64,000 nt of DNA from Halobacteriovorax sp. HLS (lineage in GTDB: Bacteria; Bdellovibrionota; Bacteriovoracia; Bacteriovoracales; Bacteriovoracaceae), in contig NZ_QOCL01000001.1 in the NCBI RefSeq assembly GCF_004006665.1, forward strand, positions 434,001 through 498,000, given 5' to 3'. The notes under the pieces are model-generated. The model was not told the origin of the DNA. It saw only the letters and a program-made list of their open reading frames with translations, and made no database searches. This document shows, piece after piece, positions 1 to 64,000 of this stretch. Within the stretch, counting starts at the first letter, position 1, and each line of letters starts with the position of its first letter. The position numbers and the translations under genes were made by a program.

Positions 1-453
1 GTAAAGATTCTCTCATTTCCTTCACAAGAAAAGAGATTTTCATTTCTAGTTTACCAATTCTGCTTTGCCTATTTTTGCTCAAAAATGATTAATCCATACA
101 GAAAGTGCGATCTCTATGCAGACCTTTTTGAAAAATCTAAAGCGAAGACCTCTAAAGACTCAGACGTCTTTAAGTCTTGTTTAGAACTAATTGAACATGA
201 TACGAGAAAGATTAAATTATCACTTACCCTTAAGGGTCAAAGTTTAACTAGCATATATAAAATATCAAAGAGAATTGGATATATGCTTGGAGATATACTC
301 TTTGATCAACACTTTGAAAAAGAATCTAAATCACTTGAGAAAATTTTCAATATTTTACATAAAGAAGAAATGAATGAAGAGAATTATCTAAAGCTTTTAA
401 AGTTACTCCTACCTAAGAGAAAATATAAAAGCTTTAGAAAGAGATTTTTTTAA
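1..453 (+). CDS. Hypothetical protein, 5'-partial
   Basis: The reading frame is open from the first base of the window, so the gene probably begins outside it. The first internal ATG is at 85, but it has no Shine-Dalgarno, which also argues for a truncated gene. The visible 150 residues are lysine-rich and mostly helical in character, with a basic C-terminus (KRKYKSFRKRFF). I do not recognise a family. The stop codon directly abuts the stop of the convergent HATPase gene (453/454), so the two transcripts must overlap or end within each other. Confidence 0.6.
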   Translation, partial: VKILSFPSQEKRFSFLVYQFCFAYFCSKMINPYRKCDLYADLFEKSKAKTSKDSDVFKSCLELIEHDTRKIKLSLTLKGQSLTSIYKISKRIGYMLGDILFDQHFEKESKSLEKIFNILHKEEMNEENYLKLLKLLLPKRKYKSFRKRFF

Positions 454-1884
454 CTATATGACCTGTTCTTGAATCGCAGCAAGAATTTCTTTCTTAGTAC
501 CCTTTTGAATGCTTGCAACTCTCTTTTGCTCTACTTCAACATGCTTAAGAACAATTTGAACCTTTGAACCTACAACTTCACTATTAGTATAAAGATTTTC
601 AAAACTCATTGTACCATTAACATCTTCAACTAGTTCGCTCGAGATCTTTAACGCCAGAGGCATATGCTCATCAATATCTCCAAGCCCACTTGCGGCAGTG
701 AGAAAGTCTCTCGAAAATCCAACCCCTGAGTCAGTTAAATTAACACAAACACTTGAGCCTACTCTCTTGGCATTTATAGAAATTCTGTTAGAACTATCAC
801 TGCTTTGACAATTCTTTACTGCATTCATTACAACGTTATAAATAACTTGTTCTAGAGCCTCACTCTCACCTTGTACATTTATATTTTCTTTAATATCCAG
901 ATCAATCATGACCCCATCTGCCAAAAGCTTATTTGAAAGGTGATCTACAACCTTACTAAGAACTTGATCTAATCCAGTCACTGGACCTTTATACTTAGGA
1001 ACTTCTCCCTCAGCTTTTAATACTTTAGAATCATCCATTTCAGACTCTAACCAAATTGCATCAAGCTTCGAATCACCCAAGACAGGTGTCTCAAGATCTA
1101 TAGTTCTCATCTTTGTAGTAGATATATCCGCAACAGGGTTTAAAGCATGGAACTGAGAAAATAGCTCCGAACAATAAACAAGCTGATTTTGCTCCAAAGC
1201 CTCTTTAATGATATTTCCAACTTCAGCATGTACAATAGCATCTCCATTTTCAAGCCTTCTTCTAGCGTCTACTTCAAGCTGATTATTCTTTTGTTGTAAC
1301 TTCTTCTTTTCAACAAAATCCCAAAGAAGTAATAAAGGTGCAAGAATTGAAAGAACAATCAAAAAGAGGTTTAAATTTTCTTTTGATAAAGACATTCCTT
1401 CAACTTTTGAAATGACATCTCCCTCTAATTGATCGAATTTAATTTCTAACTTTTCAAATCTATCGCTTAAATTACTTAAAGCAATTTCTCCGCTTTGATC
1501 AGAAAATGAACTAGAAGACTCTTCAACTCTTTCATGAAACCAATTTACATCAGTCATTAGAGCATTTATCGACTGAGAAATTTTTCCTGCAACTGCACTA
1601 ACCTCTTTTTCAAAGAATGCATTTGTTTCAGAAAAACATTCCTCTGTTGTTTTCATAAAACCAGATTCTAAGTACATTGAAGAAGCATCTCCAATAACTT
1701 TTGCAGTATAACTTTGATTAACTCTACTAAAGCAAGTCGATAAACCTGCTTGCATTGATTTTAAATTTGATACTTTGGTTGAGACTTGGTGCTGAAAAAC
1801 ACCTGAAAATATAAGCAGGGCCGTAGCTCCAATACCAGCGATTGTTTTTTTCTTACTAAACCAACTTTGAAGTTGCTGCTTCAT
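454..1884 (-). CDS. Membrane HATPase (histidine-kinase-like) protein without clear H-box
   Basis: This 476-residue protein has an N-terminal membrane segment (about 14-31), a periplasmic stretch of about 135 residues with two cysteines (51 and 83), a second membrane segment (about 171-190), a cytoplasmic helical linker, and a C-terminal GHKL ATPase domain (about 330-450). The ATPase motifs are visible: an N-box (VIYNVVMNAVKN), a G1 box (DSGVGFS) and a G2-like GLGDIDEH. I find no HExxP-type phospho-acceptor box between the second membrane segment and the ATPase domain, so it may not autophosphorylate in the usual way. It is preceded by an AAGGA ribosome-binding site. No response regulator is adjacent. 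Architecture is clear; function is uncertain. Confidence 0.8.
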   Translation of the reverse strand: MKQQLQSWFSKKKTIAGIGATALLIFSGVFQHQVSTKVSNLKSMQAGLSTCFSRVNQSYTAKVIGDASSMYLESGFMKTTEECFSETNAFFEKEVSAVAGKISQSINALMTDVNWFHERVEESSSSFSDQSGEIALSNLSDRFEKLEIKFDQLEGDVISKVEGMSLSKENLNLFLIVLSILAPLLLLWDFVEKKKLQQKNNQLEVDARRRLENGDAIVHAEVGNIIKEALEQNQLVYCSELFSQFHALNPVADISTTKMRTIDLETPVLGDSKLDAIWLESEMDDSKVLKAEGEVPKYKGPVTGLDQVLSKVVDHLSNKLLADGVMIDLDIKENINVQGESEALEQVIYNVVMNAVKNCQSSDSSNRISINAKRVGSSVCVNLTDSGVGFSRDFLTAASGLGDIDEHMPLALKISSELVEDVNGTMSFENLYTNSEVVGSKVQIVLKHVEVEQKRVASIQKGTKKEILAAIQEQVI

Positions 1885-2090
1885 TTTTCCATTCCTTGGA
1901 ACCCATTGAGGTCTTATAAATAGATTAATTCGTTTAACCTATTGAAAATCCATGGTTTGTGACTCCATGGAATTATTTGCTACTCCTATTTTTGCAACTC
2001 CCATCAAGCGAGTCAAGAACAGGTGAAAAATACCTAATCTTTCCCAATTATGCCTATCTAAACACTTGTTTTTTGGTGTACATTTATAGC

Positions 2091-3017
2091 ATGACCACTT
2101 GGGAAAACCTTCAGGTTGAACGAAACTTTATATCCTTTGCCTTCTCCGTAGTTTTGAATCTACTCGTCGTATTGATATGCGGTTTATTTATGAGTAAATC
2201 AAGTGAGTATTCTGGTGATCCTAATCTTAAGGGCAAGCAAATTTTTACAGTTGAAAGCTTTGAGAAATTACCACCTAAACAATTTAGAACAGCAGGAGTA
2301 AAGGGCGGGAAAAAAGATAGCTTTTCGTCCCAAACCAAACATAAAAGTGGAAATGGTTCTCAAGGTAGCTCAGCAAGTTCTAAAACTCAGCAAGTTAATG
2401 AGCAGGCATTAAAACAACTGGCCGCCAGCTCAAAAGCTGGACTAGATTCAAAACCACAAGAAGTAGAAAGACCTATTGAGCGTACTAAAAAAGTTAATGA
2501 AAACTCTCAATTTACTTACACTGCAAAAGAGCCTATGAAGCAGAAACTTCAAAGACAACAACAACAACTTCAAGGAGAAGTTCTTCAAAAACTAGCAGCA
2601 AGCCCCTACTCAGGTAATGCAATTGCTGGCAAAGGTTTTAATATTCAATTTGAACCACCGGAAGGTGTTCCAGAGGACGAGCTCAATAGTGCAGAAAAGA
2701 TCTATTTTTCATTTCAAAAGAGAACATATGAAAAATATGTAAATTCATTTGTGAAAACATACTACGAAATTCTTCGTTCAAATCCGATTATTAAGGATGC
2801 GATTAATAACCAAAGGCATCGCCTAAATGGTCGAGTTACTTTTGACTCTAACGGGTATATTATTGCTGTAAAAATAATGAGGTCTTCGCAAAGCGATGAG
2901 ATACATAAGCTTTTTGAAAAGACATTAGACCAGATGAGATCAATTCCTAATCCTCCAAAAGACCTCGTTCAAAAAGATGGTACTTTCACGATTTACTATT
3001 CTTTATATATTAATTAA
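2091..3017 (+). CDS. TonB-like C-terminal-domain protein
   Basis: From the chosen ATG the protein is 308 residues: a short cytoplasmic N-terminus, one membrane segment (about 11-32), a long low-complexity periplasmic region rich in Ser, Lys and Gln, and a C-terminal TonB-type fold. The latter shows the family pattern GRVTFDSNGYI...KIMRSS...IPNPPKDL followed by a closing strand (FTIYYSLYI). The frame stays open upstream to 1959, but that extension would put a second hydrophobic segment before the real anchor, so I start at 2091. No Shine-Dalgarno precedes this ATG. Such proteins pass energy from ExbBD-type motors to the outer membrane or serve in AgmX/Glt-like machines; no ExbB/ExbD is next to it. 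The 3' end overlaps the anti-sigma gene by 8 nt, convergently. Confidence 0.75.
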   Translation: MTTWENLQVERNFISFAFSVVLNLLVVLICGLFMSKSSEYSGDPNLKGKQIFTVESFEKLPPKQFRTAGVKGGKKDSFSSQTKHKSGNGSQGSSASSKTQQVNEQALKQLAASSKAGLDSKPQEVERPIERTKKVNENSQFTYTAKEPMKQKLQRQQQQLQGEVLQKLAASPYSGNAIAGKGFNIQFEPPEGVPEDELNSAEKIYFSFQKRTYEKYVNSFVKTYYEILRSNPIIKDAINNQRHRLNGRVTFDSNGYIIAVKIMRSSQSDEIHKLFEKTLDQMRSIPNPPKDLVQKDGTFTIYYSLYIN

Positions 3018-3423
3018 GTAAATTGTAATAGGCCCAAGTTCCGCCCACTAAGGTAATACTGAATAGAAATTGCTTACTTAAAAAGGCGGTCTTAATATCT
3101 TTTAAGAACATCATCACTCCGGCCCTTACCTCGTTAACTCTTTTCTTTTTAAGAAGAGTTACTCTCTTTTTAACTCTTAAAGTAAACTCTCGACTCTCTT
3201 CTTGAAAGATATCTCTTATTTCTTTTGGTGCTGTTGCAAAAGGGATTTGTCTCTTAAGCGCAGACCTCTCCTGTTTGAGACTTTCAAGTTTAGTTCGACA
3301 TGAATTACAGCTCTCATAATGCTTTGAAAGAAAACCATCACTTATATCTGAGTTCTCTAAAATTAAAGATGCTTTATGAGAATGAGGGCAATGACTTTGT
3401 ACAGATTCTAAATTACTTTGCAC
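3010..3423 (-). CDS. Putative zinc-finger anti-sigma factor
   Basis: A 137-residue protein with a HxxxCxxC motif (HYESCNSC) near residue 40, as in the zf-HC2 fold of ZAS-family anti-sigma factors, a charged helical middle, and a C-terminal hydrophobic segment (FLFSITLVGGTWAYYNL) that would anchor it in the inner membrane. I choose a GTG start at 3423, which has GGAG 7 nt upstream and overlaps the end of the sigma-like gene by 11 nt, suggesting translational coupling; a TTG at 3468 is less supported. The neighbour makes a sigma/anti-sigma pair likely, although the sequence match is short. Confidence 0.7.
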   Translation of the reverse strand: MQSNLESVQSHCPHSHKASLILENSDISDGFLSKHYESCNSCRTKLESLKQERSALKRQIPFATAPKEIRDIFQEESREFTLRVKKRVTLLKKKRVNEVRAGVMMFLKDIKTAFLSKQFLFSITLVGGTWAYYNLLN

Positions 3424-3895
3424 TAATGATCTCCACAGGACGACCCATAAAGTCGTGAATAGAATCAATTCCTAAATGATAGTTCTGGATAGCGACAACT
3501 TTATCTTCACCGATTATCATCGCAATTCGCTCCCACGAAAAGGAGAATTTCTCTCTTAGAAAAACCACCGCTCTTCTATCCATAGGAGTTTGATAAAAAG
3601 CTCCAAAACCTTTTGGTATTATATAAGAACCATTCAGTTGAATAGCACGCTTTTTAGAGATTCTATAAATATGGGAAAGTAAATTATCAGTTATAAGCTT
3701 TTGTTCACTAGAAAGCGTCTGCGAATTTTGATAATAGCTAACAAGTCTTGGTGACAAATTAGAGTCAACTAATAAAAGTTCTACGGCATCAATTATAAGC
3801 TGAGAAGCCTGCAGATCATCAGGTACTAATGCATACGCAAACGGATATAATTCAGCTGATTTCTTTTCTATAAATTTTTCTAAATGCTCTATCAT
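3413..3895 (-). CDS. Divergent ECF-like sigma factor
   Basis: A 160-residue protein from ATG 3895. The N-terminal third resembles sigma region 2 (ELYPFAYALVPDDLQASQLI), and the C-terminal third resembles region 4 (a helix-turn-helix pattern around FLREKFSFSWERIAMIIGE). It is poorly conserved compared with typical ECF factors. The strongest support is the overlapping downstream gene for a zinc-finger, membrane-anchored anti-sigma-like protein. A TTG at 3931 would add 12 residues, but neither start has a good ribosome-binding site. Alternative: a sigma-like regulator that lost promoter recognition. Confidence 0.65.
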   Translation of the reverse strand: MIEHLEKFIEKKSAELYPFAYALVPDDLQASQLIIDAVELLLVDSNLSPRLVSYYQNSQTLSSEQKLITDNLLSHIYRISKKRAIQLNGSYIIPKGFGAFYQTPMDRRAVVFLREKFSFSWERIAMIIGEDKVVAIQNYHLGIDSIHDFMGRPVEIISAK

Positions 3896-4051
3896 TACAT
3901 TAATATTACCAATGAGTAGGCTAGGCCGCAACTTGTATTAGTTTAATATTATCATAAGCTTAGATAACCAACTAATTACCTCAAATTCTTTTCTAAAGTT
4001 ATTTTAGCAACTTGACGATAAAACTAAAGAATAGAAAGAACGAGGATTCTT

Positions 4052-4774
4052 ATGAAAAGAAATTATTTTACTCTTTCAACACTTTTGGTACTGCTTGCAC
4101 TTACTTCTTGTGTTCAAAAGACAACTAATAAAAAGTCGAGTTCAACTGACAATACTCAGGTCTCTGTAGTTACACCGACTAATGATGGTGCTGACTCAGG
4201 AGGAGGAGATACAACAGTCGATCCTACTCTTCCGGCCTATTATAGTCTACCTATCGTTGCAGTTCATGGAACAGCAAATCCAAACTATAACCCACCTCCA
4301 AATGGAATTTTTTGGTCTTCCGAAAGAAATGTTGGAGTTAATGATCAGTATATTTTTCAAACAGACTCTAGAATGAATGTTAGAGTTAAAGCTTTATCAG
4401 CACCTACTGCAAACTCAATTGATTCAAATGGTATTGCATGTACTCAAAGACCTCTTAATTATACCAAACTACAATTAGATCTTTGTGTAAGAGCTAAGAA
4501 TGGTAGTTGTGTATTTGAACATTCATTTACAGATGTTGCAGTTAACTCATATTCTCCAGTTAAAGAATTTAGTGTTCCAGCAAATACAAGTGAGCCACTT
4601 GTTATTGAAGTAAGAGATGTAAAATGGAACTATGATTATATCTACTATGGTTATGCTAATAGTAGCTACCAGGACGTTACAGAAATGTATGCAGTTTGGT
4701 ACAAAGACTGCGTTAGGTTTCAAATAGAGTTCGCCACAGACGAAACTCAGGATATTCCTGGACCTAGATACTAA
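4052..4774 (+). CDS. Hypothetical lipoprotein
   Basis: The protein has a type II signal peptide with lipobox LTSC (cysteine at 20), followed by a Ser/Thr/Asp/Gly-rich linker and a globular region of about 170 residues with several cysteines and many tyrosines. GAGG lies 7 nt before the ATG. No family is recognised. Its TAA overlaps the stop codon of the convergent glutathione synthase gene by 4 nt. Confidence 0.75.
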   Translation: MKRNYFTLSTLLVLLALTSCVQKTTNKKSSSTDNTQVSVVTPTNDGADSGGGDTTVDPTLPAYYSLPIVAVHGTANPNYNPPPNGIFWSSERNVGVNDQYIFQTDSRMNVRVKALSAPTANSIDSNGIACTQRPLNYTKLQLDLCVRAKNGSCVFEHSFTDVAVNSYSPVKEFSVPANTSEPLVIEVRDVKWNYDYIYYGYANSSYQDVTEMYAVWYKDCVRFQIEFATDETQDIPGPRY

Positions 4775-5721
4775 AGTAGATCAATAATATCAAAAGATAA
4801 GTTCCTGCCATAGGCCTTTGAAACTTCAACTAAAAGGCCTGGGCAAGTAATATTCACTTCGGAAATACTATCTCCTAGAATATCGAAAGCGACCCAATCA
4901 ACTCCATATTCTGATAACTTACTACAAATTTCTTCACAAGATTTTCTCTGATACTCACTCAACTTGTAAGTATCGTACGTTGCTCCTTGAGCGATATTAG
5001 CTAAGAACTCACCTTCTTTAGGAACTTTCAAAATAGAACCGAGCTCTTTACCTTTAAAGTAGAGACTTCGAACCTCACCCTTAGTGACTTCTTTAGCAAA
5101 AGGCTGAGCAACAACTGGACCATTGTATTGTGAAACTTTTCTTAAGAAAATGCTCTTGAAATCGTCATTTAGCGAAACCTTCTCAACTCCAATTCCTTGA
5201 TATAGGTCTAAGGGCTTCAAAATAAGCTCTGTGTGGCCTTTGTCTTTCATTTTCGTTACAAAGTTAATGAAACCTTCTTTAGAGCTTCCTACATATGTTT
5301 CTAGGCTTGATTCGTGCTCATAAGCATAAAGCTTCTCGTTAAAAAGCAAAACACCATCAGGATCATTCAAAACTTCAACTCCAATATGCTTTAAATATCT
5401 TTGCATCCAAAGAAATCTTAAATACCTTCCGTCAAATGGTGGATCTAATCTCATATGTAGAACTGATTTGGAATCTGCGTCCCAGAAACGCTCGGTAGTA
5501 AGTTTAAAATCTTCTATATAGCAACCATCTTCTTTAAAGTTACCTTCAAAATCATATACTCTCATTTGGGGTATCTCATTATTTACAATAAAGAAGTCAT
5601 CTTCAAAGATTAAGGAAACATCATAACCTCTGCGCTTCAAAGAAAGAGCAAACATTAAGCTAGAATCTTTTTTAGGAACTAATTTTGAGAGTGGATCGAT
5701 TAGAAGAATTTGTCTTTTCAT
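4771..5721 (-). CDS. gshB: Glutathione synthase
   Basis: This 316-residue protein matches the bacterial GshB family of ATP-grasp ligases, which join glycine to gamma-glutamylcysteine. The N-terminal substrate domain has the typical opening (LLIDPLSKLVPKKDSS) and the family signature MRLDPPFDGRYL. The ATP-grasp half follows, with LILKPLDLYQGIGVEKV, GEVRSLYFKG and a late metal/ATP-binding segment ending EVNITCPGLLVEVSKAYG. Length is that of the family. No gshA is in the window. There is no strong ribosome-binding site before the ATG. Confidence 0.88.
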   Translation of the reverse strand: MKRQILLIDPLSKLVPKKDSSLMFALSLKRRGYDVSLIFEDDFFIVNNEIPQMRVYDFEGNFKEDGCYIEDFKLTTERFWDADSKSVLHMRLDPPFDGRYLRFLWMQRYLKHIGVEVLNDPDGVLLFNEKLYAYEHESSLETYVGSSKEGFINFVTKMKDKGHTELILKPLDLYQGIGVEKVSLNDDFKSIFLRKVSQYNGPVVAQPFAKEVTKGEVRSLYFKGKELGSILKVPKEGEFLANIAQGATYDTYKLSEYQRKSCEEICSKLSEYGVDWVAFDILGDSISEVNITCPGLLVEVSKAYGRNLSFDIIDLL

Positions 5722-5748
5722 ATTGCTGCTTTAGTTTTTAGTTTTAAT

Positions 5749-6804
5749 CTATTTATTTATTGATTTAAAGAGCCACTCTGAAAAAGAAATCTTCTTGTCG
5801 GAATTCTTATACAGCTTAAGCTCATTTTCAATATAATCAAAAAAATGGACGAGGTCACCCTCTGTCGAGCTTCTTAAAAGCTTAATTTTATCTACTTTAT
5901 TTTGATATGTCATAAATGCAGCTAAGGATGCTTGATTCCAATCTCTCTTTAAAAAGTAACACTTATTGTCATCAACATTAAACTCCGAGCAAACCTGAGA
6001 AATTTTAGGCCTCAATTTTTCTTCTACAAGCTTATCAATTAGTTTAGATGAATCTTCTTTTGAAATTGCTGGATCGGAAGTAAGCTTTAAGTTCACTGCC
6101 CTTGCAAATTCCACCGTTTGCTTTGACAAGCTCTTTGATAAAAGGTCTTTCTTACGCAGTTTATCTTTTAACTCAACGTCAGATTTGAAATATTCAAGAA
6201 CCATCTCTTTGGCAAAATAGTCAGCAAGGTTTTCATTGAGCTCAACCTCATCTTTTACAAAGAAGATAGTATGAAATAATTCATGAAATATAAGGTCTGC
6301 AAGTTCATATTCATCAAAGATAAAAAATGATGAAAGTATAGTATCTGTAAAGTATCCTAATGTTGAATAAGCATACACAGGCCTAATATATGTTACGAGC
6401 CCTTTTTTCTCTTGTTCGGTTGCATACTTCTTTGCCGAATCTTTTTGAAAAAAACCCAAATATGGAAAGCATCCCATTACCGGAAAGCATTCTTCTAAGG
6501 CCTCTATCTTATTATGCTTAGATACGATGACTAGATAAGTTACCGCTTCATCTTGTAAGATGGTCGTTTCAGAATAAATACTTGTCTCTTTCTTTTGCCA
6601 GTATTTATAAAAGAACGTCTTATATTCTTCAATTAATTTAATCTTCTCTTTATCTGCTTTGGAAACTCGAACATCCGATAAAACAAGCTCATTACTCCTT
6701 GCCTTACTCAACAACCCTAACTGACCACTTCCCTGCTCAGCTAAATATCCTATTTTCGCACAGGAAATCAAAGTTAATAGAAAAAGGTACTTTAAAGAAG
6801 ACAA
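5749..6804 (-). CDS. Lipoprotein zinc aminopeptidase (PF10023-like)
   Basis: A predicted 351-residue lipoprotein metallopeptidase. From a TTG start at 6804 the protein begins with a short signal peptide and lipobox LISC, then carries HELFH (the HExxH zinc motif, about residue 195) and, 17 residues on, NENLADYFAKE, which supplies the third ligand. This arrangement fits the putative aminopeptidase family PF10023. The start overlaps the upstream barrel gene by 13 nt, so the two are probably co-transcribed. An alternative in-frame start at 6849 would put an unusual 15-residue arginine-rich extension before the signal peptide. Confidence 0.8.
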   Translation of the reverse strand: MSSLKYLFLLTLISCAKIGYLAEQGSGQLGLLSKARSNELVLSDVRVSKADKEKIKLIEEYKTFFYKYWQKKETSIYSETTILQDEAVTYLVIVSKHNKIEALEECFPVMGCFPYLGFFQKDSAKKYATEQEKKGLVTYIRPVYAYSTLGYFTDTILSSFFIFDEYELADLIFHELFHTIFFVKDEVELNENLADYFAKEMVLEYFKSDVELKDKLRKKDLLSKSLSKQTVEFARAVNLKLTSDPAISKEDSSKLIDKLVEEKLRPKISQVCSEFNVDDNKCYFLKRDWNQASLAAFMTYQNKVDKIKLLRSSTEGDLVHFFDYIENELKLYKNSDKKISFSEWLFKSINK

Positions 6805-7409
6805 GTGAATCCGACGGTATATCTGAGATCGTCTTTCGCCCCATCCCAATCAAATGCTCGAATATAAGTTTGTACCGAACCTCTTAAACTAATACGTTTA
6901 GATAATCTCAGCTTTATACTAAAAGTTCCAAACATAGAATCATCTCTCGTCTTAAGAGTTGGTTGAACCGAAGTTGTTGTTACCCCGGTAGAGTCATTTC
7001 TAATTTTATAATCTGTTTTAGTTTTCTTAAAAATTTTAGCATAACCCAAACTTAAAGACGGAACTAAGAAGGCCTTTCTTGGTGCAAATGCTTGACGCAA
7101 TCCAATTCCATAATTCTTAGATTCAATATGAGTCTGCTGACCTAATACGGAAATACTTAAATCCGTATAAGAAACCGTCTCATTAACAATTGTCGTATCT
7201 TCAGTGTCGTAATAGTTAAGCTCAATCGCTGTTGTAGACCATAAATGTGCAGCGATTGTCCCCCCCCAAGTTCTGGTAGTGGATTTACTTTGCCTATTTG
7301 TTCCGAAAATATCTCGATCATAGCTAAAATCACTACCGATCTCTATCAACGCAAGTGAATTACCGGAAATAAGAAATAGTATGATTAATTTTAAAATAGA
7401 CTTTGGCAT
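6792..7409 (-). CDS. Outer-membrane beta-barrel-like protein
   Basis: A 205-residue protein with a clear Sec signal peptide (cleavage near residue 20, after NSLA) followed by alternating polar/hydrophobic strands (for example TIAAHLWSTTAIELNYYD, NYGIGLRQAF, SLSLGYAKIF, FGTFSIKLRLSKRISLRG). The terminal strand ends in leucines rather than the usual phenylalanine. It looks like a small eight-to-ten-stranded barrel of the outer-membrane protein beta-barrel group. A GGGG ribosome-binding site precedes the ATG. The specific function is unknown; the lipoprotein peptidase gene overlaps its 3' end. Confidence 0.75.
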   Translation of the reverse strand: MPKSILKLIILFLISGNSLALIEIGSDFSYDRDIFGTNRQSKSTTRTWGGTIAAHLWSTTAIELNYYDTEDTTIVNETVSYTDLSISVLGQQTHIESKNYGIGLRQAFAPRKAFLVPSLSLGYAKIFKKTKTDYKIRNDSTGVTTTSVQPTLKTRDDSMFGTFSIKLRLSKRISLRGSVQTYIRAFDWDGAKDDLRYTVGFTCLL

Positions 7410-7462
7410 TTTTACCCCGTGCGATTTTATTCGCAGTATGTTGTCTATTTTACTAGACTTAG

Positions 7463-7503
7463 AGGGGAAAAATCCCCTACAGGCACTATTTGCATGCCTG
7501 CAG
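7463..7503 (-). terminator. Candidate terminator structure after miaB
   Basis: Read on the minus strand, a 9-bp stem (CTGCAGGCA with TGCCTGTAG, one G-U pair) is followed by GGGGATTTTTCCCC, a second small hairpin with a short T run. It lies between the miaB stop and the barrel gene start. Confidence 0.4.
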
Positions 7504-7522
7504 GTTAAATAAGCATCTAATT

Positions 7523-8995
7523 TTATTGAATTGTTGGAATTCTCTTACCTAGAACAACTTGAAGTTCTCCTTGGCAAGATAGTGCTGTGGCCGATGTCAC
7601 TTTAACGTCAACCCAGTTCCACTGTAGATTTTCATTTTCGTCTTTAGGTAGAAAGTGGATGATTCTATTACAATTCGTTCTACCTTTCCATTTAGTTTCA
7701 CCCTTAAAAGTATTCTTACCTTCGACTAAGATTCTAAAAGTTTTACCTTCCATCTTAGCTCTTATATTTGCCTGTAACTTTAACTGATGAAGTTGAATTT
7801 CTCGCAATCTTGCACCACGAATATCGTCACTTAAATGATCCTCTACTCTAGCAGCTCTTGTTTTATTTCTTTTAGAGTATGCATAAGAATAAATGAAATC
7901 AAATTGAGCGTTATCAAGTAACTTCAAAGTATCTTGATGTTCTTCATCTGTTTCATTAACAAAACCAGCAATAATGTCTGAAGAAACAACTATTTCAGGT
8001 TGAACTTCTCTAAGCTTATTAACTCGGTCAAGATAGTGCTCAATAGTATATTCTCTATTCATTCTCTTTAAAACTGAATTTGATCCCGATTGAACAGGCA
8101 GATGTAAGTGTTTAGCTAGTTTTTTAGAAATCCCATGAACCATTATTAATTCATCAGAAATATCGTAAGGATGACTTGTTGTGTATCTAATTATTTCAAG
8201 TCCATCTAATTCTTCGAGTTCTAAAATAAGTTGGGCCAAGGACTCTCCATTATCTTTTCCAAAAGAATTAACATTTTGACCAAGTAGTGTGACTTCCTGA
8301 ATTCCCTGATATTTAACAAGACGGCGAATGTCCTCAACAACTTCTTCGACTCTTCTTGATCTTTCTTTCCCTCGCGTATAAGGAACAATACAGTATGTAC
8401 AATACTTGTTACATCCTTTGATAATATTCACAAAGGCCTGTGGAGTATCATGAGAAACTTTAGTCTCTATAGAGAAGTTTTCAGATCTATCCCAACTATT
8501 AATTACAAATTTACTATCACCGGCGTAAGTTCTGTAAACCATATCGTTAATTGAATCGATTGTGTCTGGACCAAAAGCAAAGTCTAGATGCTTATATTTT
8601 TTTACAAGCTCCTTCCCTTCAGTCTGAGCAACACATCCACCTACTCCAACAACTAAATTGTCTTTTTTCGCTGCTTTTTGATGCTTCATATTCCCAAGGT
8701 GGGAGTAGAATTTGTTATTTGCCAGATCTCTAACCGCGCAAGTATTGAATAAAACCAGATCAGCGTCATCAACTTCTTCAACAGGTGTAAAGTTCAAGTT
8801 CTTAAGGTGGGCCAATAATCTATCAGTATCATGATAATTCATTTGGCAGCCGTAAGTTTTCATCCAAACTTTTCTTGGAGGAAAAATAACATCACCCATT
8901 TTTACGAAATTCTGGCCTGTGGCCTCATCAATAAACCATTGTTCTTTAGGACCGTTTTCATCACGTAGCCCTAAGCCAGTTGGATTTGTTTCCAT
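7523..8995 (-). CDS. miaB: tRNA-2-methylthio-N6-dimethylallyladenosine synthase MiaB
   Basis: MiaB is a radical-SAM methylthiotransferase that modifies A37 of tRNAs reading UNN codons. The order is as in the family: an N-terminal UPF0004 domain with KTYGCQMN, FNTCAVR and GGC supplying three cysteines for one cluster; the radical-SAM CNKYCTYCIVPYTRG motif (CxxxCxxC); the PVQSGS segment; and a C-terminal TRAM domain. At 490 residues it is slightly long, because about 38 residues precede the first conserved strand. GGAG lies 7 nt upstream of the ATG. Confidence 0.95.
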   Translation of the reverse strand: METNPTGLGLRDENGPKEQWFIDEATGQNFVKMGDVIFPPRKVWMKTYGCQMNYHDTDRLLAHLKNLNFTPVEEVDDADLVLFNTCAVRDLANNKFYSHLGNMKHQKAAKKDNLVVGVGGCVAQTEGKELVKKYKHLDFAFGPDTIDSINDMVYRTYAGDSKFVINSWDRSENFSIETKVSHDTPQAFVNIIKGCNKYCTYCIVPYTRGKERSRRVEEVVEDIRRLVKYQGIQEVTLLGQNVNSFGKDNGESLAQLILELEELDGLEIIRYTTSHPYDISDELIMVHGISKKLAKHLHLPVQSGSNSVLKRMNREYTIEHYLDRVNKLREVQPEIVVSSDIIAGFVNETDEEHQDTLKLLDNAQFDFIYSYAYSKRNKTRAARVEDHLSDDIRGARLREIQLHQLKLQANIRAKMEGKTFRILVEGKNTFKGETKWKGRTNCNRIIHFLPKDENENLQWNWVDVKVTSATALSCQGELQVVLGKRIPTIQ

Positions 8996-9293
8996 TTAAG
9001 TAATCTCCGAATTAATCATGGGAAATGAAAGAAAGATGCTAAGGCAAAGAATCCAAAAGATCCTTACAAATAACAAAACTTTCCAATCCAAATCCCGTCA
9101 GTTATTTAGCCTGCCGATTAAGCTTGAAAGTGGGCGCAAGTTATCAATTTCATGAATAAAAGTAAACGAGTATTTTGGTTTGTGTCATCTTTTCAGGAGC
9201 TAAACTACTGATTACACGAAACATAACCATACAGCGAATTTCAAAAAGGGCTGCCAAGACCATAGGCAAATGCTGAGAATCGAAATTTGGGAC
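8996..9293. other. Intergenic region, no gene seen
   Basis: About 300 nt between the miaB start and the terminator of the histone-like gene. A 63-codon minus-strand frame at 9150-9341 has no ribosome-binding site and runs across the terminator, so I do not call it. No tRNA-like or strong promoter pattern stands out. Confidence 0.4.
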
Positions 9294-9321
9294 AAAAAAA
9301 AAGGCCTCATAAGAGGCCTTT
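9294..9321 (-). terminator. Rho-independent terminator of histone-like gene
   Basis: On the minus strand, AAAGGCCTC and GAGGCCTTT form a 9-bp stem around a 4-nt loop, followed by a run of T. It starts 20 nt after the stop codon of the lysine-rich gene. Confidence 0.9.
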
Positions 9322-9341
9322 AAGTTATTGAAATAATTCAA

Positions 9342-9770
9342 TTACTTTTTCTTAGCTGGTGCTTTTTTCTTAGTAGTTTTCTTAGCAGCTACTTTCTTAG
9401 TTGCTTTCTTTGCTACTTTCTTAGTTGCTTTCTTCGCAACTTTTTTCTTAGTTGCTTTCTTAGTCGCTTTCTTCGCAACTTTCTTCTTAGTTGCTTTCTT
9501 AGCTACTTTTTTCTTAGCAACTTTCTTCTTAGTTGCTTTCTTTGCAACTTTTTTCTTAGCTACTTTCTTCTTAGTTGCTTTCTTTGCAACTTTTTTCTTA
9601 GCTACTTTCTTAGTTGCTTTCTTAGCTACCTTTTTCTTAGCTACTTTCTTCTTTGCAACTTTTTTCTTAGCTACTTTCTTAGTTGCTTTCTTTGCAACTT
9701 TTTTCTTAGTAGCTGCTTTCTTAGTGGCTTTTTTAGCTACCTTTTTTGTAGCTTTCTTTTTTACTGCCAT
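9342..9770 (-). CDS. Histone H1-like lysine-rich protein
   Basis: A 142-residue protein made almost entirely of Lys, Ala, Val and Thr in KKVAKKATKK-type repeats, ending in APAKKK. It resembles the C-terminal tail of eukaryotic H1 and the bacterial Hc1/Hc2 and AlgP-like proteins, which bind and compact DNA through charge. The start is set by AGGAGG 6 nt before the ATG at 9770; an ATG two codons earlier is too close to that site. It has its own candidate promoter and a strong terminator, so it is probably monocistronic. A role in nucleoid compaction is inferred from composition only. Confidence 0.85.
   Translation of the reverse strand: MAVKKKATKKVAKKATKKAATKKKVAKKATKKVAKKKVAKKKVAKKKVAKKATKKVAKKKVAKKATKKKVAKKKVAKKATKKKVAKKKVAKKATKKKVAKKATKKATKKKVAKKATKKVAKKATKKVAAKKTTKKKAPAKKK
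9354..9765 (-). repeat. Tandem degenerate repeats encoding KKVAKKATKK units
   Basis: The DNA of the lysine-rich gene is a patchwork of near-identical units built on AAGAAAGTAGC and AAAGCAACTAAG-like words (minus strand), separated by 15-45 nt periods. Such a tract can expand or contract by slippage or recombination, so length may vary between strains. Confidence 0.75.
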
Positions 9771-9804
9771 TGACATCCTCCTGGTTTTTAACACTTATAA
9801 CTTC

Positions 9805-9833
9805 AGAATAAACATAATTTTATTTTAACGCAA
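9805..9833 (-). promoter_or_regulatory. Candidate promoter of histone-like gene
   Basis: On the minus strand, TTGCGT (9828-9833) and TATTCT (9805-9810) are 17 bp apart, followed by a leader of about 30 nt to the AGGAGG site. The match to a housekeeping sigma promoter is moderate. Confidence 0.45.
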
Positions 9834-10092
9834 ACAAAAAAATACTCTTTTGAAGTGTTTCTGCTAAAAATCATTTATTCTTCGATTTCTTAGAATTTCG
9901 GCTAAAGTTTTAAATAACTTTACAAAAAAAAAACACTTCGCCCTAACACACGATGAACAAGTGCTTTCAACGTTTTCATTTTTTCATTTTTTTATAATTT
10001 CTTCTCAATGAGATAAGTTATTAGCAGTTTTTTTTTGAAAAAAAAGAATGAAAAAAAAATTTCGATGATTCTATATTTTTTTCAGTTAAGAC
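9834..10092. other. AT-rich intergenic region, no gene seen
   Basis: A very A/T-rich stretch with several runs of 7-9 A or T between the histone-like promoter and the clpA terminator. The phased A-tracts could bend DNA, but I see no ORF or RNA gene here. Confidence 0.4.
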
Positions 10093-10119
10093 GAAAAAAA
10101 TGCCCCTTTAAGGGGCATA
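10093..10119 (-). terminator. Rho-independent terminator of clpS-clpA
   Basis: On the minus strand, ATGCCCC and GGGGCAT form a stem (loop TTAAA) followed by a run of seven T. It lies about 75 nt after the clpA stop. Confidence 0.85.
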
Positions 10120-10192
10120 AGGGCAACTTTTATTGGCACTTCTTTTACAAATTTTCTCTAAAAGTTATCTTTTTATAATTATATATTTTGAA

Positions 10193-12547
10193 TTAAGAGT
10201 ATATAAAGATCAATTCTTCTGATGAATTTATCTCTACTGTTACCTTTCCACCCTTTTCTAGTTTTCCAAAAAGCACTTCATTAGAAAGTGGCTTCTTGAT
10301 TTGTTGATCGATGATTCGGCCAATTGGTCGAGCTCCCATTTTTGGATCATACCCAGTTTTTGCTAACCATTCTTTCGTTTTTTCACTAACAATAAGCTCA
10401 ACGTTCTTCGCAGCAAGCCTATTTTCTAAATCTAATAAAAACTTTTCTACAATTCTTAGAATGAACTCAGTTCCAAGCTTATTAAATTGAATTATTCCAT
10501 CTAAGCGGTTACGAAACTCAGGACTAAAGAAGTTCTTAAGAGCTTGATCACGTTTCGTAGTGTTACCATCTAGAGAACTTCCTCCTAGACCTATTTTACC
10601 GGCCTCCATTTGCTTTGCACCCGCATTTGTTGTCATTATGATGACTGTATTCTTAAAGTCTGTAGTACGCCCCTGAGAGTCTGTGAGGGCCCCATGATCC
10701 ATCACTTGTAACAGAATATTATATACATCTGGATGTGCTTTCTCAATTTCATCTAAAAGAAGGATACAATGAGGATTCTTTTTAATAGCATCTGTTAAGA
10801 TACCTCCATTATCATGACCCACATATCCAGGAGGAGCACCGATCAGCTTAGCAACCGAATGCTTTTCCATATATTCAGACATATCAATTCTTTGTAAGTG
10901 GCTACCAAGATTTTCTGCTAATTGCTTGGCCAGCTCAGTCTTTCCAACTCCAGTTGGTCCTGCAAATAGAAAACTCGCCATAGGTTTATCTTCATGACCA
11001 AGCCCAGATCTTGATAATATAATCGCATCAGCAACTCTATCAACCGCCTCATCTTGTCCATAAATAGACATATGAAGATTAGACTTAAGATTCTTTAATC
11101 TATCCTTGTCATCTCCGCTGACACTAATGCGTGGTATTTTTGCAAGTTTAGCAACTATCAGCTCTATATCTCGCTTTGTTATATTAGCTTTTCTCTTATT
11201 TGCTGGTAATAAGTGAACACTGGCCCCAGCTTCATCTATAACATCTATAGATTTATCTGGATTCTTCCTATCATTTATAAACTTATTCGATAGCTCTACC
11301 GCCGATCGTAAAACAGCATTAGAGAACTTAACTCCGTGGTGTTCCTCAAATTTAAACTTCAATCCCTTTAAAATTTTATAAGTATCTTCTAAACTTGGCT
11401 CATCAACGTCAATTTTTTGAAACCTTCTGCTAAACGCATGATCTTTTTCAATAAACTTTCGATATTCATCTTGAGTTGTAGAACCTATACAACGAACTCT
11501 TCCAGAAGATAGCGCAGGTTTTAGTAAATTTGATGCATCCATCGAACCACCATTCGTGGCACCTGCTCCCATTACAGTATGGATTTCATCTATAAAGACA
11601 ATAGTCTTCTCTCCTCTATCTTCCATAGCTTCAATATCTTTAAGTACATTTTTCAGTCTTTGTTCAAAGTCACCTCTAAACTTTGCTCCAGCTAAAAGTG
11701 CTGCCATATCTAAGCTAAAAATAGTCGTATTTAGCAAGACTTCTGGAACACTGCCTTGCTCGATAGACCAAGCAAGTCCTTCTGCAATAGCAGTTTTTCC
11801 TACACCGGCATCTCCTGTTAGCAATGGATTATTTTTTCTGCGACGACAAAGAATTTCTACAATACGATTAAGCTCATCTTCGCGACCAATAATTGGATCA
11901 ATTTTGTTTTGCTTTGCAAGGGTATTTAGATTAATACAAAACTCTTCTAGACCTTTAGATTTTTGATTCTTCTTTATATCATGAGATTCTTCGGACTCAC
12001 TATCTAGAGGAGCAAATTCTCCTTCTTCTTCACTTGTCAGAGGCTCATCTGGACCATGAGCAATATGTTTAACAACATCAAATCTTTCAATTCCTTGATT
12101 CAATATTGTGTATAGAGCAAATGACTCTTTTTCCTGAAACATTGCAACAAGAATATTAATTCCTCTAATATGTCTTTTACCAGATGACTGGACATGGATA
12201 GCGGCCCTTTGAATTACACGTTGAAGCGCAACAGAAATTTCTGGTTGATATATAATTCCATTATCACCAGCGAGTTTTCTAAGCTCTTCATCAACGAATT
12301 GCTGTTCACTTAGATCTTGGACTTCACCTTCACTTAAGATGCTAAAATTTTCATTATCATGAATAAACTGCTCAAGTTGTTGCTTAATTTCATCAACATT
12401 GGCACCACAATCATGCAAAACCTCTAATACCTGATCATCATCGAGCATAGATAGCAAAACGCTTTCTAGAGTTAAGTACTCATGTCTAAACTCATTTGCT
12501 AAGCGGATTGCTTGATTAATTATTACTTCTAATTTCTTTGACATCAT
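10193..12547 (-). CDS. clpA: ATP-dependent Clp protease ATP-binding subunit ClpA
   Basis: ClpA is the AAA+ unfoldase that feeds ClpP and takes N-degron substrates from ClpS. The 784-residue protein has the N-terminal Clp repeat domain (1-150), an acidic linker, a first AAA+ module with GDAGVGKTAIAEG and VFIDEIH, and a second with GPTGVGKTELAKQ and LLLDEIEKAH, then the C-terminal small domain. A KIGLGGS segment corresponds to the IGL loop that docks to ClpP. It lacks the ClpB middle coiled coil. It follows clpS by 9 nt, the classical pairing, with GAGGAAA before the start (a second ATG follows one codon later). Confidence 0.95.
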   Translation of the reverse strand: MMSKKLEVIINQAIRLANEFRHEYLTLESVLLSMLDDDQVLEVLHDCGANVDEIKQQLEQFIHDNENFSILSEGEVQDLSEQQFVDEELRKLAGDNGIIYQPEISVALQRVIQRAAIHVQSSGKRHIRGINILVAMFQEKESFALYTILNQGIERFDVVKHIAHGPDEPLTSEEEGEFAPLDSESEESHDIKKNQKSKGLEEFCINLNTLAKQNKIDPIIGREDELNRIVEILCRRRKNNPLLTGDAGVGKTAIAEGLAWSIEQGSVPEVLLNTTIFSLDMAALLAGAKFRGDFEQRLKNVLKDIEAMEDRGEKTIVFIDEIHTVMGAGATNGGSMDASNLLKPALSSGRVRCIGSTTQDEYRKFIEKDHAFSRRFQKIDVDEPSLEDTYKILKGLKFKFEEHHGVKFSNAVLRSAVELSNKFINDRKNPDKSIDVIDEAGASVHLLPANKRKANITKRDIELIVAKLAKIPRISVSGDDKDRLKNLKSNLHMSIYGQDEAVDRVADAIILSRSGLGHEDKPMASFLFAGPTGVGKTELAKQLAENLGSHLQRIDMSEYMEKHSVAKLIGAPPGYVGHDNGGILTDAIKKNPHCILLLDEIEKAHPDVYNILLQVMDHGALTDSQGRTTDFKNTVIIMTTNAGAKQMEAGKIGLGGSSLDGNTTKRDQALKNFFSPEFRNRLDGIIQFNKLGTEFILRIVEKFLLDLENRLAAKNVELIVSEKTKEWLAKTGYDPKMGARPIGRIIDQQIKKPLSNEVLFGKLEKGGKVTVEINSSEELIFIYS

Positions 12548-12556
12548 ATTTTCCTC

Positions 12557-12931
12557 TTATGACTCTGGCTCTATTGAGCATTTCAATGGATGTCCATTTT
12601 CCTTGGCCTCTCTTAAGACTTTGGAAGATTTACTTTCAGCGATTTCAAAACTATAGACTCCACAAACACCTACACCCTCTTTATGAACCTTCAACATTAT
12701 CGCCTGAGCTTCATCCATATTCTTGTGAAAAATTTTCTGAAGTACATAAACGACAAACTCCATTGTTGTGTAATCATCGTTATGAATGAGAACTTTGTAT
12801 TTTTTTGGTTTTTTGACCTTAATTTTCTTAATTGTGGCCAATTCACCATCATTTTCTTCATCCTCACCTGAATTAAAGATGGGTCTCATATTAAATTCGT
12901 CAAGGTTTTCCAATAGAAGTTGTTCAATCAT
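12557..12931 (-). CDS. clpS: ATP-dependent Clp protease adaptor ClpS
   Basis: ClpS hands N-degron substrates to ClpA. The core KYKVLIHNDDYTTMEFVVYVL contains the NDD/YTTMEFV substrate pocket, followed by HKNMDEAQAIMLKVHKEG and GVYSFEIAESK, all typical. The N-terminal extension of about 45 acidic residues is longer than in many homologues; an internal ATG (residue 15) would shorten it. It sits directly upstream of clpA. Confidence 0.93.
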   Translation of the reverse strand: MIEQLLLENLDEFNMRPIFNSGEDEENDGELATIKKIKVKKPKKYKVLIHNDDYTTMEFVVYVLQKIFHKNMDEAQAIMLKVHKEGVGVCGVYSFEIAESKSSKVLREAKENGHPLKCSIEPES

Positions 12932-13041
12932 TTTATTCTCTCATTTACACTAGTTACCAAAGTTATTATCCTTTTATTAAATACTCTTTTCAACTATGCA
13001 TAAGCTTAATTGATGTAATTTTATAAAAAAAGGCCTTAACA

Positions 13042-13551
13042 ATGAATTTTTGGGACATATTTACTACAAAAGAAGAGAAATCTAATATTTCTAATCTAAA
13101 ACAAAAGATTAATGACAATTTTCCTCAATTAGAGGAGAACGCAAAAATCTTACTTGCTAGTCTTTCTGGCCTGTGTGCAAGAGTAGCATATGTTGACTTC
13201 GATATCTGTCCAAAAGAAGCGAAACAAATTAAAAACTCTGTTCTAAAATGGATGGATTTCTCAGAACAGGAGGCCCAATTCGTAGCGGACTTAGCAATAA
13301 ATGAAGTCAAAGAACTCGCTGGCCTAGATAATAGAAGCTACTGTACAGCACTAAACGATATTTTAGATAATGAAAAAAAACTTCATGTCTTAGAGACTCT
13401 TTTTCAAATTTCAGCAGCAGATGGAAATGTTGAACAATTAGAAAGTGAAGAAATCCGTATTATTTGCACAGGTCTATTACTTGAGCATAAACATTTCATA
13501 TCTGCGAGAGCAACAGTTGCAAACTCAATTGGCGCCTTAAAGAAAAGTTAA
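13042..13551 (+). CDS. TerB-like protein
   Basis: A 169-residue cytoplasmic protein that looks like the all-helical TerB/DjlA N-terminal fold: two related halves with acidic metal-binding-like loops (AYVDFDICPKEAKQIKN and SAADGNVEQLESEEIRII). TerB-like domains are common in envelope-stress and tellurite-resistance settings, but here there is no ter cluster and the exact role is unknown. AAGG precedes the ATG at a usable distance. Confidence 0.75.
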   Translation: MNFWDIFTTKEEKSNISNLKQKINDNFPQLEENAKILLASLSGLCARVAYVDFDICPKEAKQIKNSVLKWMDFSEQEAQFVADLAINEVKELAGLDNRSYCTALNDILDNEKKLHVLETLFQISAADGNVEQLESEEIRIICTGLLLEHKHFISARATVANSIGALKKS

Positions 13552-13604
13552 ATTTAATAATTTCTTTTTTCGTTTATATTTATTCTTATTCAAAAGGAGT
13601 ATTT

Positions 13605-14054
13605 ATGAATGCATTGCTATTGAGCTTAACTATCTTACTTTCATCTAACGCATTTGCTCAAAGAGCAAAGAAAATGGAACTGGTTACATTTGTTAAAGAA
13701 GCAACAGAGTTTGCCAAAAATGAAGGTAAGGAAAAATCCTGCGCAGAATTTACCGATGGATCAAAGTTTAAGAGGGGTGAATTTTATATTTTTGCATATG
13801 ATTATAAGGGTACTGTTCTCTGTCATGGTGGTAAAAAGGCCCTGGTTGGCAAGAACCTTATAAATCTAAAAGATAAAAAAGGTAATTTACTCATTCAAGA
13901 GCTGATAAAAAAAGCGCAATTAGGCTCTGGAAACTATAAGTATTATTGGGAACATCCAGAATCCAAAGAAGTTAAGCTCAAACTGGGATATGTCGAGTCT
14001 ATTGATAAGACTTGGTGGATCGGATCTGGCATATATTACGAAGAAAAGAACTAG
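13605..14054 (+). CDS. Secreted single-Cache-domain protein
   Basis: A 149-residue protein with a Sec signal peptide (cleavage after AFA, about residue 18) and one sCache_2-like sensor domain, recognised from the segments GEFYIFAYDYKGTVLCHG, LVGKNLINLKD, GNYKYYW and the closing KLGYVESIDKTWWIGSGIY. Such domains usually form the sensor part of chemoreceptors and kinases; here it is free-standing and presumably periplasmic. AAGGAG lies 6 nt before the ATG. Its stop shares CTAG with the stop of the convergent protease gene. Confidence 0.82.
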   Translation: MNALLLSLTILLSSNAFAQRAKKMELVTFVKEATEFAKNEGKEKSCAEFTDGSKFKRGEFYIFAYDYKGTVLCHGGKKALVGKNLINLKDKKGNLLIQELIKKAQLGSGNYKYYWEHPESKEVKLKLGYVESIDKTWWIGSGIYYEEKN

Positions 14055-15244
14055 TCACAATATTTTTTAATCAGCGAGTTTCGGTACTTTTGTGGGATAT
14101 TATCTCCTAGATCTAATGTACACATTAAGTTACCGCTCTCTCTTTCTAATTCAAAATAAACGATTTCTTCATTTCTTGCGTCATAATACTCAATATAACA
14201 GTCTCTAAAACCTAGTATATGCCCAAATTCGTGAGCGACAGTTTTTACTTCAAGCTCTCCTCTAAGAGAATTGCTAAGAAAAATGGTAGGGCCACTATCA
14301 TCGGAAACCATAGATACTCTCGAGTTTGATTTTTTAATTGAAAACCCTTTAGCAGAAGATACGAATTCAATTTGAAAGTTCTGATTATCCCAGTACTTTT
14401 TAATGGCCTTTCTACTTAACACATCAACCGTTCCTTCTTTATATGGAACTTTTAGAAATACTTTTTTTCCACTCTTAGAACAATTTAGAGGAAGGCTTAC
14501 ACCTTTTGGTTCAAATAAAACCGAATTATATTTCTTTCTTACTACCTTCAGTAAATCACGAATATAAGAGTTCCTCTTATTTTTAATCGCAAAAAAATCA
14601 TATTCTATTTCGCATAGTGCAGCTGCCTTTACTAAAGTACACATTCTAATAGCTTTATTTCTAATTTCAATACTGTCTTTTTCTATAATACGGCCATCAC
14701 TAACTCTCACACAGTCTTCTTTACAGAATTGAGACTCTAAAGTTAAGAAGTCTTTTATTTCCTCATTATTGTTTCTGACAAGGTCTCCGAGGTGACACTG
14801 ATGAAAACTCCATCTCGTCACAACTCGTTCTAAAGCATTTCTTTTCTTTATTAATTCAATCCAGTTTACTTCAGTAGTGCTTACAGTATTTATAGACTGA
14901 GATTTATTTATTTCTTCTTGTAAGTCTTGAATTAAGGACTCTATTAACTCTCTTCCAACAAGAAGCGGGGAAAGTAAATTACTATTTCCCATATTAATAT
15001 TTTGAATAGGTAAAAGATATTGACGCCCACTACGTTGAATCATTCTCTCAGCGGTCATTATAATGTTTTTAGCTTCTTTTACTAAAACACTAGAATTAAC
15101 TTGTGAACAATTTTGCATGCTCTTAGAAGCACTCATAATTGCCTCAGACTCACTTGATTGTAACGAAGAGTTTTTCTTCACTCCACAAGAGCTCAAGATA
15201 AACAAAATGATTATCATTTGAACAAGCGAAAAGCTTTTAGTCAT
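14051..15244 (-). CDS. Lipoprotein metzincin-type metalloprotease
   Basis: A 397-residue lipoprotein (lipobox SSC at about residue 20) with a C-terminal zinc-protease signature HEFGHILGFRD, the HExxHxxGxxD metzincin form, followed about 30 residues later by SGNLMC, a plausible Met-turn. The roughly 260 residues between are not assigned and contain paired cysteines. GGAG lies 7 nt before ATG 15244; an earlier in-frame ATG at 15265 lacks a site. Probably a surface or periplasmic protease, and it may act on prey or self-envelope substrates; that last point is inference. Confidence 0.8.
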   Translation of the reverse strand: MTKSFSLVQMIIILFILSSCGVKKNSSLQSSESEAIMSASKSMQNCSQVNSSVLVKEAKNIIMTAERMIQRSGRQYLLPIQNINMGNSNLLSPLLVGRELIESLIQDLQEEINKSQSINTVSTTEVNWIELIKKRNALERVVTRWSFHQCHLGDLVRNNNEEIKDFLTLESQFCKEDCVRVSDGRIIEKDSIEIRNKAIRMCTLVKAAALCEIEYDFFAIKNKRNSYIRDLLKVVRKKYNSVLFEPKGVSLPLNCSKSGKKVFLKVPYKEGTVDVLSRKAIKKYWDNQNFQIEFVSSAKGFSIKKSNSRVSMVSDDSGPTIFLSNSLRGELEVKTVAHEFGHILGFRDCYIEYYDARNEEIVYFELERESGNLMCTLDLGDNIPQKYRNSLIKKYCD

Positions 15245-15470
15245 AAGAGAGCTCCAAGTACCCATAATAAGATATTTAAATTAATAAGTAATACTTATTA
15301 CAAATCTTAGGCCAACAAGAAGATCTGAGTATTTTGTCTAGTTTTTAGACACTCTAGGAGTTAATACGAATCACTATAATACATTTATCAAAATGTTCTA
15401 AAAGTAGAAATGAAAGTAATCCAAGAATTAATAGATAGAAGTAATAAAGAACTTTTGAGTTTTCTGGTTC

Positions 15471-15498
15471 AAAAAAAATGCCTCACTTAGTGAGGCAT
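15471..15498 (-). terminator. Rho-independent terminator of lpt-rpoN-hpf operon
   Basis: On the minus strand, ATGCCTCAC and GTGAGGCAT form a perfect 9-bp stem with a 3-nt loop and eight T, right after the hpf stop. Confidence 0.92.
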
Positions 15499-15505
15499 AT
15501 TTATT

Positions 15506-15874
15506 TTAAGCTACGTAATCTTCGTCGTATTCACCCCATGCCATTTCTGGATCATAGACTTCAATATCTTTACCGGCCTTTCTTTGCTTATTATTCTTCC
15601 ACTTACCTTTTCTCTTAGAAAGCTGTTTTTCAAGCTTATCTACAACTACATCAATAGTTTTATAGAGACTATCTGTGTGCCCTGTGGCGTGATAGTGAAA
15701 CATTGGCCCATTGAGATCGACTTCAGCATAGTGTTGTCCATCTTTTACAAAACAGCTCCACTTTAGCTTAATTTCTCCATCAATAAACTTTTCAAGTTTA
15801 GCTGATTTTTCATGAATTCTTTCATCTAGCGCTTGAGTATGCTCTAGGTGAAGAAATGAGATAGTCACTTTCAT
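15506..15874 (-). CDS. hpf: Ribosome hibernation promoting factor (short form)
   Basis: A 122-residue protein of the HPF/YfiA family, which binds the 30S decoding centre and inactivates ribosomes in starvation. The beta-alpha fold is seen in MKVTISFLHLEHTQALDERI, EVDLNGPMFHYHATG and DSLYKTIDVVVDKLEKQL. It lacks the long C-terminal dimerisation domain and has instead a short acidic tail. AGGAG precedes the ATG. Its place directly after rpoN is the common Gram-negative order. Confidence 0.92.
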   Translation of the reverse strand: MKVTISFLHLEHTQALDERIHEKSAKLEKFIDGEIKLKWSCFVKDGQHYAEVDLNGPMFHYHATGHTDSLYKTIDVVVDKLEKQLSKRKGKWKNNKQRKAGKDIEVYDPEMAWGEYDEDYVA

Positions 15875-15947
15875 AAACGTCCTACTCCTGTCGTTATGTT
15901 TACTACAGACTCAAATTGAGAGTGTAGCTACTTATCGTACATTCTAC

Positions 15948-17420
15948 TTAAGATTTGACCTTTCTTTTCGAAGAAGAATCAATTCCTAATATTTCACGGT
16001 ACTTGGCCACTGTTCTTCTAGCAACCTTAACGTCGTCACGACTTAAAAGGTCAGCAATTTTTTGATCAGAGAGTGGCTTTTTAGGTTGCTCATTCTCAAC
16101 TAACTCTTTAATTTTTAGCTTAAGAACTTCACTTGAAATATCGACTCCACCATCTTTTCCACCAATTCCTGTATTAAAGAAGTACTTCAATTCAAAAAGA
16201 CCAATTGGTGTGTGCATATACTTGCTTGTTGTTACTCTTGAGACAGTTGATTCATGCATTCCAATTTCATTAGCAACATCTTTTAAAACCATTGGCTTTA
16301 AATATTTCGGACCTTTTTTGAAGAACTCTTGTTGTTGTCTCACAATAGCTTTAGAAACCTTATAAATAGTCTGTTGTCTTGTTTGAATAGACTTTAACAA
16401 CCACTTTGCAGACTTCAGTTTATCAAGAACATATTCACTTGCTTCAGTTTTCTCACTTCCTTTTGAAGTAAGAAGTTGTTGATAAAGTTTCGAGATTCTT
16501 AATCTTGGGATACCTTCATCATTCACCTGAACAACAAACTCTCCTCCAACATTTACAACATAAATATCAGGAGCAATATAGTGTGTTTCTTGACCCGAAA
16601 TTAAACGTCCTGGCTTTGGATGAAATTGGTGTAACAACTTACTTGTTTCACGAATAACTTCCTCTGAAACTCCAGTTTCTTTACAAATCTTTGAATAATC
16701 CTTCTTATGTAAATCCGGTAAGTGATTACAGATTATCTTTTCAAGAAGTGGAGACCTCTCTTCTGCGATTCTAGCTTGTGCAAGAAGACAGTCAGTTAAG
16801 TTTGCAGCCCCACATCCAACAGGATCAAATCGTTGAACCATTTCTAATACATCAAATGCATGGTCACGATCTAAATCACTAGTTGCAATTACCTCATCAT
16901 ACGATAAGCTTAAATATCCATCGTCATTAATATTATGAATAATTTCTCGACCTAATTTAAATTCTTCTTCAGTAAGGTCTTCCATTCTCAATTGCCATTC
17001 TAGGTGATCTGCAAGTGAGTCTCCTTTAGAAATGATATTTTCATAATTTGGCGTATCATCCCCTGAAGCGGGTCCAACCATTGAAGGTGTTGATGAGGAG
17101 TTATTATATGTTTCAACATATTTCTGCCAATCAAAGTCTTCATCTTTTGATATAACTGGACTTTCATCAAAGTTCTCACTCTTGGCTTCAGCTCCTTGGG
17201 ATTCAAGGGCTTCAACTTTATAATCTTCTTCTGATTTCTTGTCAGGTGTTTCATTACCATTGCCAAACTCTTCGAGCATTGGGTTCTCAACCATCTCTTC
17301 AGCAATCACACTGGTCATTTCTAAATGAGTCAGAGTTAGTAGCTTGATGGCCTGCTGTAATTGCGGGGTCATCATTAAATTCTGAGATTGTTTTAAACTT
17401 TGTGACAGTTTAACGGCCAT
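15948..17420 (-). CDS. rpoN: RNA polymerase sigma-54 factor
   Basis: RpoN directs enhancer-dependent transcription at -24/-12 promoters. The 490-residue protein has the Gln-rich region I (LKQSQNLMMTPQLQQAIKLL), a variable acidic region II (about 50-120), the core-binding domain, the helix-turn-helix (VANEIGMHESTVSRVTTSKY) and the RpoN box ARRTVAKYREILGI at the C-terminus. AGGTGGAA precedes the ATG. It lies between lptB and hpf, as in many proteobacteria. Confidence 0.96.
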   Translation of the reverse strand: MAVKLSQSLKQSQNLMMTPQLQQAIKLLTLTHLEMTSVIAEEMVENPMLEEFGNGNETPDKKSEEDYKVEALESQGAEAKSENFDESPVISKDEDFDWQKYVETYNNSSSTPSMVGPASGDDTPNYENIISKGDSLADHLEWQLRMEDLTEEEFKLGREIIHNINDDGYLSLSYDEVIATSDLDRDHAFDVLEMVQRFDPVGCGAANLTDCLLAQARIAEERSPLLEKIICNHLPDLHKKDYSKICKETGVSEEVIRETSKLLHQFHPKPGRLISGQETHYIAPDIYVVNVGGEFVVQVNDEGIPRLRISKLYQQLLTSKGSEKTEASEYVLDKLKSAKWLLKSIQTRQQTIYKVSKAIVRQQQEFFKKGPKYLKPMVLKDVANEIGMHESTVSRVTTSKYMHTPIGLFELKYFFNTGIGGKDGGVDISSEVLKLKIKELVENEQPKKPLSDQKIADLLSRDDVKVARRTVAKYREILGIDSSSKRKVKS

Positions 17421-17446
17421 AGTTCCACCTTTTATTATTGAGAAGG

Positions 17447-18178
17447 TTACATTTTGAACTCTTCTCCTAAATAGAACTTCCTTGCTCTTTCATTATTGAC
17501 AATTTCATCGGGTGTTCCACTAACTAGAAGTTCACCACTATTCATAATATAGGCCCTATCAACAATACCTAAGGTTTCCCTCACGTTATGGTCTGTTATT
17601 AAGACACCTATATTTCTATTTTTCAAACTACGAATCACATTTTGTATATCACTAACGGCCAAAGGATCTACTCCTGCAAATGGTTCATCTAAAAGAATAA
17701 ACCTTGGCTCTAGTGCAAGTGCTCTCGCAATTTCCACTCTTCTTCTTTCTCCCCCCGATAAAGATGAACCTAAGGACTTTCTTATATGCCCTAGACCGAA
17801 GTCTTCTATCAAGGACTCGAGTAAGTTATGTCTCTTTACTCGAGGAAGTTTTCTATTTTCTAAAACAGCATAGATATTCTCTTGTACTGTTAAATCTCTA
17901 AATACTGACGCTTCTTGAGGTAAGTAACCAACTCCCTTCAGCGCTCTTATATGAATTGGAAACTCAGTTAAATCTATGCCTGATAACTGAATGTCCCCTT
18001 CATCGGCCTTTACAAGTCCAACAATCATGTAAAATGAAGTTGTCTTTCCTGCACCGTTTGGACCTAATAGTCCTACGATTTCACCTTGCTCTACTCTGAC
18101 GCTTACGTCTTTTACAACTGTTCGTCCCGAGTAAGTTTTCTTCAAATTCTTAGCTTCTAAAAAGCTCTTCTGTTCCAT
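17447..18178 (-). CDS. lptB: LPS export ABC transporter ATP-binding protein LptB
   Basis: The cytoplasmic ATPase of the Lpt machine, which extracts LPS from the inner membrane. All ABC motifs are present in 243 residues: Walker A ([11 protein letters not shown]), Q-loop (YLPQEASVF), signature [15 protein letters not shown], Walker B ([14 protein letters not shown]) and the H-loop (ITDHNVRET). It begins 3 nt after the LptC/A fusion gene, so the two are one operon. No lptF/lptG is in the window. Confidence 0.96.
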
Positions 18179-18181
18179 AGA

Positions 18182-19189
18182 TTACCTTATAATAAAGTTT
18201 GTATTGGCATCATCAACTTCAACCACTTCGTTATTTTCTCGAAGTACAATTTTATTTCCAGTAATCACATCACTTTGTTGAAAAACCTTAGGGTACCCAG
18301 TGATAATAATCTTATTATCACTCATGATACCCTCAAGTTTCTCGCCAAAAGCTCGTCTCATAAAGGAGGAAACACGACCATCCTTTTCAAGCTCTACTTT
18401 CTCTACAACCTTCACATCGTCATAAAGAACAAAATACTTGAGCTTTTTGTTATAGTTTTCTAGAAATATTTCTCCACGAAGGGATTGTGCCGTAAGTTGT
18501 TGTTTTTTAATCTCTACACTATCAGTTAGATCTATCTTTAAGGTATTTAGATCAACTTCAACCTTTTCTGATTTAAAGTGGATACTCTCTTCGTAGACCT
18601 TATTTCTACGGATAGTTCCTCTAACATTTCCTATGTACCTAGAAATATTTCTCTCGGGGTATGAGTAAGAACTGTCCGACCAAACCTTAATTCTCTCAGG
18701 AGGTTTTCCTTTTACCTGAGAGACACTCTCAGTAAAAACATCACCACGAGAAAAAATCTCATCTTTGTTCATATAATAAGTCACTTCATTGGCCTGTAGT
18801 TTACTCTTATTTAGATCAAACTCTACTTCTCCTTCAAAGATAACTTTCTGCTCTCCTTGAATAAGAAAACCCTCCTGGGCCTTGTATTGAACTGGTCTCG
18901 CATCATTAGTAAATGCTACTCCTCTAGGATTTACGAAAAGAGACTTTTGGGTAGATGAATTAATAGTCATCTCATCAGCATCAAGATGTAAGGTAGCTGA
19001 GCCTTTCTCAACTCTATAGAAAGAAGCTTCTTGGAAATATGACTCTTGATCATAGCTATTTTGCTTCTTAGTACTCTCGTTCTTAAGAGCACTACTTCTT
19101 TTCCATTCTATGGTTTCGGCCCATAAAATGATTCCCCCCAAGACTGCGAGAAAGCTATAAACAATAAATGACTTCTTTAGACTATTCAA
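18182..19189 (-). CDS. LptC-LptA fusion protein
   Basis: This protein appears to join both LPS bridge components. It has an N-terminal membrane anchor (about residues 8-24 from the TTG start), then an LptC-type beta-jellyroll (about 60-190, with EGEVEFDLNKSKLQANEV), and continues into LptA/OstA-type repeats, including the late NKIIITGYPKVFQQSDVITG and GNKIVLRENNEVVEVD. At 335 residues it is far longer than LptC alone (about 190). I choose TTG 19189 because AAGG lies 9 nt upstream and an extended -10 box (19219-19227) would place the transcript start just upstream of it; a TTG at 19216 would be only 2 nt from that box. It is next to lptB. Confidence 0.8.
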   Translation of the reverse strand: MNSLKKSFIVYSFLAVLGGIILWAETIEWKRSSALKNESTKKQNSYDQESYFQEASFYRVEKGSATLHLDADEMTINSSTQKSLFVNPRGVAFTNDARPVQYKAQEGFLIQGEQKVIFEGEVEFDLNKSKLQANEVTYYMNKDEIFSRGDVFTESVSQVKGKPPERIKVWSDSSYSYPERNISRYIGNVRGTIRRNKVYEESIHFKSEKVEVDLNTLKIDLTDSVEIKKQQLTAQSLRGEIFLENYNKKLKYFVLYDDVKVVEKVELEKDGRVSSFMRRAFGEKLEGIMSDNKIIITGYPKVFQQSDVITGNKIVLRENNEVVEVDDANTNFIIR

Positions 19190-19218
19190 AAAGATACGCC
19201 TTGCAATATTCAGCAAAA

Positions 19219-19227
19219 ATTATACCA
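19219..19227 (-). promoter_or_regulatory. Extended -10 promoter of lpt operon
   Basis: On the minus strand TGGTATAAT is a perfect extended -10 element, with no clear -35, about 30 nt before the chosen start of the LptC/A gene. Confidence 0.65.
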
Positions 19228-19397
19228 CTTCTGCACCTTCAGGATGCTATAAAGAACTATAATCTCGTTTTTTTCATTATATTTCAATAGTTTAGTTAAT
19301 AATCTGAGCTCATATCCAGCTGCTTTTTATTTTACGATATATTTGCCCCTATGGTAGTGTTTGGCGGGAAATCATAAAACAATTCAAGGAAAATACA

Positions 19398-22049
19398 TTG
19401 TCTAGCCACACACTCGAGACTTTGAATACAATCATCAATCATGGGGTAAAACTCACTCCAATGATGGATCAATTCTATAATATTAAAAAGAATTATGCGG
19501 ATCATATTGTCATGTTTAGAATGGGAGATTTTTATGAAGTCTTCTTTGATGATGCTAAAGAAGCATCTAAACTTCTAAATATTACTCTTACTCACCGTGG
19601 AAAACTCGGAGAATTCCCAATTCCTATGGCAGGAATCCCTCACCATGCTGCCGCTGTATATATCGATAAACTTAGTAACTTCGGTCTTAAAGTCGCAATC
19701 TGCGAACAAATCGAAGACCCTAAAGAGGCCAAAGGTATTGTAAAGCGTGCTGTCGTTCAAGTGGTTTCACCTGCACTTCCTTATGATCTTGAAAAAACTG
19801 AAGCAAGTGAGCAAAGGTTCATAACAAGTGCAATAAAAAGTGGGGAAAACTATTATTTAGTTGCGATTGACTTTACTACTGGTGAATTCAGCGGACACAA
19901 GCTTTCTTCAAGTGACGAGTTTCTAGACAAATTAAGAATGCTTGGCCCTAAAGAGTTTATTTGTAAAATGGGTCAATGGGATGATTTAAAAGAGCTAGAT
20001 ATTCTCTTAAATGCTTTGGGGGTTTTAAAGACTCACCTTTCGGAAGAATACTTTACAGAGAAATATACAGATATTTATATAGAAAAAGTTATCCCTTCAT
20101 ATAAAAGGGATAAAATTATTGCTGCCACAAAAGAGATTCTCTCTCCTATTGGAGCTCTTGCCTATTACATTTGTTCAACTCAAACGACTGATGACTTTTG
20201 CCATATTAGACCTTTTAAACTCGTTAATGAATTTGGATTAATGAAGGTGACGGCCCCAACCCTAATAGGGCTTGAGATTCTTCCAAAGTCTAGAGAAACA
20301 TATAATGATTCACTATTAGGTTTTCTAGATAAGACTAAGACAGCAATGGGTTCTAGAAATCTAAGGCAAGTTTTTTCCAATCCACTTAATGATTTAAAAG
20401 AAATTAGTAATAGACAGAACTTTATCTCATATTTTCTAGAAGAAAATGAATTACTAAGTACGGTCAGAGAACAACTTTCCGATGTGAGAGACCTTGAAAG
20501 GATAATGGCAAAAGTCTCAACGAATAAAACAACGCCAGGAGATTTAATAAACTTAGCCAGGGCCATAAGAGTTTACGAAGACCTCTCACCAATTCTTTCT
20601 CATGAAAGCGCAGAGTTTTTATCGCAACTAAAACCCTCTCAATTAAAGTCCCTCAAGTCTATTGCAAAGAATATTGAGGATTGTGTAAATGATGAAATTG
20701 GTGCGGCCTTAGACAAGGGTAATCTTATAAAAGAAGGGTTTAGTCCTGAAAGAGATCGACTAGCTCAGCTCAGCACCAATACAGCAAATGAATTACTTGA
20801 GTTAGAAAATAGATATAGAGAAGAAACCGGTATTCCAAAACTAAGAGTAAAGTCAAATAATGTAGCGGGATACTTTATAGAGGTTTCTAAAACTCATACC
20901 GACAAAGTTCCTGATCACTTTAAAAGAAGACAAACTTTAGTTAACTCAGAAAGATATACAACCAAAGAGTTAACTGCATTTGAAAAAGAAATATTTACAG
21001 CAAAAGAAAAGCTTGAAAGGCTAGAGAGAGAACTATTTAAAGCTCTAACGACTTCTGTTGCGGATAATAACTTAATCATTCTCTCACTTGCAAAATCCCT
21101 TGGTATGCTAGATGTATTCCAAAGTCTTTCGTGGATAGCGGATCAAGAAGAGTTTACTAGACCTGAAATTTTCAAAGATAAAAAGATAGTTGAGCTTGAA
21201 GGGGCATGGCATCCTCTCATAAAGTCCATTATTAAAGATCAATTTGTAGCTCACGACATTAAGCTAAACGAAGAGAACTTTTTTGGACTGATTACCGGTC
21301 CTAACATGGCCGGTAAAACAACTGTAATGAGGGAAGTTGCCATCATTCAACTACTTGCTCAAGTTGGCTCTTTCGTACCCGCCATCTCTTCAAAGGTTGG
21401 ATTATGTGACTATCTATTTAGTCGTCTAGGTGCAAGCGATGATATCTTGAAAGGACAGTCAACTTTTATGGTGGAAATGGCCGAAACTGCGGAAATTCTA
21501 CGTCATGCCACAGACAAATCTCTTATCATTCTCGATGAAGTTGGACGTGGAACCTCTACGTATGATGGATTAAGTATAGCATGGTCACTGGTTGAACACT
21601 TCGTTAAGAAAACAAAGGCCATAACGTTATTTGCAACTCACTATCATGAATTAATCGAAGTTGTTGACTTATTGCCTGGAGCGAAGAATTTAACAGTCGA
21701 GACTCAAAACCAAAATGGTAACGTACAATTTCTCTATAATCTTATTGAAGAAGGTGCTTCACAGAGTTTTGGTATATATGTAGCGAAACTAGCTGGACTC
21801 CCTAAATCAGTCCTTGATCGCTCAACAAAACTTCTATCAAACCTCGAAAAACAAGAGAATCACACTAATGCAACTATTGATACTTCTCAACTTAGCTTCT
21901 TTGATAAAACAGAAGTGATTATTGAGAAATCGACTGTACCTGATCACCTTCAACGACTAGAAGATGAATTCAGCACTCTTGATGTTATGAATATGACTCC
22001 ACTGCAAGCATTGAATAAGTTAAATGAACTTAAGGAGTTTATGCAGTAG
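19398..22049 (+). CDS. mutS: DNA mismatch repair protein MutS
   Basis: MutS recognises base mismatches and starts repair with MutL. Domain I carries the mismatch-reading GDFYEVFFDD (F-x-E). The connector, lever and clamp regions follow, then the ATPase domain with Walker A (GPNMAGKTTVMRE), Walker B and signature (IILDEVGRGTSTYDGLS) and the FATHYHEL segment. At 883 residues it is slightly longer than E. coli MutS. The start is a TTG with AAGGA 8 nt upstream; the ATGs at residues 22-23 fall right at domain I and have no ribosome-binding site. Confidence 0.97.
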   Translation: MSSHTLETLNTIINHGVKLTPMMDQFYNIKKNYADHIVMFRMGDFYEVFFDDAKEASKLLNITLTHRGKLGEFPIPMAGIPHHAAAVYIDKLSNFGLKVAICEQIEDPKEAKGIVKRAVVQVVSPALPYDLEKTEASEQRFITSAIKSGENYYLVAIDFTTGEFSGHKLSSSDEFLDKLRMLGPKEFICKMGQWDDLKELDILLNALGVLKTHLSEEYFTEKYTDIYIEKVIPSYKRDKIIAATKEILSPIGALAYYICSTQTTDDFCHIRPFKLVNEFGLMKVTAPTLIGLEILPKSRETYNDSLLGFLDKTKTAMGSRNLRQVFSNPLNDLKEISNRQNFISYFLEENELLSTVREQLSDVRDLERIMAKVSTNKTTPGDLINLARAIRVYEDLSPILSHESAEFLSQLKPSQLKSLKSIAKNIEDCVNDEIGAALDKGNLIKEGFSPERDRLAQLSTNTANELLELENRYREETGIPKLRVKSNNVAGYFIEVSKTHTDKVPDHFKRRQTLVNSERYTTKELTAFEKEIFTAKEKLERLERELFKALTTSVADNNLIILSLAKSLGMLDVFQSLSWIADQEEFTRPEIFKDKKIVELEGAWHPLIKSIIKDQFVAHDIKLNEENFFGLITGPNMAGKTTVMREVAIIQLLAQVGSFVPAISSKVGLCDYLFSRLGASDDILKGQSTFMVEMAETAEILRHATDKSLIILDEVGRGTSTYDGLSIAWSLVEHFVKKTKAITLFATHYHELIEVVDLLPGAKNLTVETQNQNGNVQFLYNLIEEGASQSFGIYVAKLAGLPKSVLDRSTKLLSNLEKQENHTNATIDTSQLSFFDKTEVIIEKSTVPDHLQRLEDEFSTLDVMNMTPLQALNKLNELKEFMQ

Positions 22050-22108
22050 AGAATGTAGGAGTTAATCGGAAAGTCTTTCCGACTGACTTACTCTTTTGAA
22101 GAAAAGTT

Positions 22109-22114
22109 TATAAT
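22109..22114 (+). promoter_or_regulatory. -10 box next to start codon (candidate leaderless)
   Basis: TATAAT ends 5 nt before the ATG at 22120 and no Shine-Dalgarno is present. No convincing -35 at 16-18 bp. Confidence 0.45.
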
Positions 22115-22119
22115 AAAGT

Positions 22120-22815
22120 ATGAAAATACTTATTATCATCTTATCTTTTTACAGTTCTCTGAGCTTAGCAGCAATCAATATTCATCTAGACTCTTATAGT
22201 GACATTCTTGAGCATTTTGTAGCTAGTGAAGTACCTAGAAAACCACTTCAGCATGCGCTAGACTTCTATTTTGAAAATCAAGATATTTTAACTAATAAAC
22301 GCTATATTACTATTGGTGACTACTCACAGAACTCAAGAGAAAAAAGACTTTATATTTTAGACTTAGAAACTGGTGAGTTACAAAGAGAGTACCTCGCTCA
22401 TGGAAGTGGGAGAAATAGAGTGGGAAGACCTGTCGGCGATAAAGATCACGATGGTATTCTTAATAAATGTAAACATTCAAAGTTTTCTAAGTTTATGAGA
22501 TTGGTTAAGCATAGAAGATTTGGAATGACACGCCCAGGATTTATGAGAGTTGACGAAACTTATTATTCAAAAAAATTCGACTATGGATCAATGCCTGGAC
22601 ATAACTCAATTTTCTTAACAGGTCTATCTCATTCATCTAAGGATGTGAGAAAACATAGCGTGGTTTTTCATGAAGCTAGTTATGTAAAAAATGAATCTGT
22701 AATTCAGGGAAGAACTCTTGGCTGTCCTGCAATTCCAGTAGGAAGAATGAAGTTCGTTCTTCCGAAAATAAGCGGTGGAAGCTTGTATTATTCTTATGTA
22801 CCTCAATGTAATTAA
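22120..22815 (+). CDS. Secreted L,D-transpeptidase family (YkuD_2-like) protein
   Basis: A 231-residue protein with a Sec signal peptide (cleavage near residue 18) that matches the murein L,D-transpeptidase catalytic domain family PF13645. Seen are YITIGDYSQNSREKRLYILD, LAHGSGRN, a conserved MPGHNSIFLTG and the catalytic-cysteine segment GRTLGCPAIPVGR. It presumably acts on peptidoglycan cross-links in the periplasm. The ATG lacks a ribosome-binding site but sits 5 nt after a TATAAT box. The downstream glycosyltransferase gene overlaps its end. Confidence 0.85.
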   Translation: MKILIIILSFYSSLSLAAINIHLDSYSDILEHFVASEVPRKPLQHALDFYFENQDILTNKRYITIGDYSQNSREKRLYILDLETGELQREYLAHGSGRNRVGRPVGDKDHDGILNKCKHSKFSKFMRLVKHRRFGMTRPGFMRVDETYYSKKFDYGSMPGHNSIFLTGLSHSSKDVRKHSVVFHEASYVKNESVIQGRTLGCPAIPVGRMKFVLPKISGGSLYYSYVPQCN

Positions 22816-24166
22816 AAGAGTCTTACCTCATTTATTTATAGCACTCGCTTCTATTTTATATATTAATAAAGTTATTATTTCTATTAATGGATATTCTCTT
22901 AACTTTGATGAAACATATACGTACTTTCTAACTACATTGTCTTACAGAGACTTCTTTGTAATCGTCTTCAACGACACTCAGCTACCTCTATACTTTCTTC
23001 TGCAAAAAGTTATTTCTTTTACTGGATTATTCGATTATCCAAATAAAATAAGATACCTCTCCCTATTTTTCTGTCTAATTTTTCTTGTTAGAACTTTTTA
23101 TATGACAGTAAAAGACTACTCTATAGTCACCGCTTTTTTTATCACCATATTCATTATATATAACCCTATTTTTTCACACGTATCTTTTCTGGCCAGACCT
23201 TATTCATTATGTATCTTGCTTGTGAGTTTAAATTTAAATTACTTTATAAATTTGCACACAAAAGATAGATCGAACCGCTTCTTATTGACTCTTGTTCTAC
23301 TCTCTTTTTGTCACTATTTATTTGTTTTTTATCTTTTAATATTGACTACCTTTATTACTCTAAACTTCAAACGCTATAAAGAACTTCTACTTGTTCATAG
23401 ATTTAAAATTCTAGCATTTGCTACATATTTTTTCATTTGGCTTGGTATTCTTTTTAACCGACATACAAGTAGCCCAGAACTAACAAACTGGATGGGACTA
23501 CATGACTTACAAAGTTTATACTATTCTTTGTCAGACTTGCTGAGCTATTATCCAAATAATTATTTTAAAAGATATACCTTTTTTTTCGTACTTGCTTTTT
23601 TAGTTCTATTTCATCGCAAGTTTTCAGAAAGAATAAAAATCTCCTCTCAGCTCCTTTTAATGGCCTGTTCATTAAATGCAATCGTCACCTATTTTGTGAT
23701 GCCTATTACAACATATAGATTCATTTCAATATATTTCCCAATCTTAATTTTACTTATTCTTGAAATAGCTAAACAGTGGAAGTTTCGCTATATATTACTG
23801 GTGGGAGCTCTCTACTGCTTTAGTTTTCAAAGACCGACCAACTTTCTCCCACTCAACTATGAAGCTTTTGCAAAAACTATACAATTAGTTCTTCACTCGA
23901 GTGAAGATACTTTGTGTATATTACCCAGAGCACCTTTTAACCCTATTAATTTCTATAGCTCTGTCGATCTATGCAAACATACTGTAAATTTTGATCAAAA
24001 AGTAAATCTCGAAGAGTTCTCAAGTATTGTTCTTTTAGAAACGCACAATTTTCATGATGGAGTTTTAGGCGCAACAATCCCCCCACAACTACTTGACGAC
24101 TTCTATCCAGTAATAAACGAAAAACCACTTTATATCCTCAAGAGAAAGGTTAATAAATTTAAATAG
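22796..24166 (+). CDS. GT-C type membrane glycosyltransferase
   Basis: A polytopic protein of about 456 residues with roughly ten membrane segments. The first loop contains NFDETYTYFL, an acidic DE pair as in the PMT/ArnT/RgtA-D-like glycosyltransferase superfamily, which uses lipid-linked sugars on the periplasmic side. A C-terminal soluble segment of about 90 residues follows. The start at 22796 is in the end of the transpeptidase gene (20-nt overlap); a GTG at 22775 is possible. Substrate unknown; a role in decorating envelope polymers is inferred. Confidence 0.75.
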   Translation: MYLNVIKRVLPHLFIALASILYINKVIISINGYSLNFDETYTYFLTTLSYRDFFVIVFNDTQLPLYFLLQKVISFTGLFDYPNKIRYLSLFFCLIFLVRTFYMTVKDYSIVTAFFITIFIIYNPIFSHVSFLARPYSLCILLVSLNLNYFINLHTKDRSNRFLLTLVLLSFCHYLFVFYLLILTTFITLNFKRYKELLLVHRFKILAFATYFFIWLGILFNRHTSSPELTNWMGLHDLQSLYYSLSDLLSYYPNNYFKRYTFFFVLAFLVLFHRKFSERIKISSQLLLMACSLNAIVTYFVMPITTYRFISIYFPILILLILEIAKQWKFRYILLVGALYCFSFQRPTNFLPLNYEAFAKTIQLVLHSSEDTLCILPRAPFNPINFYSSVDLCKHTVNFDQKVNLEEFSSIVLLETHNFHDGVLGATIPPQLLDDFYPVINEKPLYILKRKVNKFK

Positions 24167-24229
24167 TTATACTTAACTTAACTTCCACTTATTTCTAAGA
24201 ATATTATCCCTATAACCGATAAGACTTCT

Positions 24230-24835
24230 ATGTGGAATGAAAAAAGAAAGGTATCACATTTAGTAAAAAAAGAAGCTCCAAGTAATGATGCTATCTTAAA
24301 AGATAGAGCATATGCCTTTTTTACGGATATATTTCTTATCTCTATCATTACAAGAGCAGTTCTTCTCACCTATAGTAATTTCATTAGAACATTTTTCTTT
24401 CAAATGGAATATACGGCCCAAAGAAGTATACAAAGTAAAATCATTGAAACTAATCTCCTTAGTTTCTGCGTGGTATTTTGGGGTTATTTTTTACTTTCCT
24501 ATTATCTTTCGGAAGGAAAAACTCCTGGAAAGATAATTTTTCATTTAAAAGTTCAACATCCACACTCGCATAATGAACAACTCACTCTTAAAGAATGTTT
24601 TATGAGAACTCTTGGATATTTCCTAACATTACCAAGTTTTTTCACATTACTATCAATTGCATATATAAGAAAAGATCGAAAAGGCCTACCAGACTTACTT
24701 TCTAATACGTTTGTTATTAATACGATTGAAGAGAAAATAATTGAGTCTCTTGAGGATGAAACTTCTGTGGCCAAAGTAACTACTCTCTTTCCAGAAGACC
24801 CTATTTCGAAAGATATAGACAAGAAAGCTTCTTAA
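24230..24835 (+). CDS. RDD family membrane protein
   Basis: A 201-residue protein with three membrane segments and the RDD-family landmarks: RAYAFFTDIFLI (family R and D in the first helix), GKTPGKIIFHLKV, and DRKGLPDLLSNT. Its function is unknown; some RDD proteins are thought to act in transport. There is a 62-residue acidic C-terminal tail. The stop codon abuts that of the convergent 99-residue protein gene. Confidence 0.85.
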   Translation: MWNEKRKVSHLVKKEAPSNDAILKDRAYAFFTDIFLISIITRAVLLTYSNFIRTFFFQMEYTAQRSIQSKIIETNLLSFCVVFWGYFLLSYYLSEGKTPGKIIFHLKVQHPHSHNEQLTLKECFMRTLGYFLTLPSFFTLLSIAYIRKDRKGLPDLLSNTFVINTIEEKIIESLEDETSVAKVTTLFPEDPISKDIDKKAS

Positions 24836-25135
24836 TTAAAGAAAATCGGATATATTTCTAAAAAGTTCTTTTGCTCGCTCTTTTATCTTAATTCCCATTA
24901 ATTCATCTTCACTTAAATTTGTCGAACTTTTTTCAAATGGCGCCATGATAGAGCTTTTTTTTATTTTATCTGAATATTGAATGAGTCCATCATGATGCAA
25001 CTGCCATGGTCTTAGAACTTTCTTTTTTTGTTTTTTCCCAGAAAGCTTATCTTCTTTTCTTTCAATAATAACATCCAAGATAGACTTCATCCCTTTCTTA
25101 GATTTATTGTTAATTTGTTTTAAGCTTATTGCCAT
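24836..25135 (-). CDS. Small basic hypothetical protein
   Basis: A 99-residue, lysine-rich, soluble protein with no family I recognise; the central segment LRPWQLHHDGLIQY is its most distinctive part. GGAG lies 8 nt before the ATG, which supports translation. That site and the adjacent T run belong to the 3' arm of the hairpin that follows aspS (25138-25182), so read-through mRNA from aspS would have it buried. Confidence 0.7.
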   Translation of the reverse strand: MAISLKQINNKSKKGMKSILDVIIERKEDKLSGKKQKKKVLRPWQLHHDGLIQYSDKIKKSSIMAPFEKSSTNLSEDELMGIKIKERAKELFRNISDFL

Positions 25136-25137
25136 GA

Positions 25138-25182
25138 AAAAAACTCCGAATACTAATAGAATATCAGAATTCGGAGTTTTTT
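25138..25182 (-). terminator. aspS terminator that also contains the next gene's RBS
   Basis: AAAAAACTCCGAAT and ATTCGGAGTTTTTT form a 14-bp perfect stem with a 17-nt loop; the minus-strand 3' end is a run of T. The 3' arm holds GGAG, and the next start codon (25135) is 2 nt after the hairpin. The loop contains TGATATTCT, an extended -10-like sequence that could restart transcription without the 5' arm. Confidence 0.8.
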
Positions 25183-25206
25183 AAAGTACTTATTGAATTT
25201 TACTAT

Positions 25207-27000
25207 TTACTTAGTTTTAGTCCAGTCAAAATGTAGCTCTTTAAGCTGGTTCTTCCCTGGTGTAGACGGAGCTTCGGCCATTAAGTCACTAGCTGATGTT
25301 GTCTTAGGAAAAGCGATAACATCTCTAATCGAATCAGTTTTTGCTAAAAGCATAACAATTCTATCAAGACCAAAAGCTAGTCCACCATGTGGAGGTACAC
25401 CATAGTTTAAGGCCTCAATAAAGAATCCAAATTGTGTCTTAACTTCTTCTTCACTCATTCCTAAAACTTCAAACATTTTTTTCTGAACACTTTGATCATG
25501 TATTCTGATTGAACCACCACCTAACTCATAACCATTACAAACTAGATCATAAGCTTCTGCCGGTAAATCTTTATAGGCATTTGAGTCTTTAGAATCACCT
25601 GTCATAAATTTTTCAGTTAACTCTTTTTTCACCATAGTGAATGGATGATGGCGAGCAATGTATCTCTTATCATCAGGATTCCACTCTAGAAGAGGAAAAT
25701 CATGAATCCATAGAAATTTATATCCTTCAGTAATTAAATTTAACTTCTTACCTAAATGACGACGTAGAGCATCTGCACAAGAGTGAGTAACATCACTATC
25801 AGGGTCTGCACAGAACATCCAAGTTCCATTACCAGCATTTTCTTCTAAAGCACAAAGCTTAGAATAGATTTCATCAGTAATAAATTTTGATATCCCTGCA
25901 CTTCTTTCATCACCTGACACTTTAAAGAATGCGACACCTTTTCCACCGTGTGGCTTCACAACTTCAGTCAGAGCATCGGTATCTTTACGTGAGAAAGTTC
26001 CATTCTCTTCAGGAATGAAAATTGCTTTAATAAGACCATTGGCATTTGCAACACTTGAAAAAACAGAAAAGTCAGAGTCTTTAAAAATATCAGTAACGAC
26101 TTTATGCTCTAATCCAAATCTTGCATCTGGTTTATCTGATCCATATCTGGCAAGGGCTTCATTATAAGTCATCATTGGAACAACAAAGTCTGCTGGAAGC
26201 TTGAATAATTCTCTGATAATTTTTTCTACAATATTTTTAATATATTCTGGAGTCGCAAAAGAGACCTCCATATCAATTTGAGTAAACTCTGGTTGCCTAT
26301 CAGCCCTTAGGTCTTCATCTCTAAAACATCTACAAATTTGAAAATACTTATCAGTTGAGCCGATCATAAGAAGCTGCTTCAAAGTCTGTGGAGACTGTGG
26401 AAGAGCGTATACCTTAGAAGGGTGAACTCTAGAAGGGACAATATAGTCTCTAGCACCTTCAGGTGTTGATTTATATAGAATTGGAGTTTCAACTTCGATA
26501 AAATTCTCTTCTTCAAGCATTCTTCTAACTGCGTTAGTCGTTCTTGATCTAAGAGCTAAAATATCCTGAAGTTTCTTAGTTCTTAAATCAAGGTAGCGAT
26601 ACTTAAGTCTAAGATCCTCTGTAGCTTCAATCTGACCGTAAGGAAGAAATGGGATATTATCAATATCATTACGTGACAAGACTTCAAGCTCAGTAACCTG
26701 AACCTCAACCAGTCCAGTATCCATTTTTGAATTTTGAGCATCAGCTGGTCTTTCCTTAACTACTCCAACTGCTTTGATGACAGATTCAAGTGCACAATTT
26801 TTTAGAACTGCCATATCTCCCTTGTAATCATCAAACCCTAATTGAGTTAATCCAAACTTATCTCTCACATCAATAAAGTGTAGTGCACCTAGATCTCTAT
26901 ACTTATTTACCCATCCACAGATAGTAACAGTTTGTCCTACGTGTTCTTTTCTTAACTCCCCACAATTGTGAGTTCTTAGTAGTCCTTTTAATTCGGCCAT
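25207..27000 (-). CDS. aspS: Aspartyl-tRNA synthetase
   Basis: A 597-residue class II synthetase of the bacterial type, with the N-terminal OB-fold anticodon domain (GWVNKYRDLGALHFIDVRD), motif 2 (FRDEDLRADRQPEFTQIDME), the inserted GAD domain in the middle, and motif 3 (GLAFGLDRIVMLL). The start at 27000 has GAGGAG upstream and begins with the usual MAELKGLLRTHNCGEL; the frame extends to 27066, but those residues do not belong to the family. It is divergent to a DUF192 lipoprotein gene 32 nt away. Discrimination between AspRS and the nondiscriminating form cannot be made here. Confidence 0.95.
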   Translation of the reverse strand: MAELKGLLRTHNCGELRKEHVGQTVTICGWVNKYRDLGALHFIDVRDKFGLTQLGFDDYKGDMAVLKNCALESVIKAVGVVKERPADAQNSKMDTGLVEVQVTELEVLSRNDIDNIPFLPYGQIEATEDLRLKYRYLDLRTKKLQDILALRSRTTNAVRRMLEEENFIEVETPILYKSTPEGARDYIVPSRVHPSKVYALPQSPQTLKQLLMIGSTDKYFQICRCFRDEDLRADRQPEFTQIDMEVSFATPEYIKNIVEKIIRELFKLPADFVVPMMTYNEALARYGSDKPDARFGLEHKVVTDIFKDSDFSVFSSVANANGLIKAIFIPEENGTFSRKDTDALTEVVKPHGGKGVAFFKVSGDERSAGISKFITDEIYSKLCALEENAGNGTWMFCADPDSDVTHSCADALRRHLGKKLNLITEGYKFLWIHDFPLLEWNPDDKRYIARHHPFTMVKKELTEKFMTGDSKDSNAYKDLPAEAYDLVCNGYELGGGSIRIHDQSVQKKMFEVLGMSEEEVKTQFGFFIEALNYGVPPHGGLAFGLDRIVMLLAKTDSIRDVIAFPKTTSASDLMAEAPSTPGKNQLKELHFDWTKTK

Positions 27001-27032
27001 TTGCAAAAGCTCCTCTTCTCTTTTAGAGTTGA

Positions 27033-27548
27033 ATGATGAAGCAAAATATATCGCACTTTCTATCAATGCTCACTAAAAATGTTCTCCTGATTGCAATATT
27101 GTTATTACAAAGCTCATGCAGTGAGCCTGAATCAAACCTTCTTACTTTCCACGATAAAATAATATTCGAACTTCCAAGTGGAAAAAAGGCCTTAACATAT
27201 GTTGCCATGAGTGAGAGCCAAAAGAGTCAAGGCCTTAGCGGCGTACAAGACAAAGACTTTTCAGTGAATCAAGCGATGATTTTTTATTACAAAGAAGACG
27301 GGGTGCGACATTTCTGGATGCCTGATACATATTTTAACTTAGAGATCTTCTTTTTAGATAAGGATTTTAAGATTTTAAATGTTGAGCGCGACGTACCCCA
27401 TCACCCAGGTCTAGTTGAACCACCAAAGATCTATAGAACTAAGGGTTACTTTACAAGATATGTTTTGGAAATGAAGTCCAGCTCTCCCCTGGCGAAAAAC
27501 TTGAAGCCAGGGCATAAACTGAGATTAATTAAAGGCTCTTTTCCCTAG
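27033..27548 (+). CDS. DUF192 lipoprotein
   Basis: A 171-residue protein with an N-terminal signal and lipobox QSSC (cysteine about 29), then a single DUF192 domain: LTYVAMSESQKSQGLSGVQ, MIFYYKEDGVRHFWMPDTYF, LEIFFLDKDFKIL and YVLEMKSSS. DUF192 proteins are small beta-barrel-like envelope or secreted proteins of unclear function. Its start is 32 nt from the divergent aspS start, so the two share a short promoter region. Convergent overlap of 20 nt with the FtsB-like gene. Confidence 0.88.
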   Translation: MMKQNISHFLSMLTKNVLLIAILLLQSSCSEPESNLLTFHDKIIFELPSGKKALTYVAMSESQKSQGLSGVQDKDFSVNQAMIFYYKEDGVRHFWMPDTYFNLEIFFLDKDFKILNVERDVPHHPGLVEPPKIYRTKGYFTRYVLEMKSSSPLAKNLKPGHKLRLIKGSFP

Positions 27549-28386
27549 GAAATAATATTAAATACTCATCTTTAGCAATAAATCCAAGATTATCTCTTAC
27601 TAGCTTCTTTTGATAAGCTGAATCATTACCAATTTTCTTTATTTCTAGAGCAAGGTTTTTATTATCTTTGATTATTCTTTCACGTTCATAATTCTTATCT
27701 TCAAGCAGGTTTAGTGACGAGTAATAGTCCATAACACCACCTGTAGAGAAAATAAGTCTAAAGAGTAAGAAAGTACAAAATGCCCAGCCAAACTTTACTA
27801 AGTATCCAACAAAATTTGTATCAGAGCTCTTTTTACGTGTATTTACTTTTCGCTTAGCAGAAGTGTATCCAACTTTAGCAGGTGCTTTTGCAACGGCCTT
27901 TCTAATAGGTGCAACAAATTCAGTATCATCAGGTTTGGCAACAGCTTTTCGTGTGGGTTCTTCACTCTTTCTCAGAGATGAAACCTTCTTTTTTAGTAAT
28001 CCACTTCCCCACCCTCTATCTTCCTTTGAAGGCATAGATTCTGGAGCAGGTGGCATTCCAGCTGGTCTTTGAGAAGGTGTTGAACTAGTAGAAAACCTTG
28101 GGTTTCCTCCAAGTCTTGTTTGACCTTCAGTAGGATTAGTATTTGTTGATCTTAATCTTGAGTTTAACCCACCACCAGCAACTCGAGGAGCTGAGTTATT
28201 TGAAAATAAAGGTCCATCACTTTGGGAAGCACCAGCATTTGCCGCTGTCTCCCCCATAGCATCTCTCTTGGCCTGTTTTGCTCTATTGCGCTCAATCGCC
28301 TTTCTCAAACGATCGTTCGCACTTCCAACCTGTGGAGCAGCACTGGCTTCAGATCCTCTTGATCTGGAGTCAAATGAAAATTCCAA
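27529..28386 (-). CDS. FtsB/DivIC-like protein with long disordered N-terminus
   Basis: The C-terminal 95 residues fit the septum-formation initiator family PF04977: a membrane segment (about 197-211), a coiled-coil (YERERIIKDNKNLALEIKKI) and the closing VRDNLGFIAKDEYLILFPRE. Before it lies an unusual cytoplasmic region of about 190 residues rich in Ser, Pro, Gly, Ala, Asn and Lys with no visible fold, far longer than the few residues in E. coli FtsB. The start is TTG with AGGA 9 nt upstream. Expected to join FtsL/FtsQ in division; the tail is unexplained. Confidence 0.75.
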   Translation of the reverse strand: MEFSFDSRSRGSEASAAPQVGSANDRLRKAIERNRAKQAKRDAMGETAANAGASQSDGPLFSNNSAPRVAGGGLNSRLRSTNTNPTEGQTRLGGNPRFSTSSTPSQRPAGMPPAPESMPSKEDRGWGSGLLKKKVSSLRKSEEPTRKAVAKPDDTEFVAPIRKAVAKAPAKVGYTSAKRKVNTRKKSSDTNFVGYLVKFGWAFCTFLLFRLIFSTGGVMDYYSSLNLLEDKNYERERIIKDNKNLALEIKKIGNDSAYQKKLVRDNLGFIAKDEYLILFPREKSL

Positions 28387-28515
28387 TTTTAAACATCCTG
28401 TTTAAAGTTTAGTACACCTTCAAAAACAAATTTCTTAAAAGTGACAACATCCTGTTATTACTATTGTAAGGTAAGGAGTCATTTCGCTCAAGGTTAAAAA
28501 GAGAAAAGTTTTAAT

Positions 28516-29379
28516 TTAAATGAGTAATTGCTCTATTGAGATCCAAAAACCGCGAACAACAGCGATTTCTTCAAGGAAAAGTGCGAGTCTTTGATGTTCT
28601 AAGCAAAGTGAAGTTTTATCAAAATCAAAATGGTATGAGCCGTTTTCGAAAATATTTTTAAACATTAAGTAGTTCTTGTCAGTAGGGTTAACTGCACGAA
28701 TTTCAAAACTCTTTTCTGTACTAGAATACTCCGCTATTGAGAAATACTTCTTGAGTAGCGATTCACACATGGCCAATTTCTTAGCAGCGATACGCCTGTC
28801 CCCGATTGGTCCAAGCCTTACATAATCGGTATCACGATTTACTGATTGGGCCTTAAAGAAAACATTAAAACCATTGTCATTAGATTCATACCACCAGCTA
28901 AAACCAGGGTCGCTTAAATTACAAACCATTTCCTCATGAATAGGAAATCTTCTATTAATTATATACTCTGAGATTATTTCAGCCTGCTCTATCGACTTTG
29001 TTTCAAAGTAATGAACATTTGAAAGGTCCTGTTTATCTCGAATCTTGAGTCTTTTTAATAAATTCTCATCTTCACACATGAGATCATGAATAGTTTGATT
29101 AATATTATGAGTTTGAACGCCTCGAACACAGAAAGTTGATACACTTTGATCTAGACAAAAAACTAGTCCTGTCCCCGTAGGAAAAGGTGCTGAGTCGACG
29201 ATATCTTCATTTTTAGGTGTGACTATGCTTTCTTCTAATATAGGAGACTCAAGAACTTCTTCTTGCTCAAATTCGTTGAAGAAATCAACTTGATCAAACT
29301 GGTGAGAACCTTTTAAGGCCTCACTAAGAGCAAAAGTTTCTTTAGCTAAAAAATCTACATCAATAATTGGCGATTCCAT
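28516..29379 (-). CDS. Hypothetical protein
   Basis: About 287 residues, soluble, with an acidic N-terminal third (rich in Glu) and a globular C-terminal part containing GFSWWYESNDNGFNVFFK and KKYFSIAEYSSTEKSFEI. No family recognised and no signal peptide. I choose ATG 29379, where AAGGGG lies close upstream; an ATG at 29400 is possible. It is upstream of the FtsB-like gene on the same strand (129 nt gap) and downstream of yggT. Confidence 0.65.
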   Translation of the reverse strand: MESPIIDVDFLAKETFALSEALKGSHQFDQVDFFNEFEQEEVLESPILEESIVTPKNEDIVDSAPFPTGTGLVFCLDQSVSTFCVRGVQTHNINQTIHDLMCEDENLLKRLKIRDKQDLSNVHYFETKSIEQAEIISEYIINRRFPIHEEMVCNLSDPGFSWWYESNDNGFNVFFKAQSVNRDTDYVRLGPIGDRRIAAKKLAMCESLLKKYFSIAEYSSTEKSFEIRAVNPTDKNYLMFKNIFENGSYHFDFDKTSLCLEHQRLALFLEEIAVVRGFWISIEQLLI

Positions 29380-29458
29380 TCGTCCCCTTTTTCCTTCCAT
29401 GAAAAAAGAATCATTATGAAAATTTTGAACTATTTAATCTAAAAAGACAAGCATTCTC

Positions 29459-29686
29459 TTACCACAGAGCTTTTAGCAAAGTTAGTATAAGAATTACAAT
29501 TAATGGAGAAAAGTCAAAAGGTAGATCTGGTGGCATATAACGACGAACAGGGTTACAAGTATAGTTTGCGAACTTATTAATTTTCATAACCCAAGAGTTT
29601 CTACGATATTGAGGAAGATAGCTTAAAACTATATCTATAATTAATAATAAAATATAAAGTTCGATAACTACTCTAATAAGTCCCAA
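29459..29686 (-). CDS. YggT family membrane protein
   Basis: A 75-residue protein with two membrane segments (about 4-23 and 57-74) and the YggT signature between them: YTCNPVRRYMPPDLPFDFSP. YggT proteins are linked to osmotic tolerance and cell-shape or division clusters, with no defined mechanism. The start is TTG with AAGGGAG 6-7 nt upstream. Confidence 0.85.
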   Translation of the reverse strand: MGLIRVVIELYILLLIIDIVLSYLPQYRRNSWVMKINKFANYTCNPVRRYMPPDLPFDFSPLIVILILTLLKALW

Positions 29687-29731
29687 TGTATACTCCCTTA
29701 TTACTAACTATAGGCTGAATTAAAACAATCT

Positions 29732-30643
29732 TCAAGCTACAACCTTCTTTGTCAGTAAATTCTTTTTAACAAGAGTTGTACAAACGCAAGCTCCAAAGTA
29801 AAAGAAGCTCATTGCTAGGTAAAGCCAAATAATAATAACTATTACAGTATAGTAATCTCCGTAATTTCTCATCAAAGTGGATCTGATATACATAAAATAT
29901 ATCCAAAATAAGTTTTTACCTAATATCAAAAGAGAACTAAATGTTAATGAGCCCACTAATGCTTGCTTCAGAGATAACTTCCATGAATAGAACCACCTAT
30001 ATAAGAAAGTAAAAAATAGAGAAAATATAAAGAAGTGAAAGAAGTTAGACTTCATTACAAATGAAAACTCAACAACTGACGGAGAGAAATGTCTTAGCTT
30101 AAATAAGAGCTGTGGAAAATGCTCTGTGAGAAAGTCTACAAGCATATTATTAGACATTAGTTTACTCACATAGAAAATTAAACTCGGAATAAAGAAAAGG
30201 ATTGTTAAAAAAAGAATAGTTACACCAATAACCAGAATTCCTTTAATATGCTTTGAAATACTCAAATAGCTTTTATCATCGGTTATCAAAAATAATCCGT
30301 TCCATATTGAATTAAAAAAAGACAAAGATGAAACTAACAAAATAGCAAAATTAAGCAACGTAAACTGACCTTTCGCAAAAAGTGGTCCACTCACTACCCC
30401 CTGCAAACCTTTTAACATTTGAGGAGCTACATCCGGTAAGAACTTGCCTGCCAATTCAAAAATTTGCACTTCAGTACTTTGCATATCTCCCAGTAACATA
30501 CCAATCACCCTAATGATCAAAAGAAAAAAGGGAACCATTGTTAATATTATGTAGAATGTAGAAGAAGAAGCTAAAGTAGTTCCACGCTTTTTTTGAAATA
30601 AAAACCATGAGCTCTTAGAAACATCATAAATTAATTTAAGCAT
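29732..30643 (-). CDS. YihY/BrkB family membrane protein
   Basis: A 303-residue polytopic protein of the YihY (virulence factor BrkB) family, with about six membrane segments and the family segments FYIILTMVPFFLLIIRVIG, SFFNSIWNGLFLITDD and FWIYFMYIRS. Once thought to be RNase BN, these are integral inner-membrane proteins of unknown function. The ATG has no ribosome-binding site but follows TACAAT by 5 nt. Confidence 0.88.
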   Translation of the reverse strand: MLKLIYDVSKSSWFLFQKKRGTTLASSSTFYIILTMVPFFLLIIRVIGMLLGDMQSTEVQIFELAGKFLPDVAPQMLKGLQGVVSGPLFAKGQFTLLNFAILLVSSLSFFNSIWNGLFLITDDKSYLSISKHIKGILVIGVTILFLTILFFIPSLIFYVSKLMSNNMLVDFLTEHFPQLLFKLRHFSPSVVEFSFVMKSNFFHFFIFSLFFTFLYRWFYSWKLSLKQALVGSLTFSSLLILGKNLFWIYFMYIRSTLMRNYGDYYTVIVIIIWLYLAMSFFYFGACVCTTLVKKNLLTKKVVA

Positions 30644-30979
30644 GAATTATTGTAAGCGATTTACCAACAAGGTGGAAATGTATAACTCCCTAGATCTTAA
30701 AAAAGAACTAGGGAGAAGCTGTGAAGACCAGGAGAATGTCAATGGATGTTGATCCTCACAAACAATAATTTCAAATACTTACATGAGACTGTAAAAGTTC
30801 AAGCTATATACATATTTCATCGAAAGGCCTCTAGTAAAGCACCATTGTCCAAATTGAAATAAAATTAAATTACCAGCAAATGACACACAGCTCTCTTTAA
30901 TATTACGAATCTCTACTTTGCGATGAAAAAACTTTGATAGATAATCATTAAATACTAAATACAAATTTAAAGGATTCAC
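30644..30979. other. Intergenic region with one inverted repeat
   Basis: About 330 nt between divergent genes. CTCCCTAG (30686-30693) and CTAGGGAG (30708-30715) form an 8-bp inverted repeat, with inner TCTT/AAGA pairing, in a position to be an operator or part of a leader. No gene seen; a 66-codon minus-strand frame (30779-30979) has no support. Confidence 0.45.
30649..30654 (-). promoter_or_regulatory. -10-like box next to start codon (candidate leaderless)
   Basis: On the minus strand TACAAT ends 5 nt before the ATG of the YihY gene; no Shine-Dalgarno. Confidence 0.35.
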
Positions 30980-31435
30980 ATGAAACTATCTCTATTAATT
31001 TTATCAATACTGACCTATGCGTTAACACTTACAAGTAGCGCCGAGACAATTCAAAGTACGTATGGAAAGAAATTTAAATATGATAAGGCCTATAGCTTAA
31101 ATGAAATCTTAACAGATATTAATACCATTTCAGGTAAAGAGGTTACTCTAAAAGCAAAGGTTGTTAAAGTTTGCCAATCAAAAGGTTGCTGGATGGGACT
31201 GCAGGCAAATGATAAGTCTGTAAGAGTAACTTTTGAAGGATATTCTTTCTTCGTTCCTATGTCACTTATCAATAAAGAAGTAGCTCTAAAGGGAAAACTT
31301 TTTGAAAAAACTATCTCTAAGAAAACAGCGAGACACTATCTATCAGATGAAGGAAAATCAAAGGAAGAAATCGAAAAGATCACATCAGACGTAAAAGAGT
31401 ATAACTTTATTGCTTCTGGGGTTCAGGTCCTTTAA
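30980..31435 (+). CDS. Secreted DUF4920 protein
   Basis: A 151-residue protein with a Sec signal peptide (about 20 residues) and the DUF4920 domain, recognised by VCQSKGCWMGL followed by VRVTFEGYSFFVPM and GKLFEKTISKKTARHYL. The two cysteines of CQSKGC are conserved in the family and could bind metal or form a disulphide. Predicted periplasmic; function unknown. AAAGGA precedes the ATG. Confidence 0.85.
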   Translation: MKLSLLILSILTYALTLTSSAETIQSTYGKKFKYDKAYSLNEILTDINTISGKEVTLKAKVVKVCQSKGCWMGLQANDKSVRVTFEGYSFFVPMSLINKEVALKGKLFEKTISKKTARHYLSDEGKSKEEIEKITSDVKEYNFIASGVQVL

Positions 31436-31664
31436 TTTTCTCACAAGCAAGTGAGTACTTAAGTTTACAACTTTTTTGCAGGTACTCATTTGCTAAAGTT
31501 TTCATCTGATGTTCGTTATATAAATTAGAAGCAACAAAACAAGCAGCTCCGTTTCCTTCGTTCTCACAAAACCACTCATAAATACTAATCTCATACCTTA
31601 CATATAAGAGAGAGAGCGTGAAGAAAGAAAAAATAATTAATGCTAACTTGTACTGGTATTTCAC
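31407..31664 (-). CDS. Small membrane-anchored Sel1-like protein
   Basis: An 85-residue protein with an N-terminal membrane segment and then WFCENEGNGAACFVASNLY and LQKSCKLKYSLACEKI, a cysteine-paired helical pattern like a Sel1/Hcp repeat (CxxxxxxAC spacing). It follows polB by 7 nt on the same strand and overlaps the end of the convergent DUF4920 gene by 29 nt. AGGA is upstream. Function unknown. Confidence 0.6.
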   Translation of the reverse strand: MKYQYKLALIIFSFFTLSLLYVRYEISIYEWFCENEGNGAACFVASNLYNEHQMKTLANEYLQKSCKLKYSLACEKIKGPEPQKQ

Positions 31665-31671
31665 AAAAGTC

Positions 31672-33990
31672 CTAAAATAGTGTTAGTTGATCACCTATAA
31701 TCAAATCATCAAAAGACTTATCATAATTCGAAAGCACAGAGTCGGCCAGTGGTCTTATCTGTTTTTCAATATAATGATCATAATCAATATTTGAATATTC
31801 TAATTTTGCAGGATATGCCCCATTCATAGTCATTACATACTCAATTGACTTCCCTTGCTTCTTTCCAGTCTTGTCTCGATAAATAATTGCCGCCCTAACA
31901 TGGGCAGGAATTACTTTTGTATATTCATCAATACTCTTAGTTAATCTCTTTCTATAAATAAGTTGGTCATCGAATTCTTTATTCTTAAGTCTATTTACAA
32001 AATCTTTAATATACGTCTCTAAATCTCCATCACTAAATAACTTCTCAAAAAGAGTATATTGAAATTTTTTTGCAACTTTAGTCCAATCTGATCGAACGAC
32101 TTCCATACCTGCGAAGTAAAGCTCTTCTTTGGAGTTCTCAGTAATAAGACCTGCATACCTTTTTTTTGCTCCACCTTCACTACCTCTTGCCTTTGGTAAG
32201 AAGAACTTTTTAAATACTTTTTCGAATTCTATCTCTAAATGAGAGTCAACATTAAAGCGAGTCTTCAGCTTCTTAGTTAAGAATTCATTTGAGCTTCTTA
32301 CTAACTCTTTAGCCTTTTCTTTAACTTTAAAAATATCTTCATGTTTAAGTTTTACAAAAACAGAGTCAGTATCTCCATAGATAACTTCGTACCCATGACT
32401 ATCGAAATAAGTTATAGCTTCTTTTAGTATCCACTGCCCTGTCCCTGTTATAGCTGTTGGAAGATCAGCATGGTAGAACCGACAACCTGGAGATCCCATA
32501 ACTCCATAGAATGAATTCATAAGAATTTTTATCGCCATTGAAAGATGAGAGTCTCCTACTTGTTTTGCTTGCTCTCTTTTTAGGAAAAGTTCTGATATAA
32601 AATTTGGTAATATATGCTCTGTTTTAGAAAATCTATGCCCTGTTGGTGTTTCAACACTTGATTCATCACTCATAATCCTAGAATAAGGATCGATTTTAAA
32701 AGTCTTAATAATCGAAGGATATAAACTCTTAAAATCAAGAACAATAATATTTTCAAACAATCCAACCTTCGGCTCCATTACAAAACCTCCAGCCGCCTGT
32801 GCTTCACGCTGTATATCAAGAACATTTGGAGCGACAAAACCTTTTCGGTGTATTAAAGGTAGCATTAAATGATCAAATGCGGCCGTCGAAGCGCCTAATC
32901 GATCTATAACCATTCCCGAGATTCTAGACCTTGTAATGCAAAGTTCAATAAGTTCCGTCTTCTTAAAAATATCGCTTACAAGTGTACAATCGAGCAAATT
33001 ATACTTTGCAAGCGCCAGTTTATCTTCTCTAAACCGTCTTTCAATTTCAGCAACTTTATTAGCACCACCCTCATTAATATCTTTACCAATACCGAGTAGT
33101 TCACTTGCAACAGTATCAAGTTTAAAATTTTCAAAGCTGTAGAAAGCCCCCCTTAAAACAGGCGGTCCATCTAAAACGACCCTTCCTGGAATAGTTGCAA
33201 AAAATCCAATCCCTTTTCTCTCAACAAGACGATTCTTTTCACCATCGCGTCCAAAGTTGAAAGGTATATTGTATTGCATATACTTTTTTTCCAAAAACAT
33301 AAGATCAAAGCCAACAACATGCCAACCTAATATAAAGTCAGGGTCCTCTTCAAGTAGATCACTTTTAAAAGCCAATAGAACATCTCTTTCAGACTTATAA
33401 TAAGTAAGCTCTTGATTTATGACCTTATCCTCATCTGCTACCATATAGACTTTCTTGCTCTCCGCTGAATTAGAAAAATAATGTACTCCAATAGAAAAGA
33501 GATCATCTTTCATACTTGTTTCAATATCGAAAGAGAGAACTTTAGGAGCTACAGCAGACTTACCTTTTTTTAGATTGGGATTTAAAAAGACTTTTAACTT
33601 TCCCTGTTCGTGAAACTGTCCTTCAATAGAAATGTCTCCATTAATAAACCTCTCCATCAAATAACGTTCCGTAGGCCTAACGTCAGATTCGTAAGTCCTT
33701 ACTCCTGCATTTGCCAAAGTATCTTTAGCAGAGAATAAGTCCCCTTGATTCTTAAAATAAATGGCATCAACTTGCTGACCTGTAAAAGATTTTAACTGCA
33801 ACGTTTTTCTTTCCACCATATTTGGGATATCGATGTGCTTCGAATTCGTCTCAATAAAGAAAACAGGTCTAAAGTCAGTGATAACAACTTTGGCCGGACC
33901 AATATTAGTGGTTACATAAAAGTGCAACTCCATTCCATTACGGGTGTCATTATAGTGTGAAGAAAGAATAAAGCCATTGATGTCATTCAT
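31672..33990 (-). CDS. polB: DNA polymerase II (family B)
   Basis: A 772-residue family B polymerase, close in length to E. coli Pol II (783). The exonuclease motif LSFDIETS and the polymerase motifs DFKSLYPSIIKTF (A), KILMNSFYGVMG (B) and YGDTDSVFV (C) are all intact, so both proofreading and synthesis should be active. Pol II serves in replication restart and lesion bypass. The ATG has no strong ribosome-binding site. Confidence 0.93.
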   Translation of the reverse strand: MNDINGFILSSHYNDTRNGMELHFYVTTNIGPAKVVITDFRPVFFIETNSKHIDIPNMVERKTLQLKSFTGQQVDAIYFKNQGDLFSAKDTLANAGVRTYESDVRPTERYLMERFINGDISIEGQFHEQGKLKVFLNPNLKKGKSAVAPKVLSFDIETSMKDDLFSIGVHYFSNSAESKKVYMVADEDKVINQELTYYKSERDVLLAFKSDLLEEDPDFILGWHVVGFDLMFLEKKYMQYNIPFNFGRDGEKNRLVERKGIGFFATIPGRVVLDGPPVLRGAFYSFENFKLDTVASELLGIGKDINEGGANKVAEIERRFREDKLALAKYNLLDCTLVSDIFKKTELIELCITRSRISGMVIDRLGASTAAFDHLMLPLIHRKGFVAPNVLDIQREAQAAGGFVMEPKVGLFENIIVLDFKSLYPSIIKTFKIDPYSRIMSDESSVETPTGHRFSKTEHILPNFISELFLKREQAKQVGDSHLSMAIKILMNSFYGVMGSPGCRFYHADLPTAITGTGQWILKEAITYFDSHGYEVIYGDTDSVFVKLKHEDIFKVKEKAKELVRSSNEFLTKKLKTRFNVDSHLEIEFEKVFKKFFLPKARGSEGGAKKRYAGLITENSKEELYFAGMEVVRSDWTKVAKKFQYTLFEKLFSDGDLETYIKDFVNRLKNKEFDDQLIYRKRLTKSIDEYTKVIPAHVRAAIIYRDKTGKKQGKSIEYVMTMNGAYPAKLEYSNIDYDHYIEKQIRPLADSVLSNYDKSFDDLIIGDQLTLF

Positions 33991-34158
33991 AAATGAACAT
34001 TATCACAGCAAATGAGTAATTAGAAACCATACGTTATGATAAACACGCGAATACTTATAAATTTTAGAAGTTCTTTCAAGGACTTAGTCTATGACCATCA
34101 TTTGTACACCTATGAATTTATTTCAAAATAACACAAAAAAAAAGTTAATATCTCTAAA

Positions 34159-34980
34159 ATGAAAGTAATGAAAGCAAAGATATTACTTACCATATTAACA
34201 ATACTCCTAATAGGTTGTGGCAAAAAACAAGACCCTGATCAAACCTATATCGTAATGGATGAATCAAGCTCGACTTCATCGGAAAGTATTGCTAAGAAAT
34301 ATGATGCTATATCAAAGACAAGTCACCTAGAAGGGATCAGCTTCACTGATGACTCTTGTGAAAACAATAATATTCAAACTGACATTCTTATTTTCTCTGA
34401 TAAAATTGAGTCACTAGGTGGACAAATTAATGAACTCTCCTCCTATGACCAAGATGCTATTGGATTACAAAAGTTTCTTTCAGATTCAGGACTCACAAGT
34501 CTAAATGCCCAAGACTTTGCAAGAGCAGGAACCCAATCGACAATGAAGTCTTGCGACCTAATTGATCTAACTCCCCCTAAATCTTGTTGGTATAGGACTT
34601 TAGCCCTTGGTCTTCTCAGTGAAAAAATATCAGAAGAAACAGGTGTTCAAATTGAGCTAACAAGTCACTATCGCAGCACATGCTATAACGAAAAAGTTGG
34701 AGGCTCCAAAAAGAGTGACCATATTGGAGCAAAGGCAATAGATTTTTCAGTTAAAAATGAAGCCGAAAGACATAGAGTCGAACAATATATTTGCAACGAA
34801 ATTTGGAAAGAAAACCTTTTTAAACAAAGCTCAGAGGGACAATTAAATAATATCTCCATTGGTCTTGGTCACACATTTATGCATATAGGCCTAGATAGTG
34901 TTCATGGTCGCCGTCATTGGATCTATGATAACTATATTCAAAATAACACCATGCCTAGTACTTGCTGGAAATCACTATAG
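34159..34980 (+). CDS. Lipoprotein with M15-type peptidase-like domain
   Basis: A 273-residue lipoprotein (lipobox LIGC) whose C-terminal half resembles peptidase M15A: LTSHYRSTCYNEKVGGS, SDHIGAKAIDFSV with a conserved H and D of the zinc site, and HIGLDSVHGRRHWIYD. In this family such proteins cut D-Ala-containing peptides of peptidoglycan. An Asp/Ser-rich linker follows the lipid anchor. The ATG has no ribosome-binding site. Confidence 0.8.
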   Translation: MKVMKAKILLTILTILLIGCGKKQDPDQTYIVMDESSSTSSESIAKKYDAISKTSHLEGISFTDDSCENNNIQTDILIFSDKIESLGGQINELSSYDQDAIGLQKFLSDSGLTSLNAQDFARAGTQSTMKSCDLIDLTPPKSCWYRTLALGLLSEKISEETGVQIELTSHYRSTCYNEKVGGSKKSDHIGAKAIDFSVKNEAERHRVEQYICNEIWKENLFKQSSEGQLNNISIGLGHTFMHIGLDSVHGRRHWIYDNYIQNNTMPSTCWKSL

Positions 34981-35221
34981 TCTGACATAAATTTTCTTTA
35001 TATGATTCATTGTTATTATTAATTATATTTAATTCCATTAATAACTTATACTCCAATCAAGTACTAAAGAATTACGTCTAAAAGCTAGACAGTTAATATT
35101 TTTAGGCAATTACAACTTGATTTAGCGACCAATTTCTCTATATTTAGAGCGTAAATTGCAAGCAGAAATGGCATAAAGTTTGCTCTTATCTACATATAAA
35201 TCAATTATCTTGGAGAATGAG

Positions 35222-36313
35222 ATGGACATATTACCACTCAATAAATGGATTCCTAACCTTAAAAAGCCTCTTGTCATAGCAGGTCCCTGTAGTGCTGAAA
35301 GTAAAGAGCAAATGCTTGCAACGGCCAATGAAATAAAAGCTGTAGATGATGTAAGAATCTTCAGAGCAGGAATTTGGAAACCAAGAACAAGACCTAATTG
35401 TTTTGAGGGAGTTGGTGAAGAAGGACTTAAATGGTTATCAGAAGTTAAAGAAAAGACAGGACTCCTCACTTCAACTGAAGTTGCAAACTCACAACATGTA
35501 GAACTAGCACTTAAACATAATGTTGATATTCTATGGATTGGAGCAAGAACGACAGTGAGTCCTTTTGCTGTTCAAGAAATTGCAGATTCATTAAAGGGTG
35601 TGAATATCCCTGTAATGGTAAAAAACCCCGTTAATCAAGATTTGGCCCTTTGGATTGGCGCACTTGAAAGAATGTCTGGAGCTGGAATAAATAAATTAGC
35701 GGCCATTCATAGAGGTTTTTCAACAGGAGACACTTCAAAATATAGAAATCTTCCATTATGGCAAATCCCTATGGAACTAAAGAGACTCTTTCCAACTCTT
35801 CCTATGATTTGTGACCCAAGCCATATCGCAGGTCGCAGAGATTTAATTGCCTACATCTGTCAAAAAGCTATGGATGCTGACATGGAAGGTTTAATGATTG
35901 AAACTCATGTAAACCCTGATGTGGCCCTTTCAGATGCAAAGCAACAGGTAACTCCAGGCCTTTTAGATGAGATCTTAAAAGGTCTCTCACTTAGAACAGA
36001 GTTCACTGCCGATAGAAATTTTGAGCAAGAACTTGATCACCTTAGAAGTGAGGTAGACAGAGTTGATAGAGAAATCCTAGATGCTTTGGCCTCAAGAACT
36101 GAGATTATAAAACGAATCGGCGAAGCAAAGAAAGCTAATAATATAATGCCACTTCAATTACATCGTATGGATGAATTAATGAACAAGCGTGTTGACTTAG
36201 GAAGTGAGCTTGGGCTTGGGAAGAAGTTTATAAAAGATATATATAATTCAATTCATTCGGAATCAGTTAGAATTCAAAGTGATATTGTGAATGACTTTAA
36301 AGTAAAGAAATAG
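35222..36313 (+). CDS. Bifunctional DAHP synthase / chorismate mutase
   Basis: An enzyme for the first step of the shikimate pathway fused to chorismate mutase. The first 265 residues are the DAHP synthase barrel of the Bacteroidota-like type (PLVIAGPCSAES, FRAGIWKPRTRP, GLMIETHVNPDVALSDAKQQ); the last 90 are an AroQ-type mutase (LRSEVDRVDREILDALASR). The ATG at 35222 has GGAG 6 nt upstream; the frame opens earlier at 35180. It is the first gene of a four-gene aromatic operon with aminotransferase, tyrA and pheA, so chorismate is channelled to Phe and Tyr. Confidence 0.92.
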   Translation: MDILPLNKWIPNLKKPLVIAGPCSAESKEQMLATANEIKAVDDVRIFRAGIWKPRTRPNCFEGVGEEGLKWLSEVKEKTGLLTSTEVANSQHVELALKHNVDILWIGARTTVSPFAVQEIADSLKGVNIPVMVKNPVNQDLALWIGALERMSGAGINKLAAIHRGFSTGDTSKYRNLPLWQIPMELKRLFPTLPMICDPSHIAGRRDLIAYICQKAMDADMEGLMIETHVNPDVALSDAKQQVTPGLLDEILKGLSLRTEFTADRNFEQELDHLRSEVDRVDREILDALASRTEIIKRIGEAKKANNIMPLQLHRMDELMNKRVDLGSELGLGKKFIKDIYNSIHSESVRIQSDIVNDFKVKK

Positions 36314-36323
36314 TTTTTTTGTG

Positions 36324-36329
36324 TATAAT
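36324..36329 (+). promoter_or_regulatory. -10 box next to start codon (candidate leaderless)
   Basis: TATAAT ends 6 nt before ATG 36336; no Shine-Dalgarno. It lies only 10 nt after the stop of the preceding gene, so it would be an internal promoter of the aromatic operon. Confidence 0.4.
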
Positions 36330-36335
36330 AGTCAC

Positions 36336-37493
36336 ATGAAAAATTCTAATCGTATAAATAATATTGAAGGCTCTAAGAGTATTGCTCTATCTGCTAAGAT
36401 AGAGCAATTAAAAAGTGAAGGACATAATATAATAGGCTTAAATGTAGGAGAACCAGATTTTCCAACACCAAGCCCTATTATTGAAGCAACAATCAATGCG
36501 CTACAAGAGAATAAAACTCGTTACTCTCTTGTTCAGGGAATAAATGAGCTGCGTTCCAAAATATCAAGTTATCTAAACCAAAAATATTCACTCGAAACGA
36601 ATAAGAATAATGTCCTCCTGGGAAATGGTTCAAAACATATACTTTACTTAATTTTTCAAGCTCTTCTCAATGAAGGTGATGAAGTTATTATTCCGGCTCC
36701 ATTTTGGGTAACATTTCCTGAGTCTGTAAAGCTAGCAGGTGGTGTTCCTGTAAGTGTGAATTGTAAGAGAGATCACCAACTAGACTTAGAACAAATAGAA
36801 AGTGCTATCACAAAGAAGACTAAGGCCATTCTAATAAATACTCCAAACAATCCTACAGGAGCTGTCTATAGTAAAGCAGATTTAGAACGAGTCGTTAAGC
36901 TAGCAAGTAAGTACGACTTAAGTATTATATCGGATGAAGCTTACGAGATTTTAACCTACAAAGGATGCGAACATATAAATATTAGCTCTCTTTCAGAAGA
37001 GGCCTTTAATAGAACTCTAACTGTTCAGTCTTTTTCTAAAAGCTTTTGTATGACAGGGTTTAGAATTGGATACTTATGCGCTAATGAAGAATTTATTAAT
37101 GCTGTAAATAAACTACAGGGTCACCTCTCAGGAAATAATTGTACTTTCGCACAATATGGAGCTCTCGCCGCTTTAGATATGGACTATACTGTAGTAAAAG
37201 GTATGATTGATGAGCTAGAGGCCAGAAGAGATCTAGCTTATGAGCTCTTTAATCAAATATTTCCATTAGAGAAGCCACAAGGCGCCTTTTATCTTTTCCC
37301 AAATATTGAAAATTATATAAACAAACTCGGTCTTAAGAACTGTGAGGAATTCGCCCTTTATATTTTAGAAAAGGCCAATGTTGCAGTTCTACCTGGAAGT
37401 GCATTTGGTTGTCCTAATCATATAAGGATTGCATTTGCTAACTCTCAAGAAGATATACGAACAGCTTTTAGTAGAATAAAGGACGTACTATGA
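36336..37493 (+). CDS. PLP-dependent aminotransferase (AspC/aromatic type)
   Basis: A 385-residue fold-type I aminotransferase of the aspartate/aromatic group. The key segments are NVGEPDFPTP, GNGSKHILY, NTPNNPTGAVYS, IISDEAYEIL, the PLP lysine in TVQSFSKSFCMTGFRIGY and IRIAFANS near the end. In this operon the likely substrates are phenylpyruvate, hydroxyphenylpyruvate or prephenate, next to TyrA and PheA; specificity cannot be read from sequence. The end overlaps tyrA by 4 nt (ATGA). Confidence 0.9.
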   Translation: MKNSNRINNIEGSKSIALSAKIEQLKSEGHNIIGLNVGEPDFPTPSPIIEATINALQENKTRYSLVQGINELRSKISSYLNQKYSLETNKNNVLLGNGSKHILYLIFQALLNEGDEVIIPAPFWVTFPESVKLAGGVPVSVNCKRDHQLDLEQIESAITKKTKAILINTPNNPTGAVYSKADLERVVKLASKYDLSIISDEAYEILTYKGCEHINISSLSEEAFNRTLTVQSFSKSFCMTGFRIGYLCANEEFINAVNKLQGHLSGNNCTFAQYGALAALDMDYTVVKGMIDELEARRDLAYELFNQIFPLEKPQGAFYLFPNIENYINKLGLKNCEEFALYILEKANVAVLPGSAFGCPNHIRIAFANSQEDIRTAFSRIKDVL

Positions 37494-38218
37494 AAATTGG
37501 TGTTATAGGTTTTGGTCGTCTAGGAAAACTACTCGTAAGAAATATTTCTCAGGATGCAAGTGTTGCTGTATTTGACATTAATATAGATACTGACTTAGTG
37601 AGTTCTATGGGAGCAAAATCTGTTTGCTTAGAAGAAGTTTGTAAATCAAAAATTCTTATTCTGTGCGTACCTATTTCTAAAATCAGCGAAGTCGCAAATC
37701 AGATTAAAGACCATATCACTCCTGACACTCTGATCATTGATGTTTGTTCAGTAAAAGTTTACCCAATGGAAGAATTAACAAAACGACTTCCTGAAAATAT
37801 TCAAATACTAGGAACTCATCCGATGTTTGGGCCTGATAGTGCGGCTAAGAGTCTCTATGGTTGTAAGATCGTGCTTTGCCCAGAGAGAGTTAGTGATAAA
37901 GTATTAAAAGATATTCAAGGCTACCTTGAGTCTCACGGCTTAAAAGTAATTGTATCAACAGCGCATGAGCACGATGAGCAAATTGCCCAAACTTTGATTC
38001 TTACCCATACAATTGGTCGAACACTAATGGATATGAATTCAATGGAAATGGAAATTGATACAAAAGGTTATAGACGACTTTTAAAGATTTTAGAAACGGT
38101 TGAAAACGATAGTGTTCAATTATTTAATGATATGAATAAGTATAATCCTTATGCAAAGAAAATGAGATCCTCTCTTTCTCATTCATTATCAAAAGTTCTA
38201 GCGAGTGTTGAAGAATGA
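37490..38218 (+). CDS. tyrA: Prephenate dehydrogenase
   Basis: A 242-residue NAD(P)-binding enzyme of tyrosine synthesis. The Rossmann motif IGVIGFGRLGKLL opens the protein; the family GTHPMFGPDSA contains the catalytic histidine region. It has only the core: no chorismate mutase or ACT domain, the mutase being fused to the DAHP synthase. It overlaps both neighbours by 4 nt, so translation is coupled. Confidence 0.92.
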   Translation: MKIGVIGFGRLGKLLVRNISQDASVAVFDINIDTDLVSSMGAKSVCLEEVCKSKILILCVPISKISEVANQIKDHITPDTLIIDVCSVKVYPMEELTKRLPENIQILGTHPMFGPDSAAKSLYGCKIVLCPERVSDKVLKDIQGYLESHGLKVIVSTAHEHDEQIAQTLILTHTIGRTLMDMNSMEMEIDTKGYRRLLKILETVENDSVQLFNDMNKYNPYAKKMRSSLSHSLSKVLASVEE

Positions 38219-39039
38219 AAATTGCATTTCAAGGTAAAAAAGGCGCTTATAGCGAAATGGCCATCCTTAGCTATTTCCAAAAAGATGTAATCGCGACAGG
38301 TTATGACCTTAGTGAAGAAGTTTGTGAAGCACTTGAAAACGACGAGGTTGCAATAGGAGTCCTTCCTGTTGAAAACAGTATTGTTGGAAATGTAGCCGTA
38401 AATGTTGATCTACTTCTCAATCACCACTTCTTTATTATTGGAGAGATTTATCTCCCTATTAAACATTGCCTACTTGCTAGAAAAGGAACAAAAATTGAAG
38501 ATATTAAGACTGTAAAGTCTCACCCTATCGCCCTTGCTCAATGCCATGACTTTCTTGTTCGAAATAGGATTAAAGGCATTCCTGAATTTGATACTGCAGG
38601 CTCAAGTGAGTTGCTATCTAAGGATGACTCTTTAAAAGAAGAAGGGACAATAAGCTCTTCGTTAAGTGCCCAGTACTATGGACTTGAGATCTTAAGTGAC
38701 AATATTCAAAAAGTAGAAACTAACTTCACACGCTTTGTAGTATTTGTTAAAGAAAAAAATATTCCAGAAACCTTACGTCAAGAAAAGACAAGTTTAGCTT
38801 TCTCCACCAATCATAATCCAGGAGCTCTTTTAAAGTGCTTAGAAGAGTTTGCCAATCATGGTCTAAACCTAACAAAGATTGAATCTCGTCCTATACCTGA
38901 GAATCCTTTCATGTATACATTCTTTGTGGACTTCCTAGGTAGTATTCATGATCAGAACGTTCAGGACTGCTTGATTAAATTAAAAGAAAATACGAAGTCT
39001 ATAAAAATTTTTGGAAGCTATCCACAGGGAAAATTCTAA
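38215..39039 (+). CDS. pheA: Prephenate dehydratase
   Basis: A 274-residue enzyme of phenylalanine synthesis. The PDT domain (FQGKKGAYSEMA, VGVLPVENSIVG-like segment, NFTRFVVF with the catalytic TRF) is followed by an ACT domain with the Phe-binding ESRP (KIESRPIPENPFMY), so feedback inhibition by phenylalanine is expected. Last gene of the aromatic operon; its stop overlaps that of the convergent IspZ-like gene by 4 nt. Confidence 0.95.
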   Translation: MKIAFQGKKGAYSEMAILSYFQKDVIATGYDLSEEVCEALENDEVAIGVLPVENSIVGNVAVNVDLLLNHHFFIIGEIYLPIKHCLLARKGTKIEDIKTVKSHPIALAQCHDFLVRNRIKGIPEFDTAGSSELLSKDDSLKEEGTISSSLSAQYYGLEILSDNIQKVETNFTRFVVFVKEKNIPETLRQEKTSLAFSTNHNPGALLKCLEEFANHGLNLTKIESRPIPENPFMYTFFVDFLGSIHDQNVQDCLIKLKENTKSIKIFGSYPQGKF

Positions 39040-39638
39040 GGTTTAAAGCTTTTTAAAACATCTTTCTGCCTTTGAGCCAGAGCATAATCTTTAGCAAGTT
39101 TACGACACCAAAGAATTTCAAAAAAGTAAAAGACAGCAAAAATAATATAGTTACCTATAGTTTTAAAGAAGGCCCAAGTATCTGTTGAGTGAAATAGTGC
39201 TATGTAACCCATGAATAAACCTGTCACGAAAAAGTATATCGTTAGATGTTTTTCCATTGACTCGATAAAGAAGTGAGGTGGCTTATTTTTCATAGGAAGA
39301 TCATTTACAAATTCAACAAGTAGCCCCGTTCCCTTTTTTAACCTATAGGCCATAAATGCTGAAATACCAATACCAGTAATACATGGTTGGAGCTTAAACC
39401 AGATTCCTTCGTCACCAAGTAAGCTCATCCCACCCAACAAAAGTATGAGAAAGAAATTTGCTTTTGATACGGTATGAATATGCTTATTAAAAATCCATTC
39501 TAGAATCATCTCTAAGATAGCTAGAGCTAGGCCACCTGCAACCGCGATTCTTATTGGATAGTTTGCTTCAAGATACCAATAAGCAATTGCAGGCAAAAAA
39601 GAGATGAGAAAAAAGCTCTTAGATATAGATTTGTCCAT
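39036..39638 (-). CDS. IspZ/YciB-like inner-membrane protein
   Basis: A 200-residue protein with five to six membrane segments. The spacing and motifs FFLISFLPAIAYWYL, LEWIFNKHIHTVS, GIWFKLQP and MKNKPPHFF resemble the intracellular septation family (IspZ/YciB), which affects envelope integrity and septation. The match is at family level only. Confidence 0.7.
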   Translation of the reverse strand: MDKSISKSFFLISFLPAIAYWYLEANYPIRIAVAGGLALAILEMILEWIFNKHIHTVSKANFFLILLLGGMSLLGDEGIWFKLQPCITGIGISAFMAYRLKKGTGLLVEFVNDLPMKNKPPHFFIESMEKHLTIYFFVTGLFMGYIALFHSTDTWAFFKTIGNYIIFAVFYFFEILWCRKLAKDYALAQRQKDVLKSFKP

Positions 39639-39674
39639 ATATATTATCTAACACATGGGTCTATCTATTGGCCA

Positions 39675-40661
39675 CTAACCTGCCTTCTTATATTCTTCTT
39701 CAATAGTTTCAAGCTTAGCTTGACAATATTCTAGATATTCTTTCTTTAAAGAACTTGGATCTAAGATTTCAATATGGTCATTAATGCTAAGTAACCACTC
39801 ATAAAGCTCATCACTTCTTTCTACAGATGCGGCCCAAATCAAGTCCCCATTCATATTCGTCGTTACATAAGGATTACCTAAGAATTGGTAAGATGGCCTT
39901 AGGTCCACATTACTTGAAGAAACAATCTTTAAAACTAATCTTTCTTCTTGTCCAGAAACTGCTCTAATCGCTGCGATAAAGTCATTAACTTCAATGGAGC
40001 TATAATTTGGAATATACTGAATATCTAAATCAACTTTGAGCTCTTCAATCTCTAAAATATTGAAATAAACAAGACATCGATCATTACAATCTTCACCTAC
40101 TAAACATAATTCCCCTTCTATAAAAACTGCTTTATGAGCAAAGTAGTCGAACTTTCTCCCATCATGCAATTCTATAGACATAACAAATCCACGCTTAATA
40201 GCTTCATCTGTTTTTTGTAAGTAGCTTCTATGTTTAAGATCAATCTTTTCTAATAGTTCAAATCTTTTTTCTTCATCATGGATTGCGCGAAACAGATCAT
40301 GCTCAGCATATTCTGTTTCAATTGTAGATAATTTTTCACTTAAAACTTCATGATGAAAAGTACCTTTATCTTCATCCATCTTTGGAAAGTGTGCTTGAAA
40401 GGCAAGCCACTCTTTAAAAGTTAATTGAAGAGAGATTTTCTTTTCCAACTTTATTGGTGCAATAAATCTCCTACCTTGCACTTCATTAATTTCAACGAAG
40501 TAATTTAAATTTTCTAAAAATGCCACACAGTCAGTGAACATATTTTCATCTAAATCAGATAGAATAAGAAAATCTTTTAGCGGAAGTGTTTCATTTAAAT
40601 TTTCTAAGCATGTTAGAAAAGTCCAAAATTCTTCCTTTAAAATCAATGAGTTATTATGCAT
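39675..40661 (-). CDS. WYL-domain regulator-like protein
   Basis: A 328-residue protein with a helical N-terminal part, a middle WYL-like beta domain (FDYFAHKAVFIEGELCLVGEDCNDRCLVYFNILEI) and a C-terminal WCX-type extension. Family members are usually transcription factors or ligand sensors; a clean winged-helix is not obvious. The start at 40661 is set by AAAGGA 6 nt upstream; an alternative TTG at 40724 exists. A second WYL protein, common in pairs, is not adjacent. Confidence 0.7.
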   Translation of the reverse strand: MHNNSLILKEEFWTFLTCLENLNETLPLKDFLILSDLDENMFTDCVAFLENLNYFVEINEVQGRRFIAPIKLEKKISLQLTFKEWLAFQAHFPKMDEDKGTFHHEVLSEKLSTIETEYAEHDLFRAIHDEEKRFELLEKIDLKHRSYLQKTDEAIKRGFVMSIELHDGRKFDYFAHKAVFIEGELCLVGEDCNDRCLVYFNILEIEELKVDLDIQYIPNYSSIEVNDFIAAIRAVSGQEERLVLKIVSSSNVDLRPSYQFLGNPYVTTNMNGDLIWAASVERSDELYEWLLSINDHIEILDPSSLKKEYLEYCQAKLETIEEEYKKAG

Positions 40662-40755
40662 TTGCATTCCTTTTTCATGGGCTGAGGTAAATAACCTACT
40701 AATCTTGTCGGCTAAGAGTCTCAATCTCTTTAGTGATTTTTCTCAAAACATAGTG

Positions 40756-40761
40756 CATAAT
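40756..40761 (+). promoter_or_regulatory. -10-like box next to start codon (candidate leaderless)
   Basis: CATAAT ends 6 nt before ATG 40768; no Shine-Dalgarno; a weak GTGATT lies 17 bp upstream. Confidence 0.35.
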
Positions 40762-40767
40762 ATAGCT

Positions 40768-41262
40768 ATGGTATCGAAATTATTAACAAAATATCCTATT
40801 TTTATGCTTGGTCTTCTGATGATGACCATCTTCTTATTCCAGCTTAGGGATAAGGGTTATTTTGGTTCTAGAAAAGAGAGAATGATCCCTACCTCTTGCC
40901 GCGCAGTTAGAGTAAAGCTAGCCAAGAGAATTCCTTCGAGTTGGAACTCATCTTGTGAAGGTAATAACCTAGCAGTAGAGATAAACTTCCTTATAGAAAA
41001 AGGAAGTGTTAACGACTTCAACTCTCTTCGTGCTGTAATGTATAGAGAGTTAGCAAATGATCTTATTTTAATCGCTAAGAACTCTCCTTCTGATAGTCTA
41101 GAAAGAACAGATATTATTAGAGTTAAAATTACTCACTCCGACTTAGAAATTAATGCTGTCACCGAGGGACGGTTTTTAATAAAGCTTTCCACTATAAAAT
41201 CTAAAGAGCTTATCAAAGAACACTTAAAGGCCACTGTTCAAGTTAAAGAATCTAAGAAATAA
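40768..41262 (+). CDS. Membrane-anchored hypothetical protein
   Basis: A 164-residue protein with one N-terminal membrane segment (YPIFMLGLLMMTIFLFQL) and a soluble domain of about 130 residues with two cysteines. No family recognised. The frame is open to 40534, but that would overlap the divergent WYL gene, so I take the ATG at 40768. It converges on the pseudouridine synthase gene with a 39-nt overlap. Confidence 0.65.
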   Translation: MVSKLLTKYPIFMLGLLMMTIFLFQLRDKGYFGSRKERMIPTSCRAVRVKLAKRIPSSWNSSCEGNNLAVEINFLIEKGSVNDFNSLRAVMYRELANDLILIAKNSPSDSLERTDIIRVKITHSDLEINAVTEGRFLIKLSTIKSKELIKEHLKATVQVKESKK

Positions 41263-42105
41263 ATCACTTGGTCTTGCTATAGCATCAAGCTGATGTCCTT
41301 CAAACTCTAATTGATATCTATGAGCGTGTAAAAATAATCGCTCACTTTCACTCCCCCCATAAAGAATATCACCTAAAATAGGAAATCCAATTTGCGCTAA
41401 TTGACAGCGAATTTGGTGTTTAACTCCACGACCTAGTAATACCTTAACTAGAGAAAGGTTCTCTTGTTCGTTATAATCTATTTTTTCAACTTCTAATGTT
41501 ACTCCACTTCCTGAACAAGGAGTTGCTTTCATCGTGGCCCCTTTAGGGCCAAATGTCGTGAGTTCATGTTGATGTTGTCCATCTTTATTGAAATCTCCAC
41601 GCACAACTGCTAGATACTCTTTTCTTTTTGCAATTTTAGAAAAATTTTCACGACATTTATTATGTAACTCTAAACTTTTTGCAAAGATTAGCACTCCGCT
41701 TGTTTCCTTATCTAATCTATACAATAGTGTAGACTCAGCACTTTCTTGAAAGTAAGTAAGATGCTCATAACAGTATTCGCTTCGAATTGAATTAAGCACA
41801 GTATCTGTTTCTAAGTAGGTGTGAGGGTGACCATGAATACCAAAAGGCTTATTTATAACTAAGAAGTTTTCATCTTCAAAAATCTTCTCAATTTTTTGAT
41901 TGCTATAAATTGGGTTTATCAGGCCTTTATTTAGTATATCCAATGGTAAATATAGCTCGTCTTTGCTCATTACTTTCTTATTTAAAAAGTTCTTTGCAAA
42001 AGTTTTTTTCAGAAAGCTTTTTGAAAAAAGAAGCTCCTTACTAAGGAGCTCTTCTATAGTCGAATAATTTTTTAATATACACAGATTTGCTTTATTTTGA
42101 ATCAA
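41224..42105 (-). CDS. RluA-family pseudouridine synthase with N-terminal S4-like region
   Basis: About 293 residues. The catalytic motif LLYRLDKETSGVLIFAKS contains the RLD aspartate; FLVINKPFGIHGHP, GVKHQIRCQLAQIGFPILGD and RLFLHAHRYQLEF also fit the RluA/RluC/RluD class, which modifies uridines in rRNA or tRNA. The N-terminal stretch (about 18-65) resembles an S4 RNA-binding domain (LLFSKSFLKKTF, LNKKVMSKDELYL). I choose TTG 42105 with AGGA 7 nt upstream, which overlaps motB by 14 nt; a start at ATG 41970 would lose most of S4 and avoid the terminator-like hairpin at 42023-42050. Confidence 0.8.
   Translation of the reverse strand: MIQNKANLCILKNYSTIEELLSKELLFSKSFLKKTFAKNFLNKKVMSKDELYLPLDILNKGLINPIYSNQKIEKIFEDENFLVINKPFGIHGHPHTYLETDTVLNSIRSEYCYEHLTYFQESAESTLLYRLDKETSGVLIFAKSLELHNKCRENFSKIAKRKEYLAVVRGDFNKDGQHQHELTTFGPKGATMKATPCSGSGVTLEVEKIDYNEQENLSLVKVLLGRGVKHQIRCQLAQIGFPILGDILYGGSESERLFLHAHRYQLEFEGHQLDAIARPSDLFLRFFNLNSGL
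42023..42050 (-). terminator. Terminator-like hairpin after motB, inside the next ORF
   Basis: On the minus strand AGCTCCTTA and TAAGGAGCT are perfect inverted repeats around one base, followed by TCTTTTTTC. It is 42 nt after the motB stop, a typical terminator position, but lies in the reading frame of the pseudouridine synthase. Confidence 0.75.
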
Positions 42106-42955
42106 CCTTATGTCCTGTAGTATCAAGATCTGTTTTACGAATAATGAACTCAACTCTTCTTGAAGCCTCTTCAATCAGCTTCTGACTCTTACCTGGAATA
42201 TTCTCAGGACGAACATCTCCATAAAAGACTGTCGTTATTCTTTCTGGTTTTACACCTCTACGAACTAAAGATCTAGTAACAGCACTTGCTCTTGCTCCAG
42301 AGAGTTCAAAAGCATCTTTTTTCTTATCTGTAGACTCTTCACCTCTACTAGCATGGCCTTGGACGAAAACAGTCCAAGACTTATTAGTGAGTAATTTAAT
42401 AAGCCTTGAATAAACATCTACAGATAGCTTTTCATTAGCGATCTCCAAAGACCCTTTTTTAAAGTAAATCTTATCCTTAACCCTAACCTTGATACCTTCA
42501 GGCATTTCATAGATATTTACAGAGTCGGATAGATTAAATTCATAGAGATCATTCTTCATCTTCTTCAAGTCTTCATCTGACTCTCGATTAATTTCATGCT
42601 TATCTAAAATACCTTCCATTGTGAGGAAGTCGATAGGAAATGGCCTAATAGGTTCCTGAGAGTCAATCATAGTTGGAGAATCATCAGGAGACTTACCTCT
42701 TTGAATTACCTCACCGTGCTTTAAGACGTTTCCACCAAAAGCATCACGAATAGAACCTAATGCTGCTTCATATTTAGCTGTTTCAGTTTTAGCAAATGAT
42801 AGAAGTAAAACGAAGAATGTCAGTAGCAGTGTAACGAGATCCGAAAATGTCGCCATCCAGCCCGGAAGGCCAGGGGGACAATCGGGACACTTAACTTCTT
42901 CTGGTGGTACTTCATCACCACCACCAGCGGCTTGGTTTTCTGCTTCTTCTGCCAT
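42092..42955 (-). CDS. motB: Flagellar motor protein MotB
   Basis: MotB anchors the stator to peptidoglycan. The 287-residue protein has an acidic, cysteine-containing N-terminus, one membrane helix with the proton-binding aspartate (MATFSDLVTLLLTFFVLLL), and the periplasmic OmpA-like domain (VFVQGHASRGEES, RASAVTRSLVRRGVKPERI, RRVEFII). Translation begins 26 nt after motA ends. The pseudouridine synthase gene overlaps its end. Confidence 0.93.
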   Translation of the reverse strand: MAEEAENQAAGGGDEVPPEEVKCPDCPPGLPGWMATFSDLVTLLLTFFVLLLSFAKTETAKYEAALGSIRDAFGGNVLKHGEVIQRGKSPDDSPTMIDSQEPIRPFPIDFLTMEGILDKHEINRESDEDLKKMKNDLYEFNLSDSVNIYEMPEGIKVRVKDKIYFKKGSLEIANEKLSVDVYSRLIKLLTNKSWTVFVQGHASRGEESTDKKKDAFELSGARASAVTRSLVRRGVKPERITTVFYGDVRPENIPGKSQKLIEEASRRVEFIIRKTDLDTTGHKVDSK

Positions 42956-42981
42956 AGTTACCTCGTCATCCTAACGATTTA

Positions 42982-43752
42982 TTATTCTGCTGCTTCCTCA
43001 TTACCAGCATCTCTTTCAGAAGGTGGTAAGAACGCATTTAATTTTTCTTTTATTAGTCTTGGGTTCTCACCCGCAACAATACCTAGTGTTCCTGCAATAA
43101 TAATACTCATCTTTGCAGCTTCAAGTCCGGATCTATAGGCCATTTTTGTTTTCATTGGATTACAAAAAACGTTCGCAATAATTGCTCCATAGAATGTAGT
43201 TAGTAGTGCAACGGCCATGGCTGGACCAATTGCAGAAGGATCTGAAAGGTTCTGAAGCATCTGTACCAGACCAATCAAGGTCCCAATCATTCCCATCGCA
43301 GGACCATCATCCGCCATCCCTTGGAACACTTCTACTCCTACCTTATGCCTTTCAATCATTGCATCAATTTCAAGTTGTAGAATTGAACTTATGACCTCAG
43401 GAGGTCTGTTATCTGCTGCAAGTGTCATTGCTTTTTTAAGAAATGGATCTTCGATTGGAACTTTTTCAAGAGCAAATACTGATTCTCTTCTAGCCGTTTC
43501 TGCTAAATTTCCAATTTCATCTATTGTAGACTTTGGATCAGCAGGAGAGAAGAAGAATGCTTTCATAGCAAAGCCAACAATATTTTTTACGATTTCAATT
43601 GGCCATCTAAAGAATGTAACCCCTATTAGACCAAGCCCAACAACTAGAGTTGAAGGAACGTCGATAAAAATACCTAAATCACCACCAACTAAAATTGATC
43701 CTAGAATCGCAACCGACGCAACTAGAATCCCGATAATGGACGCTATATCCAT
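42982..43752 (-). CDS. motA: Flagellar motor protein MotA
   Basis: A 256-residue stator subunit with four membrane helices. The family signature is seen in DDGPAMGMIGTLIGLVQML, with AVALLTTFYGAIIANVF in the last helix and the cytoplasmic loop carrying charged residues that contact FliG. Forms a two-gene operon with motB. Like most PomA/MotA proteins the coupling ion cannot be told with certainty from sequence. Confidence 0.94.
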   Translation of the reverse strand: MDIASIIGILVASVAILGSILVGGDLGIFIDVPSTLVVGLGLIGVTFFRWPIEIVKNIVGFAMKAFFFSPADPKSTIDEIGNLAETARRESVFALEKVPIEDPFLKKAMTLAADNRPPEVISSILQLEIDAMIERHKVGVEVFQGMADDGPAMGMIGTLIGLVQMLQNLSDPSAIGPAMAVALLTTFYGAIIANVFCNPMKTKMAYRSGLEAAKMSIIIAGTLGIVAGENPRLIKEKLNAFLPPSERDAGNEEAAE

Positions 43753-43983
43753 GAAATACTTCCTTGTAATATTTAAGTTATCTAAGTATCGGAAATTTTA
43801 GAATTGGCCTTACAAATTCTTTACTAACTATTTGAATGTAGGAATTTCTTCTTACATTAATAGACTTTCCTCTACTTTAGTCTTATTAAATAATTATAGA
43901 TGAAGTTCAATGTGTTTTCGCTATGATAGCTTTTTCCTAGTTGGTTAATGCTCTAGAGCAATAACCAACTAATTACATCAGCT

Positions 43984-45465
43984 TTATAATGATTTTAAAT
44001 AGACTTCTAACTCTTTAATCTCAGATTGAGATAAGCTTCCGCCTAGAGGCATTCTGTATTTTTCATCTTTAGATTTAACTCTTTTTAGAATTTTATTCTT
44101 ATAATCTTTAAGCTTCGCCTTATCTTTAAAGGGAAGATTATCTTGGTGACAGATGGCACATTTAACTTGAAGCATTTTCTCAACAGGATTTGTAAGAGTA
44201 GCAATTGAAGGTTTTTTAATCTCTGATTCTGCCAAAGCATCGCATACCTTAATTAGTTCGGCCTTATCTTTGCCACGTGAACTCTTAGCGATTTGAATAC
44301 AAAAATCATAAGGGATATTAAGCATCATAACTTTCAATGCAGAATTATCACCTCCATCCCAATCGGTACATATTCCCTTCCAAAGCTCAGCAAGCTTACT
44401 AAAGGAGTCATCAAACACCTCTCCTTTGAAGCAGCTACGAGCAATATCAATTGATCGTGGAGGAACATCAGGGATTTTTGAATAAACAAAGCTCAATTTC
44501 TGACCTGGTCTTTGATCAAGATAGATAATAGTATCGTTTTCAATAAAAACGGGAAAATAAGAATTTCCAATTTTATTTTGTGTTACAGGAGTGATGGATT
44601 TATTATTTCTATCATAGACAAATACATTTCGAACTTCTGCCTCATCATTAAACTTTGGAGGAAGTGCGATCTCAGCAGAAATTCTTCTTGCACGATTTTG
44701 ATTAACTGTTTCAGTCACATGAAATGCTATTTTAGAAGAGTCGAAGTTAAAATCGGCCTTACCAGATGGATAATCTAAACGATCGATCTCCCTAATTCCT
44801 GAACCATCTTCTGCAATACTAAAAATAACAGTCTGATTAGTATTTACATCTAATAAGGATAACTCACGTCCATCTCTTGAGATCATTGGCAATTTATAGC
44901 CTTCAGCAGGAATTTTAAAATCTTCACTTTGAACACCTAAAATATCACTTCCATTTAATTTATAATCTCTAATCAAAAGCCGACCTACAGCCTGACTATC
45001 ATCTAAGCTCAATACTCTATAGTTTCCATTATCTAGTGTTCCGACACTCTGGTAAGTACGTGATGTATTTGAATCAATCCTACCAGTACGCTTGTCAAAA
45101 TCCCCTCTTCGATCTCTTATGATATCCCAATTTTTCATTTGCATTAAATTCAAAGACCAACGTGGTAAAGAAGGATTCCTCCAATTGATCGAAGTTAAGA
45201 ACTTTCCATCTTGACTTGGTACTGGATCAGCTTCTCCTGGAAGTAATAACTCCTCACCAGTATGAGTATCAAGCCTAAAATTCTTATTCTCTCCAATGTA
45301 GTATATATACCTGCCATCAGGGGAGGCCTTGAAGAAGTAATTTGGCTCTAATTTAGGAACGATCCTTTTGATAATACTTTCGTTACTCATATTACACATT
45401 TTCTTATCAACTGCTGCAAAAGTTGGACACGAAAGTAGTATTAGAAAAAAGATGGATTTTTTCAT
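43984..45465 (-). CDS. Secreted beta-propeller protein with C-terminal cytochrome c domain
   Basis: A 493-residue protein with a signal peptide (cleavage after TFA), then TolB/WD-like propeller blades (FKASPDGRYIYYIGENKNF, LPMISRDGRELSLLD, KADFNFDSSKIAFHV) and a C-terminal class I cytochrome c module with the haem motif CAICH (about 428-432) and a likely methionine ligand in RMPLGG. It should be haem-bearing in the periplasm. It is followed 2 nt upstream by the thioredoxin-like gene on the same strand, suggesting a redox pair. Redox partner and substrate are unknown. Confidence 0.8.
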   Translation of the reverse strand: MKKSIFFLILLSCPTFAAVDKKMCNMSNESIIKRIVPKLEPNYFFKASPDGRYIYYIGENKNFRLDTHTGEELLLPGEADPVPSQDGKFLTSINWRNPSLPRWSLNLMQMKNWDIIRDRRGDFDKRTGRIDSNTSRTYQSVGTLDNGNYRVLSLDDSQAVGRLLIRDYKLNGSDILGVQSEDFKIPAEGYKLPMISRDGRELSLLDVNTNQTVIFSIAEDGSGIREIDRLDYPSGKADFNFDSSKIAFHVTETVNQNRARRISAEIALPPKFNDEAEVRNVFVYDRNNKSITPVTQNKIGNSYFPVFIENDTIIYLDQRPGQKLSFVYSKIPDVPPRSIDIARSCFKGEVFDDSFSKLAELWKGICTDWDGGDNSALKVMMLNIPYDFCIQIAKSSRGKDKAELIKVCDALAESEIKKPSIATLTNPVEKMLQVKCAICHQDNLPFKDKAKLKDYKNKILKRVKSKDEKYRMPLGGSLSQSEIKELEVYLKSL

Positions 45466-45467
45466 AT

Positions 45468-46166
45468 TTATTCCAGATATTTTTTGATTAAGGCCTGAAG
45501 CTTAATTTTATTATTATACCCAGGAACTCGAACTATTAATTTTGAATTTTTATAAAGGACCATACTTGGATAGTGAATGTTTATGCCAAACTTTTCTAGC
45601 TTTCTTGAATTCATTTTCTCTAAGTATTCTTTGGGTAATTTATACTTTCCAATTATTTTCTTAGATATTTCTTCTAGTGAATTTAGGTCTGCAAGAACTT
45701 TTACAGGAACCCCAAGTTCACTTATATACTCTTGCAACTCTACTAGTTCATAAACTGACAAGCTCATATGTGCAGACCAGACAAGAATAATTCCTTTCTT
45801 ATTCTTCTTCATCAGCTTAGTCAGATCATCATCACTAAAACCGCTACCGATAAACTTTGACTTTAGAAGAACGACGCTACATTCAGGCATTGTAAAACTA
45901 AAACCAACTTCAACAGAAGAGTTATTCATTGTTACCAACGACTTATTGCCTTCAACTTGAAGCCTTACTTCTCCTCCTTCTTCTAATGGAGAACTAACAG
46001 TAGACTCAGAGGTCTTACTCCATTTCTCTGGAGTTCCAAAATTACCAACTGCTTCGAGGGTTTGATTAGTACAAGGAATCTTTGCCAAAAAATTATCTGA
46101 CTTAGAATAAGTATTTAAACTATATAGGCAAAGTAGGACGAGGTGTAACTTAACAAAGTAATTCAT
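45468..46166 (-). CDS. Secreted thioredoxin-like protein
   Basis: A 232-residue protein with a signal peptide and a thioredoxin-like fold in the second half (GIILVWSAHMSLSVYELVELQ, PVKVLADLNS, HYPSMVLYKNSKLIVRVPG). The usual CxxC active site is replaced by SAHMS, so it is not expected to do disulphide exchange; the alpha/beta order and the cis-Pro region (HYPS) remain. Cysteines elsewhere (about 32 and 96) are isolated. It precedes the cytochrome gene in the same operon. Confidence 0.7.
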   Translation of the reverse strand: MNYFVKLHLVLLCLYSLNTYSKSDNFLAKIPCTNQTLEAVGNFGTPEKWSKTSESTVSSPLEEGGEVRLQVEGNKSLVTMNNSSVEVGFSFTMPECSVVLLKSKFIGSGFSDDDLTKLMKKNKKGIILVWSAHMSLSVYELVELQEYISELGVPVKVLADLNSLEEISKKIIGKYKLPKEYLEKMNSRKLEKFGINIHYPSMVLYKNSKLIVRVPGYNNKIKLQALIKKYLE

Positions 46167-46216
46167 CTAATAACTTTATCTTAAACTACTCTATAAGTTA
46201 GCCCTAAATATTTTTC

Positions 46217-46537
46217 TTATAGTGCTCTACAGTTGGCACGATAGTAATTGACGGAAATGATCTCATTTAAGTTTTGAAGACTTAAACCTTCATTATCAAA
46301 AGATAATTTCAAAAAATCACCTCTTTCCGTTTTAAAAGAAATCCCCTCTCTATTTTCAGACAAAGAAGTAAGATAGATTATTTCGTGATTATACTCGATT
46401 AAAGCATCACCTGAATCTAGAACTGTGAGATTTAATCCCTTATCCAGAGATCTTGGATTTGAACACTTATATGTACGCTTAGTAGAAGCGCTAACTGGTA
46501 GACTTAATAATATTGTAAATAGTAATAATAATTTCAT
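46217..46537 (-). CDS. Small secreted hypothetical protein
   Basis: A 106-residue protein with a Sec signal peptide (cleavage near ASA) and a small beta-rich domain with two cysteines that may form a disulphide (TYKC and YRANC). ATG 46537 has GGAG 6 nt upstream; the frame extends to 46549 with no better start. Function unknown. Confidence 0.65.
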   Translation of the reverse strand: MKLLLLFTILLSLPVSASTKRTYKCSNPRSLDKGLNLTVLDSGDALIEYNHEIIYLTSLSENREGISFKTERGDFLKLSFDNEGLSLQNLNEIISVNYYRANCRAL

Positions 46538-46619
46538 AGCTTTCTCCAAAAAGATGGCGCTTTAAATCATTATTAAAAGAGTATGTATCGGTGTAGATAA
46601 ATTTTACAAACTTTTAGAT

Positions 46620-46647
46620 AAAAAAAGACCCGGCACTAGGCCGGGTC
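46620..46647 (-). terminator. Rho-independent terminator
   Basis: On the minus strand GACCCGGC and GCCGGGTC form an 8-bp GC-rich stem with a 5-nt loop and a run of T. It is about 75 nt after the stop of the 72-residue gene. Confidence 0.92.
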
Positions 46648-46722
46648 CATTAAATAGATGTCTACTCTTAAATTGAAAACAACTCCTATGTTTCCCCGCC
46701 CAAGGCTTAAGAGTGTCATCAA
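46648..46722 (-). other. 3' untranslated region with inverted repeat
   Basis: Between the 72-residue gene and its terminator, ACTCTTAA (46707-46714, minus) can pair with TTAAGAGT (46664-46671), enclosing a G-rich loop (GGGCGGGGAAAC). With the terminator this would be a two-stem RNA of about 95 nt, possibly a 3'-end-derived small RNA. Confidence 0.35.
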
Positions 46723-46941
46723 CTAGCTTTTTACAAACTCGATCGTTGACTCCAAATAAGTGGCCATTGATTTTCTGAGTAGGGACATTGAAACAGGTTC
46801 CTCGTCTATAAGAAGTTCTTTCTTAATAAACTCAACTGGAAATCCCGTCATTTCTGAAAGAGTCGAAAACGAAACCTTTTCATCCATACTGGAAGTTTGC
46901 GAATTCAATTCTGCCGTCTTGGCCAAATCTTGTTGTGACAC
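46723..46941 (-). CDS. Small hypothetical protein, HTH-like
   Basis: A 72-residue cytoplasmic protein. GTG 46941 is chosen since AAGGAG lies 6 nt upstream; an ATG at 46965 precedes that site and is therefore unlikely. The segment LSEMTGFPVEFIKKELLIDEE has the pattern of a helix-turn-helix, followed by a second helix. No family recognised, but a perfect ribosome-binding site and a strong terminator indicate a real, highly expressed gene. Confidence 0.65.
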   Translation of the reverse strand: MSQQDLAKTAELNSQTSSMDEKVSFSTLSEMTGFPVEFIKKELLIDEEPVSMSLLRKSMATYLESTIEFVKS

Positions 46942-46965
46942 TTTACACTCCTTTGTACCTATCAT

Positions 46966-47289
46966 CAGCTGCTATAACTTTAGGAAGATCTTATTCCTAA
47001 TATTAGTTATGCCTATCCATGCCGATGGCCTCATTTCTTATGGTGCATAAAAATGTTATCTAATCCTGTTTCAGAGTGTCAAATATTTGCATCATCTTAC
47101 AGCGAATTGTAAGACTTTATTAGATAAATAAAAAAGAACTAAAGTACTGATTTTAGAGGATTAAGAATAATTTTATCAACTATTTAATCTGGCTTTCTTA
47201 CAATGATTTGTTAATTGAAACTTTAAAATATCACGATCGGAATGTAGAACTTCGACAAAATGCTCTATTAATCAATAAGTAATACTAAT
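46966..47289. other. AT-rich intergenic region, no gene seen
   Basis: About 320 nt between the small HTH-like gene and the pabB stop, extremely AT-rich. It must hold the promoter of the small gene and the end of the pabB transcript, but no clear -35/-10 pair or hairpin with a T run is seen. Confidence 0.4.
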
Positions 47290-48453
47290 CTATGAGATAA
47301 GAATCTTTATAAAAGAATCTTTTTTCAAATGCATTTCTAAGAACTCATCTTCACAGTTACTCAATAATGTAATGCCTCCACCAGCACTATAATTAAGTTT
47401 TCTATTTTTAAGATCAACAACGGCCGTTCTGATATTAATGGAAGAGTTACACATTCTATTGGCCATTAGTATTGTACTTCCGCAGTACGCCCCTCTATTT
47501 CTCTTTTCTATGTCCTTAATTATTTGCATTACTTTAAGTTTTGGTGCCCCCGTTATACTCCCCCCAGGAAACATGGCGCGAACTACCTTTAAGAGATTAG
47601 CATCCTGAGAAAGCCTCGTGGTTATAAGGGAATACTGATGAATAATTTTAGGTACTAAAAGAGGTTCATTTTTTTTAACAACTCTAGAGGCGCTTAGTTC
47701 AATTCGAGTTAGATCATTTCTCAAAAGGTCAGTAATCATATTTAATTCGGCTTGGTCTTTATTAGACGATAGGAGTTTTTCCCAGTCTCTTTTCCAATTT
47801 TCTGTTCGAGGCAGGGTTCCTTTTATTGGCATTGACCAAATAACTGGTTCCGTACTTTCTACTCTTGAGTTAAATAAACATTCAGGCGAATTACTTAGTA
47901 GTAAAAGGTCTAATTCTTCAACAAAAGTGGCATGCGCATAAGGAGAGATATTTTCTCGTTTTGCCCAGAGCTTTGAACATATGTCATCTGCTGAATAATC
48001 TTCATTAATTGCAAACTCGAAATCATAAGTAAGGTTTACTTGATAACAGTCTCCATTTTTCAAATGTCGCTGAACTTTTTTAAAATCTTCTTTATACTTT
48101 CTTTTATGAACACCCTTTAAAGGTCTTAGGCTGATCTCTGTTGAAGAAGTGATCGGAGTCCACTTGTCTTGTCGCTCATACTCTAACTCTAAAACCAAGA
48201 GAGTATCATCTGAAGAAAATTCAAGATCATTAAATTCATATCCAGCTTCATAAAATAAATGAAAGATTCTCTTAGCTTCAAACTCTGTTGTCTGAAGCTT
48301 TATTGTCTCCAAATATTCTTTAAATTGATCAAACTTAAATGGGTGTGAAGCTCCCGTGAGAAGGTCAATATAATGATTGAGATAATAGGCCTTAGCCTTT
48401 AAAGGTTTTGAATAACGAGTAAATTTCTCACCATCCCAAAAAGTTGACCACAT
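47290..48453 (-). CDS. pabB: Aminodeoxychorismate synthase component I (PabB)
   Basis: A 387-residue chorismate-binding enzyme that makes 4-amino-4-deoxychorismate for folate. The active-site segment MPIKGTLPRT contains the PIKGT lysine that marks PabB, as opposed to PIAGT of anthranilate synthase. Also seen are YQVNLTYDFEF, FPGGSITGAPK and a C-terminal YSAGGGITL. Shorter than E. coli PabB (453) because the N-terminal region is reduced. It starts 6 nt after the dnaB stop. Confidence 0.9.
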   Translation of the reverse strand: MWSTFWDGEKFTRYSKPLKAKAYYLNHYIDLLTGASHPFKFDQFKEYLETIKLQTTEFEAKRIFHLFYEAGYEFNDLEFSSDDTLLVLELEYERQDKWTPITSSTEISLRPLKGVHKRKYKEDFKKVQRHLKNGDCYQVNLTYDFEFAINEDYSADDICSKLWAKRENISPYAHATFVEELDLLLLSNSPECLFNSRVESTEPVIWSMPIKGTLPRTENWKRDWEKLLSSNKDQAELNMITDLLRNDLTRIELSASRVVKKNEPLLVPKIIHQYSLITTRLSQDANLLKVVRAMFPGGSITGAPKLKVMQIIKDIEKRNRGAYCGSTILMANRMCNSSINIRTAVVDLKNRKLNYSAGGGITLLSNCEDEFLEMHLKKDSFIKILIS

Positions 48454-48459
48454 AGTAAA

Positions 48460-49800
48460 CTAGTTATCATCAGTAGAAAAAGCAGGATTCTCGAAACTAG
48501 TATAAGGACCTACCCAAGATAATTTGGCCGTCCCTGTTTCACCAGCACGGTTTTTACCAACTATAATCTCAGCTATTCCAGGCTCTTTTGTATCAGGGTT
48601 ATAATATTCATCTCTATAAACGAACATAATAATATCAGCATCCTGCTCAATTGCACCAGATTCCCTTAAGTCAGAAGTCATCGGACGTTTATTAGGTCTT
48701 GCCTCAACACCACGGTTAAGCTGGGAAAGTGCAATCACTGGACAACCAAGTTCCTTTGCCATGGACTTTAGACCCCTAGACATTTCAGAGATCTGCTGTT
48801 CTCTAGGAAGGTTTTTAGTACTAGCACTCATTAACTGAAGGTAATCAATTATTATTAAACCAATACCGGACTCAGTCTTAATTTTACGACACTGAGACTG
48901 AATATCTAAGATAGTTGAATCACCAGAATCATTTATATAGATCGGATATTGTGAAAGTTCTTGAACCGCTTTACCAATACTTCTAAGGTCAGTATCTAAG
49001 AAGTTCTTTTGCCTAATTCTCTTAGAGTCTACTTTTGCTTTTTGAGAAAGAAGACGCATTGAAAGTTCGTTAGATAACATCTCCAGAGAGAAAATTGCCA
49101 CAGGTAGACCAGAGGCGGCACAAGCATTTTGTGCGAAGTTAAGGGCCAAAGCCGTTTTCCCCATAGCAGGACGAGCAGCAAGTACAATGAGCTGGCCAGG
49201 TTGGAGACCTAATAACATCTCATCAACTTTAGGATACCCTGTAGTCAGTCCATGAATCTCTCCTGGCTTTCTAGAAGTATCTTCAAGCTCTTTTAGATTA
49301 AGTTTGAGGCAGGAGTTTAGTTTCTGCATCTTTCCAGACTTGGCCTCATTAGTTAATTTAAAAAAACTAGACTCTACTTCTTGAATAAAGTCTTCAGGCT
49401 TACCACCGAAGTCATAACCCATGGCCGCGACTCTCTCCGCAGTCCGGACAACCTCGCGCATACTGGATTTATCTTTAACAACCTTAGCGTAATGATAAAT
49501 ATTTGCGGCAGAGGCTTGATCTTCTACAATTCCCATAACGGAAGCTTGACCACCTACTTCTTCAATTTTACCTAGTTCGGTTAATTTAGAGCAAACAGTA
49601 ATGAGATCAATTGGTTGGCTACTATTATTTAAGTCAGTAATGGCTTCATAGATTACGCCATATTGAGGATGATAGAAGTCCTCTCTCTTTAGTTTTAAAT
49701 CACTCATTTCATCAAAAGAATTACCATCCATAATTAGACAACCAAGTAATGATTTTTCTGCTAATAGATCGTGTGGAAGTTGCTTGAGATTTCTCTCCAT
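48460..49800 (-). CDS. dnaB: Replicative DNA helicase DnaB
   Basis: A 446-residue hexameric helicase. The N-terminal primase-interaction domain (HDLLAEKSLLGCLIMDG) is followed by a linker and the RecA-like domain with Walker A (AARPAMGKTALAL), Walker B (IIIDYLQLM) and the H4-like QISEMSRGLK segment. AGGAG precedes ATG 49800; an earlier in-frame start at 49839 lies within a terminator hairpin region. Lies after rplI in the rpsF-rplI-dnaB order common in bacteria. Confidence 0.96.
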   Translation of the reverse strand: MERNLKQLPHDLLAEKSLLGCLIMDGNSFDEMSDLKLKREDFYHPQYGVIYEAITDLNNSSQPIDLITVCSKLTELGKIEEVGGQASVMGIVEDQASAANIYHYAKVVKDKSSMREVVRTAERVAAMGYDFGGKPEDFIQEVESSFFKLTNEAKSGKMQKLNSCLKLNLKELEDTSRKPGEIHGLTTGYPKVDEMLLGLQPGQLIVLAARPAMGKTALALNFAQNACAASGLPVAIFSLEMLSNELSMRLLSQKAKVDSKRIRQKNFLDTDLRSIGKAVQELSQYPIYINDSGDSTILDIQSQCRKIKTESGIGLIIIDYLQLMSASTKNLPREQQISEMSRGLKSMAKELGCPVIALSQLNRGVEARPNKRPMTSDLRESGAIEQDADIIMFVYRDEYYNPDTKEPGIAEIIVGKNRAGETGTAKLSWVGPYTSFENPAFSTDDN

Positions 49801-49834
49801 AACTTTCTCCTGAATAATTTGAGGGGGATTTAAA

Positions 49835-49861
49835 AACAAGGCCTAGAGCAAGCTCTAGGCC
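49835..49861 (-). terminator. Hairpin between rplI and dnaB
   Basis: On the minus strand GGCCTAGAG and CTCTAGGCC form a 9-bp stem with loop CTTG, followed by TTGTTTTT. It may partly end the ribosomal-protein transcript before dnaB. Confidence 0.75.
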
Positions 49862-49877
49862 CAAACAATAAGATCAA

Positions 49878-50492
49878 TTATGATCTTAAAATTCTGTTAG
49901 CTTCTTCTTTAAGTTTTTCTTCTTCAGTAAGCTCTTTTACTTCTTCAGTTTCAACTTCAACAGTCTCACCGTTAGCAGCAGCTTCTGCAGCAGCAGCTTT
50001 CTTTCTTTCAGCATCTTCGTGCTTCTTTTTCATCTCTTCTGCTTGAACAGGATCGATTACAACATTTACTTTGAAAGAAGCTTCAACACCATCAACAAGT
50101 TTAGCAACAACATCAAATGTTCCTAAAGCTTTGATTGGAGCAGATACAGAAATCATTCTCTTCTCAAGAGAGATCTCTTCTTTTGCAAATTCTTTAGCGA
50201 TTTCTAAGTTAGAAACAGCACCAAAAAGTTTACCTGAACCAGCAACTTTTCTTACGAATTCGATTGTTCTACCTTCAATTTTCTTTGCAATTACAGATGC
50301 TGCAGCTTTTTCTTCAGCGATCTTCTTAGCAAGAACTTTTTGGTGGTGGTTTAATTGTTTTGTATTTGCATCATCAGCAAGTACTGCAAATTTACCTGGG
50401 ATAAGGTAGTTTCTAGCATAACCGCTAGATACGTTAACGATTTCCCCGATATTTCCAAGAGTATTTACTCTCTCAGTTAAGATAACTTTCAT
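49878..50492 (-). CDS. rplI: Ribosomal protein L9
   Basis: Residues 1-150 are canonical L9: MKVILTERVNTLGNIGEIVN, GYARNYLIPG, the long helix, and a C-terminal rRNA-binding domain (IKALGTFDVVAKL). Residues about 150-204 form an extra highly charged Lys/Glu/Ala tail (EEKLKEEANRILRS) absent from most L9 proteins. It overlaps the upstream DUF2232 gene by 4 nt. Confidence 0.95.
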   Translation of the reverse strand: MKVILTERVNTLGNIGEIVNVSSGYARNYLIPGKFAVLADDANTKQLNHHQKVLAKKIAEEKAAASVIAKKIEGRTIEFVRKVAGSGKLFGAVSNLEIAKEFAKEEISLEKRMISVSAPIKALGTFDVVAKLVDGVEASFKVNVVIDPVQAEEMKKKHEDAERKKAAAAEAAANGETVEVETEEVKELTEEEKLKEEANRILRS

Positions 50493-51538
50493 ATTATATC
50501 TCCTTCATTATTATTTTTTTTTTGTAAGAACTTTCTAAAATTCACCCATAAGTCTAACACTCCCAACAGAGCAAGAACTTGATATCCTGCAAAGATTGAA
50601 AAGATGACTATAAAGCTTCTAAAGAATCCGAAAATTCTAAATTTATCAAGCGCGTCCGAGACGATTCCAAAACCTTGAAAAAAGTAAAAGATAGCTAATG
50701 CATAAACAACATTCCACCCAACTAAAGTAAGAAGCTCACTCTTTAAAACATAAGTTCCAAGAGGAATGAACGCCATGGCTAAAATTAGTATGAATATAAA
50801 TTGTTCAGGCACTTTAAAGCGCACAAAATCCTTCATTGTAAAAGGATAATCATGAATTGATTTCCAAATACGTGAGTTTCTCATAAGCATGAATTGTGAC
50901 ATCCACAGAATAAAGAAAACTCCAACAAAGGCCCCTCCAATTGAAAGCTCTAAAATTCTAGTCGCGATCTCTTTAGGGTACTTAATTATATAGGCCCAAT
51001 CATCGGCTTGAGCACCGCCAGTTGCCATAATTTCATTATAGCTAGGACTTGATTTTATAGTTTGTCCAATTACTTGAACTTGCTCTGTAACCAGATCAAT
51101 TGCAGATTTTTCACTGACAATTAAAATCCCACCTACAATAAGTGATATTAATGTAAAAATAAAAAAGCCGTTCTTTATAAGACCTATAACAGGGTTTACT
51201 TTTTTCCAAACTACATTAGCCGTTAAATAGGCCATTAATGCTAGAACATTAAAGCCAACTCCTAAACTTTGAAAGCCTGCTAAACTTGGAATTGCAATAG
51301 ATATCGCAAGAATAATTGCCCCAATTGATAGAGTCATTATCCAAGTCTTCTTCGCTCCATAGAGTAGAAAAGCTGTAGAAAGTGGAACAAGTGCAAACAC
51401 ACATAATGGTCCTAAAGAAGATAATATCAAAGAAACGACACCTAAGAAGATGAGCTTCCCATTAGTTAAATCACCAATTACCTTCTCCTTCGAGTTGGTA
51501 GATGTTTTAACGTATGTATTATCTTGGTCAGAATTCAT
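50489..51538 (-). CDS. DUF2232 (YybS-like) membrane protein
   Basis: A 349-residue protein with about eight membrane segments, of the DUF2232 family. Its place between rpsF/rpsR and rplI is the usual position of DUF2232 genes. Segments supporting this are GFNVLALMAYLTANVVWK and FYFFQGFGIVSDALDKF. The function is unknown. It follows the S6-S18 gene by 18 nt and overlaps rplI by 4 nt. Confidence 0.8.
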   Translation of the reverse strand: MNSDQDNTYVKTSTNSKEKVIGDLTNGKLIFLGVVSLILSSLGPLCVFALVPLSTAFLLYGAKKTWIMTLSIGAIILAISIAIPSLAGFQSLGVGFNVLALMAYLTANVVWKKVNPVIGLIKNGFFIFTLISLIVGGILIVSEKSAIDLVTEQVQVIGQTIKSSPSYNEIMATGGAQADDWAYIIKYPKEIATRILELSIGGAFVGVFFILWMSQFMLMRNSRIWKSIHDYPFTMKDFVRFKVPEQFIFILILAMAFIPLGTYVLKSELLTLVGWNVVYALAIFYFFQGFGIVSDALDKFRIFGFFRSFIVIFSIFAGYQVLALLGVLDLWVNFRKFLQKKNNNEGDII

Positions 51539-51556
51539 TTTTACTTAAAACCCTAA

Positions 51557-52180
51557 TTATTCAGCAAAAGTATTAGTAATGTGACTAACTAGACCCATGT
51601 TTCTCGCTCTTTTAATAGCAGCGTCAGCAAGTCTATGACTCTTACGACTGATACCTGAAACACGGCCTGGATTGATCTTACCAAATTCATTGATTAACCA
51701 ACCGTAAGTCTTAGGATCTTTCCAATCTGGAGTTATACAGTTTGCAGCAAACCAACATGCTTTTCTTCTTGCAAATCTCTTCTTATCTTTTTCAAGATCT
51801 TTATCTGCATCACCGTCATCAACGATTGATCCATTAAATTTCTTAGAAAATGGAGACTTAAAAGTTTTAGCGAATTTTTCACCTTCTTCTTTAGTGTCGC
51901 CAACTTTTACGAAAATTTTCTTAAGGATAAGTTCGTTGTTCTTTAGACGTCTTTCAATTTCTTTAAGAGCGTCACCGTTTCCAGAAACAACTAGGTAAAG
52001 ATAGTGACCTGTCTTAATACCGTTTGAAGTGGCTTGAGCAAAGTGCTTGTTACCCCAATCATCAGTTAATAAAACTTCACCTTTAAATTCTGAAACTACT
52101 TCAGCAACCATTGTATTAACTGCTGCTCTTTGTTCTTCTGTAGCTTCCGTCTTAGCCACGATGGCCAATTCATAAATCAT
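51557..52180 (-). CDS. Ribosomal proteins S6 and S18 fused in one ORF
   Basis: A single 207-residue frame encodes both partners of the S6:S18 dimer of the 30S platform. Residues 1-96 are S6 (YELAIVAKTEATEEQ, DDWGNKHFAQA, GHYLYLVV, NNELILKKIFVKV). Residues 97-137 are a Lys/Asp-rich linker. Residues 138-205 are S18: RRKACWFAANC, WLINEFGKINPGRVSG, and the conserved AIKRARNMGLV. No stop or start codon with a ribosome-binding site separates them. GGGAGG is 5 nt before the ATG. The usual independent rpsR gene is not in the operon. Confidence 0.93.
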   Translation of the reverse strand: MIYELAIVAKTEATEEQRAAVNTMVAEVVSEFKGEVLLTDDWGNKHFAQATSNGIKTGHYLYLVVSGNGDALKEIERRLKNNELILKKIFVKVGDTKEEGEKFAKTFKSPFSKKFNGSIVDDGDADKDLEKDKKRFARRKACWFAANCITPDWKDPKTYGWLINEFGKINPGRVSGISRKSHRLADAAIKRARNMGLVSHITNTFAE

Positions 52181-52185
52181 GTAAA

Positions 52186-52225
52186 CCTCCCGGACAATTT
52201 ATGGCCCTAACCCGGCGGTTAGAGC
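52186..52225 (-). promoter_or_regulatory. Hairpin and RBS in the S6-S18 leader
   Basis: On the minus strand GCTCTAACC and GGTTAGGGC form a 9-bp stem (one G-U) with loop GCCG, 12 nt before the GGGAGG site. Known S6:S18 leader motifs are stem-loops with a CCG element that bind the protein pair for autoregulation; this hairpin has CCG in the loop. Confidence 0.45.
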
Positions 52226-52249
52226 GAGATTCTTCTTAAATGTTCGCAC

Positions 52250-52278
52250 AAGATAGCAAAAATGAAGTAAAAGGTAAA
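52250..52278 (-). promoter_or_regulatory. Promoter of the S6-S18 operon
   Basis: On the minus strand TTTACC (-35), a 17-bp spacer and TATCTT (-10) with an upstream TG (extended -10). It predicts a leader of about 60 nt. Confidence 0.65.
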
Positions 52279-52352
52279 CGGATATGGAAGATTATTGACG
52301 CATAATAACTACCTGTAATTACTGTGTTATCAATAATAAAGAACATGAGTGA

Positions 52353-52955
52353 TCACATTAGCGCAAGATATTGAATTTTTTCGTTAATATCATCAATTTC
52401 TAAGACCTTCTGCTTTGTGTCAGGACAGGCTATCAAAAGCTCAACATAGAGACCGACTATCCTACAAGGTTCATTAAGGTGGCCCAGCAAAACATCTTTT
52501 TGCCCCTGCATTTTGACATTTGAACAAATCCATTTCTCAAGACAGGTCGATAATCTTCTCATCAATAAAACATTTTCACATTCTAGTTTTTGAACTTCAT
52601 TTATAATTTCATATTCAGCGGTGAGATAAGGCTTATCATTGGTAACAATCTTAGTTATGCGGGCCTTTCCTTCCCCAGGAAGCATGATGACCATACTTCC
52701 GTCATCACTTTTTTGAATCAATCGAGGTAAACCAAAGCCAGCAACCGGCTTAATACAGCTAAAGATCTCATGCTCAATTGAAATATCTCCAGGTTCAAGT
52801 TCACTTTTACCGTAAACGAGAGCAACCGGAGTCTCTGTTTGAATTGAATCTTCAATCATTTTTAAATAGCGGGGCTCAAAAATATTTAGCGGCCTTTGAA
52901 TCCCGGTCTGAAGAGAAATCTTAGTTAATGGAAATAGGTTCACAGTCTTTTTCAT
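52353..52955 (-). CDS. Lon N-terminal (LAN) domain protein
   Basis: A 200-residue protein with only the Lon substrate-recognition domain: NLFPLTKI, RPLNIFEPRYLKMIEDS (the typical L.IFEPRY.M), a central barrel and a helical C-terminus (QKDVLLGHLNEPCRIVGLYVELL). It has no AAA+ or protease domain. Family members are stand-alone; function unclear. It is next to the S6-S18 operon but on its own transcript. Confidence 0.85.
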   Translation of the reverse strand: MKKTVNLFPLTKISLQTGIQRPLNIFEPRYLKMIEDSIQTETPVALVYGKSELEPGDISIEHEIFSCIKPVAGFGLPRLIQKSDDGSMVIMLPGEGKARITKIVTNDKPYLTAEYEIINEVQKLECENVLLMRRLSTCLEKWICSNVKMQGQKDVLLGHLNEPCRIVGLYVELLIACPDTKQKVLEIDDINEKIQYLALM

Positions 52956-53072
52956 AAACAGATAGTAAACCCAAGGACAGAACTGAGCAATAGAGTCTAA
53001 CGAATTAATCGCTTGAACAAAATCTTAAGAATAATTAAAGCTGGCCATACAATAATTGATATTTTTTTAAGC

Positions 53073-53078
53073 TATAAT
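53073..53078 (+). promoter_or_regulatory. -10 box next to start codon (candidate leaderless)
   Basis: TATAAT ends 6 nt before the ATG of the CheD-CheR gene; no Shine-Dalgarno and no matched -35 at 16-18 bp. Confidence 0.45.
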
Positions 53079-53084
53079 ACCTAA

Positions 53085-54305
53085 ATGAAAAACTTAAAAT
53101 CTGAGTTTCTTCCACCGGGTGGACTTTACTTTAGAACAACACCATCTTTAATATCTACCACTCTAGGTTCTTGCGTTTCGGTTATAATTTTTGACCCTAT
53201 TAAAATGACAAGTGGAATTTGCCATTATCTTAATTCATTTCCTGAGCAAAATTCTAAGCATCATGAGAATGAATACGGTATTTTTGCAATTGAAAACCTA
53301 ATTCAAAAGTTTCTACAAAATGGCTCTATGCGAGCTTCCTTAAAAGCGAAAATATACGGAGGAGCAAATGTCACTGGGGATAAATACACTGGATTGCAAT
53401 TATGTCAGAACAATATTTCTATTGCGATAGACACTCTCGATAAACATGGAATTCCAATTCTAGATCGAAATATTCGAGGTAAATTTGGAAGAGAGATAAC
53501 ATTTAATACTTCAACTTTTGAAGTCACCTTAAAAACTTATGATCCTTCGAATATAAAAGGTATTGATGAAATTTTTGAATATATAACTTTTAAAACTGGC
53601 AATGAGTCGGAGACCAGAGCATCTGTGTTTCATGCTGAAATACGCTCACATATGAGAGCCTTAGGAATAACAGACTACATAGAATATAAAGACTTAGTTT
53701 TATCAAAACAAAAAATTTCTCAAGAGCTAATCTCAAAAATTACAAATCATACTACAGAATGGTTTCGCTACTCTACTCTACAAAGAGAAATATTAGACTT
53801 TGTTAAAAATAGGCAAGACCTTCAAAAGCTAGAAGTACTTAGTGCTGGATGCTCAACAGGTCAAGAGCCTTATAGTATTGCGCTCTTTTTAAAAGAATAC
53901 TCCAACTCATTAAAATATAAGATTACAGGTATCGATGTAGATTCTAAAAGTATTGAAATAGCAAAGAAAGGGGAATACAAAATAATTGAACAAAAGTTCA
54001 TACCTAATATTTATCAAAGTAAATTAAAGGTTAATGCCAATCACTTTACTATATCAAATATCATCAAGGACAACTGCTTTTTTGAAACTCGAGATTTAAG
54101 AAAGATCTTATCATTAGAAAAAAAATTTGATTTGGTCATTTGTTTAAATGTGCTCATGTACTTTTCAAACAAAGATATACAAAGAATTACTGATAATTTC
54201 GCGATGAAATTAAAAAAAGATGGTCTACTATTCGTGAATATTAAACAGAAAATTGATCATAATTCATTCGAGAAAGTATCAGATGGGGTATTTAAAAGAG
54301 TTTAA
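53085..54305 (+). CDS. CheD-CheR fusion (receptor deamidase and methyltransferase)
   Basis: A 406-residue protein joining two chemoreceptor-modifying enzymes. Residues about 10-165 are CheD: LGSCVSVIIFDP with catalytic Cys30, His47 (spacing of 17 as in T. maritima CheD), AKIYGGANV. Residues about 180-406 are CheR: a helical N-terminal part, HTTEWFRYS, the SAM motif LSAGCSTGQEPYSIALF, IDVDSKSIEIAKKGEY and FDLVICLNVLMYFS. CheD deamidates glutamines of receptors and CheR methylates the resulting glutamates, so the fusion unites successive steps on the same substrate. No other che gene is near. The ATG has no ribosome-binding site. Confidence 0.88.
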   Translation: MKNLKSEFLPPGGLYFRTTPSLISTTLGSCVSVIIFDPIKMTSGICHYLNSFPEQNSKHHENEYGIFAIENLIQKFLQNGSMRASLKAKIYGGANVTGDKYTGLQLCQNNISIAIDTLDKHGIPILDRNIRGKFGREITFNTSTFEVTLKTYDPSNIKGIDEIFEYITFKTGNESETRASVFHAEIRSHMRALGITDYIEYKDLVLSKQKISQELISKITNHTTEWFRYSTLQREILDFVKNRQDLQKLEVLSAGCSTGQEPYSIALFLKEYSNSLKYKITGIDVDSKSIEIAKKGEYKIIEQKFIPNIYQSKLKVNANHFTISNIIKDNCFFETRDLRKILSLEKKFDLVICLNVLMYFSNKDIQRITDNFAMKLKKDGLLFVNIKQKIDHNSFEKVSDGVFKRV

Positions 54306-54325
54306 GGAGACTTATGTCTCCTTAA
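54302..54325. terminator. Hairpin between convergent genes
   Basis: TTAAGGAGAC and GTCTCCTTAA form a 10-bp stem with loop TTAT between the ends of the CheD-CheR gene and the RNase G gene. No T run follows on either strand. Confidence 0.5.
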
Positions 54326-54328
54326 GCA

Positions 54329-55909
54329 CTAAAACTCTTGAGAAAATATTTCGTATTGTTCAATATGATAGTTATTTTCAGATCTAATTTGTAGAGACTT
54401 CCCATAGGCTTCTTCTAAATTTTCGATCATATCTAAATCATCACCACATAGCCTGGCCGTTACTTCTGGATGCGCATATATGAAGACTTTTGTTCCCGTT
54501 GCTTTTCCTAAAACTTTAATAAGCTCTCTTATCAGATCATAACAAACAGTAAGAGTAGACTTTACTCTCCCCGTTCCCTCACAATATGGACAAGGTTCAC
54601 AAAGAACACGAGTCAAAGTATCCCTGGTTCTCTTTCTTGTCATTTCCACAAGTCCAAGTCCAGAAATCGGAAGAACATTAGTTTTTGAACGATCTTTCTT
54701 AAGAGCATCTATTAAGTGATTATAAACAGTCACTCTATGTTCTTCTCTTTCCATATCAATAAAATCGATGATGATAATTCCACCACAGTTTCTTAAACGT
54801 AACTGATAAGCAATTTCTTTAACTGCTTCCATATTAGTTCTAAGAATTGTTTCTTCTAAGTTTTTTCTACCTACAAATTTTCCCGTGTTAACATCAATTG
54901 AAACGAGTGCTTCTGTTTGGTCAATATTCAAAGATCCACCAGAGCGTAAGTAAACCTTATTACTAATGGCCCTTTCGATTTCCATATCGATTCCATATTT
55001 TTCAAAAATAGGGGCCTGCTCATCATAGAGTCTGGACTTTCCTTTAATGAGTGGAAGATATTTAGCACAAAACTTATCCACTTCTTTTTGGTTCTCTTTC
55101 GAGTCGACGATAACTTCTGAAACATCTTCATCAGTAATATCTCTAAGAAGCCTTTGAATAAAATTTAGATCTCTATAGCAAACCATCGAAGGTTTAGATT
55201 TTTCAGATTTCTTTTGAATTTCTTTCCAAATCTTGACCAGCATATTGTAGTCTGACTTTAAAGTTTTTTGGCTCTGCCCCTCGGCAACCGTACGAGCAAT
55301 AATTCCTTGCCCTTCAGGTCTAACAGCATCTAAAATATTTTTTAGTCTCTCTCTTTCACTCTCATTCTCAATTCTTCTTGAAACACCCGTATGCTCAATA
55401 AAAGGCATAAAAACAACATGTCTACCAGCAAGAGTAATCTGACGTGTTATTCTTGGTCCTTTCGTAGAGATTGGCTCTTTTGCAACCTGAACAAGTATTT
55501 CTTGCCCTTCCTTCAAAAAGCTCTCAATAGTTGTATGAGAAGGTCTAAACCTCATATTGACCGATTCATTCAATGTGCTGAACTCATCTGGAATAACTTC
55601 CCCAACTCTAACTTGAGACTCTATCATCTTCTTAGTTTTTTCTGCCATCTCACGCTGTTCTTCGAGCGTAGGTATATATGCATCATCAACATAGAGAAAG
55701 GCCGCTTTTTCCCAGCCAATATCAACGAAGGCCGATTGCATTCCCGGAAGAACTCTTAGAACAATCCCCTTAAAGATATCTCCTACCTGAGGAACTTTTC
55801 CCTCACCTTCGGTTGATCTCTCCATTAGAAAGTCTAAAATCTCCCCATTTTCCATTAGTACCGCACGGCACTCGTTCAGGGTTTGATTAATTATTAGCTG
55901 CTTTGCCAT
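54329..55909 (-). CDS. rng: Ribonuclease G/E family
   Basis: A 526-residue endoribonuclease of the RNase E/G type, nearer RNase G because it lacks the long C-terminal scaffold of RNase E. Seen are the S1-like domain (GDIFKGIVLRVLPGMQSAFV), the 5'-sensor and the DNase I-like catalytic region with SIDVNTGKFVG and IIIIDFIDME (the two metal-binding aspartates), and a Zn-link-like CEPCPYCEGTGR. It processes rRNA and mRNA. Convergent with the CheD-CheR gene and upstream on the strand of nupC by 19 nt. Confidence 0.93.
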   Translation of the reverse strand: MAKQLIINQTLNECRAVLMENGEILDFLMERSTEGEGKVPQVGDIFKGIVLRVLPGMQSAFVDIGWEKAAFLYVDDAYIPTLEEQREMAEKTKKMIESQVRVGEVIPDEFSTLNESVNMRFRPSHTTIESFLKEGQEILVQVAKEPISTKGPRITRQITLAGRHVVFMPFIEHTGVSRRIENESERERLKNILDAVRPEGQGIIARTVAEGQSQKTLKSDYNMLVKIWKEIQKKSEKSKPSMVCYRDLNFIQRLLRDITDEDVSEVIVDSKENQKEVDKFCAKYLPLIKGKSRLYDEQAPIFEKYGIDMEIERAISNKVYLRSGGSLNIDQTEALVSIDVNTGKFVGRKNLEETILRTNMEAVKEIAYQLRLRNCGGIIIIDFIDMEREEHRVTVYNHLIDALKKDRSKTNVLPISGLGLVEMTRKRTRDTLTRVLCEPCPYCEGTGRVKSTLTVCYDLIRELIKVLGKATGTKVFIYAHPEVTARLCGDDLDMIENLEEAYGKSLQIRSENNYHIEQYEIFSQEF

Positions 55910-55928
55910 GATTTTCCTTAATTAGTAA

Positions 55929-57149
55929 TTATAAAAACATTCCCGCAATACAAGCAGTCATAAAACAGGCAATTGTTCCACCAATCATTGACTTAAACCC
56001 TAGTCTTGCTAAATCTTGTCTTCTCTCTGGAGCAAGAACACCAATACCACCAACTTGAATTGCAATTGAGCTGAAATTTGCAAAACCACAAAGGGCGTAT
56101 GTAGAAATATTTATTGAACGCTGAGATATAGAACCTGCAGTGATCATATCCTTTAAATCAAGATATGCTACAAATTCATTTAAAATCATTTTCTTTCCAA
56201 GTAGCGAACCTACTATTGTACAGTCCGCCCAAGGAACACCCATTAGCCATGCTACTGGAGCAAATAAAACTCCAGAGATTAATTCTAAAGTTAATTCTGG
56301 GTATCCAAACCATCCGCCAACAAGACCGAGAAGACCATTGGCCATCGCAATTAAAGCAATGAAGGCCAATAACATTGCCCCTACATTTAGCGCTAATTGA
56401 AGACCTTCACTTGCACCATGTGCAGCCGCATCTACTAAGTTTGCAGTTGTCTTTTCTACGTTGAGCTTTAAATCTCCATGAGTATGTGAGTCTTCAGTTT
56501 CCGGAACTAAAATTTTGGCACAAACAAGTGCAGCTGGTGCAGACATAACTGAAGCAGCTAACAAGTGAGCAGCATCAATTCCAAACCCAACATAAGCTGC
56601 TAGAACACCTCCAGCAACTGTTGCCATTCCTCCAGTCATTAAGGCCATGAGTTCTGACTTAGTCATCTTTCCAATAAATGGTCGAATCACTAGTGGAGCC
56701 TCTGTTTGCCCCGCAAAAACATTGGCCGCTGCCGCTAAAGATTCAGCACCAGACGTACCCATTATTTTCACCATCACTTTGGCCATAAATCGAATTACAA
56801 TTTGCATTACTCCGACATGATAAAGAATGGACATTAAAGCACTCATAAAGAGAATTGTTGGAAGAACTTGTACAAAGAAAACAAAGCCAAATTTACTAAC
56901 ATCTGTAAAGCTTCCAAAGATAAATTTAGAGCCTTCATTTGTGTAAGATAGAATTCCAGCGAAAAATTCTCGGGCGTATTCAAAGAAGTTCTGCCCTACA
57001 TCGGTTTTTAAAATAATTAAACCTAGAACTATTTGTAGAGTAATTCCGGAAAAAACTGTTCTCCAGTTTATCTTCTTTCTATCACTACTCATTAAAACTG
57101 CGGCCGAAACCATTACAATTAAACCAAATAAAGAAATGAATCTTTCCAT
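55929..57149 (-). CDS. nupC: NupC-type concentrative nucleoside transporter
   Basis: A 406-residue CNT-family inner-membrane importer that uses the ion gradient to take up nucleosides. The conserved segments GQTEAPLVIRPF, MTKSELMALMTGGMATVAGG and YALCGFANFSSIAIQVGG are present, with about eight to ten membrane helices. GGAG precedes the ATG at 10 nt. It is close to, and divergent from, the two nucleoside phosphorylase genes, forming a salvage locus. Confidence 0.93.
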   Translation of the reverse strand: MERFISLFGLIVMVSAAVLMSSDRKKINWRTVFSGITLQIVLGLIILKTDVGQNFFEYAREFFAGILSYTNEGSKFIFGSFTDVSKFGFVFFVQVLPTILFMSALMSILYHVGVMQIVIRFMAKVMVKIMGTSGAESLAAAANVFAGQTEAPLVIRPFIGKMTKSELMALMTGGMATVAGGVLAAYVGFGIDAAHLLAASVMSAPAALVCAKILVPETEDSHTHGDLKLNVEKTTANLVDAAAHGASEGLQLALNVGAMLLAFIALIAMANGLLGLVGGWFGYPELTLELISGVLFAPVAWLMGVPWADCTIVGSLLGKKMILNEFVAYLDLKDMITAGSISQRSINISTYALCGFANFSSIAIQVGGIGVLAPERRQDLARLGFKSMIGGTIACFMTACIAGMFL

Positions 57150-57247
57150 ATAAAAATACTCCGATTTATAAATTCAAATCAGAGTACCAGAGCTATATAG
57201 AAAAGAGAAATTTCACGCACAGCAAAATTAAGCGTTATTACAAATAA

Positions 57248-57679
57248 TTAGAAATCAAATGCGTAACTAAATGTTGGAAAGTTCTTAGCATTCTTTCTAA
57301 AAGACTTTTCACTTTGTTTGCTTTGCCACGCAACTCGTTGAGAAGTTCCAAACTCTGCAGTTGGAATACTACCGAGGTTTTCGTAAGTTCCCTTACTCTT
57401 TGTCGCTTGTTGCCACGCAACAACTCCTACCCCTACAATTACACCGAAAGCACCACCGATTAAAATATTTTTAAGGTGATCTTTTGGCTCTTCAACAAAT
57501 GACAGTGTAGAAAGTCCTAAGATTGCTCCCCCGAGTCCCATTCCTCCAACAAGTGATAAATCCCCTAATGACTCATCAAGAATGTCACTCGACTTTGCCT
57601 CAGCAAATGCGCTAGGCGTAAAGAGTAATGTAAAGAGACTAATAAAAACTATTGAGTACTTACGAAATTTCACTAACAT
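57248..57679 (-). CDS. Secreted or membrane protein with glycine-zipper segment
   Basis: A 143-residue protein with a Sec signal peptide (cleavage after AFA) and two hydrophobic Gly-rich stretches (LVGGMGLGGAILGL and LIGGAFGVIVGVGVVAW) resembling glycine zippers. The C-terminal tail is basic and Ser/Lys-rich. No function assigned. AAGGCGG lies before the ATG. Confidence 0.65.
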   Translation of the reverse strand: MLVKFRKYSIVFISLFTLLFTPSAFAEAKSSDILDESLGDLSLVGGMGLGGAILGLSTLSFVEEPKDHLKNILIGGAFGVIVGVGVVAWQQATKSKGTYENLGSIPTAEFGTSQRVAWQSKQSEKSFRKNAKNFPTFSYAFDF

Positions 57680-57797
57680 TTAAAAACCGCCTTAAACGGG
57701 CCATTTACAGTTAAAGACCCGAAGAATATGATGTTTATTCTTTCATAAAGAAAGTTACCCTATAACGATGCGTTTTTTTTAATAATGAGTCAAGTTC

Positions 57798-59147
57798 ATG
57801 AAAAATAAGAAATTAGAATTAAAGTTTACACCTTACGAAATTATCTCGAAAAAAAGAGATGGTCACAAGTTAAGTGATGAAGAAATTAAGTGGTTTATTA
57901 GTGGCGTAACTGACAAGTCCATTCCAGATTATCAGACCAGTGCTCTTTTAATGGCCATTTACCTTCAAGGTTTTGACAAGAGTGAAACGGCATCTTTGAC
58001 AGATGCCATGCTCTATTCTGGAAAAACATTAAAATTTGAAGGAACAAATGTAATCGACAAACATAGTACAGGTGGCGTTGGCGATAAAGCTTCTTTTATT
58101 CTTGCCCCTATTGCCCATGCCTGTGGAGTAAAAGTTCCGATGATGGCCGGAAGAGGACTAGGACATACAGGTGGTACAGTTGACAAGATTGAAGCTGTAA
58201 AAGGATTTCAAACAACTCTTTCACTAGAAGACTTTAAAAAGGCGGTTGAAAAGGATGGAATCGCTCTTATTGGACAAACTGGAGAAATTGCTCCGGCCGA
58301 TAAGAAAATATATGCTCTAAGGGATGTTACCGCTACCGTTGAAAGTATCCCTCTAATTACAGCATCGATTATGAGTAAAAAGTTGGCCGAAGGTGCAAAC
58401 GGTATTGTGATGGATATCAAAACAGGCTCGGGTGCTTTCATGAAAACCAGAGCAAGGGCCAAAGCCCTTGGGAAAAGTTTACGAGATACAGCGACACGCT
58501 TTGATAAGAAAATGATGACTATTATCACTGATATGAATCAGCCTCTTGGTGATGCTGTTGGAAACTCTCTAGAGATTATAGAAAGCATTGAGACTCTAAA
58601 AAATAATGGTCCAAAGGATATAACTGAAGTATCTGTTCAATTGGCCGGAGGAATGGTCTATCTAGCTGGACTAGCAAAAAGCCATAAGGCAGGAATAAAA
58701 AAGGCTAAAGAAGTGTTAAAAAATGGTAAGGCGCTAGAGAGCTTTAGAAATTTAATAAAGAATCAAGGTGGAGATGAACTAATCGTTGATGACTACACTC
58801 GTCTACCAATTGCCAAGCACCAAAAAGAAGTTCTTTCTTTAAAAAGTGGATATATTACTTCAATTGCCTGTCAGGAAATTGGTGAGCATATTGTATCTCT
58901 TGGTGGCGGGAGAAAGAAGACCTCTGATCTTATCGACTTTGGAGTGGGACTAATTATACATAAAAGAATTGGTGAAAAAGTGAAAGCTGGCGAGAAGCTT
59001 ATTACTCTTTACTATAATGAGGGACAAGAGTCGACAGTGACTTCAATTGAAGAAGAGATTCTTTCTAAAAATATTAAGATTAAGGCCACTAAGCCAACAA
59101 CGTTAAAACCTCTTATCTACGACATAGATGAGAACCCAATTTGTTAA
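57798..59147 (+). CDS. Pyrimidine-nucleoside phosphorylase
   Basis: A 449-residue enzyme of the thymidine/pyrimidine nucleoside phosphorylase family (DeoA/Pdp). Signature segments are DKHSTGGVGDKASFILAPI (the phosphate-binding loop), MMAGRGLGHTGGTVDKIEA and KKLAEGANGIVMDIKTGSG. It splits pyrimidine nucleosides to base and sugar phosphate. Its length is nearer the 430-440-residue Pdp/DeoA. First gene of a pair with the purine enzyme, 14 nt apart. Confidence 0.92.
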   Translation: MKNKKLELKFTPYEIISKKRDGHKLSDEEIKWFISGVTDKSIPDYQTSALLMAIYLQGFDKSETASLTDAMLYSGKTLKFEGTNVIDKHSTGGVGDKASFILAPIAHACGVKVPMMAGRGLGHTGGTVDKIEAVKGFQTTLSLEDFKKAVEKDGIALIGQTGEIAPADKKIYALRDVTATVESIPLITASIMSKKLAEGANGIVMDIKTGSGAFMKTRARAKALGKSLRDTATRFDKKMMTIITDMNQPLGDAVGNSLEIIESIETLKNNGPKDITEVSVQLAGGMVYLAGLAKSHKAGIKKAKEVLKNGKALESFRNLIKNQGGDELIVDDYTRLPIAKHQKEVLSLKSGYITSIACQEIGEHIVSLGGGRKKTSDLIDFGVGLIIHKRIGEKVKAGEKLITLYYNEGQESTVTSIEEEILSKNIKIKATKPTTLKPLIYDIDENPIC

Positions 59148-59161
59148 ATTAGGAATTTACC

Positions 59162-59983
59162 ATGCAAAAGAAACTAGCAGAAGCTGCAAAATATATTCAA
59201 GATACAAAGAAGTGTTCGCCTAAAGTCGGTATTATTCTTGGCTCTGGACTTGGAGCATTTGTAGATAAAATTGAGAACCCTACAATTATTTCTTATAACG
59301 ACATTCCTCACTTCCATCGAACGACTGTTGAAGGTCATAAAGGAAGATTGATTATAGGAAAAGTTGATAATGTTGAAGTCGTAATTCTACAAGGAAGATT
59401 TCATTGCTATGAAGGTCTATCGATGGATGACGTAGTTTTTCCAACAAGACTCCTTTCTAAACTTGGAGCAGAAATACTTGTGCTTACCAATGCAGCAGGT
59501 GGAATTAACGAGAAGTATAGAGCGGGAGAATTAGTTGCAATTGAAGACCATATTAACATGATGGCAAAAAATCCTCTTATTGGTGACAATGATAACGAAA
59601 TGGGTCCACGTTTTCCTGATATGACTAAAGCGTACTGCCCTGAACTAAGAGAAATAGTTAAAGCGTGTGCCAAAGAACAAAATTATGAAATGAAGTCTGG
59701 TGTATACGCAGGCGTGCTTGGCCCAACTTATGAAACACCATCAGAAGTTAAAATGCTTCGAATTATTGGAGCTGATTTAGTAGGTATGAGTACGGTTCCA
59801 GAATGTATTGCTGCAAACCATATTGGTATGAAAGTTTGTGGAATCAGTTGCGTGACTAATATGGCAGCAGGAATCGAGAATGTAGTGCTTAAACACGAAC
59901 ATATAAAGGATGAAGCTTTAAAGGTAATGGAGCTCTTCTCTAATATCTTGCTAAACTCAGTAAAGAAGTTTGGTAAGTTGTAA
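59162..59983 (+). CDS. Purine nucleoside phosphorylase (trimeric type)
   Basis: A 273-residue enzyme of the PNP family 2 (PunA/human-like), acting on guanosine and inosine. It shows ILGSGLGAFVD, RTTVEGHKGRL, LQGRFHCYEG, LTNAAGGINEKY and GVYAGVLGPTYETPSE, including the phosphate loop and base-binding region. AGGA precedes the ATG. With the pyrimidine phosphorylase and NupC it forms a complete nucleoside import-and-cleavage set. Confidence 0.95.
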   Translation: MQKKLAEAAKYIQDTKKCSPKVGIILGSGLGAFVDKIENPTIISYNDIPHFHRTTVEGHKGRLIIGKVDNVEVVILQGRFHCYEGLSMDDVVFPTRLLSKLGAEILVLTNAAGGINEKYRAGELVAIEDHINMMAKNPLIGDNDNEMGPRFPDMTKAYCPELREIVKACAKEQNYEMKSGVYAGVLGPTYETPSEVKMLRIIGADLVGMSTVPECIAANHIGMKVCGISCVTNMAAGIENVVLKHEHIKDEALKVMELFSNILLNSVKKFGKL

Positions 59984-60075
59984 GTAAGGGAAATAATTCT
60001 CTCTTTAATTTTTTAAAGTAGTAGAATACAATAATAAAGTAATAACACGCGAGCGAATGCTCGGTGAGGAAATAA

Positions 60076-61395
60076 ATGAACGAATCTCTTGAGTTAATAA
60101 AAAATTTAGAATTTTGTGTCTTTGATTTAGAAACGACCGGAGGCAACCATAAGAATGACAAGATCATTGAAATCGGCCTCGTAAAAATAAAAAATTTAGA
60201 AATTGTAGAGCAGAAAAACTATTTAATTCAACCCGAAATTAAAATACCTGAATTTATTCAAAAGCTGACGTCGATTACACCGGAAGATGTTAAAGACTCA
60301 CCTCTTATTGAAGATGTCATTGATGAACTTCTAGAGTTTATGGGAGATACTATTCTTGTTGCTCACAATACCAGCTTCGATGTTCCTTTTTTCAATTCTG
60401 TTCTTAAAAGACTAAAGAAGCCAATTTTAAAAAATAAGAGCTTGTGTACTAATTTAATGACAAAGTATCTCATTCCTAACTTAATGAATTCGAACTTGAA
60501 TTATATGAGCAAGGTATTTGGGATCAAACATAAAAAGGCCCACAGGGCACTCGACGATGCCCTAGCAACTGCAGAATTACTACAGATTTATCTTCAAATT
60601 TTTATAGACAAGGGTATTAATAAGATAAATCACCTCTATTACCCTAGAGGTAGATATGAACTTGATAGGGCCAACTTTAAATCAGATACTCCTCTTAGTG
60701 AAATAAAGGCAAAGTTTGAAAGGCTGCATACTCCTCATATTGTTACTCTCAAAGGAGAGAATGGAGTTATTCTTTTTGCTCTTCCATGTAAAAATACTTC
60801 AGGGGAAAAAGAGTTCCTCTATCAGAAGCTAAAAGAGTTACCATGGAAGAATATGACCATAAAGTTAATTGGTCCATTTGTAGAAACGCTAATTAACTTC
60901 AATAATTTGTTTAATAAGATTGATACTAACGATAAAGGTGAGATTATTCGATTTCTTTGGAAAGAGCATTTACCGGAGATGAAACCACCTTTAAAAGATG
61001 ATATAAATGACGGTAATATTTTAGATGTAAACTTTGGTGACTTTATAATAACTAACCACCTTGTTCCTGAGCAATATATTATCTACCCTGTGTTTGCGAT
61101 GAATCAGAAATCAGAACTAATTTTTAGGTTTCCAGGCCATAAGAAAAAACTGATTCAATATATAAACTCTAAGTCGAGTAAACTAAGTAATAATAAAATT
61201 AAATCAACACACTTCTTGCCTCAATATAAAGCGTTTGTTGATACATACTTAATGAGTAAGAAAGAATCAGAAAAAATACTCTTTATTTTCAAAAAGGGAC
61301 TTCCCTTAAAGCAAACTGATCAATTCTTCCTAGATTTTGAAAATTTCTTCAAAAAGAATCCTAACAATTATAAATTTCCAAAAGAGTATATCTAG
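60076..61395 (+). CDS. DEDDh 3'-5' exonuclease with unknown C-terminal half
   Basis: A 439-residue protein. Residues about 10-175 are a DnaQ-like exonuclease with FDLETTGG (motif I), LVAHNTSFDVPFF (motif II) and HRALDDALATAELL (motif III), the DEDDh type. The remaining 260 residues are lysine-rich with no recognised fold; the region is not a helicase or UvrC domain. GAGGAAA precedes the ATG. Role in DNA repair or nucleic-acid degradation is inferred. Confidence 0.85.
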   Translation: MNESLELIKNLEFCVFDLETTGGNHKNDKIIEIGLVKIKNLEIVEQKNYLIQPEIKIPEFIQKLTSITPEDVKDSPLIEDVIDELLEFMGDTILVAHNTSFDVPFFNSVLKRLKKPILKNKSLCTNLMTKYLIPNLMNSNLNYMSKVFGIKHKKAHRALDDALATAELLQIYLQIFIDKGINKINHLYYPRGRYELDRANFKSDTPLSEIKAKFERLHTPHIVTLKGENGVILFALPCKNTSGEKEFLYQKLKELPWKNMTIKLIGPFVETLINFNNLFNKIDTNDKGEIIRFLWKEHLPEMKPPLKDDINDGNILDVNFGDFIITNHLVPEQYIIYPVFAMNQKSELIFRFPGHKKKLIQYINSKSSKLSNNKIKSTHFLPQYKAFVDTYLMSKKESEKILFIFKKGLPLKQTDQFFLDFENFFKKNPNNYKFPKEYI

Positions 61396-61420
61396 GATTA
61401 TTTAAGAATGAATAATCCTA
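61393..61420. repeat. Inverted repeat at convergent gene ends
   Basis: TAGGATTATT (61393-61402) and AATAATCCTA (61411-61420) are a 10-bp inverted repeat with an 8-nt loop across the stop codons of the exonuclease and crcB. Confidence 0.5.
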
Positions 61421-61757
61421 TTAAAACTCCACATAAGATATTGAGAATAAAAACTAAGGCCGACTCACTATAGTTACCGGCCTTAATAAGTGTTACAATT
61501 TCAAAAGCGAAAGTACTAAATGTTGTTAGACTCCCTATTTTTCCTGTTTTTAAAAGTAGCTGCATTTGAGGATCTTTAAGTTCATATTTTTCCAATACAA
61601 AAAATAAAGTACAACCCAAGACATTAGCTATTAGCGTACCTATCCAAGGTCTTTGCCCATAGCTGAGAATCGTCAAAGAAATAAAATATCGAAGACTTGC
61701 TCCAAAGCCTCCTCCTAAAAAAACAATTGCAGTACTTTTATAAATATCAATTGTCAT
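61398..61757 (-). CDS. crcB: Fluoride channel CrcB/FluC
   Basis: A 119-residue protein with four membrane helices and the Fluc motifs GGGFGASLRYFIS, GTLIANVLGC and LTTFSTFAFE, used for fluoride export. These proteins work as dimers. It overlaps the upstream kinase-like gene by 11 nt, so it is co-transcribed. No fluoride riboswitch is seen upstream. Confidence 0.93.
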   Translation of the reverse strand: MTIDIYKSTAIVFLGGGFGASLRYFISLTILSYGQRPWIGTLIANVLGCTLFFVLEKYELKDPQMQLLLKTGKIGSLTTFSTFAFEIVTLIKAGNYSESALVFILNILCGVLIGLFILK

Positions 61758-63267
61758 AACTTCTCAAGTAGATGCGCCCCTCTCTAGTCAATATCTCAAT
61801 ATTAAGAATATTAAGTAAATGTAGAAAAAGCTTAGAGTTTTGCAACTGTTCGTAGAGTTTTATCTCAGGGGAAAAGGAAAAACTCATCTCATGCTCTCTT
61901 TCAATTACTGATACATCAATTTGATTCAAGTCATTGATTAGTAATTTTTGATGATGGCCGAGTGTAAAACCTTCATTTAAAATAAGATAGAATATCATAG
62001 ATGCAATCGAGTTATTTAGAGGTCTTTTAAATGAGTCATCAACCCTGTACTCAATATGCATTTTAAGATTTGATTCAACCATCCTTGACCTTAACAGGCT
62101 CAAAGACTGCTCAAGAGAGCTCTCAAGAGAATCGCACTTAGAATTCAATGGATCCAATCTTGAAAAGCCTAAAAAGACTTCGATCAACTTCTTGCAACGC
62201 TTAGCTCCTAATTCCATATCTTCTAAAATAAGAAGAGAGTCATCTGCCAAATCGTCTTCTAATTTAAGCAGAGTAAGAGCAGCAAGTATCCCTGCAATAG
62301 GATTATTAAGTTCATGAGCGATTGAGCCTGAAATTATTCCTAACTCTTCAGAAGAAATAGTAACATTACCTTCTCTTTTCAATTCGTTGTTAGTAATGAA
62401 AACAAAAGACTCAAAGTCTTTTCCCCCTACTCTTATAGAATCTTTAAATACTTTATAAATATTATCTTGGATTTCTATAGTTACACCATTATCAAGCTTT
62501 AAACAGTCATTCGCATAAAGACCAAGTGAAGAAAATGTTGAATTATGTAAGACTAACTCACCTCTTTGACTCACGAGGCAAGTCGGAAGAGATAATGAAT
62601 TCAATATAATTTCCCAATCACTCTTTGAATAACTTTCAAGTTTTTCTTTTTCTAGTTTTTGATCCTGATAAATAAGTAAGAGAGTAAAAATAAGCTTAAA
62701 CTCACCATCGATTTCAACATCATCTTTAAAGCAATAAAAGAGATCTAAATTATTAGAATGAGCTCTTAAAACATTCGAATACTTTACAAGGTTTTCTGAA
62801 CTCGTAAAATCCTCATAAGTCTTTACCTCAACTTCAATATCTAAGGTTGATAGTAAAAAATATTTAACTTTTTCTATTTCAGAGTGTTCTGAAATTTCTT
62901 TCCAATTTGAAAGGAAACTTAAAATTTCATTTAAAGGAAAGTCATCATAGGATGTTATTCTAGACTCAAAGAGAGATTCAAATAACCTTGCTTCATCTTC
63001 CATTAACTCATAGGCAACATCTTTTTCAATACCATTAGCAATAGAAGCCAAGAGTCCTGCAATAGATTCTTCAGAGAAATCGTTGACAAGAACGACATTA
63101 TCTCTTTCAAAGTCAGACTCTAAGGCAACTTGCCAACCTAAGATACCTTCACATGCAATATCGGTAAAATATACTTTTGGAGAATTACTCTTCTTCCAAT
63201 TTAAACTAGAAAGAAATTCTTCAAACTTAGGATCACATATATTTGTAGCGTATGTTTTGAGATTCAT
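61747..63267 (-). CDS. Histidine-kinase-like protein with degenerate ATPase domain
   Basis: A 506-residue soluble protein. The N-terminal 200 residues have no clear assignment. A PAS-like segment (about 220-290) precedes a good histidine box GSIAHELNNPIAG with His318. The expected ATPase domain after it has no recognisable N-box asparagine pattern, G1 (DxGxG) or G2 motif; only SMIFYLILNEGF remains near the N-box site. It may thus be a phosphotransfer or regulatory partner rather than an active kinase. It overlaps xseA by 4 nt upstream and crcB by 11 nt downstream; no response regulator is adjacent. Confidence 0.75.
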   Translation of the reverse strand: MNLKTYATNICDPKFEEFLSSLNWKKSNSPKVYFTDIACEGILGWQVALESDFERDNVVLVNDFSEESIAGLLASIANGIEKDVAYELMEDEARLFESLFESRITSYDDFPLNEILSFLSNWKEISEHSEIEKVKYFLLSTLDIEVEVKTYEDFTSSENLVKYSNVLRAHSNNLDLFYCFKDDVEIDGEFKLIFTLLLIYQDQKLEKEKLESYSKSDWEIILNSLSLPTCLVSQRGELVLHNSTFSSLGLYANDCLKLDNGVTIEIQDNIYKVFKDSIRVGGKDFESFVFITNNELKREGNVTISSEELGIISGSIAHELNNPIAGILAALTLLKLEDDLADDSLLILEDMELGAKRCKKLIEVFLGFSRLDPLNSKCDSLESSLEQSLSLLRSRMVESNLKMHIEYRVDDSFKRPLNNSIASMIFYLILNEGFTLGHHQKLLINDLNQIDVSVIEREHEMSFSFSPEIKLYEQLQNSKLFLHLLNILNIEILTREGRIYLRSYDN

Positions 63268-64000
63268 TCTTTAATGACCTTTCTTTTTCCGTCATGAAAA
63301 TGTATATCTACAACAGAGCGATTAGGTAAATCATCAAATTCATCAATACTACTAACAACACTTCCATCCGTTGAACTTAGGTAGCTATAACCTCTATTTA
63401 AAATATTCTTAGGATTTAGCGCTAAAAGAAGGTCATGTTTCTTTTCAACAATATTTACGAAATTTTCTTTTTTCTTCTCAATTGAAGATAAGGCCCGTTT
63501 AGACAGATCATCTAATCTAAACCAATAATCGTGAATATGTAATAATTCAACCTCTCTCTTATGGAGGGATAGTTTTTCTAAACGTCGAGCAAGTCTTGTA
63601 TGATTTCTTTGAACTGTTGATAATAGTCTATCTGGTCTGGCCAAAGAAACTGTGTCTTTACGAGAATTTATAATCTCCTTAGAACTCATGACTAAGTGTC
63701 TTCTTGAATTTTCGAGTCTAGAGATTAGCCTTGATTGTTCTTCACTGAGAATTTGAGCAGCAGCAGATGGTGTTTCGCACCTAAGGTCACTCACAAAGTC
63801 ACAAATAGAATAGTCAACTTGATGTCCTACCGCACTTATCGTAGGTATAGGGCAATTAAATATATCCCAAGCGAGGGCCTCATCATTAAAGCACCATAGA
63901 TCCTCTAAGCTTCCACCACCTCGACTTAACACAATGACGTCTAATTTCTTATCCTCTGGTGCTTGCATCGAATACTTTATAGTATTGAATAGAGACTTTC
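63264..64000 (-). CDS. xseA: Exodeoxyribonuclease VII large subunit, 5'-partial
   Basis: The C-terminal 245 residues of XseA. The catalytic core VIVLSRGGGSLEDLWCFNDE and SAVGHQVDYSICDFVSDLR is clear, followed by the long coiled-coil region and a short C-terminal beta part (NRGYSYLSS, VDIHFHDGKRK). The frame is open to the end of the window, so the N-terminal OB-fold portion lies outside. The small subunit XseB is not seen; the next gene downstream is the kinase-like gene, overlapping by ATGA. Confidence 0.95.
   Translation of the reverse strand, partial: KSLFNTIKYSMQAPEDKKLDVIVLSRGGGSLEDLWCFNDEALAWDIFNCPIPTISAVGHQVDYSICDFVSDLRCETPSAAAQILSEEQSRLISRLENSRRHLVMSSKEIINSRKDTVSLARPDRLLSTVQRNHTRLARRLEKLSLHKREVELLHIHDYWFRLDDLSKRALSSIEKKKENFVNIVEKKHDLLLALNPKNILNRGYSYLSSTDGSVVSSIDEFDDLPNRSVVDIHFHDGKRKVIKE

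Follow-up and report, generated by a model that had tools for sequence, protein, structure and literature searches.

A fused gene for ribosomal proteins S6 and S18, conserved across the Bacteriovoracia, retains an S6:S18-type leader and encodes an S18 lacking the zinc ribbon in the forms sampled

To our knowledge, bacterial ribosomal proteins form a nearly fixed parts list. S6 and S18 of other bacteria are synthesised as individual proteins that subsequently form a pair, and the structure 1g1x together with bacterial ribosome structures represents this S6:S18 heterodimer (bS6, bS18) of the 30S platform. In E. coli, S6 is glutamylated at its C-terminus, and S18 is zinc-less and retains the first Cys. 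Longer chains containing a ribosomal protein include the ubiquitin fusions RPS27a and RPL40, whose precursors are known to be processed, and the L9 fusion model PRK14538. The rpsF_leader, or S6:S18 r-leader, was reportedly studied by Fu in 2014 and Matelska in 2013. In E. coli, this leader comprises an H1 stem holding the Shine-Dalgarno (SD) sequence, an H2 stem and a conserved pair of cytosines, on which regulation by the S6:S18 complex depends (PMC4647458).

The locus described here resembles the S6:S18 heterodimer in that both domains are complete, S6 matching in fold and S18 in sequence, and in that it is in an operon with rplI, but one polypeptide replaces two. Like RPS27a, RPL40 and PRK14538, it places a ribosomal protein within a longer chain; unlike in these, both fused partners are ribosomal and touch each other in the ribosome. 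The open-access papers searched contained no prior description of an S6-S18 fusion, and ribosomal proteins are not mentioned in two genome papers on the Bacteriovoracia group.

Both domains in a single reading frame

The window, that is, the whole 64,000-nucleotide stretch of Halobacteriovorax sp. HLS DNA that was analysed, had been proposed in a first-pass annotation to encode S6 and S18 in one uninterrupted frame. Pfam searches bore this out. A 207-aa ORF on the minus strand (51557..52180; ATG start, TAA stop) contains an S6 domain (PF01250, residues 3-92, 51905..52174, minus), scoring 60 bits against a gathering cut-off of 27, and an S18 core domain of the zinc-less type (PF01084, residues 149-197, 51590..51736, minus), scoring 51.5 bits against a cut-off of 21. 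The NCBIfam S18 model TIGR00165 spans residues 136-202 of the ORF (48 against a cut-off of 38.75), and the NCBIfam S6 model scores slightly below its cut-off (41.5 against 42.9). Following the first-pass proposal to look for another rpsR, the whole genome (3.84 Mb, 99.98% complete) was searched and yielded one S6 and one S18 match, both being the fused ORF; likewise, E. coli S18 used as a query against the whole genome matched the fused locus alone, with no second S18 elsewhere. The fused rpsF-rpsR is the sole S6 and S18 gene of this genome.

AlphaFold2 modelling on 36 fused sequences gave a pLDDT of 86 and a pTM of 0.80, with confidence lowest at residues 121-140 and 161-180. In Foldseek searches, the S6 part matched S6 chains of ribosomes with E values down to 1.8e-9. 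The fused profile matched ribosomal S18 chains and S6 chains, and no single listed chain spans both domains.

Next downstream of the fused gene lies a DUF2232 membrane protein gene (50489..51538, minus; Pfam), overlapping by 4 bases with rplI for L9 (49878..50492, minus; Pfam and NCBIfam), and dnaB is located further downstream (48460..49839, minus; Pfam and NCBIfam). An adjoining 406-aa ORF on the plus strand (window 53085-54305) carries CheD and CheR domains and is another fusion.

Distribution, S18 zinc ribbon and origin of the fusion

The distribution survey comprised genomes of one phylum, including 129 of the family group to which the locus belongs, with S18 detected in 118 and S6 in 119. 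According to its named records, which include Halobacteriovorax, Bacteriovorax and kin besides many metagenome bins, this group is the Bacteriovoracia, mostly predatory bacteria. Comparison of the locus across these relatives, also suggested at first pass, revealed that, of the 118 family genomes with an S18 match, 110 encode both proteins in a single open frame, 203-252 aa long; these genomes cover dozens of genera and include cultured isolates. Among the named loci, a contig scan with class-specific peptides, the result of which bears on this class alone, called 78 of 80 fused by script; L267, which begins with GTG, is also fused, and L302 represents the interrupted G071 frame described below. 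Fused named records include Halobacteriovorax marinus 36_234_T64 (76% identity), Bacteriovorax sp. DB6_IX and BSW11_IV. These data confirm that the fusion is real and conserved across a bacterial class. Annotation pipelines or marker-gene sets built for two separate proteins can assign the fused gene a wrong label.

Separate S6 and S18 genes occur in five early-branching family genomes (G020, G058, G059, G060 and G064). G110 and G120 were rejected as two-gene genomes because contig ends account for both apparent splits, the G110 contigs overlapping within the fused frame. In G071, the frame of S6, linker and S18 (L068, G071:C61; L302) is interrupted by a single in-frame TAA in the linker, and its S18 is without the usual start codon. 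This TAA may reflect a MAG error, readthrough or an unusual start; other long frames in the G071 regions, inspected for an alternative genetic code, end with TAA, which makes such a code less likely.

Across the remaining 28 families of the phylum, the S18 frames among the best matches listed are 74-155 aa long, too short to hold both domains, and thus none of these matches outside the family combines S6 and S18. In families f2-f11, which we read as the Bdellovibrio side, S18 adjoins L28 and L24 (seen in L123 and L124) and S6 is located elsewhere in the genome; S18 at these loci (L123-L132) is zinc-less, and the S6 leader is still there in several. One genome, G326, has two S18 matches among the matches listed. 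An additional separate S6 of the Bdellovibrio-side type was seen in G074 (L074, G074:C102), its first 50 residues being identical to those of G204 (L162); this is likely a contaminant contig.

The zinc pattern CxxC...CxxH is kept in S18 of the five two-gene relatives (CWFCAKK...GLCAKHQR). None of the 71 fused sequences retains the second Cys of CxxC, its place being taken by S, T, K, A or a different residue, and wherever the first position of CxxH could be read, it too is a residue other than Cys; with the second and third Cys replaced, the sampled fused forms do not belong to the zinc type. C142 of the window protein is the invariant first Cys, which the zinc-less E. coli S18 retains too, and position 145, the second Cys of CxxC, is Ala. 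The first-pass remark that C142 and C148 are kept in spaced form fails because the fused S18 has no zinc ribbon and because C148, which is no zinc position, is replaced by Asn in three of the four congeners. The ribbon has therefore been lost in the fused forms sampled, and, compared to zinc and zinc-less S18 forms generally, the loss here coincides with fusion inside one bacterial class.

Outgroups with adjacent S6 and S18 genes mostly carry them directly consecutively. In the rpoB tree, the two-gene genera are placed near the family base with weak support. When the fused sequences and G071 were constrained to one clade, the likelihood rose (p-AU of 0.62 for rpoB and 0.96 for S6+S18), and both trees thus agree with a single origin. 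From these trees we infer, without regarding it as proven, that the fusion arose once within the Bacteriovoracia; two neighbouring genes would have been joined, the former C-tail of S6 and the acidic/basic extension at the N-end of S18 probably supplying the linker. The two-gene state could possibly be a secondary fission instead, but the two-gene S18s retain the full set of zinc ligands, and for this reason the two-gene state is favoured as ancestral. The fusion is usable as a phylogenetic marker.

The leader RNA

An rpsF-type leader element that includes the SD sequence and the start codon precedes the fused gene (52178..52231, minus; covariance model R1, E 5.7e-12). Its hairpin H2, GCUCUAACC-GCCG-GGUUAGGGC (52204..52225, minus), shows strong covariation across the class, with both-side changes in 101 cells vs 34 in shuffles and a covariation of 0.549 vs 0.161 when shuffled and at most 0.188 when slid. 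The outer helix H1 has CUC as its 5' side (52226..52228, minus), pairing with the SD GAG. The segment 52187..52193 (minus) carries the conserved CC (52193-52192), next GG and finally GAG (52189-52187), which is the 3' side of H1 within the SD. The evidence for H1 is modest, as a single slid register reached a similar score on one measure. H1 in outgroups reads CCUU/AAGG vs CUC/GAG here, with a compensatory change from a C-G to a U-A pair in 9/9 outgroup sequences, and the leader CC is kept in 21/21 sequences.

The layout (A)CUC-[GCUC..loop..GGGC]-spacer-CC(A/G)GGAGG-AUG was found upstream of nearly every fused gene, and the covariance model, which seldom matches at other sites, places the leader at this gene in about 100 of 125 genomes. 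The leader is also present in the two-gene genome G064 and in G071, and G058-G060 have a different leader, with CCG. In other families of the phylum, the model matches before separate S6 genes (G318, E 1.1e-7; G268, E 4.6e-5), and many outgroups carry, as judged by eye, ACCUUGCUC...GGGCUUUAACCGAAAGG upstream.

The hallmarks of rpsF_leader, namely a conserved hairpin, an SD-bearing outer helix and cytosines before rpsF, are all present. In common with the E. coli element, the leader is directly upstream of rpsF and has an SD-containing outer helix, an inner H2 and two cytosines, a likeness judged from the published text (PMC4647458); unlike that element, it has helix sequences of its own and gave no Rfam match at the gathering score, nor up to E 5 in the window. 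We conclude that the fused gene retains an S6:S18-type leader. By analogy with the S6:S18 complex in E. coli, the fused protein probably binds the leader hairpin, the outer helix of which includes the SD, and would thereby repress its own translation and control its own production. The fusion offers a natural way to test whether such autoregulation requires a free heterodimer. A second leader copy followed by a truncated S6 start was observed in G077 (L313, G077:C76:8810-8865); it is closest to another genus, suggesting a fragment or a foreign contig.

The linker and the fate of the fused chain

The first-pass annotation had described a 40-residue Lys/Asp linker. A stretch does join the two domains (residues 93-148, 51737..51904, minus), but it really consists of the S6 C-tail, an acidic stretch and the S18 N-tail with C142. 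Across 36 aligned proteins, a conserved S6 C-tail (YK.P.SK..GS) is followed by a short variable acidic part and then by EKDKKRFARRKACWF; the basic S18 N-tail of the window linker reads EKDKKRFARRK. In two-gene family members, the tail of S6 is KNYKSPF-like, and S18 opens with an acidic extension finishing DKDRRMFSRKKSCWF; the conserved linker stretches are thus the tail of S6 and the N-tail of S18, both also present in two-gene relatives. Between position 95 and the first Cys of S18, the 71 fused sequences have 36-52 residues, always in frame. Where the C-end of S6 is internal, C-terminal glutamylation of the E. coli type would be impossible.

We favour, with a probability of about 0.8, the interpretation that the product is a covalently tethered S6:S18 heterodimer and a self-repressor, originating from a single fusion. 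The fused chain would substitute for the heterodimer on the 30S platform, so that dimer formation would be intramolecular and S6 and S18 would be made 1:1. It is likely, too, that the two core proteins are permanently fused, with the chain intact in the ribosome, the zinc ribbon lost and the ancestral leader kept, the protein acting as both heterodimer and repressor. Underlying this are the fusion itself, its sole copy, its class-wide conservation, the leader structure seen by covariation and the loss of zinc ligands; a single chain in the mature ribosome, a fixed stoichiometry and one-step assembly, with a benefit to assembly, would be expected from the fusion. The class-wide fusion also offers a natural experiment on the extent to which 30S assembly is limited by S6:S18 pairing.

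Alternatively, the product may be a precursor that a protease cuts in the linker to release ordinary S6 and S18, the fusion merely equalising synthesis. The linker is variable in its middle, where model confidence is also lowest, and processing is known from the ubiquitin-ribosomal fusions. However, no conserved cleavage-like motif was found in the variable part across the 36 aligned proteins, and the conserved stretches are the tails shared with two-gene relatives, making cleavage rather unlikely. Additional synthesis of S18 alone by internal initiation appears very improbable: an in-frame ATG, GTG or TTG occurs somewhere in the linker of 37 of the 71 fused sequences, and 5 of the 71 have a linker start with an SD-like sequence, but the positions are not conserved, and the window gene has none. 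Indeed, the absence of an internal start claimed at first pass holds for residues 96-150, which are free of ATG, GTG, TTG, CTG and ATT. That the fused gene is extra-ribosomal, the ribosome using another S18 or none, is hardly credible, given that the genome has no other S6 or S18, that the S18 core residues DWKDP, GKI.P.R, HQR and AIKRAR are kept, and that rplI and dnaB lie downstream. Finally, nothing specific speaks for a stop codon deleted by sequencing or assembly error, apart from many relatives being metagenome bins; the chance of this is negligible, and such an error was ruled out as the source of the fusion by the identical architecture in 110 genomes, cultured isolates among them.
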